From Rhodospirillum sp. (GTDB lineage: Bacteria; Pseudomonadota; Alphaproteobacteria; Rhodospirillales; Rhodospirillaceae), in NCBI GenBank assembly GCA_021741145.1, contig JAIOYK010000026.1:1-64000 (forward strand): a stretch of 64,000 nt of DNA, written 5' to 3'. Each line of letters begins with the position of its first letter. Position 1 is the stretch's first letter. A program made the position numbers and the translations under genes. The notes below the pieces were generated by a model. It made no database searches, was not told where the DNA came from, and was given only the letters and a program-made list of their open reading frames with translations. Below, in pieces: positions 1 through 64,000 of this stretch.

Positions 1-102
1 GCCCCTCGCGGCTCCCCTTTTCCCGTCCGCGCCGCTTCCATCCCAGGCTCCCACATCCGAGTCCGATCCCGCGTCCCCCCCCTCCCACCAGGACACTCCA
101 AC

Positions 103-492
103 ATGACTCCCTCTTCCGCCCCCCCACCCCGGGACCCCGGAACCATCTCCGTGGAGTTGGACAAGGTGACCAGTCTGATCGCCACCGCCCAGCGACTGGT
201 GGGCGAGAATCGGGCCGTGGACCTCTCCGCCCTGGAAGGGAAGGTCGCATCGATCTGCGGCGCGGTCGCGGACTTGCCCCGGGAAGACGCGCGCCGCTTC
301 CTTAGCGCCCTGGAATCGCTTATCACGGGACTGGATCAACTGGAGTCCGCCCTGCGGAGACGCTACGGCCCTCTGTTCGATCCGCCCGAAGGCCCCGCCA
401 TGGCTCCGGCCCGGGCCGCCAAAGCCGCCCGGGCCTATGACGCCCTTGACGGGACACAGCCCACCGCCCACTCCTCCGGGGACGGGTCGTGA
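103..492 (+). CDS. Uncharacterised 129-aa protein upstream of fliO-fliP
   Basis: I do not recognise the family. The ATG follows an AGGA element by a few bases and the frame stays open to a TGA at 492. The protein starts with a proline-rich stretch (residues 3-13), continues with a helical, acidic middle (about 18-90) that looks able to form a small helical bundle or coiled coil, and ends in an Ala-rich low-complexity tail. There is no signal peptide or membrane segment. It lies about 125 bases upstream of fliO on the same strand, so a flagellar role such as an export chaperone is possible from context only. The 102 bases before it are C-rich and hold no gene I can support. Confidence 0.6.
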   Translation: MTPSSAPPPRDPGTISVELDKVTSLIATAQRLVGENRAVDLSALEGKVASICGAVADLPREDARRFLSALESLITGLDQLESALRRRYGPLFDPPEGPAMAPARAAKAARAYDALDGTQPTAHSSGDGS

Positions 493-618
493 TCTGAATT
501 CAATCGTTGAGCGGGAAGGGAAGCCGGAAAACCGGTCTCCTTTCGGCTCGCAGCCCTAACGGAACGGCCGCGGTTTCCATCGCGCCCCTCCCCCTTGGAA
601 ACGTACCGGGTCCCGCCC

Positions 619-990
619 ATGGACATGGACAACTACCTTCGCTTCATGCTGGCGCTCGTCTTCGTGCTGGGCCTGCTGTTCGCCCTGGCCTATGTGATGA
701 AGCGATTCGCCGCTCCGGGCATGGTCCGGAACCGCTCGGCCAAACGGATCAAGGTCCTGGAGGCCCTGGCCGTGGACCCCAAGCGGCGTTTGGTGCTGGT
801 CCGCCGGGACGACGTGGAGCATCTGCTCCTTGTGGGGGGCGACAGCGATCTGGTGGTGGAAGGCGGCATTCCCGCCCGGGAGGAGGACCCCGACCAGGGG
901 GCCGGCACGCCCTTCGCCCGCATGCTCAAGGGCGCACGGCCCGCCGCGAAGGATCCAAATCCCGGATCGGATGGGGAGATCCGGCCATGA
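619..990 (+). CDS. fliO: FliO-like flagellar export apparatus protein
   Basis: FliO is a small bitopic membrane protein that helps assemble the FliP ring of the flagellar type III export gate. The product (123 aa from the ATG at 619) has one membrane helix near residues 7-27 (YLRFMLALVFVLGLLFALAY), then a basic patch and a short beta-rich cytoplasmic domain with a KRIKVLEALAVDPKRRLVLV segment typical of FliO. Sequence similarity across the family is low, so the call leans on topology and on the position: its TGA overlaps the ATG of fliP (ATGA at 987-990). An in-frame TTG at 595 would add eight residues; the ATG at 619 puts MDMDNYLRF at the N-terminus and fits better. Confidence 0.8.
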   Translation: MDMDNYLRFMLALVFVLGLLFALAYVMKRFAAPGMVRNRSAKRIKVLEALAVDPKRRLVLVRRDDVEHLLLVGGDSDLVVEGGIPAREEDPDQGAGTPFARMLKGARPAAKDPNPGSDGEIRP

Positions 991-1817
991 CACCGATGTC
1001 CTTTCCTCCGGGCGGACCGGGTCGCAGGCCCCTTTGGCTCATGGGCGCGATGGCAATCACGGTCTGTCTTGGCGCCCTCTGTCTTGGCATGGTCCTGGCG
1101 ATTTGGGGCGCCCATCCGGCGCTGGCCCAATCGCTGAACCTGAACCTGGGCAACGACCCCGGTGGCGATGGCTCGACGACCTCGCGCATCATTCAACTCG
1201 TCGGTCTGCTGACGGTCCTCAGCCTCGCGCCTGGTCTGCTGATCATGGTCACCAGCTTCACCCGGGTGGTGGTGGTGCTATCCATCCTGCGCCATGCCCT
1301 GGCCACGCAGACCGCGCCGCCAAACATGGTCATCACCAGTTTGGCCCTGTTCATCACCTTCTTCATCATGGCCCCGACCTTCGAGCAGGCCTGGGATAAC
1401 GGCCTGGCTCCCCTGATCGCCGAGGACATCACCGAGGAGGAAGCCTTTCCCTTGATGGTCGAACCCTTCCGGGTCTTCATGCTGGCCCATGTCCGGCCGA
1501 AAGACCTTCAATTGTTCATGACTTTCAACAACGAAACGGTGGCCGAGGCCAAGGATGTGTCCATCCAGGCTCTGATCCCCGCCTTCATGATCAGCGAGTT
1601 GAGGCGCGCCTTCGAGATCGGCTTCCTGATCTTCCTGCCCTTCGTGGTGATCGACATGGTGATCGCTTCGGTGCTCATGTCCATGGGCATGATGATGCTC
1701 CCGCCGATGATGTTGGCCATGCCGTTCAAGCTGATCTTTTTCGTGCTGGTGGACGGCTGGTATCTGATCGTGGGCTCCCTGCTCTCGAGTTATGGCGGCG
1801 GGCCGGGAGGGGGGTAA
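987..1817 (+). CDS. fliP: Flagellar type III secretion export gate protein FliP
   Basis: FliP forms the core pore of the flagellar protein export gate with FliQ and FliR in the inner membrane. The 276-aa product has an N-terminal signal-type hydrophobic segment ending near ALAQ (residues 45-48), a periplasmic linker, and the conserved transmembrane block starting with IIQLVGLLTVLSLAPGLL. The family signatures FTRVVVVLSILRHALATQ and, near the C-terminus, SMGMMMLPP followed by LIFFVLVDGW are clear. Length matches the family (about 245-280 aa). The start overlaps the fliO stop by four bases, implying translational coupling. A longer open frame back to 507 has no conserved sequence and was discarded. 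No fliQ follows; the next gene is convergent. Confidence 0.96.
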   Translation: MTPMSFPPGGPGRRPLWLMGAMAITVCLGALCLGMVLAIWGAHPALAQSLNLNLGNDPGGDGSTTSRIIQLVGLLTVLSLAPGLLIMVTSFTRVVVVLSILRHALATQTAPPNMVITSLALFITFFIMAPTFEQAWDNGLAPLIAEDITEEEAFPLMVEPFRVFMLAHVRPKDLQLFMTFNNETVAEAKDVSIQALIPAFMISELRRAFEIGFLIFLPFVVIDMVIASVLMSMGMMMLPPMMLAMPFKLIFFVLVDGWYLIVGSLLSSYGGGPGGG

Positions 1818-1855
1818 ACGCCTCCCCGATCCGCGCCCTCATCCCTCGGTCGCCC

Positions 1856-2896
1856 TCACCCCTCGGCCAACGCCCTTGCATCGGCCAAAAACGTCTCCAC
1901 ATCCGCCTCCGTCGTCTCGAAGGAAGCCACCAAGCGCACCGCGTCCGGACCGGCGGGCGCGGCGGGATAGAAGGCATGCCCCCGGGCGCGCAGCCCATCA
2001 CGCAAGGGCTCGGCCAGATCGACAAACGCCATGTTGGCCTCGACCGGCCCCAGCAGGCGGGCCCCGTCTAGGCCATCCAGCCCCACGCCCAGGCGCGCGG
2101 CCATGGCGTTCGCATGGGTGGCCGCCTTCAACCACAGGCCGTCCTCCAGCCAACCCACGAGTTGAGCCGACAGGAAGCGCATCTTGGAAAAGAGCTGTCC
2201 TGCTTTCTTGCGGCGGAATTCCATCTCGCGTTTTTTCGCCGGATCGAACAGCACCACCGCCTCTGCGGCGAGGCAGCCGCCCTTGGTCCCACCGAGGGAG
2301 AGGACTTCCACACCGGCCTTCCAGGTCACCTCCGCCGGGGAACAGCCCAGGGCGGCCACGGCGTTGGCGAAGCGCGCGCCGTCCATGTGCAGGGACAGGC
2401 CATGGCGCCGACACACCTCCGCTACCTCCGAGACCTGCGCGGGGGTGTAAAGGGTTCCCACCTCGGTGACATTGGTGATGCTGACCGCCGCGGGCTGGGC
2501 CACATGGACGTCATGCTCCCCGGCCAGGACCACCGCCCGGTCCAGGGCCGAAAGGCTTATCCTCCCCTCGGATCCGGGTAAATCAATCAGCTTGGCACCG
2601 CCCGAGAAGAACTCGAAGGCACCGCATTCGTCCACGTTTACATGGCCGTCCAGGTGGCAATAAACCGCGCCCCAAGGCGGAGTCAACCCGGCCAAGGAAA
2701 GAACATTCGCCGCGGTGCCCGAGGCGACGGGCAGGACCGCCACCTCCCGCTCGAAGACCTCCGACAGCCGGGCTTCAAGCCTTTCGGTCCAGGGGTCCGC
2801 CCCATAGGGCATGGCCGGGCCGCTGGCCGCGGCCGCCAGGGCCTCCACCACCTGGGGAAGGGCTCCGGAAACGTTGTCGCTGCAAAGATTAACCAT
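1856..2896 (-). CDS. ltaE: Low-specificity L-threonine aldolase (PLP enzyme)
   Basis: It cleaves L-threonine or L-allo-threonine to glycine and acetaldehyde in the cytoplasm. The 346-aa protein opens with the family start LCSDNVSGALP, carries the HMDGAR motif at residues 170-175, and has the PLP-binding lysine at K205 in SLGGTKGG. Length and domain order match the beta-eliminating-lyase family; this sub-branch (GGTKGG, PGSEGRISLSAL) is the bacterial one often annotated as beta-eliminating lyase or threonine aldolase. It is convergent with fliP and divergent from the amino-acid ABC transporter at 3061; a perfect palindrome lies in the shared spacer. Substrate preference between threonine stereoisomers cannot be read from the sequence. 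Confidence 0.93.
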   Translation of the reverse strand: MVNLCSDNVSGALPQVVEALAAAASGPAMPYGADPWTERLEARLSEVFEREVAVLPVASGTAANVLSLAGLTPPWGAVYCHLDGHVNVDECGAFEFFSGGAKLIDLPGSEGRISLSALDRAVVLAGEHDVHVAQPAAVSITNVTEVGTLYTPAQVSEVAEVCRRHGLSLHMDGARFANAVAALGCSPAEVTWKAGVEVLSLGGTKGGCLAAEAVVLFDPAKKREMEFRRKKAGQLFSKMRFLSAQLVGWLEDGLWLKAATHANAMAARLGVGLDGLDGARLLGPVEANMAFVDLAEPLRDGLRARGHAFYPAAPAGPDAVRLVASFETTEADVETFLADARALAEG

Positions 2897-2952
2897 GGAA
2901 ACACCCGGGTCCTTGATGGGGAAAGAGACAATGCCCCAACAAATAGGGCGTC

Positions 2953-2978
2953 ATTTCCCACGGACAAGCGTGGGAAAT
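2953..2978. promoter_or_regulatory. Perfect 10-bp inverted repeat in divergent spacer
   Basis: ATTTCCCACG and CGTGGGAAAT flank a six-base spacer (GACAAG). The palindrome sits 57 bases upstream of ltaE and 83 bases upstream of the ABC transporter ATPase gene. It has no T-run on either side, so an operator or leader hairpin is more likely than a terminator. The regulator is not identifiable here. Confidence 0.5.
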
Positions 2979-3060
2979 GTTCTTGCCTCATTGGTGAAAG
3001 GCTGGCTAGGCTTGAACTGGGATACAGTATGCACGCAATCCACTGGGGAGTAGATCGCGC

Positions 3061-3837
3061 ATGGGGACTGGAGCGGTGGCCCTGGAAGTCCGGGGAATCC
3101 ACAAGACGTTTGGTCAGTTGGAGGTGCTCAAGGGCATTTCCCTAACCGCCCGGGATGGGGACGTGATCTCCATCCTCGGCTCCTCCGGCTCCGGCAAAAG
3201 CACTTTCCTGCGCTGCCTCAACCTGCTGGAAAACCCCGACAAGGGATCTATCCGTCTGCGGGGGGAAGAGTTGAGCCTGAAGCCAGAGCGGGGCAACGGC
3301 TTGGTGGCGGCCAATGCCAAACAGCTCGCCACCTTCCGGTCACGCATGGGCTTCGTCTTCCAGAACTTCAACCTATGGCCCCACCTGACAATCCTCGAAA
3401 ACATCATGGAGGCCCCGGTCCAGGTGAAGAAGCAGCCCAAGGCCGAGGTCAGGGAGCGGGCGCTGGCCCTGCTCGACAAGGTGGGCATCGCCGCCAAGCG
3501 AGATTTTTATCCCGCCCATCTCTCCGGCGGGCAACAGCAACGCGCCGCCATCGCCAGGGCACTCTGCATGGAGCCCGAGGTGATCTTGTTCGACGAGCCC
3601 ACCAGCGCGCTGGATCCGGAACTGGTGTCCGAGGTCTTGGGGGTCATGCGCGCCCTGGCCGAGGAGGGCCGGACCATGCTGGTGGTGACCCACGAGATGA
3701 ATTTCGCCCGGGATGTGTCCAGTGAAGTGATTTTTTTGCACCAGGGACACATTGAGGAACAGGGTCCCCCCGCCCAGATATTCTCCCAACCCAAGACGGA
3801 TCGGGTCCGCCAGTTCCTGACCAACCACCTGTCTTAA
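3061..3837 (+). CDS. Polar amino-acid ABC transporter ATPase (HisP/GlnQ family)
   Basis: This is the cytoplasmic ATPase of a polar amino-acid uptake system. The 258-aa product has Walker [10 protein letters not shown] (residues 40-48), the Q-loop at [13 protein letters not shown], the signature LSGGQQQR (154-161), Walker B VILFDEP (174-180) and the switch histidine in VVTHEMNFA. The insert [13 protein letters not shown] before the Q-loop is the HisP-type insertion seen in histidine and lysine-arginine-ornithine transporters. It is followed by the binding protein after 42 bases and, after a repeat element, by two permeases, so the set is complete. Basic amino acids are the likely substrates by family resemblance, which is inference. 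Confidence 0.94.
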
Positions 3838-3879
3838 TCCTTGTCCCGTCCCAATTCATTAGAGGAAAAGAAACCGACC

Positions 3880-4644
3880 ATGTTGACCTTGAAAAAAACC
3901 GCGACCGCTCTGATCGCCGCCGCTGGCATCGCCCTTGGCGCCCAGGCCGCCCAGGCCGAGTCCATCAAGATCGCCACGGAGGGCGCCTTTCCTCCGTTCA
4001 ACTTCATCGATGCCGCGGGCGTGCCCCAGGGTTTCGACGTGGACATCGCCCACGCTCTTTGCGCGGAAATGAAGGACGATTGCGAGATCGTCACCCAGGA
4101 TTGGGATGGTATCATCCCCGGTCTGCTGGCCAAGAAATACGACGCCATCATCGCGTCCATGTCGATCACGCCGGAGCGCCAGGAAAGCGTCCTCTTCTCC
4201 AACCCCTACTATAACAACCAATTCCATTTCGTCGGACCCAAGGACAAGGACTTCGACATCTCCAAGGAAGGCCTGAAGGGCAAGACCCTGGGCGCCCAGC
4301 GGGCCACCGTCTCGGCCCAGTGGATCGAGGAGAACCTGGGTGACACCGTGGACCTGAAGCTCTACGACACCGCCGAGGAAGCCTATCTTGACCTGGACGC
4401 CGGTCGGGTGGATCTGCTGCTCAACGACACCTATCCCACCTATGACTGGCTGAAGAGCGACGCCGGAAAGAACTACGAACTCAAGGGCAATTCCGTGATC
4501 GACGACGACGTGGTCGGCATTGCCTTCCGCAAGGACGAGACGGCCCTGGTCGACAAGGTCAATGCCGCGCTCAAGGCCATCATCGACAACGGCACTTACG
4601 CCAAGATCAACGAGAAGTACTTCCCCTTCAGCTTGCTAAACTAA
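3880..4644 (+). CDS. Periplasmic basic amino-acid-binding protein (ArgT/HisJ type)
   Basis: This is the solute-binding subunit (SBP_bac_3 family) that delivers an amino acid to the permease. The ATG at 3880 is preceded by a strong AGAGGAAAAG; a TTG at 3841 in the same frame lacks this. The 254-aa protein has a signal peptide (KK, hydrophobic core, cut after AQAAQA near residue 26), then IKIATEGAFPPFNF, the classic first strand with the ligand-contacting region, FDVDIAHALC, WDGIIPGLLAKKYDAI and a C-terminal INEKYFPF. The SITPERQE segment and overall length match lysine/arginine/ornithine- and histidine-binding proteins. It lies between the ATPase and permease genes. Confidence 0.94.
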   Translation: MLTLKKTATALIAAAGIALGAQAAQAESIKIATEGAFPPFNFIDAAGVPQGFDVDIAHALCAEMKDDCEIVTQDWDGIIPGLLAKKYDAIIASMSITPERQESVLFSNPYYNNQFHFVGPKDKDFDISKEGLKGKTLGAQRATVSAQWIEENLGDTVDLKLYDTAEEAYLDLDAGRVDLLLNDTYPTYDWLKSDAGKNYELKGNSVIDDDVVGIAFRKDETALVDKVNAALKAIIDNGTYAKINEKYFPFSLLN

Positions 4645-4693
4645 GTAAAGGTCCTCCCCACTTTCTTGTCTCGTCATTCCCGCCCTTCTCCTC

Positions 4694-4841
4694 CGTCATT
4701 CCCGCGTCGGCGGGACTCCAGAGTGGGGGCCGGTGACCGAAGCGGTCAACGCGACCGTGCCAAGGGTCGCCAACGACAGCGAAATCAACCCTGGATCCCC
4801 GTTTTCACGGGGATGACGATAGGGAAGACGCGGGAATGACG
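4694..4841. repeat. 148-bp intergenic element bounded by 15-bp inverted repeats
   Basis: The ends CGTCATTCCCGCGTC (4694-4708) and GACGCGGGAATGACG (4827-4841) are exact inverted copies. Inside is a second hairpin (GGATCCCCGTTTTCACGGGGATGAC region, 4793-4817). A 30-base core at 4788-4817 recurs exactly, in opposite orientation, at 57203-57232. No open frame is conserved, so this is a non-coding dispersed repeat, possibly a MITE-like or REP-like unit, lying inside the amino-acid transporter operon. Confidence 0.8.
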
Positions 4842-4843
4842 AT

Positions 4844-4915
4844 GGAGACCTGGGCGGAGACCTGGGCGGAGACCTGGGCGGAGACCTGGGCGGAGACCTG
4901 GGCGGAGACCTGGGC
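4844..4915. repeat. Six tandem copies of a 12-bp unit
   Basis: The unit GGAGACCTGGGC is repeated six times without a mismatch (4844-4915), directly after the inverted-repeat element. Exact copies point to recent slippage expansion. The array is in the 337-base gap between the binding-protein gene and the first permease, where its number could change spacing or transcript folding. The rest of the gap, to 4981, holds the ribosome-binding region of the permease. Confidence 0.9.
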
Positions 4916-4981
4916 GCGCGCGATCGGGAATTAAGCGGGTCCCAAAGGACCCATTCTCTCTCCCTCCATGAAGGACCGGGC

Positions 4982-5680
4982 ATGGATTTTCAGGGCTATG
5001 GCGATCTGCTGATCCAGGGGGCGGGCATCACCCTGCGTCTGGCCGTCGGGGCCGTGGCGCTCGGACTGATCCTCGGCCTCTCCGGCGCGGCGCTGAAACT
5101 ATCGCGGAACAAGCTCGCCCGGGCCGTCGGCAATGGCTACACCGACCTGTTCCGGGGTCTTCCGGAATTACTGGTTGTCCTGATCTTTTATTACGGAGCG
5201 GAAACCCTCCTCCGCCATGTGGTCAACGACCTGCTCGGTATCGACACCTATGTGGAGATCAGCCCTTTCCTGGGCGGCGTGCTGGCTCTCGGCCTGATCT
5301 TCGGCGCCTATTCCTCGGAGGTCTTCCGGGGCGCGGTTCTCTCCATCCCCAAGGGTCATGTGGAGGCCGCCAAGTCCTTTGGCATGACGCCCTTCCTGAC
5401 CTACCGGCGCATTATCCTGCCCCAGGTCTGGCGGGTGGCCCTTCCCGGCCTGGGCAACCTGTTCCTGGTGACCCTGAAGGACACGGCCCTGGTCTCGGTC
5501 ATCGGCCTGGACGAGTTGATGCGCGCGGCCAATACCGCGGGGCGTTCGACCCGGGACTACTTCACCTTCCTGATGGCCGCGGCGCTGCTCTATCTCGCCT
5601 TGACCGTGTTGTCCATGGCGGTCATCCACCTGCTGGAACGCCGGGCCTCCCGGGGCCACCTCGGCGCCGCCGGACATTAG
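4982..5680 (+). CDS. Polar amino-acid ABC transporter permease 1 (HisQ type)
   Basis: This is one of two inner-membrane permeases of the amino-acid importer. The 232-aa protein is hydrophobic with about five membrane helices, begins GYGDLLIQGAGITLRLA as in HisQ/ArtQ proteins, has the DLFRGLPELLVVLIFYYG block, and shows the cytoplasmic EAA loop (EAAKSFGMTPFLTYRRIILP, about 124-143) that docks on the ATPase. The ATG at 4982 has GAAGGA a few bases upstream. It is followed after 15 bases by the second permease, so the pair is cotranscribed. The long repeat-bearing gap in front raises the possibility of differential expression relative to the ATPase and binding protein. Confidence 0.93.
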   Translation: MDFQGYGDLLIQGAGITLRLAVGAVALGLILGLSGAALKLSRNKLARAVGNGYTDLFRGLPELLVVLIFYYGAETLLRHVVNDLLGIDTYVEISPFLGGVLALGLIFGAYSSEVFRGAVLSIPKGHVEAAKSFGMTPFLTYRRIILPQVWRVALPGLGNLFLVTLKDTALVSVIGLDELMRAANTAGRSTRDYFTFLMAAALLYLALTVLSMAVIHLLERRASRGHLGAAGH

Positions 5681-5695
5681 GGAAGGACGCGAAAC

Positions 5696-6421
5696 ATGAA
5701 TGTCGATCTCATCCCCGGCTTTCTGTTCAAAATGCTGACGGAGGGTCTGCCCACGACCATGGCCCTGGTCGCCCTTTCGGTTTCCATCGGCTTTTTCCTG
5801 GCCGTGCCGACGGCCCTGCTGCGGGTCAGTCACAATCCAGCGGTCCGGGTCCTGCCTTATGCCTATATCTTCTTCTTCCGGGGCACGCCCCTGCTGATCC
5901 AAATCGCCCTGGTGTACTACGGCCTGTCGACCCTGGAGTGGATCCGCGGCAGTGAATTCCTCTGGCCCATCCTCCGCGAGCCCTTCTGGTGCGCGATCAT
6001 CGCGTTGTCCCTCAACACCGGCGCCTATTCCGGCGAGATCCTGCGGGGCGCCATCCAGGCCATCCCCCGGGGCGAGGTCGAGGCCGCCCGCGCCCATGGC
6101 ATGCACGGCTGGCTGATCGTGCGGCGGATCCTTCTGCCCCGGGCGTTTCAGATCGGCCTGCCCGCCTATGGCAACGAGATCATCCTGATGGTCAAGGGCA
6201 GCGCGCTCACCTCCACCATCACCCTGCTGGACATCACTGGCGTGGCGCGCAATCTCTATGCCCGCTATTACACTCCGATGGAGGCTTTCGTCACCGCGGG
6301 CGTGATTTATCTGGTCCTGGTCTTCCTGTTGACCCGCCTGTTGCGCTGGGTGGAAGGGCGCCTGTCCCGCCACCTTCTTGGTCCGCCGGAGACGGAACTG
6401 GCCCAGGACCGCGCGTCCTAG
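5696..6421 (+). CDS. Polar amino-acid ABC transporter permease 2 (HisM type)
   Basis: It is the partner of the upstream permease. The 241-aa protein has about five membrane segments, the FFFRGTPLLIQIALVYYGL block typical of HisM/ArtM, and an EAA loop (EVEAARAHGMHGWLIVRRIL, about 130-149). GGAAGGAC lies before the ATG at 5696. The C-terminal tail is charged. The stop codon TAG is the first part of a long perfect hairpin (6421-6465) that probably ends or protects the operon transcript. Permease order, length and motif placement match histidine/lysine/arginine/ornithine systems. Confidence 0.92.
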   Translation: MNVDLIPGFLFKMLTEGLPTTMALVALSVSIGFFLAVPTALLRVSHNPAVRVLPYAYIFFFRGTPLLIQIALVYYGLSTLEWIRGSEFLWPILREPFWCAIIALSLNTGAYSGEILRGAIQAIPRGEVEAARAHGMHGWLIVRRILLPRAFQIGLPAYGNEIILMVKGSALTSTITLLDITGVARNLYARYYTPMEAFVTAGVIYLVLVFLLTRLLRWVEGRLSRHLLGPPETELAQDRAS

Positions 6422-6465
6422 AGTGAACCTGGGCCAGCTTGGCCCAAGCTGGCCCAGGTTCACTC
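6421..6465. terminator. 22-bp perfect hairpin overlapping the permease stop codon
   Basis: GAGTGAACCTGGGCCAGCTTGG (first arm, 6421-6442) pairs completely with 6444-6465. There is only a weak T-rich stretch afterwards (TCATTCTATCGATTTT). It is either a terminator or a 3' stabilising stem for the amino-acid transporter mRNA. A second stem, CCGCGTC/GACGCGG with an inner CACGCC/GGCGTG hairpin, follows at 6507-6544. Confidence 0.6.
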
Positions 6466-6572
6466 TCATTCTATCGATTTTAGAGGATCCTCGAGGCCAA
6501 GTTGGTCCGCGTCACGCCATAGGCGTGCTTTCAGCACGACGCGGCCCCACTTGATCTCGGAGCACTCTAGAC

Positions 6573-7163
6573 ATGACCTCTCCCGCTGATCCGACGACCA
6601 AGCCCCCACCGAAACGGCGGCGGTCTCCCATGGAGCCCATCCTCTTCCCCAACCGAGGCTTACGGGTCTGGGGGTATGGGATCCTGGCCGCCGGATTCGC
6701 CGCGATCGGCTTGGTCCTGCCCATGGTGGTGGGCGCCCGCGCCCTGCCCTGGATGCCGGTCCTGTTGGCGCCCGCGGTCTGGATGGGCCTGATGTCCTGG
6801 GGACACGCCGTCCTGTTGGTGACCTCCAATCCCGTGGGAATGCGGGTCCGCGCCCCCCTCGACGTCTGGGGCGTCCTGCTGCCTCCCCCCCAGGACATCC
6901 GTTTCCCCTGGGAAGCGGTGACGGAAATCCACCTTTTGGAAAGCCAGGATCCCCGCGCCCTGACCAGTTGGGGCAAGAAACTTTCCCGACCCGAGGGGGA
7001 GTTGCGCATCATGCTCGCGGACAGACGCGTCGTTCGACTGACATGGACCATGGTGGAAGGCCATCTGCTGGACATCGCCGAACTGGTGGCCGTGGCCTCC
7101 AACCAACCGGTCCAGGGCCGGGACCGCTATGCGCCAGGCGGGATTTTAGGGGACATGGAGTAA
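6573..7163 (+). CDS. Uncharacterised two-helix membrane protein
   Basis: I do not recognise this 196-aa protein with certainty. It starts with a proline- and arginine-rich cytoplasmic stretch (residues 1-28), then two closely spaced membrane helices (about 32-53 and 57-80), then a soluble C-terminal half with alternating beta strands (MRVRAPLDVWGV, IRFPWEAVTEIHLLES, ELRIMLADRRVVRLTWTMVEG). That layout, two helices followed by a domain in which a W-x-x-V-x-x-I strand leads, resembles bacterial PH-like membrane proteins, but no signature residue settles it. It is a single gene between the transporter operon and a convergent yccF-like gene. Start: ATG at 6573. Confidence 0.7.
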   Translation: MTSPADPTTKPPPKRRRSPMEPILFPNRGLRVWGYGILAAGFAAIGLVLPMVVGARALPWMPVLLAPAVWMGLMSWGHAVLLVTSNPVGMRVRAPLDVWGVLLPPPQDIRFPWEAVTEIHLLESQDPRALTSWGKKLSRPEGELRIMLADRRVVRLTWTMVEGHLLDIAELVAVASNQPVQGRDRYAPGGILGDME

Positions 7164-7181
7164 TCCAGCCTCTTTCCGGAG

Positions 7182-7619
7182 CTACCGCCCAAGGGCTCGG
7201 CTCCGGTCGATATCATCCTTGACGTAATGGTGCACGCAGACCTTGCCCACGGGGTTCAGGAAGGTCCCAAGGGACTTGGCCAGGACCAGCGCCGTTGGGA
7301 TCCCCACGATGGTTAGGGCCAGGGCGACGATCTGAAAAAGCGCCACGACCACCGAGATCAGCCCGATGGGCAGGTAGAGGATCATGATAATCGTCGAATA
7401 GGCCGACCAGACCGAATTGCTCTCCCGCTTCAGATCCTTGCCGTCGACCATGCTCCAACTGAATGGCAGGAACAGAAACTTCCCGTATTGCATCAATCCA
7501 AGGCCGATGGGCGCGGTGATCACCAGGACGGTGAGCAGCAGGCCCAGCAGCCAAGTCCAGGCCGCCGTGATAAAACCCAGGAATGGGAAGTACCACAGGA
7601 TATTTCCGAGCATGCGCAT
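7182..7619 (-). CDS. YccF-domain inner-membrane protein
   Basis: The 145-aa product belongs to the YccF family (formerly DUF307), whose function is not established. It opens MRMLGNILWYFPFLGF, then has a helix at WTWLLGLLLTVLVIT, the conserved PIGLGLMQYGKFLFLPFSW block, and a second repeat of the domain (SVWSAYSTIIMILYLPIGLI) with another hydrophobic pair before a short basic tail. The ATG at 7619 is preceded by GGAAGGACC; a longer frame to 7748 adds 43 residues with no membrane or family features and was dropped. It is convergent with the gene at 6573, leaving an 18-base gap. Confidence 0.85.
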   Translation of the reverse strand: MRMLGNILWYFPFLGFITAAWTWLLGLLLTVLVITAPIGLGLMQYGKFLFLPFSWSMVDGKDLKRESNSVWSAYSTIIMILYLPIGLISVVVALFQIVALALTIVGIPTALVLAKSLGTFLNPVGKVCVHHYVKDDIDRSRALGR

Positions 7620-8134
7620 GGCGAGGTCCTTCCTTTTATCCCGGCACGCTCCAAACCATCTTCGCGAGGGCAAGGATCCGAACTCTGGCGAAGGCGATCT
7701 TCGGGGGCTTGACGCCAATACCCTGAGCGATTCGCGCGCCGAGGACAAGGGCGGCCTGTCTGATGCCCCCTGATCGGATCAAACGGCGCGCGACAGGAAA
7801 ACGTCCATCCTCTGGATTCTCCGACCCGGAACCAACAATCACTTCCCCTTCCACGGCAATCGACGCCGCTTCGAGAGAGCTCCCTTGGGATCGGAGGACC
7901 CCCACCCTCCTTGGATTTTTCGCGACCCATCACCACCCGAACCAAAGCAGGAAAATGCGAATTCCGTTGGGTTCGAAAGCCCACAACCGTTTGTTCCCGT
8001 GGCCAAAAAATGCGTTCCCGCGGAAAATAAAGGGACGACAGAGCCACGAAATGCCCCCTATCCTTCTTCATGGATCGAATACGGAGCGCGGGCCGGGTCG
8101 TGGCCCCGGTCATAACGGAATAGGGGAGCTGCGT
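7620..8134. other. 515-base spacer without a supported gene
   Basis: This gap divides the divergent yccF-like and radical SAM genes. An 89-codon minus-strand frame (7636-7905) and the long N-terminal extension of the radical SAM frame cross it, but neither has a well-placed ribosome-binding site or recognisable sequence. The region 7900-8060 is less GC-rich and probably carries both promoters. Confidence 0.6.
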
Positions 8135-9886
8135 ATGGAACGGAACCAGTCTGGAGGGACCCCACGACAACGCTTGGGTATCCTTGTCATCAAACCATCG
8201 CGATACGACGATGACGGCTATGTCATCCAGTGGTGGCGATCCTTTCTCGTCGCCAATGGATTGACGGTGGTTGGTGGCTTGGTCCAGGACGCGGCGGAGC
8301 GCCATGCCCTGGGGCCGGACGTGGACATCGAATTCAAGATGATCGACGAATTCAGCGAGATCATCCGCCCCGCCCGACTGGCCCAGTGGCTCGGCGAATT
8401 CGACAAGGCCGCCGTGTTCCTGACCAATGTCCAGACCAGCCAGTTTCCCCGGGCCCTGGACCTGTGCCGCCAGTTCACCGACTTGGGTTTCCCCTCGATC
8501 GTTGGCGGCTTCCACGTCAGTGGTGTCCTCGCCATGGTCCCCGACTGGGAACCCGGTTTCGCCGACGTGGAGAAGTCCGGCGCCATTCTATACGCCGGTG
8601 AACTGGAATGTGGCATCGACACCCTTCTGGCCGATATCTGGGCCGAAGACGTCAAACCGCTTTACAATTACCTGAAAACGCCGACCGACCTAAGCCTCGC
8701 TCCGCCCCAGGCCATCAATCCGGCGCTCAACGCGCGCAGCCTGGAAAAGCTCTATGGCATGGAAGTCAGCCGGGGATGCCCCTTCGTTTGCAGCTTCTGT
8801 TCCATCATCAACGTCCACGGGCGGACCATGCGCAGTCGCGATCCGGCCAAGATCGAACAGTATCTTCGGGACTGCGCGGCCGCGGCCAAGACCCGGAGGG
8901 TCAGCGTCTTCATCACCGATGACAACTTCGCCCGCAATCCCCAATGGCGGGAAATCACCTCGATCATGATCCGTCTGGCGAAGGAACTGGACGTTGAATG
9001 GAACTCCTTCGTCCAGGCCGATCTACTCGCGCCCAAGATCAAGGGATTTGTCGAGGCCTGCCGCGACGCCGGGGTCAAGAGTGTTTTCCTGGGCATGGAA
9101 TCGGTGCGGGCGGACAACATCGCCGCCGCGGGCAAGGGGCAGAACAAAATCCACCAGATGCGGGATTCGGTCATGGCCTGGAAACGGGCCGGGGTGGTGA
9201 CCATGGCCGGATATATCATCGGCTTCCCCAACGATACGCCCGAGCGTCTGGCCGAGGACATCCGATATCTGCAAGACGTCATCCCCCTCGACTATGGGGA
9301 ATTCTTCCTGCTCAGCCCCCATCCGGGATCCGAGGACCATAAGCGCATGCTGGCGCAGGGTGTCCCCATGGACCGGGATCTGAACAGATACGACACCACC
9401 CATCCCGTGGTTGACCATCCGCTCATGAGCCGCGAGGAATGGCAGCGGCAATACTGGAAGGCCTGGACCTCCTATTTCAGCGCGAAACACCTCAAGACCG
9501 TGATCGCCAGAGCCCTTTACTACAATCTGCCCATGCGGGAAGTGCGCAGTACCTTTGTCTGCTCGCGGGGGGCCGCGGACTTCGAACGGGTGCACGCCCT
9601 GGATGCCGGTGCCGTGCGTATCAAGGACCGCCTGTCCCGCCGCCCGGGCTTTCCCATCGAACCCATGGTCCCCTATTTCGTCAAGCGCGTACTCCAGAAC
9701 GCGCGCATCCTCGCTGTCACCGGCGCCGTCTTGGTCTATGCCTATCTCCTGGAGCTCTGGCTGCGCCGGGAACAGCGAAAGGGCCGCCTTGAGAGCTACA
9801 TGGGGAATATCCCCCTGAGGGAGGAAGGTCCCGCTCCGATCGACACCGCCGAGGAGCCCCTCCAGACCGCCACCGCGGCGGAATAG
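8135..9886 (+). CDS. B12-binding-domain radical SAM protein, membrane-anchored
   Basis: Radical SAM enzymes with an N-terminal cobalamin-binding-like domain carry out methylations, ring closures and other radical reactions. In this 583-aa protein the B12-binding-like domain spans about residues 14-170 (GILVIKPSRYDDDGY; FPSIVGGFHVSG), the [4Fe-4S] motif is C215-x3-C219-x2-C222 (CPFVCSFC), and the radical SAM barrel follows to about 430 (VFITDDNFARN; VFLGMESV; YIIGFPNDTPE). The C-terminus has a hydrophobic helix around 538-560 and a charged tail. It resembles the HpnJ/BchE-like group in layout. The DHxxG cobalamin motif is not visible, so cobalamin use is uncertain. ATG at 8135 is preceded by AGGGGAG. 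It stands alone, and the substrate is unknown. Confidence 0.88.
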   Translation: MERNQSGGTPRQRLGILVIKPSRYDDDGYVIQWWRSFLVANGLTVVGGLVQDAAERHALGPDVDIEFKMIDEFSEIIRPARLAQWLGEFDKAAVFLTNVQTSQFPRALDLCRQFTDLGFPSIVGGFHVSGVLAMVPDWEPGFADVEKSGAILYAGELECGIDTLLADIWAEDVKPLYNYLKTPTDLSLAPPQAINPALNARSLEKLYGMEVSRGCPFVCSFCSIINVHGRTMRSRDPAKIEQYLRDCAAAAKTRRVSVFITDDNFARNPQWREITSIMIRLAKELDVEWNSFVQADLLAPKIKGFVEACRDAGVKSVFLGMESVRADNIAAAGKGQNKIHQMRDSVMAWKRAGVVTMAGYIIGFPNDTPERLAEDIRYLQDVIPLDYGEFFLLSPHPGSEDHKRMLAQGVPMDRDLNRYDTTHPVVDHPLMSREEWQRQYWKAWTSYFSAKHLKTVIARALYYNLPMREVRSTFVCSRGAADFERVHALDAGAVRIKDRLSRRPGFPIEPMVPYFVKRVLQNARILAVTGAVLVYAYLLELWLRREQRKGRLESYMGNIPLREEGPAPIDTAEEPLQTATAAE

Positions 9887-9950
9887 CCTCTCCGGACGGA
9901 GACGCCAGCGAATAGACCTTGGTGACGGGGAGACCTCGGGCGTATACCGG

Positions 9951-10931
9951 ATGGTCTCCCCCCACACCGCTTCTATCATTCGGGTCGTTCGCGCCGTGTA
10001 TACTGTCCTGTCCGTTACCCTGCCCTTCTTCGCCATCATCGGCTGCGGCTGGCTCGCCCGCCGCCTGTCCCTCGTTCCCGAAGCTTCGGTGGCGGGGATG
10101 ACCAGCTTCGTCTTCACCTTCGCCCTGCCCGCCCTGCTGTTCCGCTCCACGGCCACCCGCCCCATCGCGGAGATCGCCGATTGGCCCTTCATGGGGCTAT
10201 ATGTGCTGGGAATGCTGGTGACCGTGGGCCTGGGCATGGCGGTTGGGCGGTTGTTTTTCAAGGCGGATCTCCAGGGCCTGGGAATCCACGCCCTGGCCGC
10301 GGCCATGGGCAATCTGGGCTTCATGGGGCTCCCCCTGATCTCCGGCCTGCTGGGGGAGGCGTCCCTGACTCCCATGGTCCTGATGCTGACTTTGGATGTC
10401 ACGGTGTTGGTCCCCCTGATCCTGGCGTTCTTGGAACTGGGGCGGTCCGATCAGGCCGGCGCCAGTCTGGTCCGGCGGATCTGGAGGGCGGCGCGAAGTT
10501 CCATCCTGAACCCCATCGTCATCGCCATTTTTTTGGGAATCGGCGCCTCCCTGCTGTCCCTGGCCCTGCCCTTGGGGATTGACAACTTCCTGTCGCTTCT
10601 GGGGGCCGCGGCCGGTCCCACGGCGCTCTTCGCCCTTGGAGCCTCCCTGTATGGCCGCCCCTTGGCCGATGGCCTGGGCGAGGCTGGAACCATGGCCGCG
10701 ATGAAGCTTTTGGCCTATCCCCTGGTCATGGCCACGGTCATGATGTCCCTGTATGATGGGGATCCCCTTTGGACCCGGTCGGCCATCCTGGTCGCCGCCC
10801 TGCCCTGCGCGGGTAATCTTTATGTCTTCGCCAGCCGCTATGGGGCCCGGGTGGCCCGGGCCTCCACCGCGGTCCTGCTATCCACCAGCTTCGCCGTGGT
10901 CAGTTTCACCCTGCTCGTCTGGGTTTGGTAG
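9951..10931 (+). CDS. AEC-family (auxin efflux carrier-like) transporter
   Basis: AEC proteins are ten-helix secondary carriers, in bacteria usually for organic acids such as malate or malonate. The 326-aa product has the opening helix VLSVTLPFFAIIGCGWLARR, the FVFTFALPALLF block, a second-half repeat starting SILNPIVIAIFLGIGASLL, and a final TSFAVVSFTLLVWVW helix. Length is normal for the family. The ATG at 9951 lies inside a 9-bp inverted repeat (GGGGAGACC 9927-9935, GGTCTCCCC 9953-9961), so a GTG at 9996, giving VYTVLSVTLP, could be the true start. The substrate cannot be inferred from neighbours. Confidence 0.88.
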   Translation: MVSPHTASIIRVVRAVYTVLSVTLPFFAIIGCGWLARRLSLVPEASVAGMTSFVFTFALPALLFRSTATRPIAEIADWPFMGLYVLGMLVTVGLGMAVGRLFFKADLQGLGIHALAAAMGNLGFMGLPLISGLLGEASLTPMVLMLTLDVTVLVPLILAFLELGRSDQAGASLVRRIWRAARSSILNPIVIAIFLGIGASLLSLALPLGIDNFLSLLGAAAGPTALFALGASLYGRPLADGLGEAGTMAAMKLLAYPLVMATVMMSLYDGDPLWTRSAILVAALPCAGNLYVFASRYGARVARASTAVLLSTSFAVVSFTLLVWVW

Positions 10932-10960
10932 ACGCCTCCCTCCAAACGCGAAAAGGGGAC

Positions 10961-11302
10961 CGGCTCCCCCGAACCGATCCCCCCTCGCGCGACCAGACCG
11001 GTAAAACCGGGACCTGGCGCGTAAACCTTTGCCTTTGGGTGGAAGGGAGCGGCTCCCCCGAACCGCCTCCCCTCCGCCACGCCCGAAGGCGTGGGAACTC
11101 ATGTTTGGATGTAACGGGCCCGGCGAACTGGGTCCGGCGAACTGGGTCCGGCGAACTGGGCCCGGCGAACTGGGCCCGGCGAACTGGGGAGGTCGGCTCC
11201 CCCGAACCGAGCCCCCCCGTCACCCCCACCCGAAGGTGGGATCTCGCGCGCGCCTCGAAAGACGCGCCTTGTTTAGATGAGGGAACCGGATCCCCCGAAC
11301 CG
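10961..11302. repeat. Four related hairpin repeats between AEC gene and fixX
   Basis: The core CGGCTCCCCCGAACCG recurs at 10961-10976, 11050-11065 and 11194-11209, and with one change at 11287-11302. Flanking bases make each a stem with a CTCCCCCGA-type loop; the last is perfect (GGGAACCGG 11281-11289 with CCGGTTCCC 11300-11308) and lies about 100 bases past the fixX stop. It may act as the fixABCX terminator although no T-run follows. The 475-base spacer 10932-11406 holds no gene. Confidence 0.75.
11120..11189. repeat. Five tandem copies of a 14-bp unit
   Basis: CCGGCGAACTGGGT is repeated five times in register (11120-11189), with only the last base varying (T, T, C, C, G). It lies between the second and third hairpin repeats of the same spacer. 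Fourteen is not a multiple of three and no frame is conserved, so it is non-coding. Confidence 0.9.
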
Positions 11303-11406
11303 GTTCCCTCCCATCGGGAAGGGTCAAGCCTGCCAGACCCTGCCCAACGTTCCCCTTTTCGGTGCTCCCAACCCTTCGGCGGACATCTCCGCGAGGGTGG
11401 CGGCGA

Positions 11407-11691
11407 TCAGCCAAACTTGAACAGGACGCCGTATCCACCGCGGGGATAGGTCCATTCGACCTCGCCGGTCTCCTGGCAGACGATGCGGCAGGTGCCACAT
11501 TCCATGCAGCCGTCGGCGACGATTTCGACCTTGCCCTCCTCGGTGTCCTGGTAGCATCCCGCCGGGCAGATATTGACCATCGCCTTCAACTGCTCGGAGG
11601 GGACCTTTTCCGCATTCACCCGAATGTGGGGAGCCCCTTCGTCCACCCGATACCGGTTCTGGAACAGCTTCTCTTCGATCTTCTCGCTCAT
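11407..11691 (-). CDS. fixX: FixX ferredoxin-like protein of the FixABCX complex
   Basis: FixX is the iron-sulfur subunit of the FixABCX electron-bifurcating complex, which supplies low-potential electrons to nitrogenase. The 94-aa product begins [13 protein letters not shown], as FixX proteins do, and carries cysteines at C42, C46 and in the cluster C62-x2-C65-x2-C68-x3-C72 ([11 protein letters not shown]). It ends [15 protein letters not shown], the family C-terminus. I start at 11691, where ATG overlaps the fixC stop (ATGA) with GAGGG seven bases upstream; an ATG six bases earlier (11697) is the alternative. It is last in the fixABCX operon. Confidence 0.96.
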
Positions 11692-12989
11692 CGCCATGCC
11701 CTCGCTACCTTGACGGCGTCGCCCACGAGCCCGAGCACACCCCGGGCCTTACGGAAGCTCCGCACGATATCTTTTTCCTTGGTCAGCTTGTCGACACCAT
11801 CGACCCGGAAGAAACTCTCCGCGGCCTTGGCCATCAAACGCGGGTAGGTCGTGACGAATTGCTTGTTCCGCCACAGTGTCTCGGGAAGGTCCTTGTACTT
11901 TTTCAGGTCCTTCAGGACGAAGCTCTCCTCCAGCTTTTGGCGATAGAGCTTCAGGTTGGCCGCGGTCATGGGTTTGCCCTCGGCCTTCAGGGTAATGATG
12001 GTCTCCGCGGCCAGACGACCGGAGGTCAGTGCCAGGTTGGAGCCTTCCCGATGGGCCGCGTTCACGAAATGGGCCGCGTCCCCCGCGATCAGCCAGCCGT
12101 CCCCATAGACCTTGGGAATTGCCTTGTAGCCGCCTTCCGGGATCAGGTGAGCGGCGTATTCCTTGACCTCGGAACCCTTAATCAAGGGGGCGATGGAGGG
12201 GTGGGACTTGAGGGTGTCCAGCAACTGGGCCGGAGAAATCCTTTTCTCGACGAAGTCGGACACGATACAGCCGATGCCCAGGGCGATGCTTTCCCCATTG
12301 GTATAGAGGAAGCCCGTGCCCAGCATACCAGAGGTCACGGTACCCAGGACCTCGATCACCACGCCTTCATCGTCCCGGATATTGAAACGTTCATTGATCA
12401 CCTCCCGGGGCAGGAAGTGCATTTCCTTCACCGCCAGGGCGGCGTGTTCCGGGTTGATCTCCTCCCGCAGACCAGAGCGCTGCCCCACCAGGGCGTTCAC
12501 GCCGTCGGCCATCAGAACCACATCGGCGAAGACCTCGCCCTTGTCCCGGTCCACCCGCGCACCGATCACCTTGCCGGTGTCGTCGCGGATCAGGTCCAGC
12601 ACCGTGGTCTCGCAGACGACCATGGCGCCCGCGTCCCGGGCCCGCCGGTTGAACCACTTATCGAACTGGGCCCGGATGATGGTGTAGCGGTTGGGCTTTT
12701 CCTCGTTGAAGTTCTCCGAACGGAAGTGGCTTCCCACATAGGACCGTTCGTCGAGCATCCACATGCGCTGTTCGATCACATGGCGCTCGAGCGGCGCTTC
12801 CTCGCGGAAGTCGGGGATGATCCGTTCCACGGCGTCGGCGTAGAGGATGGCGCCCTGGACGTTCTTGGAGCCGGGATATTCGCCCCGCTCGATCTGCAGA
12901 ACATTCAGTCCCGCCTTGGCCAGCGTGTAAGAGGCGGCGTTGCCCGCCATGCCCGCGCCGACGATGATCACATCGAAATGTTCAGCCAT
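11688..12989 (-). CDS. fixC: FixC flavoprotein (electron-transfer oxidoreductase)
   Basis: FixC is the ETF-quinone-oxidoreductase-like FAD subunit of FixABCX, passing electrons to quinone or onward. The 433-aa protein starts with the FAD dinucleotide-binding motif [21 protein letters not shown] region (residues 8-26), has the [11 protein letters not shown] segment, and later [23 protein letters not shown], the second FAD motif typical of the FixC/ETF-QO family. Length is as expected (about 430-435). The stop overlaps fixX; fixB ends 18 bases upstream. Membrane association is by partner or amphipathic contacts; no transmembrane helix is seen. Confidence 0.97.
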
Positions 12990-13007
12990 TGTCGTTGCCT
13001 CTCCCTG

Positions 13008-14102
13008 TTAGCTGGCCATGCGCCGGGCGGCCAGACGTTCGGCGAAGGCCTTGGTCAGCGCGGGCAGGATTTTGGTGGCGTCGCCCACGATGCCATGGTG
13101 GGCGAATTCGAGGATCGGCGCGTTGGGGTCGGTGTTGATGGCGAGGATCCGATCGGCGCCCTCCACGCCCACCCGGTGCTGAATGGCCCCGGAGATGCCC
13201 GCGGCGATGTACAGCTTGGGACGGATGGTCTTGCCGGTCTGACCGATCTGGCGATCGGAAGTGATCCAACCCTTCTGAACCAGCGGGCGGGATCCGCCAT
13301 ATTCGGCGCCCAGCACCTCCGCCAATTCCTTGACCAGTCGGAAGTTCGCGGGGCTGCCCAGGCCCAGGCCACCGGCGACGACGATGTCGGCATAGGCCAG
13401 ATGGGCGTCCTCGGAGGCGGCATCGGGAATGAACTCCAACACCTTGGTGATGATGTCCGTCTCTTCCAGAGCCAGCTTGAACGGCACCACCTTGCCGGTC
13501 CGGCCGGGAACCCGCTCGGGCATGGCCATCACCCGGGGGCGCACCGTCGCCATCTGGGGCCGGAAGTTCAGGGTGTAGATGGTGCACAGCAAGGTGCCGC
13601 CGAAGGTCGGGCGGGTGGCCGCCAAGGACCGGTCGTCGTCGATGGCCAGCTCGGTGGAATCCGCGGTCAGACCCGTTCTCAGGGTGGTGGCCACGGAGCC
13701 AGCCAAATCGCGTCCCAGATTGGTGGCGCCCAGCAGCAGGACTTCCGGCTGATGGCTGTTCACCAAATCAGTCATGGCCTTGGTGAAGGACTCATTGCGG
13801 TAGTCGGACAGCAGCGGATCGGTCACGCTGTATACAACGTCCGCGCCGTACTCAAAGGAGTCCCGGGTGGCCAGCGCGACACCCCCGTCCGGGGCGCCCA
13901 TGACCACGGCGCAGAGGTCGACCTCCAGCTTATCGGCCAGCTTGCGGCCCTCGCCCAGGAGTTCCCAGGACACGGGATGCACTTGGCCGCGCTCCAGCTC
14001 GACGAAGACCCAAACGTGTTTGTAGCTCTTGAAATGCTCGGGCAGTTCCTTCTTGGCGCTGGCCCGGCTCGCCTGGGGGGCGGGTTTCTTGGCGTCCGTC
14101 AT
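13008..14102 (-). CDS. fixB: FixB, electron-transfer flavoprotein alpha-like subunit
   Basis: FixB pairs with FixA to form the flavin-bifurcating ETF that oxidises NADH and drives FixC and the ferredoxin/flavodoxin branch. The product (364 aa) has a Lys/Ala-rich N-terminal extension, the ETF-alpha nucleotide-fold domain ([32 protein letters not shown]), and the C-terminal FAD domain with [11 protein letters not shown]-like [29 protein letters not shown] and INTDPNAPI. The ATG at 14102 is preferred over an in-frame GTG at 14111, which abuts a purine run and would leave no ribosome-binding spacing. It lies 17 bases after fixA. Confidence 0.96.
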
Positions 14103-14119
14103 CTCTCGCACCCTCTCTC

Positions 14120-14971
14120 TTAGGAGGCCAGGACCAGCTCGGGGATTTCGGCCTCGAGCTTGGGATTGGCGGTGAACAGGGCGTCGATGGCGGCTCGCGC
14201 GATCTCGGCGTCGGATTTGCCCTCGGTTTCCACCAGGACGGCTTTCTCATTGCGGGGCTTCGGGGCGAAGACCTTCTTCACCACCGTCGGCGAGCCGCGC
14301 AGGCCGCATTGGGTGATGTCTTCCACTCCAGCCTGTTCGGCGTTCCAGGTGGTGACCTCGGCCCGGGCGGCCCGGAACATGTCGGGCAAGGAGCCGCGAC
14401 GCAGGACATTGGAGCCCTCCAGCATGGTAATCAGGCAGGGCAATCCGGTGGTCAGCACCTGGGTGCCGCCCTCGGCCCGGCGCTCCACGACAATGGAGCG
14501 GGACCCCAAATCCAGGGAGCGAATGGCCGAGACATAGGTCAGTTGGTTCAGCCCCATGCGCTTGGCGATGCCGGGACCGACCTGGGCCGTATCGCCGTCG
14601 ATGGTCTGCTTCCCGGCGAAGACGATGTCCACGGGCTCCTCGGCGTCGATCTTCTTGATCGCCGTGGACAGCGCGAAGGAGGTGGCCAGGGTATCGGACC
14701 CGGCGAAAAAGCGGTCGGTCAGCAGGACCGCGGCGTCGGCGCCACAGGCCAGGGCCTTCCGGAGACTCTCGTCGGCCATGGGCGGCCCCATGGTCAGGAC
14801 CGTCACCTTGCCGCCGAACTGGTCCCGAAGGCGCAAGGCCTCCTCCAGCACGACGAGGTCATAGGGGTTGATGATCGTCGGCACGCCCTGGCGCATGATG
14901 GTGTTGGTCACCGGATGCACCCGGATCTGCGCGCTGTCTGGAACCTGTTTTATGCAAACAACGATATGCAT
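14120..14971 (-). CDS. fixA: FixA, electron-transfer flavoprotein beta-like subunit
   Basis: FixA carries the bifurcating flavin site in the FixABCX complex used by many diazotrophs to reduce ferredoxin or flavodoxin at the expense of NADH. The 283-aa protein opens [20 protein letters not shown] as in FixA, has [17 protein letters not shown] and [17 protein letters not shown], the ETF-beta nucleotide-binding motifs. A GGAGGAGAC element precedes the ATG at 14971. A consensus-type sigma-54 promoter (15131-15145) and a NifA site (15208-15223) lie upstream, so it is the first gene of the operon fixABCX and should be expressed under nitrogen-fixing conditions. Confidence 0.97.
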
Positions 14972-15130
14972 ATACCGTCTCCTCCATCGCGGGGGCCCTG
15001 GAGGCCCGACTGTTTCCGGTGCGGGGTGCGCCCCGCTGAAGTCCTGGTCGTTTCAGCTTGTCTCGTCTTTCGCGAACGGTCGGTTTTCCGACGGGGTCCG
15101 GGGTCGTCTTCGTGACCCATTCCCAACAAA

Positions 15131-15145
15131 GCAAAAGCCATGCCA
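15131..15145 (-). promoter_or_regulatory. Sigma-54 (-24/-12) promoter of fixABCX
   Basis: Read on the minus strand the sequence is TGGCATGGCTTTTGC, with GG and GC separated by exactly ten bases as required for RpoN. It lies about 160 bases upstream of the fixA ATG and about 63 bases from the NifA site. Confidence 0.85.
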
Positions 15146-15207
15146 AAATTACCGCCTTGAAAAATCGAGGATTTCCCTAGGGAAGAGACCGACATTTCCT
15201 TTGTTTG

Positions 15208-15223
15208 TGTCTTCTAACCGACA
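15208..15223. promoter_or_regulatory. NifA upstream activator site for fixA
   Basis: TGTCTTCTAACCGACA matches TGT-N10-ACA exactly. It is 63 bases beyond the -24 element of the fixA promoter. A degenerate relative, GGTCGGTTTTCCGACG, lies on the downstream side at about 15078-15093. Confidence 0.8.
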
Positions 15224-15255
15224 AAGAAACCCGACATCCCCCTGTCGGACATCCC

Positions 15256-15603
15256 TCAGGCTTCGGCCGAAGCGCCGACGGATGCGCCTCCCAAAGGCTC
15301 AATGGCTTCCAGACCGACAAAGGCCTTGCCTTGCTCTTCCTTGAAGACCTTGAACAGCTTTTCGGTGCGGGCGTCGGTTGTGGTGAAATCCATGTGGGCG
15401 CGCGCCAGGCAAGCCCGGTGCGCGGAGCGCAGGGCATCGTCGTTGGTCTCGTCCACCTCGGTCTGGTCCAGGTAGGTCTGGTACTTCTTGAGAATGTGAA
15501 GACGGTTCACATCGACCAAATGTTCGTCGTAGTCGATATCCAGGAATTCGAAGAACTCCTCGGCGTCGGACAGGGACGTCAACTCGCGCATGAATCGGCT
15601 CAT
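15256..15603 (-). CDS. nifW: NifW nitrogenase-stabilizing/protective protein
   Basis: NifW interacts with the MoFe protein and is linked to its maturation or protection from oxygen. The 115-aa product matches the family throughout: LTSLSDAEEFFEFLDIDYDEHLVDVNRLHILKKY-like N-terminal half (read at residues 8-42), then YLDQTEVD and the C-terminal EKLFKVFKEEQGKAFVGLEAI block. It ends in a short Ala/Ser tail. Start at 15603, with an AGAGGAT element upstream. It lies 41 bases after nifV and is likely the last gene of the iscA-like/Nfu/nifV/nifW unit, since the fixA promoter lies beyond it. Confidence 0.96.
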   Translation of the reverse strand: MSRFMRELTSLSDAEEFFEFLDIDYDEHLVDVNRLHILKKYQTYLDQTEVDETNDDALRSAHRACLARAHMDFTTTDARTEKLFKVFKEEQGKAFVGLEAIEPLGGASVGASAEA

Positions 15604-15644
15604 CGGGGGATATCCTCTCTTATCGGGTCGGATCGGGGGCGGGA

Positions 15645-16826
15645 TCAGCTCGCGGCCCGGTGATGGGGACGGCTGAAATCCATGGTCTCCACGGCCTCGG
15701 CCACGGACAGGGTTTCCACGTAAAAGCGCTTCAGGTCGCCCTCCGAGGGGATCGCCTTGGTCTCCCCCGCGTGGCGGCGCACCCGGGCGAGCATGGCCCG
15801 GGCCTGGGCCTCGCCCGGCGACAGGCCGAGCGCGTTGCAGGCATGCAGAACCCCGGCGACACCGGAATGCTTGCCCAGGACCAATTGGTGGCAGCGCCCC
15901 AGGTCGGCGGGGGACAAGGCCTCGTAATTCTTGGGATCGCGAAGCAAGCCGCTCACATGGATCCCGGATTCATGGGTGAAGATCCCCGCGCCCACGATCG
16001 GCTTATTGACCGGCACCGGACGGCCCGAGGCCTCGGCGACCAAACGGGACACCATGGTCAGCGCCTTGGGGTCGACACCCGTATGGCGGTCGTAGATGTT
16101 GCGGCAGGCCATTACCACTTCCTCCAGCGGCGCGTTCCCGGCGCGCTCGCCGAGACCGTTGACCGTGGTGGAGACATGGGTGGCCCCGCCCAGGACCGCG
16201 CCCAGGGAATTGGCTGTCGCCAAACCCAGATCATCATGGGCGTGAATTTCCAGCTCCAGTCCGGTGGCGGCGCGCATGCGCTTGAAAAGGGCCTGGGTGG
16301 TGAAGGGATCCATGATGCCCAGGGTATCGGCGAAGCGGAAACGCCGGGCACCGGCCTTCTCCGCCTGCTCCAGGACCCGCAGCAGGAACTCCGGATCGGC
16401 GCGGCTGGCATCCTCGCCACCCAGGGCCACCTCCAACCCCTTTTCCAAGGCGGTCTTGACCATGGTTTCGATATGGGCGAGCACCCAGTCCCGATCCCGG
16501 CCAATCTTCCGTTCGATCTGTTGGTCCGACACGGGAATGGACAGGTTGATCATGTCCACGCCGCAGCGGGTGGCCGCTTCGATATCATCCAGGTGCATGC
16601 GGCACCAGGCGATGGCCCGGGTTGTGTCGAGCAGGTCGGCGACGGCGCGAATGCCCTCCTGTTCCTCGGGTCCCATGGCGGGGATCCCCACTTCCACCTC
16701 GGGCACCCCGGCATGTTCCAGGGCTCCGGCGATGGCGAGCTTTTCCGCCAGCGTGAAAGTGACGCCAGCGGTCTGCTCGCCGTCACGCAAGGTGGTATCG
16801 TTAACGACCACGGACGCGAAGGTCAT
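15645..16826 (-). CDS. nifV: Homocitrate synthase NifV
   Basis: NifV condenses acetyl-CoA and 2-oxoglutarate to homocitrate, the organic ligand of the iron-molybdenum cofactor. The 393-aa protein shows the DRE-TIM metallolyase signature [14 protein letters not shown] (residues 9-22), [19 protein letters not shown] with the metal-binding Hx[16 protein letters not shown] and [15 protein letters not shown], all as in NifV. Length is normal. The ATG at 16826 has AAGGAGAAG upstream. The gene lies between Nfu and nifW in one transcription unit. The 101-base gap in front contains an imperfect CGCGTCACG/CGCGTGAG stem. Confidence 0.97.
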
Positions 16827-16927
16827 GACCGCTTCTCCTTGACCAGGTCCGCGTCACGCCTTGGGGGAGGGACGCGTGAGAGAACAGGCGATGCCAACCC
16901 AAAAAGGGTCGACGCTGCCGAGGGGGA

Positions 16928-17254
16928 TCAGGCGGGAACCGCGTAGGCCCCAACTGGAGCGGTCCCAACTGGCGAGGCCCCGACTTGCTTGGCCTTAGCC
17001 GCCAACTGGTGGTCGGCGGCATGCGCCGGGATGATCCGGACGGGCTTGCCAACGGCTTCCATGATCTTCTGCTGGACGCCCATCAGGGTCACGCTGGCCA
17101 ACTGGCAGCCGACGCAGGCGCCGGTCATATCCACGAAGATCTTGTTCTCCTCGATCCGAACGACGCTGATATCACCGTTGTCTTTCCGCAAACGCGGGCG
17201 GATGGTGGTTTCGATGATCTCGAGGACCTTGGCTTCGAAGGCTTCCTGGGACAT
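16928..17254 (-). CDS. NifU C-terminal-domain (Nfu-type) Fe-S scaffold
   Basis: Nfu-type proteins carry or build [4Fe-4S] clusters and pass them to apo-proteins, here probably nitrogenase components. The 108-aa protein corresponds to the C-terminal domain of NifU only: VLEIIETTIRPRLRKDNGDIS, then the cluster-binding C47-x2-C50 in GACVGCQLASVTL. It ends in an Ala/Val-rich tail (residues 90-108) that is not part of the domain. The N-terminal IscU-like and ferredoxin domains of full NifU are absent, and no nifS is nearby. It lies between the iscA-like gene and nifV in the same orientation. Confidence 0.92.
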   Translation of the reverse strand: MSQEAFEAKVLEIIETTIRPRLRKDNGDISVVRIEENKIFVDMTGACVGCQLASVTLMGVQQKIMEAVGKPVRIIPAHAADHQLAAKAKQVGASPVGTAPVGAYAVPA

Positions 17255-17314
17255 GGCGAGGGCTTCCTTTTCTCGTCTTCGAATGGGGTTCGCGGGGAAA
17301 AAAGCGCCGTCGCC

Positions 17315-17653
17315 TTAGCAAGACCCGGGAGCGGAGAAGGACTTGCCGCAGGAGCAGCTTTCCGTGGCATTCGGGTTTTCGAACACGAACCCGGCCCCGC
17401 CGACGCTTTCCTTAAAGTCCAGGACCGTGCCGGTCAGCAGGGGCTGACTGGCGGCATCCACGAAGACCTTCACGTCCTCGCCAATATCGATCACATGATC
17501 ACCGTCCTTGGGAGTGGCCTCCAGGCCCATGCGGTAGACAACACCAGCGCACCCACCGGACTGCACCATGATGCGCAGACCCTCGGCCTTCTCGGCGGAG
17601 CCGGAAACGACCTTGCGAACGGCGGCGGCGGCGGATTCAGTCACATTCATCAT
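17315..17653 (-). CDS. IscA/HesB-type nif-associated Fe-S assembly protein
   Basis: A-type carriers transfer Fe-S clusters; the copy in nif loci is often called nif-IscA. The 112-aa product has the typical fold start MNVTESAAAAVRKVV, LRIMVQSGGCAGVVY with C35, and the C-terminal pair in SCSCGKSF (C100, C102), giving the three conserved cysteines. Length is normal. AAGGAGGG precedes the ATG pair at 17653/17650. It is the promoter-proximal gene of the iscA-like/Nfu/nifV/nifW unit: a near-perfect sigma-54 promoter and a NifA site lie directly upstream. Confidence 0.94.
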   Translation of the reverse strand: MMNVTESAAAAVRKVVSGSAEKAEGLRIMVQSGGCAGVVYRMGLEATPKDGDHVIDIGEDVKVFVDAASQPLLTGTVLDFKESVGGAGFVFENPNATESCSCGKSFSAPGSC

Positions 17654-17707
17654 CGGGGGGACCCTCCTTCATGGAACAGGCAACAAGGGTTGTGCGCCTG
17701 CTACCAA

Positions 17708-17722
17708 GCAAGGAGTGTGCCA
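17708..17722 (-). promoter_or_regulatory. Sigma-54 promoter of the iscA-Nfu-nifV-nifW unit
   Basis: On the minus strand the sequence is TGGCACACTCCTTGC, a full match to TGGCAC-N5-TTGC. It lies 55 bases upstream of the iscA-like start codon. Confidence 0.93.
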
Positions 17723-17804
17723 ATCTTCATTTTATTGATTTACAACAATTTTTCAGAAAATCAGGGCTGGAGGATTTCCGACAATCCCCCCCCTTCACTC
17801 CATT

Positions 17805-17820
17805 TGTCGTAAAGCCGACA
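17805..17820. promoter_or_regulatory. NifA upstream activator site for the iscA-like unit
   Basis: TGTCGTAAAGCCGACA fits TGT-N10-ACA exactly and is 83 bases beyond the -24 element at 17722. The remaining spacer 17821-18009 has no gene I can support, although weak frames run through it on both strands. Confidence 0.88.
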
Positions 17821-18009
17821 TGAAAAACGGGGGCTTCATGGCACAACCGGGCGGCCCCCTTACCGCGTCACCCCAGGGCCGCGAGGTAGTCCCCGACGGC
17901 CTCCTCGATCTGGCCCGCCCCTGGCGCTTGGATGGGGATCCCGCCGTGGACCTCGTCGCCGAGGGCATCCGGACCATTCTCCAGACCGCGACATCCCAAA
18001 GTGCCCCTC

Positions 18010-18576
18010 TCACAGGATCGATCGAAAAACCGCTGTCACTTGATCGGTCGTAAGCCGAGGCCCCTGCCCGACCGCGTGCATCAATCCGATCCCGTCGATC
18101 AATCCGGCGCAGGTCTCGATGGGAAACTCTTGGCGCCGATCCGCGATCAACCCGAAGAAGAAAGCGATCGGTCGGCGCGCCGCGGCGGTCAATCTCTCTC
18201 CGACTCCCGCCAGATCGTCCTGACGCGTCGACGCCAGGGTCAGTTCCATCCTGGCCAGAAACAAAGGACGCGAGGCATCCGCGTAGCTCACCAGTTCCCG
18301 CGCGACATAGGCAACGGCCTCGTCCATCCCCCCGGTCGCCACCGCTTCAGCGAAGCCGATTTGAAGGTCATCGCAGTCCTTTTCCAACATCGCCGCGAGA
18401 TGGTCCGATGCGGCCAGAAGCAAAGCGGCCTTTTTCGGAAAATAGTAGGTACTGGACCCCCTTGGCAGTCCAGCGGCATCGTCCACGGCGCGGTGCGTCA
18501 CTCCCGCGAGCCCCCGCGTCGCGAGAATATCGATAACGCAATCCAGAATCGCCTCGCGGCGGCCGCTTTTCTTCAT
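18010..18576 (-). CDS. TetR-family transcriptional regulator
   Basis: This is a one-component repressor of the TetR type. The 188-aa protein begins with the DNA-binding domain: REAILDCVIDILATRGLAGV, the helix-turn-helix at VTHRAVDDAAGLPRGSSTYYFPKKAALL (residues 25-52), including the family YYF-x-KKA sequence. The rest is an all-helical ligand domain with no recognisable pocket signature. It is divergent from ridA with 75 bases between starts, and a perfect palindrome (18588-18603) lies 12 bases in front of its ATG, a good position for autoregulation. It interrupts the nif region but carries no nif-type promoter. Confidence 0.92.
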   Translation of the reverse strand: MKKSGRREAILDCVIDILATRGLAGVTHRAVDDAAGLPRGSSTYYFPKKAALLLAASDHLAAMLEKDCDDLQIGFAEAVATGGMDEAVAYVARELVSYADASRPLFLARMELTLASTRQDDLAGVGERLTAAARRPIAFFFGLIADRRQEFPIETCAGLIDGIGLMHAVGQGPRLTTDQVTAVFRSIL

Positions 18577-18587
18577 TGATCCCCACC

Positions 18588-18603
18588 CTCTACAAATGTA
18601 GAG
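18588..18603. promoter_or_regulatory. Palindromic operator candidate for the TetR protein
   Basis: CTCTACA-AA-TGTAGAG, a perfect 7-bp inverted repeat, lies between the divergent TetR and ridA genes. Size and symmetry suit a TetR dimer, and binding there could control both genes. Confidence 0.65.
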
Positions 18604-18651
18604 TTTTTCACATCAAATGACAAAACATCCCATAAGAGGACGCTTTCAACC

Positions 18652-19059
18652 ATGTCACGACCCATCACGCGCATAAACCCCGCGACCCTGCCACCCACCG
18701 GTGATTTGGGGTATTCGCAGATCTCCATCGTGGAACCCGGTCGCATGGCCTATATCTCCGGCCAAGTCGCTTTGCGCCCCGACGGAGCACCGGTTCCCGA
18801 CGATCTCGTCGCACAGATGGAAATTGTCGCGACCAATGCGAAGGCGGCGCTGACGGCCATTGGCGCCACGCCCCAGGACGTGGTCATCGCCCGTGTTTAC
18901 ATGACCGATCTGACCCCTGACCGCCTGGAGGCGGTGATGCCGTCCTTCCTGGCGACGTTCGATGGCGCGCGACCCTGCGTGACCGGCGTCGGGGTCGCGG
19001 CCCTGGCCGCGCCCGACTTACAGATCGAGTTGGAAATGACCGTGAGACTGCCGGACTGA
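18652..19059 (+). CDS. RidA/YjgF-family enamine/imine deaminase
   Basis: RidA proteins hydrolyse reactive enamine or imine intermediates such as 2-aminoacrylate; other subgroups act in catabolic pathways. The 135-aa product has INPATLPPTGDLGYSQISIVEPG, YISGQVALRPDG, the helix VATNAKAALTAIGATPQDVVIARVY and a C-terminal IELEMTVRLPD. The usual Arg of RidA (in CxRAVGVARLP-like segment) is not obvious here; the region reads PDLQIELE, so this may be one of the other subfamilies (Rid4-7) lacking that arginine. It is divergent from the TetR gene and shares its operator region, so the pair is probably one regulatory unit. Confidence 0.9.
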   Translation: MSRPITRINPATLPPTGDLGYSQISIVEPGRMAYISGQVALRPDGAPVPDDLVAQMEIVATNAKAALTAIGATPQDVVIARVYMTDLTPDRLEAVMPSFLATFDGARPCVTGVGVAALAAPDLQIELEMTVRLPD

Positions 19060-19095
19060 CCCGCGGTCCTGGCCCCGGTCCCGACCCAAACGACC

Positions 19096-20313
19096 CTACC
19101 CCTTCCGGGACCGGGCGAGGCGCGCGCCACCCCACAGGAAGATCCCCAAGGCCGCGACGGGGAAGAGGAAACCGGCAAGGCTCGCGCCCTTCCAATCCCC
19201 CACGGCGAAGGCCCAGCCGCCCAAAGCGGACCCCAAGGCGCCCCCCATGAAGAAAATCGCCATGTAGAGGCCGTTCAACCGCCCCCGGATTTCCGGCGCC
19301 TGGGAGAAAATGACCCGCTGATTGACCACCAGATTCATGGTGACACCGAAATCGATCAGGATGGCCGCGGCCACCACCAACCCGAGAGCCAGGTTTGAGC
19401 CCGTCTCTCCCAGAAAAGTCATAGGGAAGGACAGGGCAACCATGCACATGGCGGTGATACTGGCGGAAAAACCCCAGCCCCGGTCTGCGATCCGCCCGGC
19501 GATGGGCGCCGCCACGGCCCCGGCCACCCCGGCCAGGGAGACCCAGCCGATCCCCGCCAGCGACAGGTTGAAGGCCGGTCCGGACAGATAGAGGGGCGCC
19601 GTCGTCCAAAAGAGGCTGAAGGCGGCGAACAGCCCCGCATGGGCCAAGGCCCGGCGCCGCAAGTCGGGCATGGTCAGGATCAGGCTGACCATGGACAGCA
19701 TCAGGTCGCCATAGCGGGGCTTTGGATTGGGGTCCCGGCGGGGAAGAAAGAAGCGGTGAACGACAAGCAGAACCACCATGGCCCCGGCGGACAGGAAGAA
19801 AACCGCCTGCCAGGACAACAGGTCGGCGATGAAGCTCGACAGGGGCCGGGCGGTCATGATGCCGAGCATCAGGCCGCTCATGACATTGCCCACCACCCGA
19901 CCGCGAATGGCTTCGGGCGCCATATGGGCCGCGAATGGCACCAGGACCTGGATGCCGACCGATCCCAAACCGACCACGAACATGGCCAGCAGGAACAGCC
20001 CCCCACTCGGTGCCAGGGCCACGCCCATCAGACCGGCCCCGGCCAGGACAAGCAGGGTCAGAACCAACCGCCGGTTCTCCACCCGATCCGCCAGGGGCAC
20101 GATCAACAGCAACCCCAGGACATAGCCCACTTGGCCGAGGGTAACGATCAACCCCTGGGCTTCCGGCGTCAGCGCGAGATCCCTGGCGATGGATCCCACC
20201 AAGGGCTGAGCGTAATAGAGGTTGCCCGCGATCAGCCCACAGGACAGAGCTAACAGGAAGGTCAGCCAGCCAATCCGCGCCGTGCCCGTTTCCGCGAATC
20301 CTGGCCCCGTCAT
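19096..20313 (-). CDS. MFS transporter
   Basis: A twelve-helix major facilitator. The 405-aa protein starts with helix 1 WLTFLLALSCGLIAGNLYYAQPL, a segment shared by the drug/sugar exporters of the YnfM/YfcJ-like branch, has the loop 2-3 motif PLADRVENRRLV, and a second-half motif AGRIADRGWGF. The NLYYAQPLVGSIA sequence is typical of this MFS branch, of unknown substrate. The ATG at 20313 is chosen; a longer frame to 20508 adds 65 residues without helices or conserved sequence. It is oriented toward ridA (convergent), and the nifQ terminator separates it from the nif operon. Confidence 0.88.
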   Translation of the reverse strand: MTGPGFAETGTARIGWLTFLLALSCGLIAGNLYYAQPLVGSIARDLALTPEAQGLIVTLGQVGYVLGLLLIVPLADRVENRRLVLTLLVLAGAGLMGVALAPSGGLFLLAMFVVGLGSVGIQVLVPFAAHMAPEAIRGRVVGNVMSGLMLGIMTARPLSSFIADLLSWQAVFFLSAGAMVVLLVVHRFFLPRRDPNPKPRYGDLMLSMVSLILTMPDLRRRALAHAGLFAAFSLFWTTAPLYLSGPAFNLSLAGIGWVSLAGVAGAVAAPIAGRIADRGWGFSASITAMCMVALSFPMTFLGETGSNLALGLVVAAAILIDFGVTMNLVVNQRVIFSQAPEIRGRLNGLYMAIFFMGGALGSALGGWAFAVGDWKGASLAGFLFPVAALGIFLWGGARLARSRKG

Positions 20314-20396
20314 TGACCCAGAACCGCGAACCGAAGAAAGCGCCAGGGAACGCCCCAGGGAACGACAAGGACAATTTTCATCATAGTGCGCTATCC

Positions 20397-20427
20397 AAAT
20401 AAACAAAGGCCCCCCTCGCCAGGGGGC
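20397..20427 (-). terminator. Rho-independent terminator after nifQ
   Basis: On the minus strand a GCCCCCT/AGGGGG stem with a four-base loop is followed by CCTTTGTTTATTT. A second stem, GGTCCCT/AGGGACC, lies nearer the nifQ stop (about 20493-20513). Together they should end the nifE-to-nifQ transcript. Confidence 0.7.
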
Positions 20428-20529
20428 GGAACCAAAGGGGCCCATCGGATCGGAAGGGAGAAGCCCGCTCGAAGGCGGAGACATAGGGTGCGGGGTCCCT
20501 GGGCACAAGGGACCGGTTGGGGCGAGGCG

Positions 20530-21234
20530 TCAGTTGGCCAGCAGGGCCTTTCCATCCTCGGGACCAAAGCAGAGGGCGTGGTCATCACAAGCCTCGCAAT
20601 GGGGTGACTTGCAGACAACCACCCCCTCGCGCTGGCAAAGCTCGCGGTAGAAGAATTTCTTCCATTTCATGTTCTTGGTATTCCGCGAGGCAAGCGGCGA
20701 GAAATGGCGATTCAGGAGACGGGAGAGTTCACCCCGGTTCACTAGACCCAAATCTTGCCAAAGGTGATTCGGACGCAGGGCGCGGCGGGCCACCATTGCG
20801 GCCAACCAGACCTCCTCCTCCACCCCCATGGTCCGGTGGTCGAGTAACAGGTCGCGGAGGTCCTCTTCCTCGATGGCGTCCGTGCCGGAGCCACCGTCAC
20901 AGGACAGCAGAGCTGTCAGCCCCGTGGCATGGGGAAAGAATAAGCCGATAAGCGCCGCGGTATCCCCTGGCGTCAGCCCCAGGCCATGATTCAGGGGGGC
21001 GCCGGTGGCCGCGGTTTCGGCCCGGGCCGCGGCGATCAGGCAAGCGAAGACATGGCGGTCAAAGGCGTCGCCCCGGGCGGGGCCGCCCATCAGCCAGCCA
21101 AGGGTGATCGTTCCAAGGTCTCCCGTACCGGACCTCTCTCCGTCCAAGGGTGGCCAAAGCCGCGCGCCGAGACCGCCCGAAGAGGCAATGGCGCCGCCAA
21201 AGTCATCGAAGCGAATACCGTCGATCTTGGACAT
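20530..21234 (-). CDS. nifQ: NifQ, molybdenum donor for FeMo-cofactor
   Basis: NifQ supplies molybdenum as a Mo-Fe-S species for FeMo-co synthesis on NifEN. The 234-aa product carries the family C-terminal motif C208-x4-C213-x2-C216-x5-C222 (CKSPHCEACDDHALC), preceded by MKWKKFFYRELC, which is strongly conserved in NifQ. The N-terminal region is variable as usual but has HVFACLIAAARAE and a C-rich-free helical core. It lies downstream of fdxB by 81 bases and is the last gene of the nifENX unit. The loss of nifQ is usually only felt at low molybdenum. Confidence 0.95.
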   Translation of the reverse strand: MSKIDGIRFDDFGGAIASSGGLGARLWPPLDGERSGTGDLGTITLGWLMGGPARGDAFDRHVFACLIAAARAETAATGAPLNHGLGLTPGDTAALIGLFFPHATGLTALLSCDGGSGTDAIEEEDLRDLLLDHRTMGVEEEVWLAAMVARRALRPNHLWQDLGLVNRGELSRLLNRHFSPLASRNTKNMKWKKFFYRELCQREGVVVCKSPHCEACDDHALCFGPEDGKALLAN

Positions 21235-21315
21235 GGGGACCTCCTGACGCGGGTTCGGCTGGGGAAAAGGGGAAAACCGGGTCCGTGATTGGGGACCCGG
21301 CCCTCGTGCCGGGAT

Positions 21316-21612
21316 TCAGGCGGAGACCGCCGCGTGGGTCTGGGCGTTGGTGCCACAAACGGTCTCGCAGGCTTCGCAGCCGATACACTTGCCCTCGCTG
21401 GACACAACCATCACCTTGCGGGTGATTTCCTCGTCCTCGTCGTAGGGATCGCAGAGCTCTCCATCCTCATTGACACCCTTCATTTCCAGGACACCGTGTC
21501 CACAGACCTTGAAGCAGCGGCCACATCCGATGCACAGCTCGTCGTTGATCTGGGTCAGATACTTGGGCTCCCACTCGGAGCCGTCCCGGGTTTTGTAGGT
21601 GATGTTCGCCAT
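21316..21612 (-). CDS. fdxB: Nif-specific ferredoxin III (2[4Fe-4S])
   Basis: This is the small ferredoxin found in nif clusters, thought to act in electron supply or cofactor assembly. The 98-aa protein has two cluster motifs, C27-x2-C30-x2-C33-x3-C37 and C76-x2-C79-x2-C82-x3-C86, separated by an acidic insert (NEDGELCDPYDEDEE) containing an extra cysteine, C54. The start MANITYKTRDGSEW fits FdxB proteins, and GAAAGGAAAG precedes the ATG at 21612; the longer frame to 21726 is unsupported. It lies 266 bases downstream of the nifX-associated gene, which ends in a hairpin, so readthrough or a local promoter is needed. Confidence 0.95.
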   Translation of the reverse strand: MANITYKTRDGSEWEPKYLTQINDELCIGCGRCFKVCGHGVLEMKGVNEDGELCDPYDEDEEITRKVMVVSSEGKCIGCEACETVCGTNAQTHAAVSA

Positions 21613-21836
21613 GTCCAGCTTTCCTTTCGCAAGTCTTTCCAGAGGCATATTCGGCGAAAGTGTCCCCCACTTCGCGGAAATGCGAAAAACCAATGTCTTA
21701 GTCTGGGTGGGCGGGGCGTCGTTCACGCGCCCCTACCCGTTAAGTTTTCATCGGAAGCGAATTGAACTGGTCCCTAGTGCATCGACCCAGACAAAGGCGA
21801 CAGCCGTAGTCTGGAAAGTTGATGCATAAACAAAGA

Positions 21837-21883
21837 CCTAGCGCACCGCCAACTGAATCTTTCGACTGCGTCGGCGCGCTAGG
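21837..21883. other. Hairpin spanning the end of the nifX-associated gene
   Basis: CCTAGCGC (21837-21844) pairs with GCGCTAGG (21876-21883), extended by CCG/CGG with one mismatch. It includes the TAG stop of the gene on the minus strand. It may reduce transcription into fdxB-nifQ or stabilise the upstream mRNA. The rest of the 266-base gap shows no TGT-N10-ACA site and only a poor -24/-12 match. Confidence 0.5.
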
Positions 21884-22352
21884 CGTCCGCGGCGTCCTGG
21901 AACGTCTTGATGGTCTCGACGGCGTCCTCGACCAGCTTGGTCCCCTTCTCGCCCAGCTTCTCCAGGGAGAGGAAGCCGAAGCGATGGATGTCGCGCAGGT
22001 AGGTGTTTAGCACCACCAGCTTGCCGGTGGTCAGCAGCATGCGACCGAAGCCCTCGTGACTCATCTTCATCATCGGCGAGGCGATCTTACCGGTATACTT
22101 CTCGATGGTCAGACCCACCGCGGCATAGAAGATCTCGACGCGCCAGATGATGTCCGGATCGGGATCGCCGATGATCGGCATCTGCTTGCGCTGTTCCTTG
22201 GTCACGATGAACGGACCGAGGATTTCGGCGTCGCTCTTTCCTTCCCAAGTGCCATAGGTGTCCTGGGCGCGGACCTGCAATACCAGTTGCTTCACGAATT
22301 CACTGTCGAGGGCGGCCTGATCGGCCGCGGTCATCTCAAGAACATCGGACAT
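21879..22352 (-). CDS. NifX-associated nitrogen fixation protein (DUF269)
   Basis: This family always accompanies nifX in nifENX operons and is taken to help in FeMo-cofactor handling; its biochemical role is not settled. The 157-aa protein has the conserved [19 protein letters not shown] region, [21 protein letters not shown], and [20 protein letters not shown], followed by RDIHRFGF, all family marks. Length is normal. The ATG overlaps the nifX stop (ATGA), implying coupled translation. Confidence 0.95.
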
Positions 22353-22858
22353 CAGACGGTTTCCTCCACCATGTCATCTTCATCCAGGAAATCCAGCGCG
22401 CGGGTATCGCCGGTTTCCTCCCTCATCAGCTTGCGCAACCAGGGCGGGGGGTTGCCGTTCAACATGGCCCGAATACGCTCCAACACCTCGGTGATGGGCT
22501 CGTCGTTGGGGATCTTCATCGGGTGGATCTTGGACTGCACCACCCGGGCCGCGGCGGGACCGCCGATGGCCTTGATGAACAACATGGAGATCCCTTCCAA
22601 GGCCTTGACCTTGGCCCGGATGCGGTCCTCGCCGTCATCGGTGTGCTTGCCGTCCTGGGACGACAGGTTGTCGAACTGGATCACCTCGACAAAGCTGTAG
22701 CCGTCTTTACCCACTTCATAGACCGCCATGTTCTTCGCCCCGTTGAAATGGGCGTTGACGGTTTTCATGTCCTGGGTCGCCAACGCGACTTTCATGCGTC
22801 CTCCTCCGGTGGGCTTGGCGGCGGCATCTTCGACAAGACGGAGTCTCCTTGCGTTCAT
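22352..22858 (-). CDS. nifX: NifX, FeMo-cofactor precursor carrier
   Basis: NifX binds the NifB-co and VK-cluster intermediates and exchanges them with NifEN. The 168-aa product has [22 protein letters not shown] (starting near residue 22), [39 protein letters not shown] and a C-terminal extension [15 protein letters not shown], as in alphaproteobacterial NifX. I start at the ATG at 22858, four bases after the nifN stop; a longer frame to 22954 runs back into nifN. A second ATG (the MKVAL one) is a possible but less coupled start. It overlaps the next gene by four bases. Confidence 0.95.
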
Positions 22859-22862
22859 CGCT

Positions 22863-24251
22863 CTAGCCCTCCTGCTCGGTGTTAAGGGTGATGGGGGTGT
22901 GGCCGTATCCCCCCTGCTCGTCTTGCCCGTGGGTCCCATGGGCCTCGTGGACATCCATCAGGGCGTTGGCCAGGGTGAAAGACAGGTCGCGGGTTCCACG
23001 GTATCCAATGGTGACCCGGTGGTTTGACCCCACCCGATCAACGATGGGAAAACCGGCTCGGAAATGGGGCACGCCCGCCCGGTGGGCAGGCAGTCGACCG
23101 TTGGCGTTGGCGATCATCAGGTCGCAGCCTTCGGCCCGGTCGGCCAGATCCTCCAGGTCACCAACCACGACCTCCGCGGTATCCAGCGCCGAGAGGAAGG
23201 GCGCTTCGGTCGGCACCACGACGGCCTGAAGCTGGGCCCCCATGCCGGACACAAGGGTGGCATAGGCCCAAACCATGTCCGGCTCTCCGGCGATGGCGAT
23301 CCGCGCGCCCCCGAAGGCGAAATGGCTGTCCATCAGGGCATCGACAAGCTGGTTGCGCTGGCGGCGCAGGCGGGTGGGCACGGGACGGCCGGAGACCTGG
23401 GAGAGTACCGTCATCAGCCTGTCCACGGCCTCCAGACCGGTCAGGCGATCCAACTGGGTGGTGGGCACGCCGGTGCGCGTCTCCAGGGTCTCGCCGGAGA
23501 GGCGCATGTGCTCGCCAATGGCGATCGTCGCCTTGGCCCAGCCCATGGCGCGGATCTCGTCCAGCGTCGTGCCCCCCAGGGTGGTGGGGATCCAGGTATC
23601 GGGCACATGGCCGTCCAGGGATCCCGACAGGTCCGGCAGGATGGTGGCCTCCAGTCCGAAGCACGCGATGATGTCGCGCAGTTCGTCGATATCGCCCGGC
23701 GTCATATGCGACCCGGCCAGGACATTGACGCGGTTCTGGCTGGAGGGTGCCTTTTCCTCGGGCACCAGGGTCTCGATAATGGCCTTGACCGCCTTGCCCC
23801 AGCCCATTTCCAGGCCACCGGAGAAGTCCGGCGTCCGCACGGGCACGACGACCACGTCGTCCAGCTCGCGGTTGCGGGCACGAATCAGCTTGAGGTCGCC
23901 GATCATGTCCTCGCCCCGGGTTTCCGTCAGCCCCGTGGAGGCCAGACCGATCAGTTTGGGCTGGGCGCGCTTGACCACGTTGACCAGGGCCTGCTCCACG
24001 TTTTCCATGCCGCCGAGGATGGTACTCACCTCGCTCATGGCCGTGGTTTGCAGGGGGATGGCCTCGCGGAAATGGCGGACCAGCATGACGAGGGCGAAGG
24101 CCGTGCAACCCTGGGAGCCGTGGAACAGGGGCATGGAGCCCTCGACGCCCATGAAAGCCATGGCCGCGCCCAGGGGAGCGGAGGTCTTCAGCGGGCTGAC
24201 CGACAGGGCCTTGCGGACCTTCGTCACCGATGCGGGGGCGTGGTGGGTCAT
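22863..24251 (-). CDS. nifN: FeMo-cofactor scaffold NifN
   Basis: NifN is the beta-like subunit of the NifEN scaffold on which the FeMo-cofactor precursor is matured. The 462-aa protein is homologous to NifK: ALSVSPLKTSAPLGAAMAFMG at the N-terminus, then MPLFHGSQGCTAFALV with a cluster-ligand cysteine, STGLTETRGEDM, VVPVRTPDFSGGLEMGWGKAV, and a C-terminal VGSNHRVTIGYRGT. Length is as expected. Its ATG overlaps the TAA of nifE by one base (TAATG). It precedes nifX by four bases. Confidence 0.97.
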   Translation of the reverse strand: MTHHAPASVTKVRKALSVSPLKTSAPLGAAMAFMGVEGSMPLFHGSQGCTAFALVMLVRHFREAIPLQTTAMSEVSTILGGMENVEQALVNVVKRAQPKLIGLASTGLTETRGEDMIGDLKLIRARNRELDDVVVVPVRTPDFSGGLEMGWGKAVKAIIETLVPEEKAPSSQNRVNVLAGSHMTPGDIDELRDIIACFGLEATILPDLSGSLDGHVPDTWIPTTLGGTTLDEIRAMGWAKATIAIGEHMRLSGETLETRTGVPTTQLDRLTGLEAVDRLMTVLSQVSGRPVPTRLRRQRNQLVDALMDSHFAFGGARIAIAGEPDMVWAYATLVSGMGAQLQAVVVPTEAPFLSALDTAEVVVGDLEDLADRAEGCDLMIANANGRLPAHRAGVPHFRAGFPIVDRVGSNHRVTIGYRGTRDLSFTLANALMDVHEAHGTHGQDEQGGYGHTPITLNTEQEG

Positions 24252-25711
24252 TATTCGGCGGCTCCTGCCAGGGGGGTGGCGGCGGACGCGGTGTGGACTG
24301 GGGTCAGGGCGACGGGCACCTCGTCCCAGGGCGCGGGCAGGCGCACCTGCTCCCAAACCGGATTGTTGATCTCGATATCCATCTGGCGAACCATCTCGAT
24401 CATGCCCGCGTAGCCTTCGAAACCCGCGTGGCGTTCCTGGTTGATGTCCATCCAGGCGGTGCGGGCCTTCAGGGCGACAAACTGGGAGCGGCCACCGGAC
24501 AGCATGATGTCCGCCTCGCCGTCCTTGAACATGCGGTACATCTCGCCGTTGGGAATGGAGCCGAACAGTTCGCCCATCTTGCCCGTGGTATTTTGCTGAA
24601 GGGCCCGCTTGGCCTTGCCCTTGTCGTCCTCGGTGGACTTGCGAACCGAGGTGCCGATGACCTCCATGCCCATTTCCTGGAGGGCATGGACCACCGACCA
24701 GCTTTTCACGCCACCGGTGTAGAGCAGCACCTTCTTGCCTTCCAGGCGCGGCTTGTACTCCGCCATGGCGGCCCAGGCCTTGGCTTCCTCCTCGGCGATC
24801 AGGGCCTCGGTCCGGTCGATCAGATCGGCGTCGGCGCCCCGCTCCACCAGCATTTTCGCGATGGTGCGCAGGGACAGGCTGGTGTCGCCGATGCCGTAGA
24901 AGGAGCCCTCGAAATAGGGGATGCCATATTTTTCGCGCATGCCCCGGCCCAGGTTGATCATGGCCTGGGAGCAGACCATCATGTTGACCTGGGCGGTATG
25001 GGCCGCGGCGATGTCCACGTAGCGGGACCGCCCTGTAATGCAGGCGCGGATACGGATGCCCAGGCGCTCCAACAGCGGTTCCACCGCCGCGAACTCCCCG
25101 GCCACGTCGTATTCGCCGATGATGTTGATATCCGTGGAACCCACATCGTCGGGCTCCAGGGTGCCGACGACGTGGTCCAACAGAGCCTGAGCGCCCAACT
25201 TGTTCCCGAGGTTCTTGGAGCCGACGAAGCCCGGTGCGTTAACCGGAATCACCGGCTTGCCCAGGCGCTCGGTGGCGACCCGGCAGACCGTGTCGATGTC
25301 GTCGCCGATCAGGGCGGGCACACAGGTCTGATAGACGAAAACCGCCGGAGGATCGTATTTGGAGATGGCATCCTTGATCGCCCTGTAGAGCTTCTTTTCG
25401 CCCCCGCCGATCACGTCCAGTTCCGACAGGTCGGTGGTGAAGCCCCAGCGGTAGATCATGGGTCCCTTGGTGCCCACGTTGCGGGTATCCCAGGAGTTGC
25501 CCTCGCAGGCGATGGGACCATGCACCAGATGGACCACGTCGGTCACCGGCTGCAGGGCGATCTTCGCGCCATCGAAGGCGCAGCCACCCGCCGCCGCGCC
25601 GGGGGTCAGGCCCTTGGTGGCGCAGCCCTTCTTCCGGTCCACGTCGGACTTCGCGCGATTCTTGTCGCAGTCCGGCTCGTTGAAGACACTGGCGATCCGG
25701 TCACTGATCAT
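24251..25711 (-). CDS. nifE: FeMo-cofactor scaffold NifE
   Basis: NifE, with NifN, forms the heterotetrameric scaffold that receives NifB-co and inserts molybdenum and homocitrate. The 486-aa product resembles NifD: KGCATKGLTPGAAAGGCAFDGA, HGPIACEGNSWDTR, VYQTCVPALIGDDIDTVC, PVNAPGFVGSKNLGNK and LLYTGGVKSWS are all present, with the conserved cysteines in place. ATG at 25711 has GGAGGA upstream; the extension to 25786 overlaps the promoter. It is the first gene of the nifE-N-X unit, with a sigma-54 promoter and two NifA sites immediately upstream. Confidence 0.97.
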   Translation of the reverse strand: MISDRIASVFNEPDCDKNRAKSDVDRKKGCATKGLTPGAAAGGCAFDGAKIALQPVTDVVHLVHGPIACEGNSWDTRNVGTKGPMIYRWGFTTDLSELDVIGGGEKKLYRAIKDAISKYDPPAVFVYQTCVPALIGDDIDTVCRVATERLGKPVIPVNAPGFVGSKNLGNKLGAQALLDHVVGTLEPDDVGSTDINIIGEYDVAGEFAAVEPLLERLGIRIRACITGRSRYVDIAAAHTAQVNMMVCSQAMINLGRGMREKYGIPYFEGSFYGIGDTSLSLRTIAKMLVERGADADLIDRTEALIAEEEAKAWAAMAEYKPRLEGKKVLLYTGGVKSWSVVHALQEMGMEVIGTSVRKSTEDDKGKAKRALQQNTTGKMGELFGSIPNGEMYRMFKDGEADIMLSGGRSQFVALKARTAWMDINQERHAGFEGYAGMIEMVRQMDIEINNPVWEQVRLPAPWDEVPVALTPVHTASAATPLAGAAE

Positions 25712-25764
25712 CACGATCCTCCGAGGCAAGAGTTGGGGGACATCACTGCCGTCACCTCGGATAA

Positions 25765-25779
25765 GCAAAAGGAATGCCA
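25765..25779 (-). promoter_or_regulatory. Sigma-54 promoter of nifENX
   Basis: TGGCATTCCTTTTGC on the minus strand, with GG and GC ten bases apart. The -12 side is 53 bases before the nifE start codon. Confidence 0.9.
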
Positions 25780-25835
25780 ACTTCATCTTTCGTGTGAAAG
25801 CAATGCATTAACCCAATTCCCCTCCCCATTGGACC

Positions 25836-25868
25836 TGTCGTGTGACGAACAATGTCGGCTTTCCGACA
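25836..25868. promoter_or_regulatory. Two adjacent NifA activator sites for nifE
   Basis: TGTCGTGTGACGAACA (25836-25851) and TGTCGGCTTTCCGACA (25853-25868) both fit TGT-N10-ACA and lie one base apart. The nearer one is 57 bases from the -24 element. The second is a perfect palindrome except for its centre, a strong site. Confidence 0.9.
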
Positions 25869-26016
25869 TGGTTAAAGACCCTATTCCTGGTATAGGGTGG
25901 GGACGGTGTAAAAAGCCGTGACATCTGGACACCGCTTGGTGTAGAGACAATTTCACACTTCGTTTGGCATGAATGCCATTCGTATTACACGAAAAAACTG
26001 TTTAAAAGAGGCGCGC

Positions 26017-26907
26017 GTGAAGCACCTAGACTCCCTGGAAGCGGAAAGCATCCATATCCTGCGGGAGACCGCGGCCCAGTTCCAGCGACCCGTGCTGATG
26101 TATTCCATCGGCAAGGACAGCTCGGTGTTGATGCATCTGGCGCGCAAGGCCTTCTTCCCCTCCCGCCCCCCCTTCCCCTTCCTGCATATCGATACGACCT
26201 GGAAATTCCACGAGATGATCGCCTTTCGCGACCGCCGCGTGGCCGAGGAAGAGGTGGACCTGATCGTCCACACCAACCCGGACGGGTTAGAGAATAAGGT
26301 CACCCCCTTCACCCATGGGGCGGCCTATACGGATATCATGAAGACCCAGGCCCTGCGTCAGGCCCTGACGGCGGGCGGCTACGACGGTGTGATCGGCGGC
26401 GCCCGGCGGGACGAGGAGAAGTCCCGGGCCAAGGAGCGGGTCTTCAGCTTCCGCGACGCCCATCACCGGTGGGATCCGAAGAACCAGAAACCCGAACTGT
26501 GGAACACCTATAACGGCCGGACCAACAAGGGCGAGAGCGTGCGGGTCTTCCCGCTCTCCAACTGGACCGAGTTGGACATCTGGCTTTACATCCTGCGCGA
26601 GGGGATCCCCGTCGTCCCCCTGTACCTGGCCAAGGACCGCCCGGTGGTGGAGCGCGACGGCGCGCTGATCATGGTCGACGATGACCGCTTCCCCCTCCTG
26701 CCCAATGAAACCCCAATGATGAAGTCGGTGCGCTTCCGCACGCTGGGCTGCTACCCCCTGACCGGCGCCATCGAAAGCGAGGCCGCCACCCTCCACGAGA
26801 TCATCGCCGAAATGCTGGTGGCCCGAACCTCGGAACGCCAGGGGCGCCTCATCGACCAAGACCAGTCCGCCTCCATGGAACTGAAGAAGCAGGAAGGATA
26901 TTTCTAA
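26017..26907 (+). CDS. cysD: Sulfate adenylyltransferase small subunit
   Basis: CysD makes adenosine-5'-phosphosulfate (APS) from ATP and sulfate, driven by the GTPase CysN, in assimilatory sulfate reduction. The 296-aa product starts [21 protein letters not shown], has the nucleotide-binding loop [34 protein letters not shown], and ends [11 protein letters not shown], all near identical to the family. I use the GTG at 26017, preceded by AAGAGG; the ATG at 25969 in the same frame lies inside a TGGCAT-GA-ATGCCA palindrome (25965-25978) and would add 16 residues without family match. It overlaps cysNC by one base (TAATG). It is divergent from nifE across a 305-base spacer. Confidence 0.95.
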
Positions 26908-28862
26908 TGGACGGCACCCCTTCCAACGCAGCCCCCTCCGCCCACCCCTCCCTCGCCGCGCAACGGGTCCAGACCTACCTGGAAAAGCACGAGGACAAGG
27001 GCCTGCTGCGCCTGTTGACCTGCGGTTCCGTCGACGATGGAAAATCCACCCTGATCGGCCGCCTGCTCCACGACACCAAGCAGGTCTTCGACGACCTGAT
27101 GAGCGCCCTGGAACGGGACAGCAAGGTCTCCGGCACGACCGGTCCCGGACGGGTGGATTATGCCTTGCTGCTCGATGGTCTCCAGGCGGAGCGCGAACAG
27201 GGCATCACCATCGACGCCGCCTATCGCTATTTCAACACGGAGAAGCGGAAATTCGTCGTCGCCGACGCGCCCGGCCACGAGCAGTACACCCGCAACATGT
27301 GCACCGCGGCCTCCACCGCGGAACTGGCCATCCTGTTGGTGGATGCCCGCAAGGGGGTGATCACCCAGACCCGGCGTCACACCTATGTCTGCTCCCTGAT
27401 GGGGATCAAGACCGTTGTGCTCGCGGTCAACAAGATGGACCTGAGGGATTATGATCAGGGGGTCTTCGACGCCATCGTCGCGGCGTACTTGCCCTTCGCC
27501 GCGAAGCTGGGCATCGACACCGTCACCTGCATTCCCCTCTCGGCCCTGGAGGGCGACAACATCGTCGCCCCCAGCCCCCATATGCCCTGGTACACCGGCC
27601 CGGCCCTGCTGCCCTTCCTGGAGGAGGTGGACGTCGCCACCGACCGGGAGCACTCGTCTTTCCGCTTCCCGGTCCAATGGGTCAATCGGCCCAACCTGGA
27701 TTTCCGCGGGTTCTCCGGCACCGTGGTCTCCGGCGCCATTTCCGTGGGCGATGGGGTCAGCACCCTGCCCAGCGGTCAGAAGTCCAAGGTGGCGCGGATC
27801 GTCACCAAGGACGGCGACCTGGCGCGCGCCGTGGCCGGTCAGGCGGTGACCCTGACGCTGACTGATGAAATCGATGTCAGCCGCGGCGATATGCTGGTCC
27901 CGACCGAGGACCAGCCGGCCATGGGCGACCATTTCACCGCCAATCTGATCTGGATGGACAGCAACGCCCTGATGCCGGGCCGGGAATATTTGGTCCGCAT
28001 GGGGCCGCGTCAGACCCGGGGCCAAGTCACCTCCATCAAGCACAAGATCGACGTCAACACCATGGACGAGCGGCCGGCGCCGACCCTGGAACTGAACGAT
28101 GTGGGGCTGGTCAACCTGAGCATCGACCGCGCCCTGCCCTTTGACCCCTACACCGAGAATCGGGATACCGGATCCTTCATCCTGATCGACCGGCTGACCA
28201 ACGCCACCGTCGGCGCGGGCATGATCCAGTTCTCCCTCTGGCGGTCGACCAATCTGGCCTGGCAGCACCTGGAGATCGGGCCGGAACAGCGGGCCCGGCA
28301 GAAGGGCCAACGGCCCTGCGTGCTCTGGCTGACGGGCCTGTCCGGCTCGGGCAAATCGACCATCGCCAACCTGTTGGACAAGCGCCTCTACGCCGAGGGG
28401 CACCATGCCACCATGCTGGACGGCGACAACGTGCGCCATGGCCTGAACAACGACCTGGGCTTCACCGCCCAGGACCGGGTGGAGAACATCCGCCGGGTGA
28501 CCGAAGTGGCCAGCCTGATGGCCGACGCCGGGCTGATCACCCTGGTCTCCTTCATCTCCCCCTATCGGGAGGAGCGGAACTCGGCCAAGGTCCGCATTGG
28601 CGACGCCCGCTTCGTGGAGATCTATGTCAAGGCCGACGTGGCGACCTGCGCCGAGCGCGATCCCAAGGGCCTCTACAAAAAGGCCCTGGCCGGAGAGATC
28701 AAGAACTTCACCGGCGTGGACGCCCCCTACGAGGAACCCCTGGACCCCACGGTCACCGTGGACACGGCCAACAGCACGCCCGAGGAAGCCGTGGAATTGA
28801 TCCTCGACTGGCTGCGTGCCCAGGGCTTCCTGTCGGTCGAAGGGGACGGGTCGGGGATCTGA
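26907..28862 (+). CDS. cysNC: Bifunctional CysN-CysC: sulfate adenylyltransferase large subunit / APS kinase
   Basis: The protein activates sulfate in two steps: the GTPase half drives APS formation by CysD, and the kinase half phosphorylates APS to PAPS. In the 651-aa chain the EF-Tu-like domain has GSVDDGKST (residues 40-48), [12 protein letters not shown] and NKMDL; beta-barrel domains follow; the C-terminal kinase has a P-loop GLSGSGKST (477-485), [16 protein letters not shown] and FISPYREER. The fusion is common in alphaproteobacteria. It overlaps cysD by one base. No PAPS reductase or sulfite reductase gene is in the window. Confidence 0.97.
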
Positions 28863-29023
28863 TCCCGCCCCTTGGGCATACAAGCAATCTCATGTCCCGG
28901 GATGGCCAAATCCGGCCCGCCCCGGGACACGTCTTCCGCCCCATGGGTGTTGGAAATCGGGTACCCAAGACAGCATGGGCTCCGTATAAGGAAAGCTGTC
29001 CCTTCCCCGCCCCGGAGAGCCCC

Positions 29024-29674
29024 ATGCCCGGTTTCGCCGAGTTCCCAAAGCTCCATGTCCTCGACCATCCGCTGATCCAGCACAAGCTGAGCTACATGCG
29101 GAACAAGGATACCTCGACCCGCACCTTCCGCATGCTGCTGAAGGAAATCGCCCTGCTGATGGGCTACGAGGTCACCCGCTCCCTGCCAATGACCACCGAG
29201 CGAATCGACACTCCCCTTGAGCCCATGGATGCCCCGGTCATCCGGGGCAAGAAGCTGGTGGTGGTCCCCATTCTGCGTGCGGGTCAGGGCATGGCCGACG
29301 GCTTGTTGGAACTGGTGCCCAGCGCCCGGGTCGGCCATATCGGGCTTTACCGGGACGAAGAAACGCACCAGCCCGTGGAATATCTGGTGAAGCTGCCCGA
29401 CCCCGCGGAGCGGATCTTCATCCTGGTCGACCCCATGCTCGCGACGGGCCATTCGGGCGCCCACGCGGCCACCGTACTCAAGCGCCATGGGGTGCCGGGG
29501 GAATCCATCCGCTTCATGGCCCTGGTCGCCGCGCCCGAAGGGGTGAAGACCTTCCAGGCCGCCCACCCGGACATCCCCATCTACGTGGCCAGCCTGGACC
29601 GCCAGTTGAACGAAAAGGCCTATATCTGCCCAGGCCTGGGCGACGCGGGCGACCGGCTGTTCGGCACCAAGTAG
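29024..29674 (+). CDS. upp: Uracil phosphoribosyltransferase
   Basis: Upp salvages uracil to UMP using PRPP. The 216-aa protein has [27 protein letters not shown]-type N-terminus (residues 9-34), [21 protein letters not shown], the PRPP-binding loop [14 protein letters not shown] and the C-terminal uracil-binding [16 protein letters not shown]. Length is typical (208-216). The ATG at 29024 is preceded by CGGAGAG; a longer frame to 28892 has no conserved residues. It lies 161 bases downstream of cysNC and probably has its own promoter. Confidence 0.96.
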
Positions 29675-29777
29675 AGCCTTTCACCGCCATCCGACAGAAT
29701 GCACTCGTTAACCGATAGCGGAAGAGTTTATCAGGGGAAGCCTTATCGTCCGAAATGTGGGCGAGGGCATCCTCCCC

Positions 29778-31013
29778 TCACTCCGCCGGGGAGGGCTCCA
29801 ATTCCGCCTTCTTCCGGGTCAGCGGGCTATCGGTGATCGGCAGATTGACCACCGCCGCGGCCACGCCCAACAGGGCCGACAGGATCCACATCAGGTCGAA
29901 ACTCCCGGTCATGTCGTAGATCACGCCCCCCAGCCAAGCGCCGAAGAAGGCGCCGATCTGGTGGGACAGCATGACAATTCCGAAAAGCGTGGCCATGTAT
30001 CGCGACCCGAAAATCTGCACGATGATCCCGCTGGTCGGCGGCACCGTCGACAGCCAGAGCAGCCCCAAGGCCCCACCGAACAGCAGGAAGGTCAGTTCCG
30101 TCTTCGGCGCGGCCATGAACACCAGGATCAGCACCGCGCGCAGACCATAGATAGCCGAAAGCAGCCATTTCTTGCGGTAGCGGTCCCCCAGGGCTCCAGC
30201 GGCGATCGTCCCCACCATGTTGAAGAGACCAACCACCGCCAATGTTCCCGCGGCCACGCCACCCGGCAAGCCGCAAGTCTGCACGAAGGTCGGCAGGTGG
30301 GTGGCGATGAAGGCGATGTGGAAGCCGCAGACGAAGAATCCCAGGGTCAGCAGACGGTAGCCGCCATGGCCGAAGGCCTCGCCCATGGCCGCGCCCAGGC
30401 TGGCGCTCTCGCCCTCGGCCGCCGCGCTGTCGGGGCGCCCGGCGAGCACCAAACCCAGGGGCACCATGATCAGGCTGATCGCCCCCATGGCCACCAGGGC
30501 ATCACTCCATCCCAGGGCCTGATTGAGGGCCTCCGTCGTCGGGGCCATGGTGAACTGGCCGAAGGACCCTCCGGCACTGACGATCCCCAGGGCAAGCCCT
30601 CGCCGCCGGGGCTCCACGAGGCGTCCGACCGCCCCCAGCACCACCGGGAAGGTGGTGAAGCCCACGCCCATGCCCAGCAACAGGCCGCCGGTGGCATGCA
30701 GGCCCCAAGGAGAGGTCACCCCCGCCATCAAGGCCAGGGACAGGCCATAGAGGAGGCCGCCAATGACCAGCACCCGCGCCGTTCCGAAGCGGTCGGCGAT
30801 CATCCCGGCGATGGGCGAGGCCAAGCCCCAAAGCAGGTTCTGGATGGCGAAGGCCAGACCGAAGGTCGTGGTGCTCCACCCCAGGTCCGCGGCCATATCC
30901 GGGATGAACAATCCCAGGGACTGCCGCACCCCAAGGTTCAGGGCGAGGATCAGTCCTCCGGCGACAATGACCAATGGGAAACCAGGGTGGAGGCCAAATG
31001 GGACGCGGCGCAT
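29778..31013 (-). CDS. MFS transporter, organic-anion/monocarboxylate-like
   Basis: A twelve-helix carrier of 411 aa. It starts with helix 1 (FPLVIVAGGLILALNLGVRQSLGLF), the NxGVRQSxGLF sequence being common in the oxalate/formate-antiporter-like and NarK-related MFS branch. Loop 2-3 reads GMIADRFGTARVLVIGG and loop 8-9 GALGDRYRKKWLLS. The C-terminus is a charged tail. It is convergent with upp. The substrate is unknown; monocarboxylates are a guess based on family resemblance. ATG at 31013. Confidence 0.85.
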   Translation of the reverse strand: MRRVPFGLHPGFPLVIVAGGLILALNLGVRQSLGLFIPDMAADLGWSTTTFGLAFAIQNLLWGLASPIAGMIADRFGTARVLVIGGLLYGLSLALMAGVTSPWGLHATGGLLLGMGVGFTTFPVVLGAVGRLVEPRRRGLALGIVSAGGSFGQFTMAPTTEALNQALGWSDALVAMGAISLIMVPLGLVLAGRPDSAAAEGESASLGAAMGEAFGHGGYRLLTLGFFVCGFHIAFIATHLPTFVQTCGLPGGVAAGTLAVVGLFNMVGTIAAGALGDRYRKKWLLSAIYGLRAVLILVFMAAPKTELTFLLFGGALGLLWLSTVPPTSGIIVQIFGSRYMATLFGIVMLSHQIGAFFGAWLGGVIYDMTGSFDLMWILSALLGVAAAVVNLPITDSPLTRKKAELEPSPAE

Positions 31014-31229
31014 GACAGTCTTCCCTGGATTGAACGGACAGAGATGTTAGGAATAGATCCTAACCGGACCGTCCCCGGAGAGGCGACTGAATCTTCCTGT
31101 GGGTGGCGGTGAGAATAATTAACTCCTCCCGCCCTTGGCCAGCCCCGCCACCGATAGAAACCCTCTGAAAAGCCAAGGACTCAAGGCGCGTCACGGGTCG
31201 CGCCACACGGGACGAAGGGGGACGGCCCG

Positions 31230-31340
31230 CTGTTCCTGGTCCTGCTTTTCCTTGGCCTGTTCTCCACCTTTGGCGCCGTGGCCCTGGCGGCGACGGTGAT
31301 GACCCTCGCCACGCCCGAAAAGGATCCCGAGGAAAACTAG
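31230..31340 (+). CDS. Candidate 36-aa single-helix membrane peptide with CTG start
   Basis: The frame reads [20 protein letters not shown], then a short polar tail ending EKDPEEN and TAG. It would be one membrane helix followed by an acidic cytoplasmic end. No ATG, GTG or TTG opens the frame, but CTG at 31230 is preceded by AAGGGGGA at a normal distance (seven bases). The codons keep the high third-position GC of neighbours. It lies in a 398-base gap between an MFS gene and rimO. It may be real, or the relic of a longer gene that lost its start. Confidence 0.35.
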
Positions 31341-31411
31341 CCAGATCGGGGCGAGGGGCTTATATGGGTGCGGACAGGCTCCCCCTCCCCCCCTTGAGTT
31401 CGCGAGACGCC

Positions 31412-32737
31412 ATGAACAATGACCCCCGCAAGGTCGGTATCGTCAGCCTGGGCTGCCCCAAGGCCCTGGTGGATTCCGAACGGATTCTCACCCGCCTGCG
31501 CGCCGAGGGCTACGAGGTCGCCCCCACCTACGAGGGCGCCCATGTGGTCATCGTAAACACCTGTGGCTTCCTGGATTCCGCCAAGGCCGAAAGCTTGGAG
31601 GCCATCGGCGAGGCGATGGAGCAAAACGGCAAGGTGATCGTCACCGGCTGCATGGGCGGGGACGAAGCCAATATCCGCGCCCACCATCCCGAAGTGTTGG
31701 CCGTCACCGGCCCCCACCAATACGAGCAGGTGGTCGCCGCCGTGCACGCGGCCGCGCCACCGTCCCACGATCCCCATACCTCGCTGGTGCCACCCCAGGG
31801 CATCCGCCTGACACCGCGCCATTACGCCTATCTGAAGATCTCCGAGGGCTGCGACCATTCCTGCTCCTTCTGCATCATTCCGGACCTGCGTGGCCCGCTC
31901 GCCAGCCGCCCGGTCGGGTCGGTCCTGGCCGAAGCCGAACGCCTCGCCGCCGCCGGGGTCAAGGAACTGCTGGTCATTAGCCAGGACACCAGCGCCTACG
32001 GGGTGGACCTGAAATACGCGCAAAGCGACTGGCGGGGCCGCCCCGTGACAGCCCGCATGACCGAACTCTGCGCGGCCCTGGGCGAGTTGGGCATCTGGAC
32101 CCGCCTCCATTACGTCTACCCCTATCCCCATGTGGACGAGATCTTCCCGCTGATGGCCGATGGCAAGGTCCTGCCCTACCTGGACATCCCCTTCCAGCAT
32201 GCCAGCCCCGGGATTCTGCGGGCCATGAAGCGCCCCGCGGCCCAGGAGAAGGTGCTCGACCGCATCAAGGCCTGGCGCGCCCAGGTGCCCGACCTGACGC
32301 TCCGCTCCACTTTCATCGTCGGTTTCCCCGGCGAAACCGAGGAGGACGTCCAGCGCCTGCTCGACTGGCTGGAGGAAGCCCAACTCGACCGGGTGGGCTG
32401 CTTCCAGTACGAAGCCGTCGAGGGCGCCAAGGCCAATGCCCTGGCCGATCCTGTTCCCGACGAACTCAAGGAAGAGCGCTGGCACCGCTTCATGGCCGCC
32501 CAACAGGCGATCAGTGAGAAGCGGCTGGCCGCCAAGGTGGGCAAGACCCTGCCGGTGATCGTCGACGAAGTGGACGAGGACGGCGCCATCTGCCGCACCC
32601 AGGGGGACGCGCCGGAGATCGACGGCAGCTTTTACCTCAACGGCGAGACCGGCGTCGCGCCCGGGGATATCGTCCTGGCCACCGTCGAGGAATCCGACGA
32701 ATACGACCTCTGGGGATCCCTCGCGGATGGCCGTTGA
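31412..32737 (+). CDS. rimO: Ribosomal protein S12 methylthiotransferase RimO
   Basis: RimO adds a methylthio group to the conserved aspartate of ribosomal protein S12 using two [4Fe-4S] clusters. The 441-aa product has the N-terminal UPF0004 domain with cysteines C15 ([12 protein letters not shown]), C51 and C80 ([10 protein letters not shown]), the radical SAM motif C147-x3-C151-x2-C154 in GCDHSCSFC, and a C-terminal TRAM domain ([15 protein letters not shown]). These segments distinguish RimO from MiaB, in which the first motif differs. ATG at 31412; the frame's extension to 31364 is unsupported. It overlaps mobA by 11 bases. Confidence 0.97.
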
Positions 32738-33407
32738 CCCCGACAGGGTGGCCCTGGGTCTGCTTGCCGGAGGCGAGGGAAAGCGCCTGGGCGGAACCGC
32801 CAAGGGGCTGCTGATGCTCGCCGGCCGCCCGATGGCCCATTGGGCCCTGTCCGCCGTCGCGGGACGGATCGGCCCGCGCGCCATCTCCGTCCACGCCGAG
32901 GACCCCCAATGGGACCCCCTGGGCCTGCCCCAGGTGGTGGACTGGCCGGGTCCGCGCATGGGTCCCATCGCCGCCATCGCCGCCCTGCTGGAATGGGCCG
33001 AAGCCCAAGGGGCGGAGCGCCTGCTCACCCTGCCCGCGGATACTCCCTTTGTCCGAGCCGAAGCCATCGACCGCCTGTCCGCAGCCCTGGACGGCGCCTT
33101 CGGAACCAGGGATCCGGCGGAACTCCCGGTGGCCCTGCCGGTGTTCAAGAAGCGGCGGCACCATGCGCTCGCCCTTTGGCCCGTGGGGGGGCGCGCCGCG
33201 GCCGTGGCCGCCCGCGCTTGCCGGGAGGGCGGCGCCTCCCTAAAATCGATCTTCGAGGAAACGGGGGTTCTTCTGGTGGACTGTAACGATTTGGGACCGG
33301 AGGATCCGTTCCTGAACGTCAATACACCCGAGGAATTGGCCAAGGCCCGGACCCGGGCCACCACCCAGGTCGCCCGATCCCTCGTCCCCGACTCGCGAAA
33401 GCTGTGA
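32727..33407 (+). CDS. MobA-like molybdopterin guanylyltransferase
   Basis: MobA transfers GMP from GTP to molybdopterin to form the guanine dinucleotide cofactor. The 226-aa protein has the nucleotidyltransferase start [20 protein letters not shown] (family form LAGGxGxRMGGxDK), [15 protein letters not shown] for the GPL-x-G-like loop, and LPADTPFV with the metal-binding DxP. The MGG-x-D-K element is altered to LGGTAK, so it is a divergent member and could act on another nucleotide or cofactor (MocA-like). It overlaps rimO by 11 bases and precedes moaC by 18. Confidence 0.85.
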
Positions 33408-33425
33408 ACCCGAAAGCCCCAAAAA

Positions 33426-33935
33426 ATGACCGATCCCCTTCCCAAAACTCCGGCACCCACCGATGGCCTGACGCATTTCGACGGTTTGGGTAACGCGGTC
33501 ATGGTCGACGTCTCGGCCAAGGGCGAAACGGACCGTGTGGCCGTGGCCAAGGGCGCGGTGGAGATGGCGCCGGAAACCCTGCGGCTGATCATGGACCGGG
33601 GCTTGAAGAAGGGCGACGTGCTGACCGTGGCCCAACTGGCCGGAATCATGGGGGCCAAACGGACGCCGGATCTGATCCCGCTCTGCCATCCCTTGGCCCT
33701 GACCAAGGTCACCGTGGACCTGACCCCCGACCCCGAAACCAACCGGGTCGAGATCACGGCCACTTGTCGCCTGAAAGGGCGGACGGGGGTGGAGATGGAG
33801 GCCCTGACCGCGGTGAGCGTGGCCGGGCTGACCGTTTATGACATGTGCAAGGCCGTGGACAAGGGCATGCGCCTGACAGATATCCGCGTGGTTTCCAAAA
33901 GCGGCGGAAAATCCGGCGATTGGACCGCCGCCTGA
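33426..33935 (+). CDS. moaC: Cyclic pyranopterin monophosphate synthase MoaC
   Basis: MoaC with MoaA turns GTP into cyclic pyranopterin monophosphate, the first molybdenum cofactor intermediate. The 169-aa product has [21 protein letters not shown], the catalytic IPLCHPL motif, and [25 protein letters not shown] near the C-terminus, with the conserved lysine and histidine residues in place. Length matches (160-170). Next in line are moaD and moaE after 65 bases; moaA is not in the window. Confidence 0.97.
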
Positions 33936-34000
33936 GCCGGGAGCGGAGCGATCCACCCGGAGCGATCCGCCGCGGGATATTTTATAAAAAGGACTCCTCC

Positions 34001-34252
34001 ATGAAGGTGCTGTATTTCGCCTGGGTTCGAGAAAAGGTCGGCCTGGACATCGAGGAGGTTTCACCCCCCGACACCGTCTTGACGGTGGGTGACCTCGCCG
34101 CCTGGCTTTCCACGCGCAGCCCGGGACACAAGGACGGACTGAGTGATCTCTCCCGCTTACGGGCCGCGGTGGACCAGGATTTGGCCCAACCCGACAGCCC
34201 CGTCACCGGGGTCGCCGAGGTCGCCTTCTTCCCCCCCATGACCGGAGGCTGA
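34001..34252 (+). CDS. moaD: Molybdopterin synthase sulfur carrier subunit MoaD
   Basis: MoaD is a ubiquitin-fold protein whose C-terminal thiocarboxylate donates sulfur to cyclic pyranopterin monophosphate. The 83-aa product begins MKVLYFAWVREKVG, has VLTVGDLAAWL, and ends in VAFFPPMTGG with the essential double glycine. ATG at 34001 has AAAAGGAC upstream; a longer frame to 33845 overlaps moaC and is rejected. It ends four bases before moaE. Confidence 0.96.
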   Translation: MKVLYFAWVREKVGLDIEEVSPPDTVLTVGDLAAWLSTRSPGHKDGLSDLSRLRAAVDQDLAQPDSPVTGVAEVAFFPPMTGG

Positions 34253-34256
34253 TCCC

Positions 34257-34730
34257 ATGGTCGTGCGCGTTCAGGCCGAGGACTTCGACAGCGGCGCCGA
34301 AATCGCCGCCTTCGAACGCGACGCCGCCCTGGCGGGGGCGGGCGCGGTGGCGACCTTCACCGGGCTGGTCCGCGGACGGGACGGCGCCGATGGACCGGCC
34401 ATCGGCGCCATGACCCTGGAGCACTATCCGGGCATGACCGAACGCCAGCTCGAGGCCATCGAGGCCCAGGCCCGCGACCGCTGGCCCCTGACCGGGACGC
34501 TGATTATCCACCGCCATGGCCGCCTGGAACCGGGCGCCCGTATTGTTTTGGTCTGCGCCGCGTCCAGTCACCGGGAATCGGCCTTCGAGGCCTGCGCCTT
34601 CCTCATGGACTGGCTGAAAACCAAGGCTCCTTTCTGGAAACGGGAAGAGACCCCCGAAGGGGACCGCTGGGTCGCGGCCAAGGCAAGCGACGACGCCCGC
34701 GCCCGGGCCTGGGTCCCTCCCAAATCCTGA
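34257..34730 (+). CDS. moaE: Molybdopterin synthase catalytic subunit MoaE
   Basis: MoaE forms the molybdopterin synthase with two MoaD chains and inserts the dithiolene sulfurs. The 157-aa product shows VATFTGLVRGRDGADGP, LEHYPGMTERQLEAI, IIHRHGRLEPGARIVLVCAAS, HRESAFEACAFLMDWLKTKAPFWKRE and the following RWV. The catalytic lysine in KTKAPFWKRE is present. It closes the mobA-moaC-moaD-moaE group; the ATG at 34257 lies four bases after moaD. Confidence 0.97.
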   Translation: MVVRVQAEDFDSGAEIAAFERDAALAGAGAVATFTGLVRGRDGADGPAIGAMTLEHYPGMTERQLEAIEAQARDRWPLTGTLIIHRHGRLEPGARIVLVCAASSHRESAFEACAFLMDWLKTKAPFWKREETPEGDRWVAAKASDDARARAWVPPKS

Positions 34731-34799
34731 TCCAGCGCGGTTCGCCACCGGTGACGAAATCCCCAATCATACAAACCACTCACCGATACCAAGATATCG

Positions 34800-35582
34800 T
34801 CACCCCGCCGCGGGATCGAGCGCGGTCGAACCCCTTCCAAAGCGGGCCTGATGGAGGGCGACCGCGTCCGCCCCGCCCGGAAAATGGAGCTGGCCGGACG
34901 GATCGTTGACGGCCGCCCAGACAGCATCGGCGACATCCGTCTCCTTCGTCGTCAACGCGGGGTTGGCGTAGGTTTCAAAGATCGGCGCGGCGAAAGCGGC
35001 ATAGGCCGAGGGAATCAAGTCCTCGACACGGAGGGTGGTGTTCCGCGCGAAGCGGGTCGTCGGCGCATATCCCGGCTCCACCAGCTTCACGCGAATATCG
35101 AAGGGGCCGAGTTCATGGGCGAGCGAGCCGGTGAAGCCTTCGATGGCCTGCTTGCTGGCGGTATAGGCCGCCGCCAGCGGCATCGCCGCGAGCGTGACGC
35201 TGGATGTCACGTTGACGATAACGCCTGATCGACGCGCGCGCATCCGCGGAATGACCGCCTGACACATCGCCATGACCCCGAAGGTGTTGGTGTCGAACAC
35301 CTTGCGAATGTGCGACAGCGGCGTGGCTTCGAACGCGCCGACGACACCGATTCCCGCGTTGTTGACCAATACGTCGATCGGGCCGGCGGCCTCGACCGCC
35401 ACCGCGATGCTCTCCTCGCTTGTCACGTCGAGCGGCAGGATGCGCAGATTCTCCGAACTCGGGAGAACGTCGGCATTGGGTCCGCGCATCGTGGCGATCA
35501 CGGTCCAACCCTTGGCCAGGAAGTGGCGCGCCGTCTCCAGGCCGTAGCCCGAGGATGTGCCGGTAATCAGGATCGTTTGCAT
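34800..35582 (-). CDS. Short-chain dehydrogenase/reductase
   Basis: An NAD(P)-dependent oxidoreductase of the classical SDR type. The 260-aa protein has the TGTSSGYG nucleotide motif (residues 8-15), VLVNNAGIG, and the active-site Y-x3-K in AAAYTASKQAIEG with a serine upstream (NVTSSVT). Substrate is unknown; such single genes beside AraC regulators often handle small carbonyls. It starts at 35582; a longer frame is rejected because ATG 35582 begins MQTILITGTSSGYG exactly at the fold. It is divergent from a HAD gene by 159 bases. Confidence 0.9.
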   Translation of the reverse strand: MQTILITGTSSGYGLETARHFLAKGWTVIATMRGPNADVLPSSENLRILPLDVTSEESIAVAVEAAGPIDVLVNNAGIGVVGAFEATPLSHIRKVFDTNTFGVMAMCQAVIPRMRARRSGVIVNVTSSVTLAAMPLAAAYTASKQAIEGFTGSLAHELGPFDIRVKLVEPGYAPTTRFARNTTLRVEDLIPSAYAAFAAPIFETYANPALTTKETDVADAVWAAVNDPSGQLHFPGGADAVALHQARFGRGSTALDPAAG

Positions 35583-35741
35583 GGGTACCTCCATCTGTTT
35601 CCGAAGGCCCCTTGTTAACCTCAATGGACAGGACGATCCATAATTCACAGTCCAATATTGCTTTCCAACTATCCATATCGACGCCATGGCGATAGGATCA
35701 TCCCTTGGCTTCGACCGCGTTCTAAAGAGGTGAGCGACCCA

Positions 35742-36461
35742 ATGCCAACGACGTCACGGACGCGGCCAATCGATGCTGTCCTGCTCGATATGGACGGAAC
35801 GATCCTCAACTCGATCAAGGTGGCCGAGCGCATATGGCGTGCGTGGGCGGAACGGCATGGCCTCGACGTCGAGGCCTTCCTGCCAACGATCCACGGTGTT
35901 CAATCGATAGAGACGATCCGACGGGTTGGCCTTGTGGGGATCGATCCGCGGATTGAAGCCGCCGCGATCACGAAAGCTGAAATGGAGCATGTCGAGGGGA
36001 TCGAGGAGATCGTCGGCGCGACGGCGTTCCTCGCCGCGCTTCCTGACCAGCGATGGGGGATCGTGACGTCGGCGCCCCGGGCGTTGGCCCTGCGCCGGAT
36101 CAGGGCCGCCGGACTGCCAACTCCACCGCTGCTGATCGCTGCCGAAGACGTTGATCACGGGAAGCCGGCACCGGACTGCTTCCTGCTCGCGGCCGAAAAA
36201 CTCGGAACGCATGGAGACCGCTGCCTCGTGATAGAGGATTCCGTGGCTGGAATCGCCGCCGCGGAAAGCGCCGGGGCGACGGTGCTGGTTGTCACCGCGA
36301 CACACGACAGGCCGGTGGATATCCCGCATCCGGCGATACGGGACTATCGCGACCTCGCCGTCGAACGTCTGCCCGATGGCGCCATCTCGATTGGCCATGC
36401 CCAAGAGGCCGATAGCCCGCGGACCCGATTATCCTGCATTTTACGAGCGACAGCGCCGTAG
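35742..36461 (+). CDS. HAD-superfamily phosphatase
   Basis: It probably dephosphorylates a small sugar phosphate or similar. The 239-aa product has HAD motif I DMDGTILNS (nucleophile D16, acid D18), motif II VTSAPRAL (S/T), the lysine in HGKPAPDCFLLA (motif III) and motif IV VIEDSVAGIAAA with DS acidic pair. Cap domain residues about 30-90 are helical, as in subclass I. It resembles the GPP/YniC-like phosphatases. AGAGG precedes the ATG at 35742. It shares a 159-base spacer with the divergent SDR gene. Confidence 0.88.
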   Translation: MPTTSRTRPIDAVLLDMDGTILNSIKVAERIWRAWAERHGLDVEAFLPTIHGVQSIETIRRVGLVGIDPRIEAAAITKAEMEHVEGIEEIVGATAFLAALPDQRWGIVTSAPRALALRRIRAAGLPTPPLLIAAEDVDHGKPAPDCFLLAAEKLGTHGDRCLVIEDSVAGIAAAESAGATVLVVTATHDRPVDIPHPAIRDYRDLAVERLPDGAISIGHAQEADSPRTRLSCILRATAP

Positions 36462-36562
36462 GCGCCACCACGGGACAAGAGGCATCGGGTCCAGCCCATG
36501 TCTCTTGGTATTGGAGAGGAAAGGGGTATGGAAAATCGGTACTCATCTTGCCTCATTCCGCT

Positions 36563-37501
36563 CTACGTGGGTTCGGCAGCCGCATGCATCCGAGCGAACT
36601 TTCCAGGTGGGCAACCCAACCGCTTGCGAAACGCCGTACTGAAGGCACTCGCGGATTCATAGCCAATCTCGTCGGCGATCCCATCCAGAGTCTTCGTCCC
36701 GCGCAATAGGGACTCTTTCGCGAGCGCCATCCGCCACCGGGCAAGATACTCGATCGGTCCGCAGCCGAGGACCTCGCCGAAGCGCGCGGCGAAGGCAGAG
36801 CGGGACTGCCCCGCGACCTTCGCCAAGCCCGCGACCGTCCAATTGGCCCGGACATCAGCGTGCATCGCGCCAAGAACACGGGCGAGGGCCGGATCGTGCA
36901 TACCCCTGAGAAGCCCGGCCTGGGTGTCGGCGGGTGCCATGCCGCGCCAGCGAAGGGCTTCGACAAGCAGGACCTCGAGCATACGCCGGAGGATCATTTC
37001 CCTACCGGGTTCGTCGCCGTCACATTCCTCCACGATGAGTTCGATCACTTGGCCGAGCCGTGTCGAACGCCCCTCCGAGGCGGGGATGTGGATCATGCGT
37101 GGAAGCAAGGCGAGTAGCAGCGGCGCGTTCACCGGTTCGATACGGAAGGTTCCGCCCAATGATTCGAAATCCGCTTCTCCCTCCCGCTCACCGTGGCGGA
37201 CCGGCTTGTCCATCGGATCGCGCGGTTCACATGCAACATCCAAATGGCTGCTCAACGTGAATGCTGGTGTGGACGGAAGGAGAAGGAAGGCACCTTGCCG
37301 CAAGCTCAACGGCTCTTGCCCCGCCAAGGAAATCCAGCATTCACCCTTCAGAATAATCGTGAAGCCGGGGGCGTCGTGGGCCGCGTAGCCGACACCCCAA
37401 CGGCCCCGCCCGGTAATGGGCTTGGAGATGGCGGTATTCGGTCGGAGCAACGCTATGACATCACTAAGCGGATCCAAGTTGGACGTTCCATAATCCATCA
37501 A
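36563..37501 (-). CDS. AraC-family regulator with N-terminal cupin domain
   Basis: The 312-aa protein has an N-terminal cupin-type sensor domain (about 1-190; FTIILKGECWISL, LSLRQGAFLLLPSTPAFTL), and a C-terminal AraC DNA-binding domain with two helix-turn-helix units (TVAGLAKVAGQSRSAFAARF and TLDGIADEIGYESASAFSTAF, followed by GCPPGKFAR). This architecture belongs to the AraC_binding_2/cupin_6 group. Target genes are not certain; the divergent pair is the possible VOC relic and a TetR gene, while the SDR lies about 2 kb away. It may respond to a phenolic or carbonyl compound by analogy only. Confidence 0.93.
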   Translation of the reverse strand: MMDYGTSNLDPLSDVIALLRPNTAISKPITGRGRWGVGYAAHDAPGFTIILKGECWISLAGQEPLSLRQGAFLLLPSTPAFTLSSHLDVACEPRDPMDKPVRHGEREGEADFESLGGTFRIEPVNAPLLLALLPRMIHIPASEGRSTRLGQVIELIVEECDGDEPGREMILRRMLEVLLVEALRWRGMAPADTQAGLLRGMHDPALARVLGAMHADVRANWTVAGLAKVAGQSRSAFAARFGEVLGCGPIEYLARWRMALAKESLLRGTKTLDGIADEIGYESASAFSTAFRKRLGCPPGKFARMHAAAEPT

Positions 37502-37511
37502 CGACTAAAGC

Positions 37512-37798
37512 TTATGCCACGTCCCAACCCGCTCGTCCAGCGCATCGGACGGGTGTCCTCATCAGGCAAGCCTCCTCGGATCTCGCGATGGGTGAACCAG
37601 GGCTATTTCGTAGGAAAACGGGATCTCGCCACGATCGACCCGTTCGAAGGTCCCGGCGGCCAGCGCGCCATCCACGCGTGGCCCCCTCGGACTCGTCCGT
37701 GGACAAAAGCAACGTGATCCCCGTCGGTTCGGTCCATTCGTCGAGATCCAAGGGAAGGCTCCTCCCCATTCAGACAAAAATGATCGCGCCCACCCCAT
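37512..37798 (-). pseudogene. Possible frameshifted remnant of a VOC/glyoxalase-family gene
   Basis: Two overlapping minus-strand frames look like parts of one protein: 37512-37769 has LDLDEWTEPTGITLLLSTDE, and 37562-37798 has VDGALAAGTFERVDRGEIPF followed by SYEIALVHPSRDP. In VOC (vicinal oxygen chelate) proteins a tryptophan-acidic strand, an alternating AAGA segment, and a final strand with DPDG occur in this order, so a frameshift within the gene would unite them. The match is weak and lies in a 433-base gap with no good open gene. Confidence 0.25.
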
Positions 37799-37818
37799 AC
37801 TTCGCGCTAGAAAAGCCT

Positions 37819-37862
37819 GTCTGTTTGTTCTAGCTTAAAGTATGTCACAATGACAAACAGAC
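37819..37862. promoter_or_regulatory. Nested inverted repeats upstream of a TetR gene
   Basis: The outer pair GTCTGTTTGT (37819-37828) and ACAAACAGAC (37853-37862) encloses TGTCA-CAA-TGACA (37843-37855). It lies 72 bases upstream of the TetR start, suited to an autoregulatory operator. Confidence 0.6.
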
Positions 37863-37934
37863 CTAAAGGTGGCGCATATTGGAAAAGGCGACAATAGCCT
37901 TTGAGCCACGCACACGGACCATGGGAGCGAGTCG

Positions 37935-38516
37935 GTGCAGTCGAAACCAAGAGAACGTTTGATCGAGACGTCCCTCCGTCTCTTTTCCACGCATGGATTT
38001 CACGCCACGGGCATTGATCGCATCCTCGCGGAGGCTGGCGTCGCGAAGATGACCCTGTACAGGCACTTCCGATCCAAGGATGAGTTGATTCTCGCCGCCC
38101 TAGACCGGTACGAGACAATTTTCCGCGCATGGTTGGAGGGGGTATTACGCCATTCGGACCGGCCACCGGATCAACGAATCCTCGATCTGTTCGATAAGCT
38201 GTCCGCGTGGTTCGGGGCGAGTACCCTGAGGGAGCTGACTTTCCAGGGCAGCATGTTGACCAATGCCGCGGCGGAATTCGGTCAACCGGGCCATCCGGTT
38301 CACGACGCTGTCGCCGCCCATGTGCGTGGCCTGTCGTCGATCCTGGAAGACACGGTGAGCGAGGCTGGCTTACCCGCGAACCTGTCCAACCGACTGGTGG
38401 TAACCATGTTCGGCGCCGTTCTCCTGGCACAGGTTTACCGGGATCCCAGGGTCTTCCAGGATGCACGCCTTACCGTTAGCGCCATCCTTCGCGAGACCGC
38501 CCCCGTTCCCGCCTGA
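37935..38516 (+). CDS. TetR-family transcriptional regulator
   Basis: The 193-aa protein has the TetR N-terminal DNA-binding domain: RLIETSLRLFSTHGFHATGI, the helix-turn-helix around DRILAEAGVAKMTLYRHFRSKDELI (residues 28-52), then a helical C-terminal ligand domain. The TLYRHFRSKDEL sequence is the canonical recognition-helix region. Start is a GTG at 37935. Nested inverted repeats lie upstream. It has no adjacent transport gene on the same strand; the next gene, a PepSY-type protein, is convergent. Ligand unknown. Confidence 0.92.
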   Translation: MQSKPRERLIETSLRLFSTHGFHATGIDRILAEAGVAKMTLYRHFRSKDELILAALDRYETIFRAWLEGVLRHSDRPPDQRILDLFDKLSAWFGASTLRELTFQGSMLTNAAAEFGQPGHPVHDAVAAHVRGLSSILEDTVSEAGLPANLSNRLVVTMFGAVLLAQVYRDPRVFQDARLTVSAILRETAPVPA

Positions 38517-38589
38517 CTGGCGCGCATGGCCACCGTCCACCCGACGAAACATCCCCGCTTCCGATGAACACCGGAAGCGGGATTGGGTC

Positions 38590-38850
38590 CTATTCCTTGC
38601 GCTTCTCCACGACATCGAAGGTGGCATTCAGATCCATGTCGTATTGCCCATCGGCGCAAAAGACATCATCCAACTCATAGCCATCACCCTCGGCCTCGAC
38701 ATTGTCGGGGTCGACCTCGCAGTGCATCTCGGCGAGCTTGGCCGAAATCGCGGCCTGGGTCTCCGCGGAGACTTCCCCGGCCATAGCCGGAGAAACCATC
38801 AAGACGAGGAGCCCAACGGACACCGCCATCCCTTGCATGGTCTTTTTCAT
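38590..38850 (-). CDS. Small exported PepSY-like protein
   Basis: The 86-aa product has a signal peptide (KK, GLLVLMVSPAMA, cut near residue 24) and a mature domain of about 60 residues: TQAAISAKLAEMHCEVDPDN, then YELDDVFCADGQYDMDLNATF. That helix-then-strands pattern with YEVxx-x-DGxxYDxxL resembles PepSY-type domains found in small periplasmic proteins. Two cysteines may form a disulfide. It is 31 bases downstream of another exported protein gene on the same strand, so the two may be an operon. No function can be stated. Confidence 0.7.
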   Translation of the reverse strand: MKKTMQGMAVSVGLLVLMVSPAMAGEVSAETQAAISAKLAEMHCEVDPDNVEAEGDGYELDDVFCADGQYDMDLNATFDVVEKRKE

Positions 38851-38881
38851 CACATCCCTGTTCCTTTTTTGTGACTTGCTC

Positions 38882-39337
38882 TTACTGAATTTGAATGACA
38901 ACCCGCTGATCCGCGCCGGACGTCCCGGGGATATAAAGATCGTGGGTTCCCGGCTTGATGGCGATAAAGGACAATTCGGCGGTCCCTTCTCCATCGAATT
39001 CCAGGGAGTCGACGGCCATGGGCCGGACCTCGATATCATTGATAACGATCTCGTTCATCCAGATGGCTCGGAAAAAGCTTGGCCCGGTGATCCCCAGTTC
39101 AGCCGACCCATCCGCGGTTATTTGCAACTTATAATAAGCTCCGGATTGCAGTGTGATCGGCCCTTCCCCATCGTACAACGGCTTGCCGGAAGCCAAGGTC
39201 AGGTGAATTTCCTCCCCCCGATTGCACTTGGCCAACAGCCCCGCGAATCCCAATTTATCGCAAAGTGGCGCGGCCGAAGCCGAACCGGCGATCAGGCTCG
39301 CCGCAAGGGCCAAAAGCAGTACCCTCGTTCCCGTCAT
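38882..39337 (-). CDS. Uncharacterised exported 151-aa protein
   Basis: I do not recognise this family. The product has a signal peptide (RVLLLALAASLIAGSASA, cut about residue 23), a cysteine pair in the mature N-terminus (LCDKLGFAGLLAKCNRG), and a beta-rich body (TLASGKPLYDGEGPITLQSG, YYKLQITADGSAELGITGP, SLEFDGEGTAELSFIAIKPG, HDLYIPGTS). The last strands resemble the folding of small cupredoxin-like or immunoglobulin-like domains, without metal-ligand residues. It is upstream of the PepSY-like gene on the same strand, 31 bases apart. ATG at 39337 chosen (MTGTRV). Confidence 0.65.
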   Translation of the reverse strand: MTGTRVLLLALAASLIAGSASAAPLCDKLGFAGLLAKCNRGEEIHLTLASGKPLYDGEGPITLQSGAYYKLQITADGSAELGITGPSFFRAIWMNEIVINDIEVRPMAVDSLEFDGEGTAELSFIAIKPGTHDLYIPGTSGADQRVVIQIQ

Positions 39338-39943
39338 GTGCACCCTCCCCATTCAGAACTTCACTCTGTTCGCCGAAACAAGAGCGCTCCGGCGCCAATG
39401 GCGACGTCCCCGCCCAGACGGAAATCATCGCGGCACCAAGTATCAGACCATCAATCACATCATGCAATCAGCCATTCGTATGAATTTTTCAATCATGGAG
39501 CGCGAGGCTAAGTAAATTCGATAGAAAAATGATCCCCCCTCACCATGTCTCTTATTATTTTCTTATTATTTATTCTTAAATAGCCTCATTTTCTCCACCC
39601 CATGGAGCACCGCCCCGAAAGAGCGATCGCGGGAAGGGGGGAGAGGGAGGGGGATACGGCCTCGGATGATCAAGCCAACCGTCCAATCCGCATTCGAACC
39701 AAAATAAAGAAAAATAAGTGCTCGGAAATAAATAAGATCGCTCTCTTCACACAATATACACCCCATAACTTGCTAATATTTATGATACTTGCAAATGATA
39801 GGTAGCATTCTATATTTTCACATGCCTTTCTTTTATGTCGCATAATATTTTCCGGAGACGGTTGACTCATCGGAATGACACACATACCCTAGGAGCCATC
39901 TCGCGTAGTCATCTTCATTCATTATAGACCTGGGACATTCCAT
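39338..39943. other. 606-base AT-richer spacer upstream of proV
   Basis: This is the longest gap in the window with low GC content (especially 39490-39880). No ORF on either strand has a ribosome-binding site and a plausible composition; a 71-codon minus-strand frame at 39670-39885 and a 66-codon one at 39566-39766 are rejected. It probably holds the divergent promoters for proVWX and the exported-protein pair, and osmotic control elements would be expected here. Confidence 0.6.
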
Positions 39944-41143
39944 TTGAGCGGAACCGAACAACTCGTCGTCCGCGATCTTTTCAAGGTATTCGGCGACGAA
40001 CCGAAAAAGGCTATCTCCCTCTACCGGGACGGCTTGAGCAAGGAGGCGGTTTTCGAGAAAACCGGCCTCACCATTGGCGTATGCGACGCGAATTTCACCG
40101 TCCACAAGGGCGAGATTTTCGTGATCATGGGGCTGTCCGGATCGGGCAAATCAACCTTGGTCCGCATGCTCAACCGCCTGATCAGCCCCAGCTCCGGGGA
40201 AATCGTGGTCGATGGCGTGGACATCGCGGCGATGAACGAAGACGATCTGCTCGCCTTCCGCCGCAAGCACATCAGCATGGTCTTCCAGTCCTTCGCGCTG
40301 ATGCCCCACCTGACCGTCCTACAGAACACCGGCTTTGGGCTGGAACTGTCCGGCGTGGAGAAAGGCGAAAGGGATCAGCGGTCCCTCTCCGCCCTCGAAC
40401 AGGTGGGCCTCGCGGCCTGGGCCAACAGCTACCCCAACGAGTTATCGGGCGGCATGCAACAGCGCGTCGGCCTGGCCCGCGCATTGGCCAATGACCCCGA
40501 CATCCTGTTGATGGACGAAGCCTTCAGCGCGCTTGATCCGTTGATCCGGGCGGAAATGCAAGATGAGCTTCTGACCCTGCAGGAAGCGCAGAAGAGGACC
40601 ATCATTTTCATTTCCCACGACTTGGACGAGGCCATGCGCATCGGAGATCGGATCGCCATCATGGAAGGCGGCCGCGTCGTGCAGGTGGGGAGCCCCGACG
40701 AAATTCTGAACAACCCGGCGGACGACTACGTGAAGTCCTTTTTCCGGGGCGTGGACGTCACCAATGTGCTGTCGGCCAAGGACGTGGCCCGCAAACAACA
40801 GGTGACCATGTTCGACCGGGAAGGCAATGTCCGGGCCGCCCTGAACCGTTTGAGCCAGGCCGACCGGGACTTCGCCTATGTGGTGGACAAGGCCCAACGG
40901 TACCACGGCGTGGTCTCCATCGCCTCCCTCGAGGAGGAGTTGAAGAAACCCAAGCCCGAGATCCACAGCGCTTTCCTGCCGGACGTCACGCCCATTCCCG
41001 GAGACACCACCATTGGCGAGATCATCACCCTGGTGGCCCATGCCCCCTGCGGATTGCCCGTGGTCGATGAAAAGGGCAAATACCTGGGCGTTATCTCCCG
41101 GGCCGTCCTCCTTAAAACCCTGGACCGGGAGGGCTCGGAATAA
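39944..41143 (+). CDS. proV: Glycine betaine/proline ABC transporter ATPase
   Basis: ProV drives uptake of osmoprotectants through ProW. The 399-aa product has an N-terminal ProV signature ([16 protein letters not shown]), Walker [40 protein letters not shown], and tandem CBS-like sequences in the C-terminal 120 residues ([38 protein letters not shown]) that sense ionic strength. The start appears to be a TTG at 39944, since no ATG or GTG occurs before the conserved residues. It overlaps proW by one base (TAATG). Confidence 0.95.
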
Positions 41144-42252
41144 TGGCTGATCAACCCAACAATCCCTGGGCCACGCCCCAAGCCGACTCGGCCCCCTCGG
41201 TTCCCGACGCCGCGCCCGCGGCGTCCAACCCCTGGGGAAGCGGTGGCGGCGCGGCGGATGCGGCCACGAGCTCCGGCGGAAGCGATTTCCTGAGTCAGGC
41301 CCTTCCAGCGCCCGCTCATGATGCCTTCAGCCTTTGGGATCCGTTCAAGGATTCGGTGATCCCTCTCGACGTCTGGGTCGAGCACGGACTGGATTGGGTG
41401 GTGAACAACTTCAGGTTCATTTTCCAGGCCGTCCGCACTCCAATCGACACGGTTCTGACGGGCATCGAAACCACCCTGACCTGGGTCGCCCCGCCGGTCA
41501 TGCTGGTTCTGATCGGCCTGATCGCCTGGCAGATCGCCGGACGCAAAATGGCCATCGGCGCGGTTCTGTCCATGACGTTCGTCGGGCTCATTGGCGCCTG
41601 GAACGCCGCCATGGTGACCTTGGCCCTTGTCTTCACCTCGGTCTTCTTCTGCGTGATTGTTGGACTCCCCACCGGGATCTGGCTGGCCCGCAACGACCGG
41701 GCGACCCAGATTACCCGACCCATCCTCGACGCCATGCAGACCACGCCCGCCTTCGTCTATCTGGTGCCCATCGTCATGCTGTTCGGCATCGGCAACGTGC
41801 CCGGCGTGGTGGTGACCATCATCTTCGCCCTTCCACCGCTGATCCGCCTGACCAACCTGGGCATCCGCCAAGTGCCGGAGGACCTGATCGAAGCGGCCCA
41901 CAGCTTCGGCGCCTCGAACCGGCAACTGCTGTTCAAGGTCCAATTGCCCCTGGCCATGCCCACCATCATGGCTGGCGTGAACCAGACTCTGATGCTGTCC
42001 CTGTCCATGGTGGTGATCGCCTCGATGATCGCCGTGGGTGGCCTGGGCCAGATGGTGCTGCGCGGCATCGGCCGCCTGGACATGGGGCTGGCGACGATTG
42101 GCGGCGTCGGCATCGTCCTTCTCGCCATCATTATCGACCGCTTGACCCAGGCCCTGGGCGTGTCCAAGCGCGACCGGGGGAATCTGGAATGGTTCGAGAC
42201 CGGTCCGGTTGGCCTGCTCCGCCGGATGCTGGGCAAGAAGCCAGCGGCCTGA
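41143..42252 (+). CDS. proW: Glycine betaine/proline ABC transporter permease
   Basis: ProW is the membrane channel of the osmoprotectant importer. The 369-aa protein has a Pro/Ala/Ser-rich cytoplasmic extension (residues 1-60) containing two NPW motifs, then about six membrane helices, with the EAA loop [20 protein letters not shown]. The core [17 protein letters not shown]-type helix and [24 protein letters not shown] match ProW. E. coli ProW also carries an N-terminal tail, but here it is unrelated in sequence. It overlaps proV, and proX follows after 101 bases. Confidence 0.95.
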
Positions 42253-42353
42253 CCGGACCCGCCCATACCCTTTTCACCCATCGGGATGGCCCGTCCTTTG
42301 GCCATCCCGTTCCTCCGCCCTCCAGCGGCGAAACCAATAGGAGAGCACGGACA

Positions 42354-43376
42354 ATGACCATCGCTTTCACCACCAAGACGGCGCGCCGCCTGGCCGCCAC
42401 CCTGGCCCTTTCTTCCACCCTTGTCACGGGAACGGCCCTGGCCGAGGACATGCCGGGTAAGGGAGTCTCGGTGACCCCCCTGAAGTCGTCCATCGCCGAG
42501 GAAACCTTCCAGACCGAACTCGTGAACAAGGCCCTGGAAGAGCTGGGCTACGACGTTCAGCCGATCCAGGAAATCGAGTACGCCACCGCGATCGTGGCCC
42601 TGGCCAACGGCGACGGCACCTTCATGGCCGACTACTGGGATCCCCTACACGTTGACTTCTATAAAAACGCCGGTGGGGCCGATAAGCTTTACATGGAAGG
42701 GGTTTATTCCCCGGGCGCCCTGCAGGGCTACCTGATCGACAAGAAAACCGCCGACAAATACGGCATCAAGAGCATCGATCAGCTGAAGGATCCGAAAATC
42801 GCCGCCCTGTTCGACGTCAACGATGACGGCAAGGCCGACCTGTCGGGCTGCAACCCCGGCTGGGGCTGCGAGAAGGTGATCGAGCACCACCTGGACGCCT
42901 ATGGTCTGCGGGACACCGTAACCCATAACCAGGGGTCCTATTCGGCCATCATCGCCGACACCATCACTCGGTACGAGCAGGGCGAGCCCATCCTGTACTA
43001 CACCTGGACCCCCTACTGGGTATCCGGCGTGCTGGTTCCGGGCAAGGACGTCACTTGGCTGCAGGTGCCCTTCTCCGCCCTGCCCGGCGAGCGCGAGAAT
43101 GTTGACACCTCCCTGCCGGACGGCAGCAACTACGGCTTCCAGGCCAACAACCAGCGCATCATCGCCAACAAGACCTTCGCCGAAGCCAACCCGGCCGCGG
43201 CCAAGCTCTTCGCGATCATGGAACTGTCGGCCAACGACATTTCCGCCCAGAACCTGCGGATGCGCGACGGCGAGGCCTCCGAAGCCGACATCTCCCGTCA
43301 CGTCGACGCCTGGATCAAAACCAACCAGGACACCTTCGACGGCTGGTTGGCCGAGGCCCGCGAGGCCGCCAAGTAG
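42354..43376 (+). CDS. proX: Periplasmic glycine betaine-binding protein
   Basis: ProX binds glycine betaine or related compounds through an aromatic cage. The 340-aa protein has a signal peptide cut near ALA|ED (residue 30), [41 protein letters not shown] with the disulfide loop, [18 protein letters not shown] and [15 protein letters not shown]. The aromatic residues W, Y and the CNPGWGCE loop are family marks. ATG at 42354 has AGGAGAG upstream. A strong terminator follows 55 bases after the stop. Confidence 0.96.
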
Positions 43377-43431
43377 AGCGGAAATCAGCCGGGGATATCC
43401 TCTCCGGTTAAGTCTCCACTGGAACAAATTG

Positions 43432-43468
43432 GACCGGGCCGCTTCTGAAGAGCGGCCCGGTCTTTTTT
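43432..43468 (+). terminator. Rho-independent terminator of proVWX
   Basis: GACCGGGCCGCT (43432-43443) pairs exactly with AGCGGCCCGGTC (43451-43462) around a seven-base loop, followed by TCTTTTTT. It is the clearest intrinsic terminator in the window. Confidence 0.95.
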
Positions 43469-43500
43469 GCGCCTATCCGATTCCCTTCGGATCGAACTGG

Positions 43501-44010
43501 TCAGGAGATTTCCGCGTAGCGCTCGCCCTTGGCATTGCAGACCGGGCAATGGTCCGGCGCGTCCCCAATGACCGTATGGCCACAGACCGGACAGACCCGG
43601 ATCGGCGCGTCAACGAGATCGGCGCCATCGCGCACTGCCCGCGCGGCTTGCTTAAACAGATCGTAGTGGACCTTCTCCACTTCCATGGCGAGGCTCATGG
43701 AGCGCTCCGCCCGCCTGTGCCCCTCGGCATGGGCGATGGCGACCATGGCGGGATACATCTCGGTGAATTCGTGCTCCTCGCCCATCATGGCATCGTCCAG
43801 ATTCTCGCTGGTGCCCTTCACCCCGTCCGCGGCCCGCAGGTGAGACAGGGCGTGGATGGTTTCGGCCGCGGCCACGGCCCGGAATAGCTTGGCCACCTGC
43901 TCGAACCCATCCTTCGCGGCCTGCTCCCCATAGGCCAAATACCGGCGGTTCGCCTGGCTTTCCCCCGAGAAGGCTTCCATCAGTTCGTCTTGCGCGCTCA
44001 TGGCGTTCAT
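43501..44010 (-). CDS. Rubrerythrin (peroxide reductase)
   Basis: Rubrerythrin reduces hydrogen peroxide in microaerobic and anaerobic bacteria. The 169-aa protein has a ferritin-like diiron domain (EAFSGESQANRRYLAYGE; AAAETIHALSHL; EEHEFTEMY) and a C-terminal rubredoxin-like iron site CPVCGHTVIGDAPDHCPVC. The glutamate and histidine ligands are in place. AAAGGAC precedes the ATG at 44010. An FNR/FixK-type box lies about 100 bases upstream, which suits oxygen-controlled expression. It is convergent with proX and divergent from the binding protein at 44315. Confidence 0.94.
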   Translation of the reverse strand: MNAMSAQDELMEAFSGESQANRRYLAYGEQAAKDGFEQVAKLFRAVAAAETIHALSHLRAADGVKGTSENLDDAMMGEEHEFTEMYPAMVAIAHAEGHRRAERSMSLAMEVEKVHYDLFKQAARAVRDGADLVDAPIRVCPVCGHTVIGDAPDHCPVCNAKGERYAEIS

Positions 44011-44109
44011 GTCCTTTAAAAGACTCTCGAATCTCTGTCCCTTGACGCGCGTGCTGGCGCGCTCAACGGCGGTGATCCCTGACTATATCCCCAACCTGGG
44101 GTGCGAACA

Positions 44110-44123
44110 CTGATCGGGATCAA
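44110..44123. promoter_or_regulatory. Near-consensus FNR/FixK box
   Basis: On the minus strand TTGATCCCGATCAG matches TTGAT-N4-ATCAA with one difference. It is centred about 106 bases upstream of the rubrerythrin start codon and about 200 upstream of the branched-chain transporter. Either gene may be its target. Confidence 0.6.
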
Positions 44124-44314
44124 ACGGCAAATGACGGAACTCGAAATAATTTTACGACTTTCTGTATAAATATCGTTTTTTCTTGTTTTGGCCGATTTTC
44201 CCGTGCACCCTTCGGAAAAATAAATTCCGGCCCAATAAGGGCGGAACGCCCGGGACGGATCAAAGCAACGCCCTGTCCCGGGTTGGGAGACACCAGGAAC
44301 AGGAGGATTTGTCC

Positions 44315-45619
44315 ATGCGTAAGACGTCCTTGTTGAGCATGCCACCCGGCGTGACTCGCCGGACCATGTTGAAGACCGGCGCGGGCCTCGCGGCCCTGGG
44401 CGCCGCCAGCGCTTTCCCCGCGCCTTTTGTGCGCGCCGCCAAGACCTTCAAGATCGGTTTTGTCAGCCCGAAGACCGGTCCCCTCGCCGTCTTCGCGGAA
44501 TCCGACGATTTCACCATGGCCCAGGTGATGAAGGCGATCGGGTCCGGTATCACCGTGGACGGCGCCCAGATCCCCGTGGAGATCGTCTACAGGGACTCCC
44601 AGTCCAGTTCCAACCGGGCCGCCGAGGCGGCGTCGGAATTGATCCTGGACGAGGGGGTGGACCTGGTCGTCGCCGCCAGCACCCCGGCCACCACCAATCC
44701 CGTGGCCGACCAGTGCGAAGTCAACGGCGTGCCCTGCATTACCAACGACACCCCCTGGCAGCCCCATTTCTTCGGCCGGGGCGGCGACCCCGCCACGGGG
44801 TTCGAGTGGACCTACCACTTCTTCTGGGGGCTGGAGGATATCATCGGATCCTTCACCAGCCTGTGGTCCAACCTGGAGACCAACAAAGTCGTTGGATCCC
44901 TCTGGCCCAATGATTCCGACGGCAATGCCTGGGGCGACCCCAAGATCGGCTTCCCACCGGTACTCGCCGAGCAGGGCTATACCCTGGTCGACCTGGGCCG
45001 TTTCCAAAGCCCCGCGGACGACTTCACCTCTTATCTGATCGATTTCAAGGCCAAGGGCGTGGAGATCGTCACCGGCGTGGCGCCGCCCCCCGATTTCGCC
45101 AACTTCTGGGCTCAAGCCGGGCAACAGGGCTTCAAGCCCAAGATCGCCACGGTCGCCAAGGCCAGCGAATTCCCGGCGGCCATCGAGGCTATCGGCGACC
45201 GGGCCGAGGGGCTGTCCGTGGAAGTCTGGTGGTCCCCGGTCCACCCCTTCTCCTCCAGCCTAACGGGTCAAAGTTCCGCCGAACTGGCCGCTGCCTATAC
45301 CGCGGCGACGGGACGGGTCTGGTCCATGCCTTTGGCCTTCAAGCATTCCCTGTTTGAAGTCGCCCTGGACGCCATGAAGCGCTCCGCTGGCCCCGGCGAG
45401 CCCGAGGCCCTGCGCGACGCCATCGCCGCGACGAACCTGGCGTCCATCGTCGGTCCCGTGAACTTCCAGACGGGACCGGTGCCCAACATCTCCAAGACTC
45501 CCCTGGTCACCGGCCAATGGCAACGCCCGGCCGCGGGCAAGCCCCTGGAGCTGGTGATCGTGGACAACGCCATGGCCAAGGACATTCCCGTCCAGGCGGA
45601 ATTGAAGCCTCTGCCGTAA
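44315..45619 (+). CDS. Branched-chain-type (HAAT) substrate-binding protein, Tat-exported
   Basis: This is the periplasmic type I solute-binding subunit of a HAAT-family importer. The 434-aa product has a twin-arginine-type leader (TRRTMLK at residues 14-20, hydrophobic stretch, cut near VRA|AK at 41-42), then FKIGFVSPKTGPLA, the first strand of Leu/Ile/Val- and urea-binding proteins, and VDLVVAASTPATTNPVADQCE. The length exceeds LivK (about 365) and resembles the aromatic- and short-chain amide-binding branch. ATG at 44315 has AGGAGG upstream. It begins a five-gene operon. The ligand is unknown. Confidence 0.9.
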   Translation: MRKTSLLSMPPGVTRRTMLKTGAGLAALGAASAFPAPFVRAAKTFKIGFVSPKTGPLAVFAESDDFTMAQVMKAIGSGITVDGAQIPVEIVYRDSQSSSNRAAEAASELILDEGVDLVVAASTPATTNPVADQCEVNGVPCITNDTPWQPHFFGRGGDPATGFEWTYHFFWGLEDIIGSFTSLWSNLETNKVVGSLWPNDSDGNAWGDPKIGFPPVLAEQGYTLVDLGRFQSPADDFTSYLIDFKAKGVEIVTGVAPPPDFANFWAQAGQQGFKPKIATVAKASEFPAAIEAIGDRAEGLSVEVWWSPVHPFSSSLTGQSSAELAAAYTAATGRVWSMPLAFKHSLFEVALDAMKRSAGPGEPEALRDAIAATNLASIVGPVNFQTGPVPNISKTPLVTGQWQRPAAGKPLELVIVDNAMAKDIPVQAELKPLP

Positions 45620-45751
45620 CGGTTCGAGTGCTTCCGGGCGCCGGACACTGCCCATGATCCCGTGGCGGAGGTCTTCTCTCGCCGCCGCGGTTCCGTCCGG
45701 CGCCCCTTTTTCCTCCGCCATCCAGCCCCAGAAAACCGGGAGCCATCGGCC

Positions 45752-46477
45752 ATGACCGTGCTGCTGGACGTGAATTCCGTGGACAAGTCCTATGGCAGTC
45801 TTCACGTCACCCAACATTTGTCCTTTTCCCTCGCCGAGGGTGAAGCCCTGGGCGTGATCGGACCCAATGGGGCGGGCAAAACCACCCTGTTCAACCTGAT
45901 CACCGGCGACGTGAAGCCGGACGGCGGGTCGTTGTGCTTCGCCGGAACTCCCTTGGACACCCACCCCCCCTCCGGCCGCTGCCGCCTGGGGATCGGGCGT
46001 ACCTACCAGATCCCCCACCCCTTCACGGGTATGACCGTGTTCGAGAACGTCCTGGTGGGGGCGGCCTTTGGCGCGGACATTTCCGAAAGCGCGGCGAACC
46101 GGGTGGCCATCGACATCCTCGACCGCTGTGGCCTGATCGACAAGGCCAACCAGTTGGCGGGCAGCCTTACCCTGTTGGACCGCAAGCGGCTGGAACTGGC
46201 CCGGGCGCTGGCCAGTGGCCCCCGGTTGCTGCTGCTCGACGAAATCGCCGGAGGCCTGACGGAACACGAGGTCCATGACCTGATCGCCCTGATCAAGGAG
46301 ATCCGGGAAAGTGGCGTTTCCCTCATCTGGATCGAGCACATTGTCCACGCCCTGATGGCCGTGGTCGACCGGCTGATGGTTATCAACTTCGGCGCCCTGC
46401 TGCGCGAGGGCGCCCCCCGGGCGGTCATGGACAGCCCGGACGTGAAGGAGATCTACATGGGGATCGACGTGGAATGA
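45752..46477 (+). CDS. HAAT-type ABC transporter ATPase (LivG)
   Basis: The first ATPase of the branched-chain-type importer, 241 aa. It has Walker A GPNGAGKTT, the LivG-type insertion IGRTYQIPHPFTGMTV, a shortened signature SLTLLDRKRLELARALA in place of LSGGQ, and Walker B LLLLDEIAGGLTEHE. The LSGGQ-to-SLTLLD change is normal in LivG proteins (SYGQQRRLEIARAL-like). It ends DVE with TGA overlapping the next gene (ATGA at 46474-46477). It lies 132 bases after the binding protein. Confidence 0.94.
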   Translation: MTVLLDVNSVDKSYGSLHVTQHLSFSLAEGEALGVIGPNGAGKTTLFNLITGDVKPDGGSLCFAGTPLDTHPPSGRCRLGIGRTYQIPHPFTGMTVFENVLVGAAFGADISESAANRVAIDILDRCGLIDKANQLAGSLTLLDRKRLELARALASGPRLLLLDEIAGGLTEHEVHDLIALIKEIRESGVSLIWIEHIVHALMAVVDRLMVINFGALLREGAPRAVMDSPDVKEIYMGIDVE

Positions 46478-47175
46478 CCGCTCTGCTCGACGTGACCGGC
46501 TTGACCGCCCAGTACGGGGATTCCCAGGCCCTGTTCGGCATCGATTTCTCCCTCGACCAGGGCGAGACGGTGTCCATCATCGGATCCAACGGGGCCGGAA
46601 AGTCCACTTTTCTGAAAAGCCTTTGCGGCCTGCTCCCCCGCCCGGTCGAAGCCATCCGCTTCAAGGGCGCGCCCATCGGCGGACTGGCCGCCCATCAGGT
46701 GGCCAAGGCCGGGATCGCCCTGGTGCCGGAAGGGCGGCGCCTCTTCCCCAGCCTGTCGGTGGAGGACAATTTGCGCATCGGCGCCACAACGGGCCGCCCC
46801 GGGCCCTGGTCCCTTCCCCGGGTTTACGATCTATTTCCCGCCCTGCACGCCCGGCGCAAGCAGCCCGGGACGGCCCTCTCCGGAGGCCAGCAGCAGATGG
46901 TGGCCATTGGCCGGGCCTTGATGGCCAATCCAGAGGTGCTGCTTTGCGACGAAATCTCCCTGGGTCTGGCGCCAACGGTGATCAAGGACATTTACCGGGG
47001 CCTGGAAACCGTCATCGGCGAGGGAACCTCCGTCATCGTCGTCGAGCAGGACATCGCCCAGGCCCTGAAAGTGTCTTCCCGCTTCTATTGCTTCCAGGAG
47101 GGCCGGGTCTCCCTGAAGGGGCGTCCCGGCGCGGTTCCCATGGCGGACATCTCCGCGGCCTATTTCGGAGTGTGA
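46474..47175 (+). CDS. HAAT-type ABC transporter ATPase (LivF)
   Basis: The second ATPase of the importer, 233 aa. It has GSNGAGKST, IALVPEGRRLFPSLSVEDNLR, which is the LivF hallmark, LSGGQQQMVAIGRALMANPE, and LLCDEISLGLAPTVIKDIY. It works with LivG as a heterodimer in the cytoplasm. It overlaps the livG gene by four bases and ends four bases before the livH start. Confidence 0.95.
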   Translation: MTALLDVTGLTAQYGDSQALFGIDFSLDQGETVSIIGSNGAGKSTFLKSLCGLLPRPVEAIRFKGAPIGGLAAHQVAKAGIALVPEGRRLFPSLSVEDNLRIGATTGRPGPWSLPRVYDLFPALHARRKQPGTALSGGQQQMVAIGRALMANPEVLLCDEISLGLAPTVIKDIYRGLETVIGEGTSVIVVEQDIAQALKVSSRFYCFQEGRVSLKGRPGAVPMADISAAYFGV

Positions 47176-47179
47176 GCCC

Positions 47180-48052
47180 GTGATCGACTGGATAAACACC
47201 CTGATCCAAGGCCTGCTGACCGGCGGTCTCTACGCCCTGTTCGCGGTGGGCCTCTCGCTGGCGTTCGGCGTCATGCGGCTGGTCAACATCGCCCATGGCG
47301 ACCTGATCATCCTGGCCGCCTATCTGGCCCTGGTGGCCGTGGAGGCGACGGGCATGCCCGCGCTCGCGGCCCTGTTGGTGGTCGTCCCCGCCATGGCCCT
47401 GTTCGGCTATGGCCTGCAACGGGGCCTCTTGGTCCATACCGTGGGCAAGGGGTTGCTGTCGCCGCTGTTGGTCACCTTCGGCCTGTCCATCATTCTCCAG
47501 AACTTGATGTTGGAGATCTTTTCCGCGGACAGCCGGGGCGTCCAGGCGGGCCTATTGGAGACCCTGTCCCTGGAGGTGGTGGACGGCATTACCGTCGGAG
47601 TCCTGCCCCTTCTGATCCTGGCCAGCGCCGTGGTCGTCGTCGGGGGACTGCAACTCCTTTTCTCCCACACGGGCCTCGGCCGGTCCTTCAAGGCGACATC
47701 CGACGATCCAGAGACCGCCAGCCTGATGGGCATCGACCCCAAGCGGGTTTATGCGCTCGCCATGGGACTGGCCATGGCCATCGTCGCCATCGCCGGAGTC
47801 TATACGGCCATCCGCACCAGCTTCGACCCCCTGAACGGGCCGAGCCGCCTTCTCTTCGCCTTCGAGGCCGTGATCATCGGCGGTCTCGGCTCCCTTTGGG
47901 GTACCTTGGCGGGTGGGTTGATCCTTGGACTGTCCCAGGCCATCGGATTCCGTCTGGATCCGGGCTGGGGCATCCTGGCCAGCCATCTGACCTTCCTCGC
48001 CGTGCTGGTGGTCCGCCCCAACGGCCTCTTCCCCCGCACCCGTGACCGGTGA
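47180..48052 (+). CDS. HAAT-type ABC transporter permease (LivH)
   Basis: The 290-aa inner-membrane permease has about eight helices, begins INTLIQGLLTGGLYALFAVGLSLAFGVM, and carries the RLVNIAHGDLIILAAY motif that marks LivH. The C-terminal EAVIIGGLGSLWGTLAGGLILG is the ATPase-docking block. It starts with GTG at 47180, four bases after livF; MIDWINTL at the start is plausible. It ends in TGA overlapping the GTG of an alternative livM start. Confidence 0.94.
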   Translation: MIDWINTLIQGLLTGGLYALFAVGLSLAFGVMRLVNIAHGDLIILAAYLALVAVEATGMPALAALLVVVPAMALFGYGLQRGLLVHTVGKGLLSPLLVTFGLSIILQNLMLEIFSADSRGVQAGLLETLSLEVVDGITVGVLPLLILASAVVVVGGLQLLFSHTGLGRSFKATSDDPETASLMGIDPKRVYALAMGLAMAIVAIAGVYTAIRTSFDPLNGPSRLLFAFEAVIIGGLGSLWGTLAGGLILGLSQAIGFRLDPGWGILASHLTFLAVLVVRPNGLFPRTRDR

Positions 48053-48060
48053 GGCGCCCC

Positions 48061-49128
48061 ATGACCGACTGTCTTCCGCACCCGCCCGCCCCTCCGGCCT
48101 CCACCCGTTATTCCGTGGTCACCCAGACCCGGTTCAGCCGCATGGGCGAGATCGCCCTGATCCTGGTGGCCATCGCGCTTTGCCTGATGCCCTGGTGGGG
48201 AGATCGGGGATTGATCCGCACCGCCACGGAGTTCCTCTACGTCCTCGCGCTGGCCCAGACCTGGAACCTGCTCGCCGGATATGGTGGTTTGGTCTCCATC
48301 GGCCAACAGGCCTTCATCGGTCTGGGAGGCTATTGTCTGGTGGTTTTTGGCGTCCAGATGGGGGTGAACATCTTCCTGGTGATCCCCATCGCCGCGGCGG
48401 TATCGGCCCTGGTGGCCATCCCCGCGGGCGTCCTGTTGTTTCGGTTGCGGGGGGCCTATTTCGCCGTGGGAACCTGGGTGGTGGCCGAGGTTCTGCGCCT
48501 GTTGACGGCCAATACCACCGCGGTGGGAGGCGGTTCTGGAACCTCCATCACCACCGCTGTCAAGGGCATCCCGGCCTGGTGGCGGGAAAGCCTGACCCTG
48601 TGGATCGCCATTGTCCTGGGCCTGGGGGCCATCGCCCTGGGATATCTGTTCCTGCGGTCGCGGAACGGGTTGGCGCTCCAAGCCATCCGGGATTCGGAGC
48701 CGGCCTCGGAGAGTCTGGGGATCCGGGTGGACCGCATGCGCTGGACGGTCTACCTGCTGGCCGCGGCGGGCTGCGGCGCGGTGGGCGCGCTGATCTTCAT
48801 CAGCAAACTGCGCATCTCGCCGGAGGCCGCCTATTCCCTGGACTGGACCACGACCATGTTCTTCATCGTGGTGATCGGCGGCATCGGCACCCTGGAGGGG
48901 CCAATCCTGGGAACCATCCTGTTCTTCGCCCTACGCGGCCTGCTGTCGGGATTCGGCTCCTGGTACCTGATCCTTCTCGGCGCCGTGGCCGTGCTGGTCA
49001 TGGTACGCTGGCCCGATGGCCTTTGGGGCCTGCTATCCCGCAAATGGGATCTGGCCCTTTTCCCCACCCAACGGCGCGTCGTGGCAATCGCACCAAGGAA
49101 AGAGGATTCCCCCCATGGCTCCCGGTGA
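48061..49128 (+). CDS. HAAT-type ABC transporter permease (LivM)
   Basis: The second permease, 355 aa. It has AQTWNLLAGYGGLVSIGQQAFIG, the LivM signature, RLRGAYFAVGTWVVAEVLRLL, GLALQAIRDSEPASESLGI and FFIVVIGGIGTLEGPILGTI. A short N-terminal tail precedes the first helix. The ATG at 48061 has GGTGAGGCG upstream and is preferred over a GTG at 48049. It overlaps the following hydrolase gene by 14 bases, so the hydrolase is in the operon. Confidence 0.94.
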   Translation: MTDCLPHPPAPPASTRYSVVTQTRFSRMGEIALILVAIALCLMPWWGDRGLIRTATEFLYVLALAQTWNLLAGYGGLVSIGQQAFIGLGGYCLVVFGVQMGVNIFLVIPIAAAVSALVAIPAGVLLFRLRGAYFAVGTWVVAEVLRLLTANTTAVGGGSGTSITTAVKGIPAWWRESLTLWIAIVLGLGAIALGYLFLRSRNGLALQAIRDSEPASESLGIRVDRMRWTVYLLAAAGCGAVGALIFISKLRISPEAAYSLDWTTTMFFIVVIGGIGTLEGPILGTILFFALRGLLSGFGSWYLILLGAVAVLVMVRWPDGLWGLLSRKWDLALFPTQRRVVAIAPRKEDSPHGSR

Positions 49129-49990
49129 AACCCCGTCGGAAAATCCAGAGATCGGCGACCGCGTCCAGACCGGCGCCTTTTTCACCAACCTGCACGATTG
49201 GGACGAAAGTGATGGACTGGGAAATCCCTTACCCACCTTGCTGATCCACGGTTCCGGTCCGGGTGTGACCGCCTGGGCGAACTGGCGTCTGGTCCTGCCG
49301 GAGTTGGCCCGCCACGGCCGGGTGCTGGCTCCGGACATGGTCGGCTTTGGCTTCACCGACAGGCCCCAGGGTTTCGCCTATACCCTGGAGAGCTGGGTCC
49401 GCCAAATCACCGAATTGCTCGACTCCCTGGGGCTCGAAAAGGTCAATCTGGTTGGAAACTCCTTCGGCGGTGCCGTCTCCCTTGCCTTCTCCCTCGCCCA
49501 TCCGGATCGGGTGACCCGGTTGGCGCTGATGGGCAGTGTCGGCGTGCCCTTCCCCATCACCCCTGAATTGGATGCGGTCTGGGGCTATGAACCCTCCCTG
49601 GACGCCATGCGCGATCTGCTCGACATTTTCGCCTTCGACCGATCCCTGGTGACCGACGAACTGGCCGAACTCCGCTATGGGGCGAGCATTCGCCCGGGGT
49701 TCCAGGAGACCTTCTCCGCCATGTTCCCCGCCCCCCGCCAGCGCTGGGTCGAGGCTCTGGCCAGTGCCCCCGAGGCCATCAGGGCCCTTCCCCACGAAAC
49801 CCTGCTGATCCACGGACGGGACGACCGGGTGATTCCATTGGCCACATCCCTCACCATGCTGAACCTTATTCCCAAGGCTCAACTCCATGTTTTCGGGCAA
49901 TGCGGTCATTGGGTGCAAATCGAGCACCGGGATCGCTTTTGTCGCCTCCTCCTGGACTTCCTGGCGGAAGGTCATCCGGCGGCCCTGTAG
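49115..49990 (+). CDS. Alpha/beta hydrolase, meta-cleavage-product type
   Basis: The 291-aa product belongs to the alpha/beta hydrolase fold, with HGSGPG (oxyanion region), the nucleophile elbow GNSFGG, an acidic residue in GRDDRVIP and the histidine in FGQCGHWVQIEH. The HGSGPGVTAWANWR and the GQCGHWVQ segments are typical of 2-hydroxymuconate semialdehyde or related carbon-carbon-bond hydrolases (MhpC/XylF/BphD), but no other meta-cleavage gene is present. AGGAAAGAGG precedes the ATG at 49115. It overlaps livM by 14 bases, so it probably processes what the transporter brings in. Confidence 0.9.
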   Translation: MAPGETPSENPEIGDRVQTGAFFTNLHDWDESDGLGNPLPTLLIHGSGPGVTAWANWRLVLPELARHGRVLAPDMVGFGFTDRPQGFAYTLESWVRQITELLDSLGLEKVNLVGNSFGGAVSLAFSLAHPDRVTRLALMGSVGVPFPITPELDAVWGYEPSLDAMRDLLDIFAFDRSLVTDELAELRYGASIRPGFQETFSAMFPAPRQRWVEALASAPEAIRALPHETLLIHGRDDRVIPLATSLTMLNLIPKAQLHVFGQCGHWVQIEHRDRFCRLLLDFLAEGHPAAL

Positions 49991-49994
49991 CCGA

Positions 49995-50942
49995 TCAATA
50001 CCCCCGGGCCAAATCCCGGACCCGACCAAGCCCCTCCTCTCCCCGGTCCTTGGCGGAGAGGAGGGCCGCCACCACCGCGGCCGCGGGACCGCATTGGGTC
50101 TGGGCGGAGACATGGGGGGTCAGAAAGATCCGAGGGTGCGCCCACACCGGGTGCCCGGATGGGGGCGGCTCCGGATCTGTCACATCAAGGACCGCGGCGC
50201 GCAGATGCCCGCTGTCCAGCCGGTCAAGCAGGTCCTCCAGGGGCAGGGTCGACCCCCGGCCCAGGTTGATGACGACCGCTCCCCGGGACAGGACGTCAAG
50301 GCGAGCGCCGTTCAGGATGCCCCGCGTCTCATCCGTCCCGGGCAACAGGTTCACCAGGATCTCCGCCTCCGCCAGGAACCGCTCCAGGGTTTCCTTCCCG
50401 GAGAGGCAAACCACCCCCGGGACGACCCGGGGGGAGCGGGACCAGCCACGGACCGGGAAGCCCGCATCCCGCAAGCGCTCGGCCACCTGGGTCCCGAGCG
50501 TCCCCAAGCCGAGCACGCCACAACGCACCTCCCCCGGCGGGCGATAGGTCAGGTCGCCCCACGCCCCGGCCCGGGTCATGGTCAGGTACCGGTCAAAATC
50601 CCGCTGGAAATGAATCGCCCAATGGAGGGCGTATTCGGCCATCTGCGCCCCCATGCCCGCGTCGACAAGCCGGTGCACGGCGATGGTTTCCGGAATGTCC
50701 AAGGCGACCAGATGGTCAATCCCCGCGCCCAGGTTCACCAGGGTGCGTAAATTGGGCAGATGGGGGAGAACCTCCTTGACCCCACGCCATGAAATCAAGG
50801 TTTCGATGGCCGTGGAGTCCTCCACCGCCTCCCAGGTCACCACCGACCGGGGAGCCAGCGCGGCGCGCAGGGCCGTCAGCCAGGGATCCTGGGGTAACTT
50901 CGGGGCATGGAACAGAACAGGCGCGGAGGGGGAGGAGGTCAT
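49995..50942 (-). CDS. D-2-hydroxyacid dehydrogenase, GhrA-like
   Basis: It reduces glyoxylate or hydroxypyruvate with NAD(P)H. The 315-aa protein has a short N-terminal catalytic domain, the NAD motif GVLGLGTLGTQVAERL (GxGxxG), VVINLGRGSTLP, LDVTDPEPPPSGHPVW and HPRIFLTPHVSA with the catalytic histidine. Order and spacing fit GhrA (glyoxylate/hydroxypyruvate reductase A). It is convergent with the alpha/beta hydrolase, with four bases between the stops. Substrate cannot be fixed from the sequence alone. Confidence 0.92.
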   Translation of the reverse strand: MTSSPSAPVLFHAPKLPQDPWLTALRAALAPRSVVTWEAVEDSTAIETLISWRGVKEVLPHLPNLRTLVNLGAGIDHLVALDIPETIAVHRLVDAGMGAQMAEYALHWAIHFQRDFDRYLTMTRAGAWGDLTYRPPGEVRCGVLGLGTLGTQVAERLRDAGFPVRGWSRSPRVVPGVVCLSGKETLERFLAEAEILVNLLPGTDETRGILNGARLDVLSRGAVVINLGRGSTLPLEDLLDRLDSGHLRAAVLDVTDPEPPPSGHPVWAHPRIFLTPHVSAQTQCGPAAAVVAALLSAKDRGEEGLGRVRDLARGY

Positions 50943-51021
50943 TGGCGGGCTTTCTACCGAGACGATGTCAAAGCCACATTATGGCACCCTGTCCCCCCCC
51001 TTCCAAGGCCGCCCGCGCGAG

Positions 51022-51483
51022 TCACGTCGCCAGACCGAACTGGATCTCCACTTCGTTCCCGGGATCCTCTGACCCCTTCCAGACATGGTAGACTTCTCGG
51101 CTTTCCCCGGAGAACCCCAGTCCCGAGGCCACGATTTCCTGGACCAGGGGTCCATAGCAATCCGGGAACAGGGACGAAAGGGGACCCCGATGGGTCCGCG
51201 TCGCGACACGAATGGGGGGGAGGGGCCGCGCGGCCCCGTCAACCACGGCCGTTTCGGAGGGGCGATGGACGGGGCGGCAGATTTCCCATCGGAAGAGGGT
51301 CTCCCCATCCTTGGGAAGGTCGTGGGAGACGAAGATCCAGGGACCGGAGGCGGTAAGGCCATCCTTGGCCACCCGCTCCTCGATCAAGGCACCGCAGTCC
51401 AGTCCCGCGGCCCCAATATCGGGAATGCGCAACCACCGCTCCAGCGACACCACCCACATATCGGCTGTTTGCTTGATTTCCAT
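51022..51483 (-). CDS. GyrI-like/effector-binding-domain protein
   Basis: The 153-aa protein fits the GyrI-like (AraC effector-binding) fold: an N-terminal strand MEIKQTADMWVVSLERWLRI, GPWIFVSHDLPKDGETLFRW, a central VATRTHRGPLSSLFPDCYGPLVQEIV and a final EVYHVWKGSEDPGNEVEIQF. In the family such stand-alone proteins bind small molecules; some act as hydrolases or sequestering factors. The call is moderate because only fold-level features are visible. The gene follows the ferredoxin gene on the minus strand after 147 bases and may be its cotranscribed partner. ATG at 51483. Confidence 0.65.
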   Translation of the reverse strand: MEIKQTADMWVVSLERWLRIPDIGAAGLDCGALIEERVAKDGLTASGPWIFVSHDLPKDGETLFRWEICRPVHRPSETAVVDGAARPLPPIRVATRTHRGPLSSLFPDCYGPLVQEIVASGLGFSGESREVYHVWKGSEDPGNEVEIQFGLAT

Positions 51484-51630
51484 GGCGATCTCCCGACACC
51501 ACCTCAACGGGTCTCGACCGACAGGATCAAGACAAGCCGTTCTACTCCCCCCCATGGGATCTATCAATGTGGTTGGCCGGATCACGAGCCGGTCAAAGGA
51601 CGGTCCTCCCCACCGTGAACCGGCCAAGTA

Positions 51631-51987
51631 TCAGCGCTGGGGCACGATCACCAAACGCTCGACCAGCTTGCCGGTCTTCATGTGGGTCTCGACGATCTCG
51701 TCGACGTCCTCGGCGGTTTTGGGGCGGTACCAGACGCCTTCCGGATAGACCACCATCAACGGCCCCGCGGAGCAGAAGCCCAGGCAACCCGAACCGGTCA
51801 GACCGACCTGCCCCATCAGGCCCTCGGTCTCCAACTTGGCGCCCAAACGCTCCCACAAAGGTTGGCCGCCCAGGGATCCGCAACTCCCCCGGGGGTGATT
51901 GGGGGGCCGTTGGGTGAAGCAAGCGAAGATATGGCGCTTGTAGACCTGGGGAAGCGTGAACTCGGCGGCGCTTTCGATGGCATCCAT
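51631..51987 (-). CDS. Thioredoxin-like [2Fe-2S] ferredoxin, NifA-regulated
   Basis: This family of thioredoxin-fold [2Fe-2S] ferredoxins includes the Azotobacter FeSI-type proteins. The 118-aa protein has YKRHIFACFTQRPPNHPRGSC-like start, with cysteines C23, C36, C68 and C72 in the pattern C-x12-C-x31-C-x3-C, and a PLMVVYPEGVWYRPKTAEDVDEIVE-type C-terminal half (residues 76-100), as in the family. The gene has a sigma-54 promoter at 52052-52066 and two NifA sites at 52217-52262, so it should be expressed with nitrogenase, perhaps as an electron donor or oxygen-protection (Shethna-type) protein. The link to a specific function is inference. ATG at 51987. Confidence 0.92.
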   Translation of the reverse strand: MDAIESAAEFTLPQVYKRHIFACFTQRPPNHPRGSCGSLGGQPLWERLGAKLETEGLMGQVGLTGSGCLGFCSAGPLMVVYPEGVWYRPKTAEDVDEIVETHMKTGKLVERLVIVPQR

Positions 51988-52051
51988 GGCGGCGTTCCTT
52001 CATGACTGGCCGGGCCTCGGTCCCGACGCGGGTGGATCGAGACCTGGGTTA

Positions 52052-52066
52052 GCAAAGGCCATGCCG
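52052..52066 (-). promoter_or_regulatory. Sigma-54-type promoter of the ferredoxin gene
   Basis: CGGCATGGCCTTTGC on the minus strand keeps GG and GC ten bases apart; the first base differs from TGGC. It lies 65 bases upstream of the ferredoxin ATG. Confidence 0.75.
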
Positions 52067-52216
52067 CGGGGACTGACGCCTCCGATCCCTCCCTGTGGGA
52101 GCAAACTCCCAAAGCCCCCTCAATCTTTTGTTTCGAAAAGAAAAAAGGGAGTTTGGAAGCATGGCCTCCAACCGGATCCGGGCGGGAGCCCGGCTGGCCG
52201 CGAGGCCAAGTGCGTC

Positions 52217-52262
52217 TGTCGGCTTTTCGACAATCAGGACCATTTTTGTCCGAAATAGAACA
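52217..52262. promoter_or_regulatory. Two NifA activator sites for the ferredoxin gene
   Basis: TGTCGGCTTTTCGACA (52217-52232) and TGTCCGAAATAGAACA (52247-52262) both fit TGT-N10-ACA, spaced 30 bases start to start. They are 150-195 bases from the -24 element. Between them and the promoter is an inverted repeat (CAAACTCCC 52102-52110, GGGAGTTTG 52147-52155). Confidence 0.82.
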
Positions 52263-52444
52263 GGCCGCCGACGGAAATGCGCCGCTTTCGCCCGACCCGC
52301 TTCTTGCCGAGGTTCCGGCACCAACCGACCCGATTCGCGTTCCTTGCATGACACCCATGCATGATCGATATTTTAAACTCCATTCGAGCAATTGGTTTCG
52401 ACCTCCTATTTAGGCGGTTTGCATGGGGGAAATGCCTTGATTTT

Positions 52445-52485
52445 GTGCGCCGCCTTCGCAGGCGCACCCAAAAATGACATTTTTG
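52445..52485. promoter_or_regulatory. Paired palindromes upstream of the polyamine transporter
   Basis: A stem GTGCGCC/GGCGCAC (52445-52451 and 52461-52467) is followed at once by CAAAAATG-A-CATTTTTG (52469-52485), perfect in its eight-base arms. They lie 100-140 bases before the potA start. They may be operators or a leader structure; the rest of the 599-base spacer (51988-52586) has no supported gene. Confidence 0.5.
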
Positions 52486-52586
52486 TGCATCCACTCTTGT
52501 CGATTTTTTTAAACGTGCCATTGTCCGTTCCCAAGAGGGCGCCGGGTGGGCGTCAAGACGAACCTCTTGGGTAAGGACAAGCATGG

Positions 52587-53696
52587 ATGGGTGCGACGGA
52601 ACCTCTGGTCCGGTTCAAGGACGTTCGAAAGACCTATGACGGCGATACCCTGGTTGTGAAAAACCTGAACCTGGATATCGGAGATGGCGAATTCCTCACC
52701 ATGCTGGGTCCCTCGGGGTCGGGCAAGACGACCTCCTTGATGATGCTTGCCGGGTTTGAAGTCCCGACCCATGGGGAAATCCTGTTGGCTGGCGCCTCCC
52801 TGAAGAACACTCCACCCCACAAGCGCGACATCGGCATGGTGTTCCAAAACTATGCCCTCTTTCCCCATATGACCGTCGCCGAGAACGTGGCTTTCCCCCT
52901 GTCGGTGCGCGGCATCGGGAAAAGCGAGCGGGAAGAGCGCGCCGAAAAGGCCCTGGACATGGTCCGCCTGGGTGGCCTGGGCGCCCGGCGCCCGGCCCAG
53001 CTTTCCGGTGGCCAGCAGCAGCGCGTCGCGCTGGCCCGGGCCCTGGTTTTCGAACCCCGTCTGGTGCTGATGGACGAGCCCCTGGGCGCCCTGGACAAGC
53101 AGTTGCGCGAACACATGCAGATCGAAATCAAGCACCTGCATGACCGCCTGGGAATCACCGTGGTCTACGTGACCCACGACCAGTCCGAGGCGCTGACCAT
53201 GTCCGACCGGGTGGCCGTGTTCAACGACGGGATCATCCAACAGCTCGACAGCCCCCGGGACCTTTACGAAAGTCCGAACAACAGCTTCGTCGCCCAGTTC
53301 ATCGGCGAGAACAATATCCTCAACGGCACCGTGGAGAGCCTCGACGAAGGCTTCGCCGGGGTCCGCCTGGATGGGGGCGGCCATGTCCGCGCCCGGGCCG
53401 TCAACGTTGGGGGTGTTGGGGCCCGCACCTCGCTGTCCTTCCGACCGGAGAAGGTCCATATCGAGGGCATCGGCGCCGATCACGAGAACTACCTGCCCGC
53501 CCTGGTGGAGGAAACCATCTACCACGGCGACCACATGCGGGTCCGGGCCAAGGTCGACGGCAACGAGGATTTCACCGTGAAGATGCGGTACCGGTCCGGT
53601 CGCGAGGAACCCAAGGCCGGAGACGATCTGTTCGTCGCCTTCGCCGCGGAGGATTGCCTCGCCCTGGATCCGGTCGCACCCACGACCACGGCCTGA
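52587..53696 (+). CDS. Polyamine ABC transporter ATPase (PotA type)
   Basis: PotA drives spermidine/putrescine uptake. The 369-aa protein has GPSGSGKTT (Walker A), [50 protein letters not shown] and VVYVTHDQSEALTMSDR, and a C-terminal TOBE-type domain (about 280-365) involved in regulation. All family marks are present. ATG at 52587; an out-of-frame ATG lies at 52583. It is followed by the binding protein (133 bases), PotB-like and PotC-like permeases, so the importer is complete. Confidence 0.95.
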   Translation: MGATEPLVRFKDVRKTYDGDTLVVKNLNLDIGDGEFLTMLGPSGSGKTTSLMMLAGFEVPTHGEILLAGASLKNTPPHKRDIGMVFQNYALFPHMTVAENVAFPLSVRGIGKSEREERAEKALDMVRLGGLGARRPAQLSGGQQQRVALARALVFEPRLVLMDEPLGALDKQLREHMQIEIKHLHDRLGITVVYVTHDQSEALTMSDRVAVFNDGIIQQLDSPRDLYESPNNSFVAQFIGENNILNGTVESLDEGFAGVRLDGGGHVRARAVNVGGVGARTSLSFRPEKVHIEGIGADHENYLPALVEETIYHGDHMRVRAKVDGNEDFTVKMRYRSGREEPKAGDDLFVAFAAEDCLALDPVAPTTTA

Positions 53697-53829
53697 TGCC
53701 CACGGCCTGATACCCGCGGATCGAAGCCGGTCCCGTTTCAAGCTTTTCCGAGCGACCCATCCCCCGGGACCCGGCCTCGCTCTCCTCTGGTCCCAAGCAG
53801 ACCTCATCTATCAAGGGAGTCCATAGACC

Positions 53830-54882
53830 ATGACCATTCTGTCCCGCCTGCTCACCGGATCCGCGCTGGCGCTTTGCGCCGTCGCGGCCGCGTCTTCGGC
53901 CCAGGCCCGTGATCTGACCGTCGTGTCCTGGGGCGGCGCTTACCAGGACGCCCAGAAGGCCGTCTATTTCGAGCCGTTCATGAAAGAGACCGGCGTCAAG
54001 ATGCTCGACGAGTCCTGGGACGGCGGCATCGGTGTGCTGCGCGCCAAGGTCGAGGGCGGCGCATCCACCTGGGACGTGGTTCAGGTGGAAAGCGAGGAGC
54101 TGGCCCTGGGCTGCGAGGAAGGCCTGTTCGAGGTTCTGGACTTCACCAAGATTGGCGGAACGGACGCCTATATGAAGGAAGCCGTGAACGAATGCGGTGT
54201 GGGCGCCATCGTCTACAACTTCGTCCTTGGCTACGACAAGGACAAGCTGTCTGAAGCCCCGACCGGTTGGGCCGACTTCTTCGACAGCATGAAATACCCC
54301 GGCAAGCGCGCGCTGCGCGCCGGTCCCAAGACCACCCTGGAAATCGCCCTGATCGCCGATGGCGTGGCGCCCTCCAAGGTCTACGAGGTCCTGGCCACCG
54401 ACGAGGGCGTGGACCGGGCCTTCAAGAAGCTCGACACCATCAAGAGCGACCTGGTGTTCTGGAAGGCGGGCGCCCAACCGCCGCAGCTTCTGGCCTCCGG
54501 CGAGGTGGTGATGACCTCCGTCTATAACGGCCGCGTGGACGCCGCCAACCGCAATGACGGCCGGAACTTCGGCATCGTCTGGGACGGCAGCCTGTTCACC
54601 ATCGACAGCTGGGTGATCCTGGCCGGGTCCGAGAACATGGCCGACGCCTATAAGTTCCTGGACTACGTCGGCAAGCCCGAGGTCGAGGCCCGACTGCCCG
54701 TCGAGATCGCCTATGGCGTGCCCGCCAAGGGGGCCAACGCCCTGATCGATCCGGCCCGGGTCAAGGATCTGCCGACGGCCGACGAGAACATCGCCAACGC
54801 CCGGGAAATCTCCACCGAGTTCTGGCTGGAGAACATCGACCGCCTGACCGAGCGCTTCAACAAGTGGGCCGCCGTCAACTAA
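53830..54882 (+). CDS. Polyamine-type periplasmic binding protein (PotD/PotF family)
   Basis: The solute-binding subunit of the polyamine importer. The 350-aa protein has a signal peptide (ALALCAVAAASSAQA, cut near residue 26), DLTVVSWGGAYQDAQKAVYFEPF as at the start of SBP_bac_8-type binding proteins, and STWDVVQVESEELALGCEEG. The start SWGGAYQDAQ is closer to the alphaproteobacterial polyamine/opine-like binding-protein branch than to E. coli PotD, so the ligand may be a different diamine or an amino-acid amide. ATG at 53830. AAGGGAG lies upstream. Confidence 0.92.
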   Translation: MTILSRLLTGSALALCAVAAASSAQARDLTVVSWGGAYQDAQKAVYFEPFMKETGVKMLDESWDGGIGVLRAKVEGGASTWDVVQVESEELALGCEEGLFEVLDFTKIGGTDAYMKEAVNECGVGAIVYNFVLGYDKDKLSEAPTGWADFFDSMKYPGKRALRAGPKTTLEIALIADGVAPSKVYEVLATDEGVDRAFKKLDTIKSDLVFWKAGAQPPQLLASGEVVMTSVYNGRVDAANRNDGRNFGIVWDGSLFTIDSWVILAGSENMADAYKFLDYVGKPEVEARLPVEIAYGVPAKGANALIDPARVKDLPTADENIANAREISTEFWLENIDRLTERFNKWAAVN

Positions 54883-55041
54883 GGCGAACCGACCAAGAAT
54901 GGACGCGTGGCCCGCCAATCCTGGCCACGCGTCCCACTCGGGAGCGCCTCTCCGGAGGGGGGAATCATCTCTCTCTCTTCCCCTCCCCGGGGAGAGCCCC
55001 TTTGTTTTTTTCCCACGGATGACCGACAGGGCGGACCGACC

Positions 55042-56262
55042 ATGGATGATGGACTTTCCCTCAAGGTGAAACTGCGACGCGCCGAGCGCATGCGCCAATG
55101 GCGGGCTTTTGGGCTGATCGCCCCCATGTTGCTGTTCCTGGTGGTCATCTTCGTGGTGCCCATCGCCGACATGCTTCGCCGCTCCGTCCATGACGTGGAC
55201 TTATCGGAGGTCTGGCCCCGAACCACCCAGGCCATCGGCGCGTGGACCGACCGGACCCAGGCGCCGGACGAACCGATCTTCGCCGCCCTGGCCCAGGACA
55301 TCCGGGATTCCCAGGCCAACCGGACGCTGGCCACCGCCGCCCGGCGCCTGAACTACGATTTCTCCGGATCCCGGAGCCTGATCTTCGGCACCGCCCGTGC
55401 CCTACCCGAGGACGCCCCCTCCTGGAAAGCCGCGGTCCTGGAGGCCAACGACACATGGGCCAGCCCGGAAATCTGGGCGGCCATCGACCGGGCGAGCGGC
55501 CCGATCACGGCCTTTTTCCTCCTCCAGGCCCTGGACCTGGAGCGGGACCCCATGGGTAACCTGCGCGCCGCGCCGGAGGATGAGTCCATTTACCTGGACG
55601 TTCTGGCCCGCACCTTCGGGGTCAGCCTGTCGGTGACCCTGCTCTGTCTGGCCTTGGGCTTTCCCGTCGCCTACCTGCTGGCCACCCTGCCGCCCAGCAA
55701 GGCCAACCCCCTGATGATCCTGGTGTTGCTGCCCTTCTGGACCTCCCTTCTGGTGCGCACCGCGGCCTGGATCGTCCTTCTCCAGGACCAAGGATTGGTC
55801 AATGGCGCCCTGCAATGGATGGGGATCATCGAGCACCCCATCCGCCTGATTTTCAACCGGGCGGGCGTTCTGATCGCCATGACACACGTCCTTCTGCCCT
55901 TCATGATCCTGCCGCTCTATTCGGTGATGAAGGGAATCCCGCCGGTCTACATGCGCGCGGCCCGGTCCCTGGGGGCGCCGCCGACCGTGGCCTTTCTGAG
56001 GATCTACCTGCCCCAAACCCTGCCGGGCATCGCCGCGGGCACCCTGCTGACCTTTATCATCGCCCTTGGGTACTACATCACCCCGGCCCTGATTGGTGGC
56101 GCCGCCGACCAGATGGTCAGCTATTTCATCGCCTTCTACACCTCCGACACGGTCAACTGGGGCATGGCCTCGGCGCTCGGCACGGTCCTGCTGACAGCGA
56201 CGTTGATCCTCTACACCATCTACAACCGGCTGATCGGCGCCGACCAAGTGAAACTCGGCTAG
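55042..56262 (+). CDS. Polyamine ABC transporter permease 1 (PotB type) with long insert
   Basis: This is a PotB-type permease of 406 aa, about 120 longer than typical (280-290). Helix 1 is at residues 22-43. Residues about 50-185 form a polar, Ala/Arg-rich segment predicted to be periplasmic, then the normal core starts with TFGVSLSVTLLCLALGFPVAYLL and includes the docking loop RAARSLGAPPTVAFLRIYLP. The insert has no cysteine and is helical in composition (AALAQDIRDSQANRTLATAARR). Such inserts occur in other PotB-like proteins; its role is unknown. ATG at 55042. It precedes the PotC-like permease by 16 bases. Confidence 0.92.
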   Translation: MDDGLSLKVKLRRAERMRQWRAFGLIAPMLLFLVVIFVVPIADMLRRSVHDVDLSEVWPRTTQAIGAWTDRTQAPDEPIFAALAQDIRDSQANRTLATAARRLNYDFSGSRSLIFGTARALPEDAPSWKAAVLEANDTWASPEIWAAIDRASGPITAFFLLQALDLERDPMGNLRAAPEDESIYLDVLARTFGVSLSVTLLCLALGFPVAYLLATLPPSKANPLMILVLLPFWTSLLVRTAAWIVLLQDQGLVNGALQWMGIIEHPIRLIFNRAGVLIAMTHVLLPFMILPLYSVMKGIPPVYMRAARSLGAPPTVAFLRIYLPQTLPGIAAGTLLTFIIALGYYITPALIGGAADQMVSYFIAFYTSDTVNWGMASALGTVLLTATLILYTIYNRLIGADQVKLG

Positions 56263-56278
56263 GAAGGGAGACCGAACC

Positions 56279-57106
56279 ATGCGCTCCGCCCACAACCGCA
56301 CGACCGAGGAATGGATCTGGCTGGTCGTCCTTTGGGTCTCCGCCTGCGGCGTCCTGTTTTTCCTGATGGCCCCGATCCTGGCCATTATCCCCCTGTCCTT
56401 CAATGAGGGGCAGTTCCTGACCTATCCCCTTTCGGGCTTTTCCCTACGCTGGTACGAAGACTTTTTCACCGATGAGTCCTGGATCCGCGCCCTGAAAAAC
56501 AGCGTGATCATCGGCGTCGCCTCGACCCTGTTGGCCACGGTGCTGGGCACGCTGGCCTCCCTGGGGCTGATCAAGGCCACTTTCCGGGGCAAGGGATTCC
56601 TGATGGCGCTCCTGCTGTCGCCCATGATCGTGCCCCTGGTCATCACCGCCGTCGGCTTCTACCTGTTCTTCGCCCCCTATGGCCTGACCGCCAGCTATAC
56701 GGGCCTGATCCTGGCCCATACCGCCCTGGCCTCGCCCTTCGTGGTGATCGCGGTCAGCGCCACCCTGCAAGGCTTCGACATGAACCTCGCCCGGGCCGCG
56801 GCCGGTCTGGGCGCCGATCCGGTGACCGTCTTCCGCCGGGTCATGCTGCCCCTGATCGCCCCGGGCGTGGCCTCTGGCGCGCTGTTCGCCTTCGCCACCT
56901 CCTTCGACGAGGTGGTGGTGGTCCTGCTCGTCGCCGGGCCGGAACAACGCACCCTCCCCCGGGAAATGTTCAGCGGTATCCGCGAGAACATCAGTCCGAC
57001 GATTACCGCGGTGGCGACCATCCTGATTGTCTTCTCGACGCTCCTGTTGGTCTCGCTGGAAGTGCTACGGCGGCGGAATGAGCGGATGCGGGGGATCCGA
57101 GGGTAA
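56279..57106 (+). CDS. Polyamine ABC transporter permease 2 (PotC type)
   Basis: The second permease of the importer, 275 aa with six helices. It has SFNEGQFLTYPLSGFSLRWYEDFF-type opening (residues 40-63, a PotC hallmark), then SVIIGVASTLLATVLGTLASLGL, and the docking loop RAAAGLGADPVTVFRRVMLP. AAGGGAG precedes the ATG at 56279. The C-terminus is basic. It is the last gene of the operon; a 9-bp hairpin follows at 57138-57158. Confidence 0.94.
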   Translation: MRSAHNRTTEEWIWLVVLWVSACGVLFFLMAPILAIIPLSFNEGQFLTYPLSGFSLRWYEDFFTDESWIRALKNSVIIGVASTLLATVLGTLASLGLIKATFRGKGFLMALLLSPMIVPLVITAVGFYLFFAPYGLTASYTGLILAHTALASPFVVIAVSATLQGFDMNLARAAAGLGADPVTVFRRVMLPLIAPGVASGALFAFATSFDEVVVVLLVAGPEQRTLPREMFSGIRENISPTITAVATILIVFSTLLLVSLEVLRRRNERMRGIRG

Positions 57107-57137
57107 AACCAAGGCTGGGCTAGCACCCAGACCCGCT

Positions 57138-57158
57138 CGGGGAGGCTGGGCCTCCCCG
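57138..57158 (+). terminator. Hairpin after the polyamine transporter operon
   Basis: CGGGGAGGC (57138-57146) pairs with GCCTCCCCG (57150-57158) around TGG. A poor T-run follows (CCCCTTCTAAAAG). It is a likely terminator and resembles the hairpins of the 11-kb spacer. Confidence 0.6.
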
Positions 57159-57202
57159 AACCCCTTCTAAAAGCTACGAAAAAATCAGATCCCGTCCTTT
57201 TT

Positions 57203-57325
57203 GTCATCCCCGTGAAAACGGGGATCCAGGGTGGGAACAGGTGATGGAAGCGTTCGACGCGACAGGCGCGCATTTCACCCATGACATCGAAACAAACCCT
57301 AGATTCCCGCGTGCGCGGGAGTAAT
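57203..57325. repeat. Second, inverted copy of the 4.7-kb intergenic element
   Basis: GTCATCCCCGTGAAAACGGG begins an exact 30-base match (57203-57232) to the reverse complement of 4788-4817. The far end, ATTCCCGCGTGCGCGGGAGT (57303-57322), corresponds to the other terminus, imperfectly. The interior has diverged. The 443-base gap 57107-57549 contains no gene I can support; its right part is AT-rich. Confidence 0.8.
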
Positions 57326-57549
57326 AAACAAAAAAATACGTTTCCTAATTTCAGGAAGCAATAGAAATATTACATCCCCTAGCGTCATTCCAAGAAATGA
57401 CGGTAAAAATCCATCTTCTTCATCCTAGTAGAACTCTATGTGAAACGTTGAAACCACTCCTCCGTACTCATTCCTCTCTAAATGAGTGGAAATAATAAAA
57501 ATGAAATTTAGTCGATTTTATCAGGTTTCATCTTGACCAGAAGAATGCA

Positions 57550-58233
57550 CTAGAAGCCTTGGTAGACAATATAACTGATCTTATTTTCGCCCATCTCGGT
57601 CACCGCTATGGAGACGTTCCTGAAGTCAATGTGTCCGAGGGTTTTCGGATCGACTTCATAGACCAAATCCTGGGTGAAAGCCGGGCGAGCCAAGTCGTTC
57701 ACATACTCTCGGTAAGTCACCCGCAGTTCGGAAGCCACACGTCCCTGGTAGATGAGTTCCTTACGAAATCCCCCGCCCGACAAGTCGTATTTATCGACAT
57801 TATAGGCCAGGGATGGGACCTCGAAATCGATAGATTCCAATGTAGCCTCGACCCAATAGCGGTCGAATTTTTGATCATTGTTGTCGTCGAAGAAGCAAAT
57901 GCCCCGTTGTTCACCAAGATTGAAATAGACATTCGTTGTCGTGCAGTAAGCCTGCTTATCCCCAACTTTCGCTGGAATCAAAACCGTCCCCTGGGGAGCG
58001 TTTACCCGCGCAAAACCAATCGTTTCGGACACGCCGTCCACCAGAACGGCTCGCGTCGCCGCAGTGTAGGAATATTCCTGGAAGATCGTATCCCCCACCC
58101 GCGCGGTTGCCTCTAGGCCCAACTCAGGCTTCAGACCAGTTTCACGGACGGTCGCCGCCCGATCAACCCTGGCGGTTCCAGAACAACCCCCGATGGCAAA
58201 AACCGCAGCCATTACACCGGAAACCAACCACAT
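57550..58233 (-). CDS. Uncharacterised lipoprotein
   Basis: The 227-aa product has a lipoprotein signal: MWLVSGVMAAVFAIGGC, with a lipobox IGGC. The mature part is beta-rich (GDTIFQEYSYTAATRAVL, GYARVNAPQ-like GFARVNAPQGTVLIPA, ELRVTYREYVNDLARPAFTQ, HIDFRNVSIAVTEMGENKISYIV) and has an acidic stretch FDDNNDQKFDRYWVE that looks like a calcium-binding loop. Family not recognised. A longer frame to 58323 is possible but the lipobox supports 58233. It sits between the polyamine transporter and the PuuR-like regulator on the opposite strand from the transporter. Function unknown. Confidence 0.75.
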   Translation of the reverse strand: MWLVSGVMAAVFAIGGCSGTARVDRAATVRETGLKPELGLEATARVGDTIFQEYSYTAATRAVLVDGVSETIGFARVNAPQGTVLIPAKVGDKQAYCTTTNVYFNLGEQRGICFFDDNNDQKFDRYWVEATLESIDFEVPSLAYNVDKYDLSGGGFRKELIYQGRVASELRVTYREYVNDLARPAFTQDLVYEVDPKTLGHIDFRNVSIAVTEMGENKISYIVYQGF

Positions 58234-58338
58234 CTTTTCACAAGCCACCGGTCCACTCCCCCAAGAGAGCCACATACCCGTCGACAGTATCCCAGGGCTA
58301 CGCCCGCAGTCCATAAGGAACAACTAGGACTATCTCCC

Positions 58339-58905
58339 TTACAAATACGGCGGCGTACAGGCTGAGATCAGCACGCAAGGTTCGTCGAAGGGGTTCCGAA
58401 AGCGGTGCGGGCGGCGGCTGTCGAAGAGGTAGGCATCCCCCGGACCCAGGATGTGGCGCTCATCTTCCACCGTCAGTTCCATGCGTCCGGAAATGATAAT
58501 TCCCCCCTCCTCGGACTCGTGTTGAAGCAGGGTGCGCCCCGTGTCGGCGCCCGGGTCGTAGGTCTCGTGCAGGATCTGGAGGCCATGCTGGCGCGCGTCG
58601 CCCACCTGACGGAAGGCGATGGCCCCCTTGCTCTTGCGTTGAAGCTCGTGGGTGATCTCCGTCAGGTCCTCGGACCGGAAAACAATGCGATCCGGAGGGG
58701 GCATCTCCTGGCTGAAAAACTCCTGCAGCGACATGGGAATGCCCTGCAGCACCTTGCGAAGCGACGCCACCGAGGGGCTGCTGTGGTTCTGTTCGATCAG
58801 GGAAATGGTGCCGTTGGTCACCCCGGCCCGGCGCGCCAACTCCCGCTGGGACAGGCCATTGGCCTCGCGGATCGACCGAAGGCGCGCCCCCACATCCACA
58901 TCCAT
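58339..58905 (-). CDS. PuuR-like transcriptional regulator (XRE plus cupin)
   Basis: PuuR-type proteins repress polyamine catabolic genes. The 188-aa protein has an N-terminal XRE helix-turn-helix (ARLRSIREANGLSQRELARRAGVTNGTISLIEQ region, residues 7-39) and a C-terminal cupin domain (GRTLLQHESEEGGIIISGRM, ILGPGDAYLFDSRRPHRFRN). ATG at 58905 has GGGAG nine bases upstream; an ATG at 58920 is the alternative. It is divergent from gabD by 224 bases, with an inverted repeat in the spacer. Confidence 0.93.
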   Translation of the reverse strand: MDVDVGARLRSIREANGLSQRELARRAGVTNGTISLIEQNHSSPSVASLRKVLQGIPMSLQEFFSQEMPPPDRIVFRSEDLTEITHELQRKSKGAIAFRQVGDARQHGLQILHETYDPGADTGRTLLQHESEEGGIIISGRMELTVEDERHILGPGDAYLFDSRRPHRFRNPFDEPCVLISACTPPYL

Positions 58906-58986
58906 TCGTTCGGCTCCCATACACCCACGCGCGGGCTGTTTAGTTGTTTAGGATTTTAGATCACCCATGCACCAAGGCCAACCTCC

Positions 58987-59013
58987 TTAAACGCATTTCC
59001 CCCTTCCGTTTAA
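58987..59013. promoter_or_regulatory. Inverted repeat between PuuR-like and gabD genes
   Basis: TTAAACG (58987-58993) and CGTTTAA (59007-59013) flank a 13-base C-rich centre in the divergent spacer. ATTTTAGA-like repeats occur on both sides (58952-58960 and 59047-59055). It is a plausible operator for the regulator; exact binding sites cannot be told. Confidence 0.45.
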
Positions 59014-59129
59014 AATCATGGCACAGTCATCGGTGATATTGTTTATAATTTTAGACGGCTGTATGGTTTTGTCGAACAGAGGGTCAGCCCGGCCCTTTCC
59101 CCTACCGTCCCATGGGAGTGCCCCCCACG

Positions 59130-60596
59130 ATGCCCACCCTCTCCGACCCCGGTTTGCTCAAGACCCAGGCTTTCATTGGCGGCGCCTGGACCGACGCCGA
59201 TGACGGCGCCACCTTCCCCGTGACCAACCCGGCCAATGGAGAGGAGATCGCCCAGGTCCCCGACATGGGCGCCCAGGAAACCCACCGGGCCATCCGCGAC
59301 GCCGATGCCGCCATGACCGCCTGGAAAGCCCGCATCGCCAAGGACCGGGCTGGCGTTCTGCGCCGTTGGCATGACCTGATCCTCGCGGCCAAGGAAGACT
59401 TGGCGGTCCTGATGACCGCCGAGCAGGGCAAGCCCCTCGCCGAGGCCCGGGGTGAAGTGGCCTATGGCGCCAGCTTCATCGAGTGGTTCGCCGAGGAAGG
59501 CAAGCGCATGTATGGGGAGGTCATCCCCGCCCACGGCACGGACAAGCGCCTGCTGGTCCTGCGCCAGCCCATCGGCGTGGTCGCGGCCATCACCCCCTGG
59601 AACTTCCCCATGGCCATGATCACCCGCAAGGTCTCCCCGGCCCTGGCCGCGGGCTGCGCCGTGGTGGTCAAGCCCGGCGAGGACACTCCCCTCTCGGCCC
59701 TGGCCCTGGCCGAACTGGCTGTCCGGGCGGGCATGCCCGCGGGACTGTTCAATGTGGTGACCTGTTCCAAGCCCAAGGCACCAGAGGTCGGTGGCGCCCT
59801 GACATCCAGCCCCATCGTCCGCAAGCTCTCCTTCACCGGCTCCACGCCGGTGGGCAAGCTGCTGATGGCCCAATGCGCCGGAACCGTGAAAAAGGTTTCC
59901 CTGGAGCTGGGGGGCAACGCGCCCTTCATCGTCTTCGACGACGCCGACCTGGACGCCGCGGTCGAGGGCGCCCTGGCCTCCAAGTACCGCAACACCGGGC
60001 AGACCTGCGTCTGCGCCAACCGTCTGCTCGTCCAGGACGGGGTCTACGAGGCCTTCGCCGCCAAACTGGCCGAAGCGGTCAAAACCATGGCCGTCGGACC
60101 GGGCCTGGAGGGCGAAACCCAGCAGGGGCCATTGATCAACACCGCGGCCCTGGAGAAGGTCGACGCCCTGGTCCAGGACGCCCTGTCCAAGGGCGCCACC
60201 GCGACCCTGGGCGGCAAGCCCCATGCCCTGGGCGGAACCTTCTACGAGCCCACCATCCTGACCGGAGTCACCCCGGCCATGCGGGTGGCCAACGAGGAGA
60301 TCTTCGGTCCCGTCGCCCCCCTCTTCCGCTTCAAGACCGAGGAAGACGCCATTCACATGGCCAATGACACGCCCTTCGGCTTGGCCGCCTATTTCTACGC
60401 CCGCGACGTGGGCCGGGTCTGGCGGGTCGCCGAGGCCCTGGAATACGGCATCGTTGGCATCAACGAGGGCATCATCTCCACGGAATCCGCGCCCTTCGGC
60501 GGGGTCAAGGAATCCGGCATCGGGCGGGAGGGCTCCCGCCACGGCCTGGATGACTTCACCGAGATGAAATACCTCTGCCTCGGCGGCGTGAAATAA
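59130..60596 (+). CDS. gabD: NAD(P)-dependent succinate-semialdehyde dehydrogenase
   Basis: GabD oxidises succinate semialdehyde to succinate, ending the GABA pathway. The 488-aa protein has TPWNFPMAMITRKVSPALAAG, the GSTPVGKLLM nucleotide contact, LELGGNAPFIVFDDADLD with the glutamate, and the catalytic cysteine C293 in TGQTCVCANR, followed by PFGGVKESGIGREGS. All are aldehyde-dehydrogenase marks of the GabD branch. I start at ATG 59130 (GGGAG upstream); ATG 59112 would add six residues. The gene precedes gabT by 35 bases. Confidence 0.95.
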   Translation: MPTLSDPGLLKTQAFIGGAWTDADDGATFPVTNPANGEEIAQVPDMGAQETHRAIRDADAAMTAWKARIAKDRAGVLRRWHDLILAAKEDLAVLMTAEQGKPLAEARGEVAYGASFIEWFAEEGKRMYGEVIPAHGTDKRLLVLRQPIGVVAAITPWNFPMAMITRKVSPALAAGCAVVVKPGEDTPLSALALAELAVRAGMPAGLFNVVTCSKPKAPEVGGALTSSPIVRKLSFTGSTPVGKLLMAQCAGTVKKVSLELGGNAPFIVFDDADLDAAVEGALASKYRNTGQTCVCANRLLVQDGVYEAFAAKLAEAVKTMAVGPGLEGETQQGPLINTAALEKVDALVQDALSKGATATLGGKPHALGGTFYEPTILTGVTPAMRVANEEIFGPVAPLFRFKTEEDAIHMANDTPFGLAAYFYARDVGRVWRVAEALEYGIVGINEGIISTESAPFGGVKESGIGREGSRHGLDDFTEMKYLCLGGVK

Positions 60597-60631
60597 GCCG
60601 AGTCCCCCTCCTATCCAATGGATCGAACATC

Positions 60632-61927
60632 ATGACCAAGACCACCAACGCCGCCTTGCAGGACCGTCGCCTCTCCGCCATTCCCCGGGGCGTGGCGACC
60701 ATGCTCCCCCGTTTCGCCGCCCGCGCCCAGGGCGCCGAGTTGTGGGACGTGGAGGGCAAACGCTACATCGATTTCGCCGGGGGCATCGCCGTCCTCAACA
60801 CCGGTCACAACCACCCCAAGGTCAAGGCCGCCGTCGCCGGGCAACTCGACAACTTCTCCCACACCTGCTTCCAGGTGGTCCCCTACGAGAGCTACATCGC
60901 CCTGGCCGAGCGACTCAACGCCCTGGTCCCCATCGCCGAACCCTGCCAGACCCTGTTCCTGACCACCGGCGCCGAGGCCGTCGAAAACGCCATCAAGGTC
61001 GCCCGGGCCCACACCGGCCGCCCCGGCGTGATCGCCTTCTCCGGCGGGTTCCATGGCCGCACGATGATGGGTATGGCGTTGACCGGCAAGGTGGCCCCCT
61101 ACAAGATCGGTTTCGGCCCCTTCCCCGGCGATGTCTACCATGTCCCCTATCCCAACGCCTATCACGGGATCTCCGTGGCCGACTCCCTGACCGCCCTGGA
61201 GGACCGCTTCAAGTCGGACATCGAGCCGAACCGGATCGCGGCCCTGATCCTGGAGCCGATCCAGGGGGAAGGCGGCTTTGTCATCTCCCCGCCCGAATGG
61301 GTCGCGGCCCTGCGCGAGATCTGCGACAAATACGGCATCCTGCTGATCGCCGACGAAATCCAGACCGGATTCGCCCGCACCGGCAAGATGTTCGCCATCG
61401 AACATAGCGGCGTCGAGCCGGACCTGATGACCATGGCCAAGTCCCTGGCGGGCGGATTCCCCCTTTCCGCGGTTACCGGCAAGGCCAGCATCATGGACTC
61501 CGCTGTTCCCGGCGGCCTGGGCGGCACCTATGCGGGCAGCCCCCTGGCCTGCGCCGCCGGTCTGGCGGTCCTCGACGTCATCGAGGAGGAAAAGCTGATC
61601 GAGCGGGCCATCCATCTCGGCGACCGCATGACCACCCGCCTGAAGGCACTCGCCAACCGCAACGACGTCTCCTGCATCGGTGACATCCGCGGTCAGGGCG
61701 CCATGGTGGCCATGGAACTGGTGAAGGATCGCGACGCCAACAGCCCCGATGCGGAGCTGACCAAGGCCCTGGTCCAGAAGGCCGCCGAAAATGGTCTGAT
61801 CCTGCTGTCCTGCGGCACCCGGGGCAATGTGATCCGCTTCCTCTCCCCGCTGGTCATCACCGACGCCCAATTGGACGAGGGCCTGGATATCCTGGAGGAC
61901 GCCCTGTTGTCCCTGCTCCAGATCTAA
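60632..61927 (+). CDS. gabT: 4-aminobutyrate aminotransferase
   Basis: GabT transfers the amino group of GABA to 2-oxoglutarate to give succinate semialdehyde. The 431-aa PLP enzyme has FAGGIAVLNTGHNHPKVKAAV, TTGAEAVENAIKVARAHTGRPGVIAF, the PLP-ring region GILLIADEIQTGFARTG and the Schiff-base lysine K270 in TMAKSLAGGFPL. It matches class III aminotransferases of the GabT/PuuE type, so it may also act on other omega-amino substrates. ATG at 60632. With gabD and the PuuR-like regulator it makes a GABA/polyamine degradation module. Confidence 0.95.
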   Translation: MTKTTNAALQDRRLSAIPRGVATMLPRFAARAQGAELWDVEGKRYIDFAGGIAVLNTGHNHPKVKAAVAGQLDNFSHTCFQVVPYESYIALAERLNALVPIAEPCQTLFLTTGAEAVENAIKVARAHTGRPGVIAFSGGFHGRTMMGMALTGKVAPYKIGFGPFPGDVYHVPYPNAYHGISVADSLTALEDRFKSDIEPNRIAALILEPIQGEGGFVISPPEWVAALREICDKYGILLIADEIQTGFARTGKMFAIEHSGVEPDLMTMAKSLAGGFPLSAVTGKASIMDSAVPGGLGGTYAGSPLACAAGLAVLDVIEEEKLIERAIHLGDRMTTRLKALANRNDVSCIGDIRGQGAMVAMELVKDRDANSPDAELTKALVQKAAENGLILLSCGTRGNVIRFLSPLVITDAQLDEGLDILEDALLSLLQI

Positions 61928-62121
61928 GGGGGGACGCGGGAGACCGGGTTCCCGGACCCTCGTCCGTTCCAAGACAGACCGTGGGAGAACACCAACCCCG
62001 CCTCCGTGGCGAGGACGGCTTTCCCCGGTCTGTTCACTGCCTGATATTTCTCTCGACAAAAGTCCGTCCCGTTGTAATTCTAGCCCTTCAACTGTATTTT
62101 AGGGACAAAGGGACAGATTAC

Positions 62122-62922
62122 ATGACACATTTTTTTTCGAAATTGGTCCTATTGACTGTATGCGGATTGATTGGCTCGGTCGGATCAGCCTCCGCGGCGG
62201 CGATGTGCCAGGGCTTCGGCCCGCAGACGCCACGCGACATTTCCAATGTCGAAGGCACCAATACCCGGGTTTTTTCCGAGGCCCCGCCCGCGGATCAGCT
62301 CAATCTGTGCAACATCCACACCCATACGAACGCCGAGCATAAGGGACCGGGATTCACGGTATTCGCCGGTGATCAGGAGCATGGCGGATATCAATGCAAC
62401 GAGACCGCGTCTCTGTCGAAAGAAGAACTCGAGGATCCGGCCCATGGGCACGGCGCGTTTCACGGCATCGTTCCCGGCGACACGATCGAAGTGCATTGGG
62501 TCTATACATCCTGCGATGTCCCGCCCGGCGAGGGGCTCGAGTCGTGCATGAGTGATAGCTGCGCCAATCCGGAATTGCGCGTCGAATCTCAGGTTTTTCT
62601 CGTCGTGAACGATAAGAACGCCTTGAATTTCGCGGATTTCGCCTACGGCAACACGATTGTCAACGGTCTGCACCAACCAAAATCGCTTCCGACCGGCACC
62701 GGGACCCCGGTTGTGTTCGCCGGTTCCACCACCGGACCTAAATTCACGGAAGAGCATTGCTCACCCCTTCAGGTGACCTGGAGCGTGCGCCCGACCTGCG
62801 CGAAGATCGACGTCAATTCCCTATACAAATGGGCGGAAGACGGCAATGTCTTCCATGAGGAGCACTCCCATGGCGTCCGCCAGTTGGTAACCGCGCCCGA
62901 GTTGCTCGCGCCCATTAAGTGA
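62122..62922 (+). CDS. Delta-class carbonic anhydrase
   Basis: Delta-class carbonic anhydrases were described in diatoms and dinoflagellates; related proteins occur in bacteria. The 266-aa product has a signal peptide (cut about residue 25-26), then CNIHTHTNAEHKGPGF with histidines H66, H68, H73, a second histidine-rich segment DPAHGHGAFHGIVPGDTIEVHWVY (H108, H110, H114, H125), and cysteines C131, C142, C147 that may form disulfides. The arrangement of HxH and a later H fits the delta-class zinc ligands. It would act in the periplasm. ATG at 62122. It is isolated downstream of gabT and ends near a LysR gene. Confidence 0.82.
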   Translation: MTHFFSKLVLLTVCGLIGSVGSASAAAMCQGFGPQTPRDISNVEGTNTRVFSEAPPADQLNLCNIHTHTNAEHKGPGFTVFAGDQEHGGYQCNETASLSKEELEDPAHGHGAFHGIVPGDTIEVHWVYTSCDVPPGEGLESCMSDSCANPELRVESQVFLVVNDKNALNFADFAYGNTIVNGLHQPKSLPTGTGTPVVFAGSTTGPKFTEEHCSPLQVTWSVRPTCAKIDVNSLYKWAEDGNVFHEEHSHGVRQLVTAPELLAPIK

Positions 62923-62974
62923 GCGTCTGGAATATTCTCCTTCCTTTTGGAGGAGCCCGTCGGAGGAGATGCCC

Positions 62975-63814
62975 TCACACATCCCCCACGATCCGCGCCA
63001 GTTCATCCATAACCAGGCGGACGCGGGGCACGGATCGCAAATCATCGTGGACGACCATCCAGATATCCCGCGAAGGCGGACTCTCCTGGCTGGCCAGAAC
63101 AACCAAACCGGCTTCCTCCCCCATGAACCGGGGGAGGAGCGCCACCCCCAACCCACCCCGGGCAGCCACGGCGTGGGCGGTCAAATCGTTGCTTCGGAAT
63201 ACCACCGGTCGCCCCGCCAGACGTGGCTCCAGCCAGCGCCATTGGGGGTAATGGGCGGTTGTTTCCTCGTATCCAATGATCGGCCAGTTTTTCTCCCGCG
63301 GAACGAATCCTGGCGCCCCGTAAAAGCGGAAGACCAGTTCCCCCACCTTGCGGGCCACCAGATCCGGCTGTTCGGGCCGAGATAAACGAAGGGCAATATC
63401 CGCCCGCCGCCGGTCCAGATCCGCCCGCTCCACCTCCCCCAACAGAGTCACCACAAGCCGCGGATGGCGTGCCCGCAAATCCGCCAGGGCCTTGGCGATG
63501 ACCCATCCCGCGAGGCTGGGCGGCGCGCTGACGGTGACCGCCCCGGCCAAGCTGTCCTCCAGGGCATCCACCCCTCGCACCACCCGGGCGACCCCGTCGG
63601 AAACCCCCGCCCCCAGTCGCGCCACACGCCGTCCCGCTTCGGTGAGGAGAATGGAGCGGGGCAGACGGTCGACCAGCCGCGCCCCCAGGTCTCGCTCCAG
63701 GGCGGCGACCCGACGGGCCACGGTCGAATGCTCCACGCCCAAGGTCCGCGCCGCCGCGGACAGGCTGCCCCCTTCGGCCAGGGCGAGGAAGTGACGGAGG
63801 TCTTCCCAGTTCAT
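62975..63814 (-). CDS. LysR-family transcriptional regulator
   Basis: The 279-aa regulator has an N-terminal helix-turn-helix (MNWEDLRHFLALAEGGSLSA, AARTLGVEHSTVARRVAALE) and a substrate-binding domain (VTVSAPPSLAGWVIAKALADL, RLVVTLLGEVERADLDRRRADIALRL). ATG at 63814 chosen; an ATG at 63820 adds two residues. It is divergent from the oxidoreductase at 63927, with 112 bases between starts, so it probably controls that gene. LysR regulators of this subtype (HTH with HSTVARRV) commonly act on such divergent genes. Ligand unknown. Confidence 0.93.
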   Translation of the reverse strand: MNWEDLRHFLALAEGGSLSAAARTLGVEHSTVARRVAALERDLGARLVDRLPRSILLTEAGRRVARLGAGVSDGVARVVRGVDALEDSLAGAVTVSAPPSLAGWVIAKALADLRARHPRLVVTLLGEVERADLDRRRADIALRLSRPEQPDLVARKVGELVFRFYGAPGFVPREKNWPIIGYEETTAHYPQWRWLEPRLAGRPVVFRSNDLTAHAVAARGGLGVALLPRFMGEEAGLVVLASQESPPSRDIWMVVHDDLRSVPRVRLVMDELARIVGDV

Positions 63815-63926
63815 GATCATTTTTCCCCAAGAGCTGGGTGATCATAGGCATTCTCACCCATGCGATGGGACTCCATTCTTCCGCCACCCCCTAACAGAGG
63901 CCATAACGGCAGAAGGAGTTTTCCCC

Positions 63927-64000
63927 ATGGTCATGGTGATTTGCATGGACGCCCCGGGCGGCGTCGATCAGCTTTCGGTCCGGGACATGGATCCCGGTCG
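63927..64000 (+). CDS. Start of a quinone-oxidoreductase/zinc-dehydrogenase-like gene (partial)
   Basis: Only 24 codons are in the window: MVMVICMDAPGGVDQLSVRD then MDPGR. The GGxxxLxVRDMxPG pattern is the usual N-terminus of medium-chain NADPH:quinone oxidoreductases. AGAAGGAG precedes the ATG. It is divergent from the LysR gene, its likely regulator. The rest lies outside the window. Confidence 0.7.
   Translation, partial: MVMVICMDAPGGVDQLSVRDMDPG

Follow-up and report, generated by a model that had tools for sequence, protein, structure and literature searches.

A delta-class carbonic anhydrase gene of Rhodospirillum sp. and the probable kinship of its family with the alpha class

Introduction

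What purpose would an exported carbonic anhydrase (CA) of the delta class serve in a bacterium, and to which other CAs is such a protein related? These questions are raised by the gene at 62122-62922 of a 64,000-nucleotide stretch of a Rhodospirillum sp. genome (hereafter, the window). Reviews still present the delta class as confined to algae and protists (PMC8132391, PMC13098186), and a 2026 survey of the alpha, beta and gamma CAs considers it limited for the most part to diatoms and protozoa (PMC13098186). Textbooks cite the CAs as an example of convergent evolution, their classes being held unrelated; the same survey still calls delta and alpha structurally unrelated (PMC13098186), and no paper proposing their kinship was found in the open-access literature searched.

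The gene adds one member to an established family, and public databases already name bacterial members of it. Of interest here are the extent of the delta family in Proteobacteria and its probable kinship with the alpha-CAs.

Identification of the gene and its product

The ORF runs from ATG to TGA and its 266-aa product matched the PF10563 'Delta carbonic anhydrase' profile with an E-value of 1.1e-68 and 231 bits (cut-off 26.3), from position 2 to position 181 of the 181 of the profile. The sequence-only reading was right in assigning the protein to the delta class. No NCBIfam model matched the protein, and sequence and profile searches of the PDB found no member of PF10563, that is, no solved structure of any member. 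The iota-class CAs (COG4337/COG4875), described in algae and also present in many bacteria, where they carry a signal peptide (PMC8132391), are a separate family. The features of the gene and its product are collected in Table 1.

Table 1. Position of the gene and of the features of its product in the window
Feature	Position	Strand	Basis
Delta-class carbonic anhydrase gene, 266 aa	62122-62922	+	Full PF10563 profile; Proteobacteria homologues at 41-76% identity
Predicted Sec signal peptide, approximately residues 1-26, cleavage near A-S-A	62122-62199	+	Hydropathy and A-x-A heuristic; no lipobox
C29 (62206-62208) and C213 (62758-62760), located where bacterial alpha-CAs have a disulphide	62206-62760	+	C-x5-Q-x-P; Cys after TT-x-P
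Q35-T-P37-R-D-I, proposed counterpart of alpha-CA Q28-S-P30-I-[ND]-I	62224-62241	+	Relaxed-cut hhalign to QSPIDI
C63 (62308-62310) and C142 (62545-62547), presumed disulphide	62308-62547	+	Both in 100% of 105 sequences
H66-T-H68-T-N-A-E72-H73, with two putative zinc ligands and the putative counterpart of gatekeeper E106 in alpha-CAs	62317-62340	+	All four numbered residues invariant
E123-V-H125-W-V, with the putative third zinc ligand (H125) and the putative counterpart of E117 in alpha-CAs	62488-62502	+	E123, H125 and V127 invariant
G201-S-T203-T204-G-P, proposed counterpart of alpha-CA G-S-L-T199-T200-P-P	62722-62739	+	G201-G205 invariant; hhalign to GSLTTPP
V-T-W220-S-V, proposed counterpart of alpha-CA V-T-W209-I-V	62773-62787	+	W220 and V222 invariant; hhalign
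H250-G-V-R253, possible counterpart of alpha-CA N244-x-R246	62869-62880	+	R253 in 100%, H250 in 99%

At the N-terminus stand a lysine (K7), a hydrophobic stretch whose best 10-residue Kyte-Doolittle mean is 2.95, and A-S-A preceding the mature part. This shape fits the signal peptide claimed earlier, and a comparable N-terminal hydrophobic stretch was found in 80 of 98 homologues by the same heuristic, which is not SignalP. The eight conserved cysteines of the protein are likewise as in an exported disulphide protein.

Conserved residues and putative zinc site

Residue conservation was determined in an alignment of 105 bacterial sequences. H66, H68, H73 and H125 were present in all of them and H250 in 99%, with one change, while the set Q35, P37, H66, H68, E72, H73, E123, H125, E155, T203, T204, W220, H250 and R253 was identical in 104. 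Together with Q35 and P37, R38 and D39 were also invariant. H66, H68 and H125 are likely, judging from their conservation, to be the zinc ligands. The sequence-only reading had described two histidine-rich segments in the order of the zinc ligands; this stands for the segments NIHTHTNAEH and TIEVHW, but not for the other histidine clusters, which are unconserved. In particular, the 'HGHGAFH' loop (H108, H110 and H114) was discarded as a ligand candidate because its histidines vary among the 105 sequences, as does H245.

The bacterial protein shares the PF10563 class with TWCA1 of Thalassiosira weissflogii, a likeness drawn through the Pfam profile, only bacterial sequences having been aligned. 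Its three conserved histidines resemble the zinc site of TWCA1, which PMC5876011 (citing Cox 2000) reports as His-coordinated. Unlike TWCA1, it is a bacterial protein with a bacterial signal peptide, outside any diatom CO2-concentrating mechanism.

Relationship to the alpha class

The ordered catalytic motifs of the alpha-CAs (HxH, E106, ExH119, TT199-200 and W209) are all found in the delta protein. The two families (PF00194 for alpha) share the colinear motifs Q-x-P, HxHxxxE[HN], ExHxV, GS-TT-P, V-T-W and R, as well as C-x5-Q-x-P, and the spacing of HxHxxxE[HN] equals that of HFHxPSE[HN] in bacterial alpha-CAs. They differ in that the stretch from EH to ExH is longer by approximately 40 residues in the delta protein, whose N-terminal part is shorter and lacks the H64 region, and which has TT-G-P in place of TT-P-P. 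A relaxed hhalign run, given no instruction on motifs, paired QTPRDI with QSPIDI, HTHTNAEH with the HxHxxSEN stretch, EVHWV with EMHLV, GSTTGP with GSLTTPP, and VTWSV with VTWIV.

The structure model of the window protein (59 homologues) was confident, with pLDDT 90.2 and pTM 0.86, and has H66/H68 and H125 on consecutive strands, the E123-V-H125-W-V strand following that of H66/H68. A second model, of a 47%-identical gammaproteobacterial-type member (44 sequences), was also confident (pLDDT 87.5). The order of elements agrees with that of solved alpha-CAs: H-x-H strand, E-x-H strand, further strands, TT following a strand, the W strand, a helix and R. All 50 PDB matches listed for each model were alpha-CAs or relatives with the alpha-CA fold (D8, PTPRG and PTPRZ), which makes these the closest solved folds; the best E-values were 6e-4 for the first model and 2e-5 for the second, in a Foldseek score that includes amino-acid similarity and is thus not fully independent of the motifs. 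In the viral protein library the best matches were the CA-like OPG105 proteins.

From this evidence we consider it probable that the delta class belongs to the alpha-CA superfamily as a branch that has diverged, and is not an independent invention, with an extra stretch inserted between the second zinc ligand and the third and with a shortened N-terminus, and that it constitutes a widespread exported CA of Proteobacteria. The other reading, that both classes converged on the same active site with no common ancestry, seems to us unlikely, and it draws on the sequence comparisons. The hhalign comparison of alpha with delta was not significant (E 0.07 as a single comparison), its score of 18.8 lying inside the range of shuffled profiles (mean 14.7, maximum 20.0); HMMER ranked the delta proteins among the decoys, with no separation; and PF00194 matched none of the 59 delta members even at E-values up to 10. 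The TM-scores of the fold matches, from 0.25 to 0.36 with large rmsd, stay under 0.5 and do not reach the value normally taken to indicate a shared fold, for which the long insertion and the shortened N-terminus may be responsible. Against convergence, the invariants picked separately in each family and scored for order and equal spacing gave 35.7, whereas 2000 shuffles gave 21.9 +/- 2.3 (maximum 31.5) and none of 29 other families exceeded 23.1; this scoring scheme was devised after the likeness had been noticed, so that the statistic is supportive and not a blind test. A composite motif was likewise written with both families in view, so that only the shuffle and other-family tests serve as statistics. 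In addition, two different models led to alpha-CA folds in all their listed PDB matches, as did the best viral matches, and convergence need not give the same order of the N-terminal Q-x-P, TT, W and R motifs. Given the non-significant profile comparisons and TM-scores near 0.3, homology is likely but not proven.

If the delta class is related to the alpha class, there is one independent CA invention fewer. The unsolved delta active site could then be read from that of the alpha-CAs, and inhibitor chemistry could be reasoned across the two classes. On the reading as an alpha-CA branch, the bacterial delta proteins would be the bridge between bacterial alpha-CAs and the algal delta enzymes; they are small and single-domain, and suited to crystallography.

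Distribution in bacteria

The earlier view of the delta class as known mainly from marine algae is outdated at database level. Of 399 genomes from the phylum 77 contained a PF10563 match, as did 16 of 385 from the class, and a scan with one genome per species yielded 406 coding stretches related to the delta-CA protein. The family is thus widespread in Proteobacteria, where NCBI already annotates members. Since it is held to be mainly diatom and protozoan (PMC13098186), the exported CA capacity of bacteria has probably been undercounted. Relatives include the annotated 'delta-class carbonic anhydrase' of Shewanella baltica and of Pseudoalteromonas and Piscirickettsia plasmids, and unannotated proteins of Roseibium, Jiella and others; these named relatives are 49-76% identical to the window protein.

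The distribution is patchy. A single gammaproteobacterial-type family (f211) accounts for 52 of the 77 carriers in the phylum, while the window's own family has the gene in 4 of 37 genomes, and the one other genome of the same genus that was searched has none. The cysteines divide the sequences into two clades, 85 with eight conserved cysteines, the window protein included, and 20 with two: C29, C213, C92, C131, C147 and C226 co-vary, being jointly present in the former and jointly absent in the latter. The four carriers of the window's family are split between the clades, two in each, and in a quick tree with modest support, from which the clade placement was taken, the window protein and the other eight-Cys protein of its family do not form sister branches. 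Seven plasmid records carry the gene, four of them conjugative, under the NCBI name delta-class carbonic anhydrase, and transposase genes adjoin it in both plasmids examined. The patchiness, the clade split within the window's family and the plasmid copies suggest that the gene has spread by horizontal transfer. Phage records held no homologue and none was confirmed in viral contigs.

Several individual loci may be mentioned. In the conjugative plasmid pSBAL67801 of S. baltica the gene lies between IS6-like transposase and recombinase genes (L143:5027-7586). Two delta-CA genes lie close by each other in Tropicibacter naphthalenivorans (L030:6907-8714) and in an Azospirillaceae MAG (L077:4317-6745). 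Two remnants in f211 with an in-frame stop (G472:C24:82970-83239 and G676:C38:4130-4565) are apparent pseudogenes or assembly errors. An apparent mutual avoidance of alpha- and delta-CAs (3 genomes shared of 77 and 61, p=0.001) was dropped, being largely the effect of one family.

Proposed function

It is very probable that the gene encodes a zinc-dependent delta-class CA which is exported to the periplasm, where it would equilibrate CO2 and bicarbonate. Zinc would be held by H66, H68 and H125, and a zinc-bound hydroxide would attack CO2 to give bicarbonate in a reversible reaction. T203 and E72 would orient the hydroxide, the part played by T199 and E106 in the alpha-CAs, and E123 and R253 would take part in a supporting hydrogen-bond network; the roles of E72, E123, T203 and R253 are by analogy, through the proposed remote homology with the alpha class. 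The equilibration may trap CO2 lost by the cell or convert outside bicarbonate to CO2 at the membrane. For this scheme we infer the zinc, the activity, the periplasmic location and the physiological direction, and the role in periplasmic pH or bicarbonate supply suggested by the sequence-only reading is plausible.

In a search of the host genome for CAs of the alpha, beta, zeta and delta classes, the delta-CA was the only exported one found: there are two beta-CAs, neither with an apparent signal peptide, and the PF00194 search found no alpha-CA. Outside the DNA available to the sequence-only reading, the genome has a form II RuBisCO with an adjoining CbbR gene, which the equilibration may help. 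The absence of carboxysome genes noted in the window extends to the whole genome, which has no BMC shell protein (PF00936), although RuBisCO is present. No DabA and no photosynthetic reaction-centre protein were found in it.

Two other purposes were weighed against general periplasmic equilibration. That the protein belongs to a CO2-supply or CO2-concentrating system for RuBisCO, as is thought for the diatom delta-CAs, is doubtful. The form II enzyme of the host favours it, and 43 of the 52 f211 carriers also have a RuBisCO match, but outside f211 only one of 25 carriers, the window genome, has a form I or II RuBisCO (form IV-like matches being set aside by score), the host lacks shell protein and DabA, and its delta-CA and RuBisCO genes lie on different contigs (C30 vs C42). 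Since carriers outside f211 almost never have RuBisCO, the delta-CA is not generally tied to carbon fixation, though it may serve fixation in this host, a weak link. We regard as improbable a protein that has kept the fold and the zinc site for another purpose, such as periplasmic zinc binding or storage, or as an adhesin or sensor in the manner of MrpH, PTPRG/PTPRZ or poxvirus D8. CA-like binding domains do occur among the fold matches, there are extra histidines in the 108-114 and 245-250 stretches, and MrpH binds zinc by an H-x-H...H site (PMC7444556). Those additional histidines are variable, however, and beyond the ligands E72, E123, T203, T204, W220 and R253 are invariant in the 105 proteins. 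Acatalytic CA relatives lose zinc ligands.

Gene neighbourhood

The delta-CA gene stands alone, as had been noted, 194 bp behind a GABA aminotransferase gene and facing a convergent LysR gene. Simple scans found no sigma-70 promoter match at the gene and no terminator behind it. Upstream, the region 54907-61927 holds genes for ABC transporter permeases, a PuuR-like regulator, succinate-semialdehyde dehydrogenase and the GABA aminotransferase, and is apparently a locus for putrescine/GABA use. Within it, the reverse strand (57550-58323) encodes a protein of 257 aa in which a lipobox-like GGC occurs and for which no Pfam family was matched (best E-value 0.084).

In several Rhodobacterales (L023, L047, L051, L054, L067, L070 and L079) an OmpR-type response regulator gene precedes the delta-CA gene by approximately 0.9-1.7 kb, and some gammaproteobacterial-type genomes have other two-component genes in its vicinity. 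The response regulator was rejected as a partner gene, and none is proposed, because the recurring regulators belong to different families and lie at different distances; regulation of the delta-CA by nearby two-component genes is possible, though the regulators differ. Conserved neighbours were sought in 104 delta-CA loci, and synteny was confined to close groups. The Roseibium loci appear, as judged by eye, to lie within a sugar-catabolism cluster.
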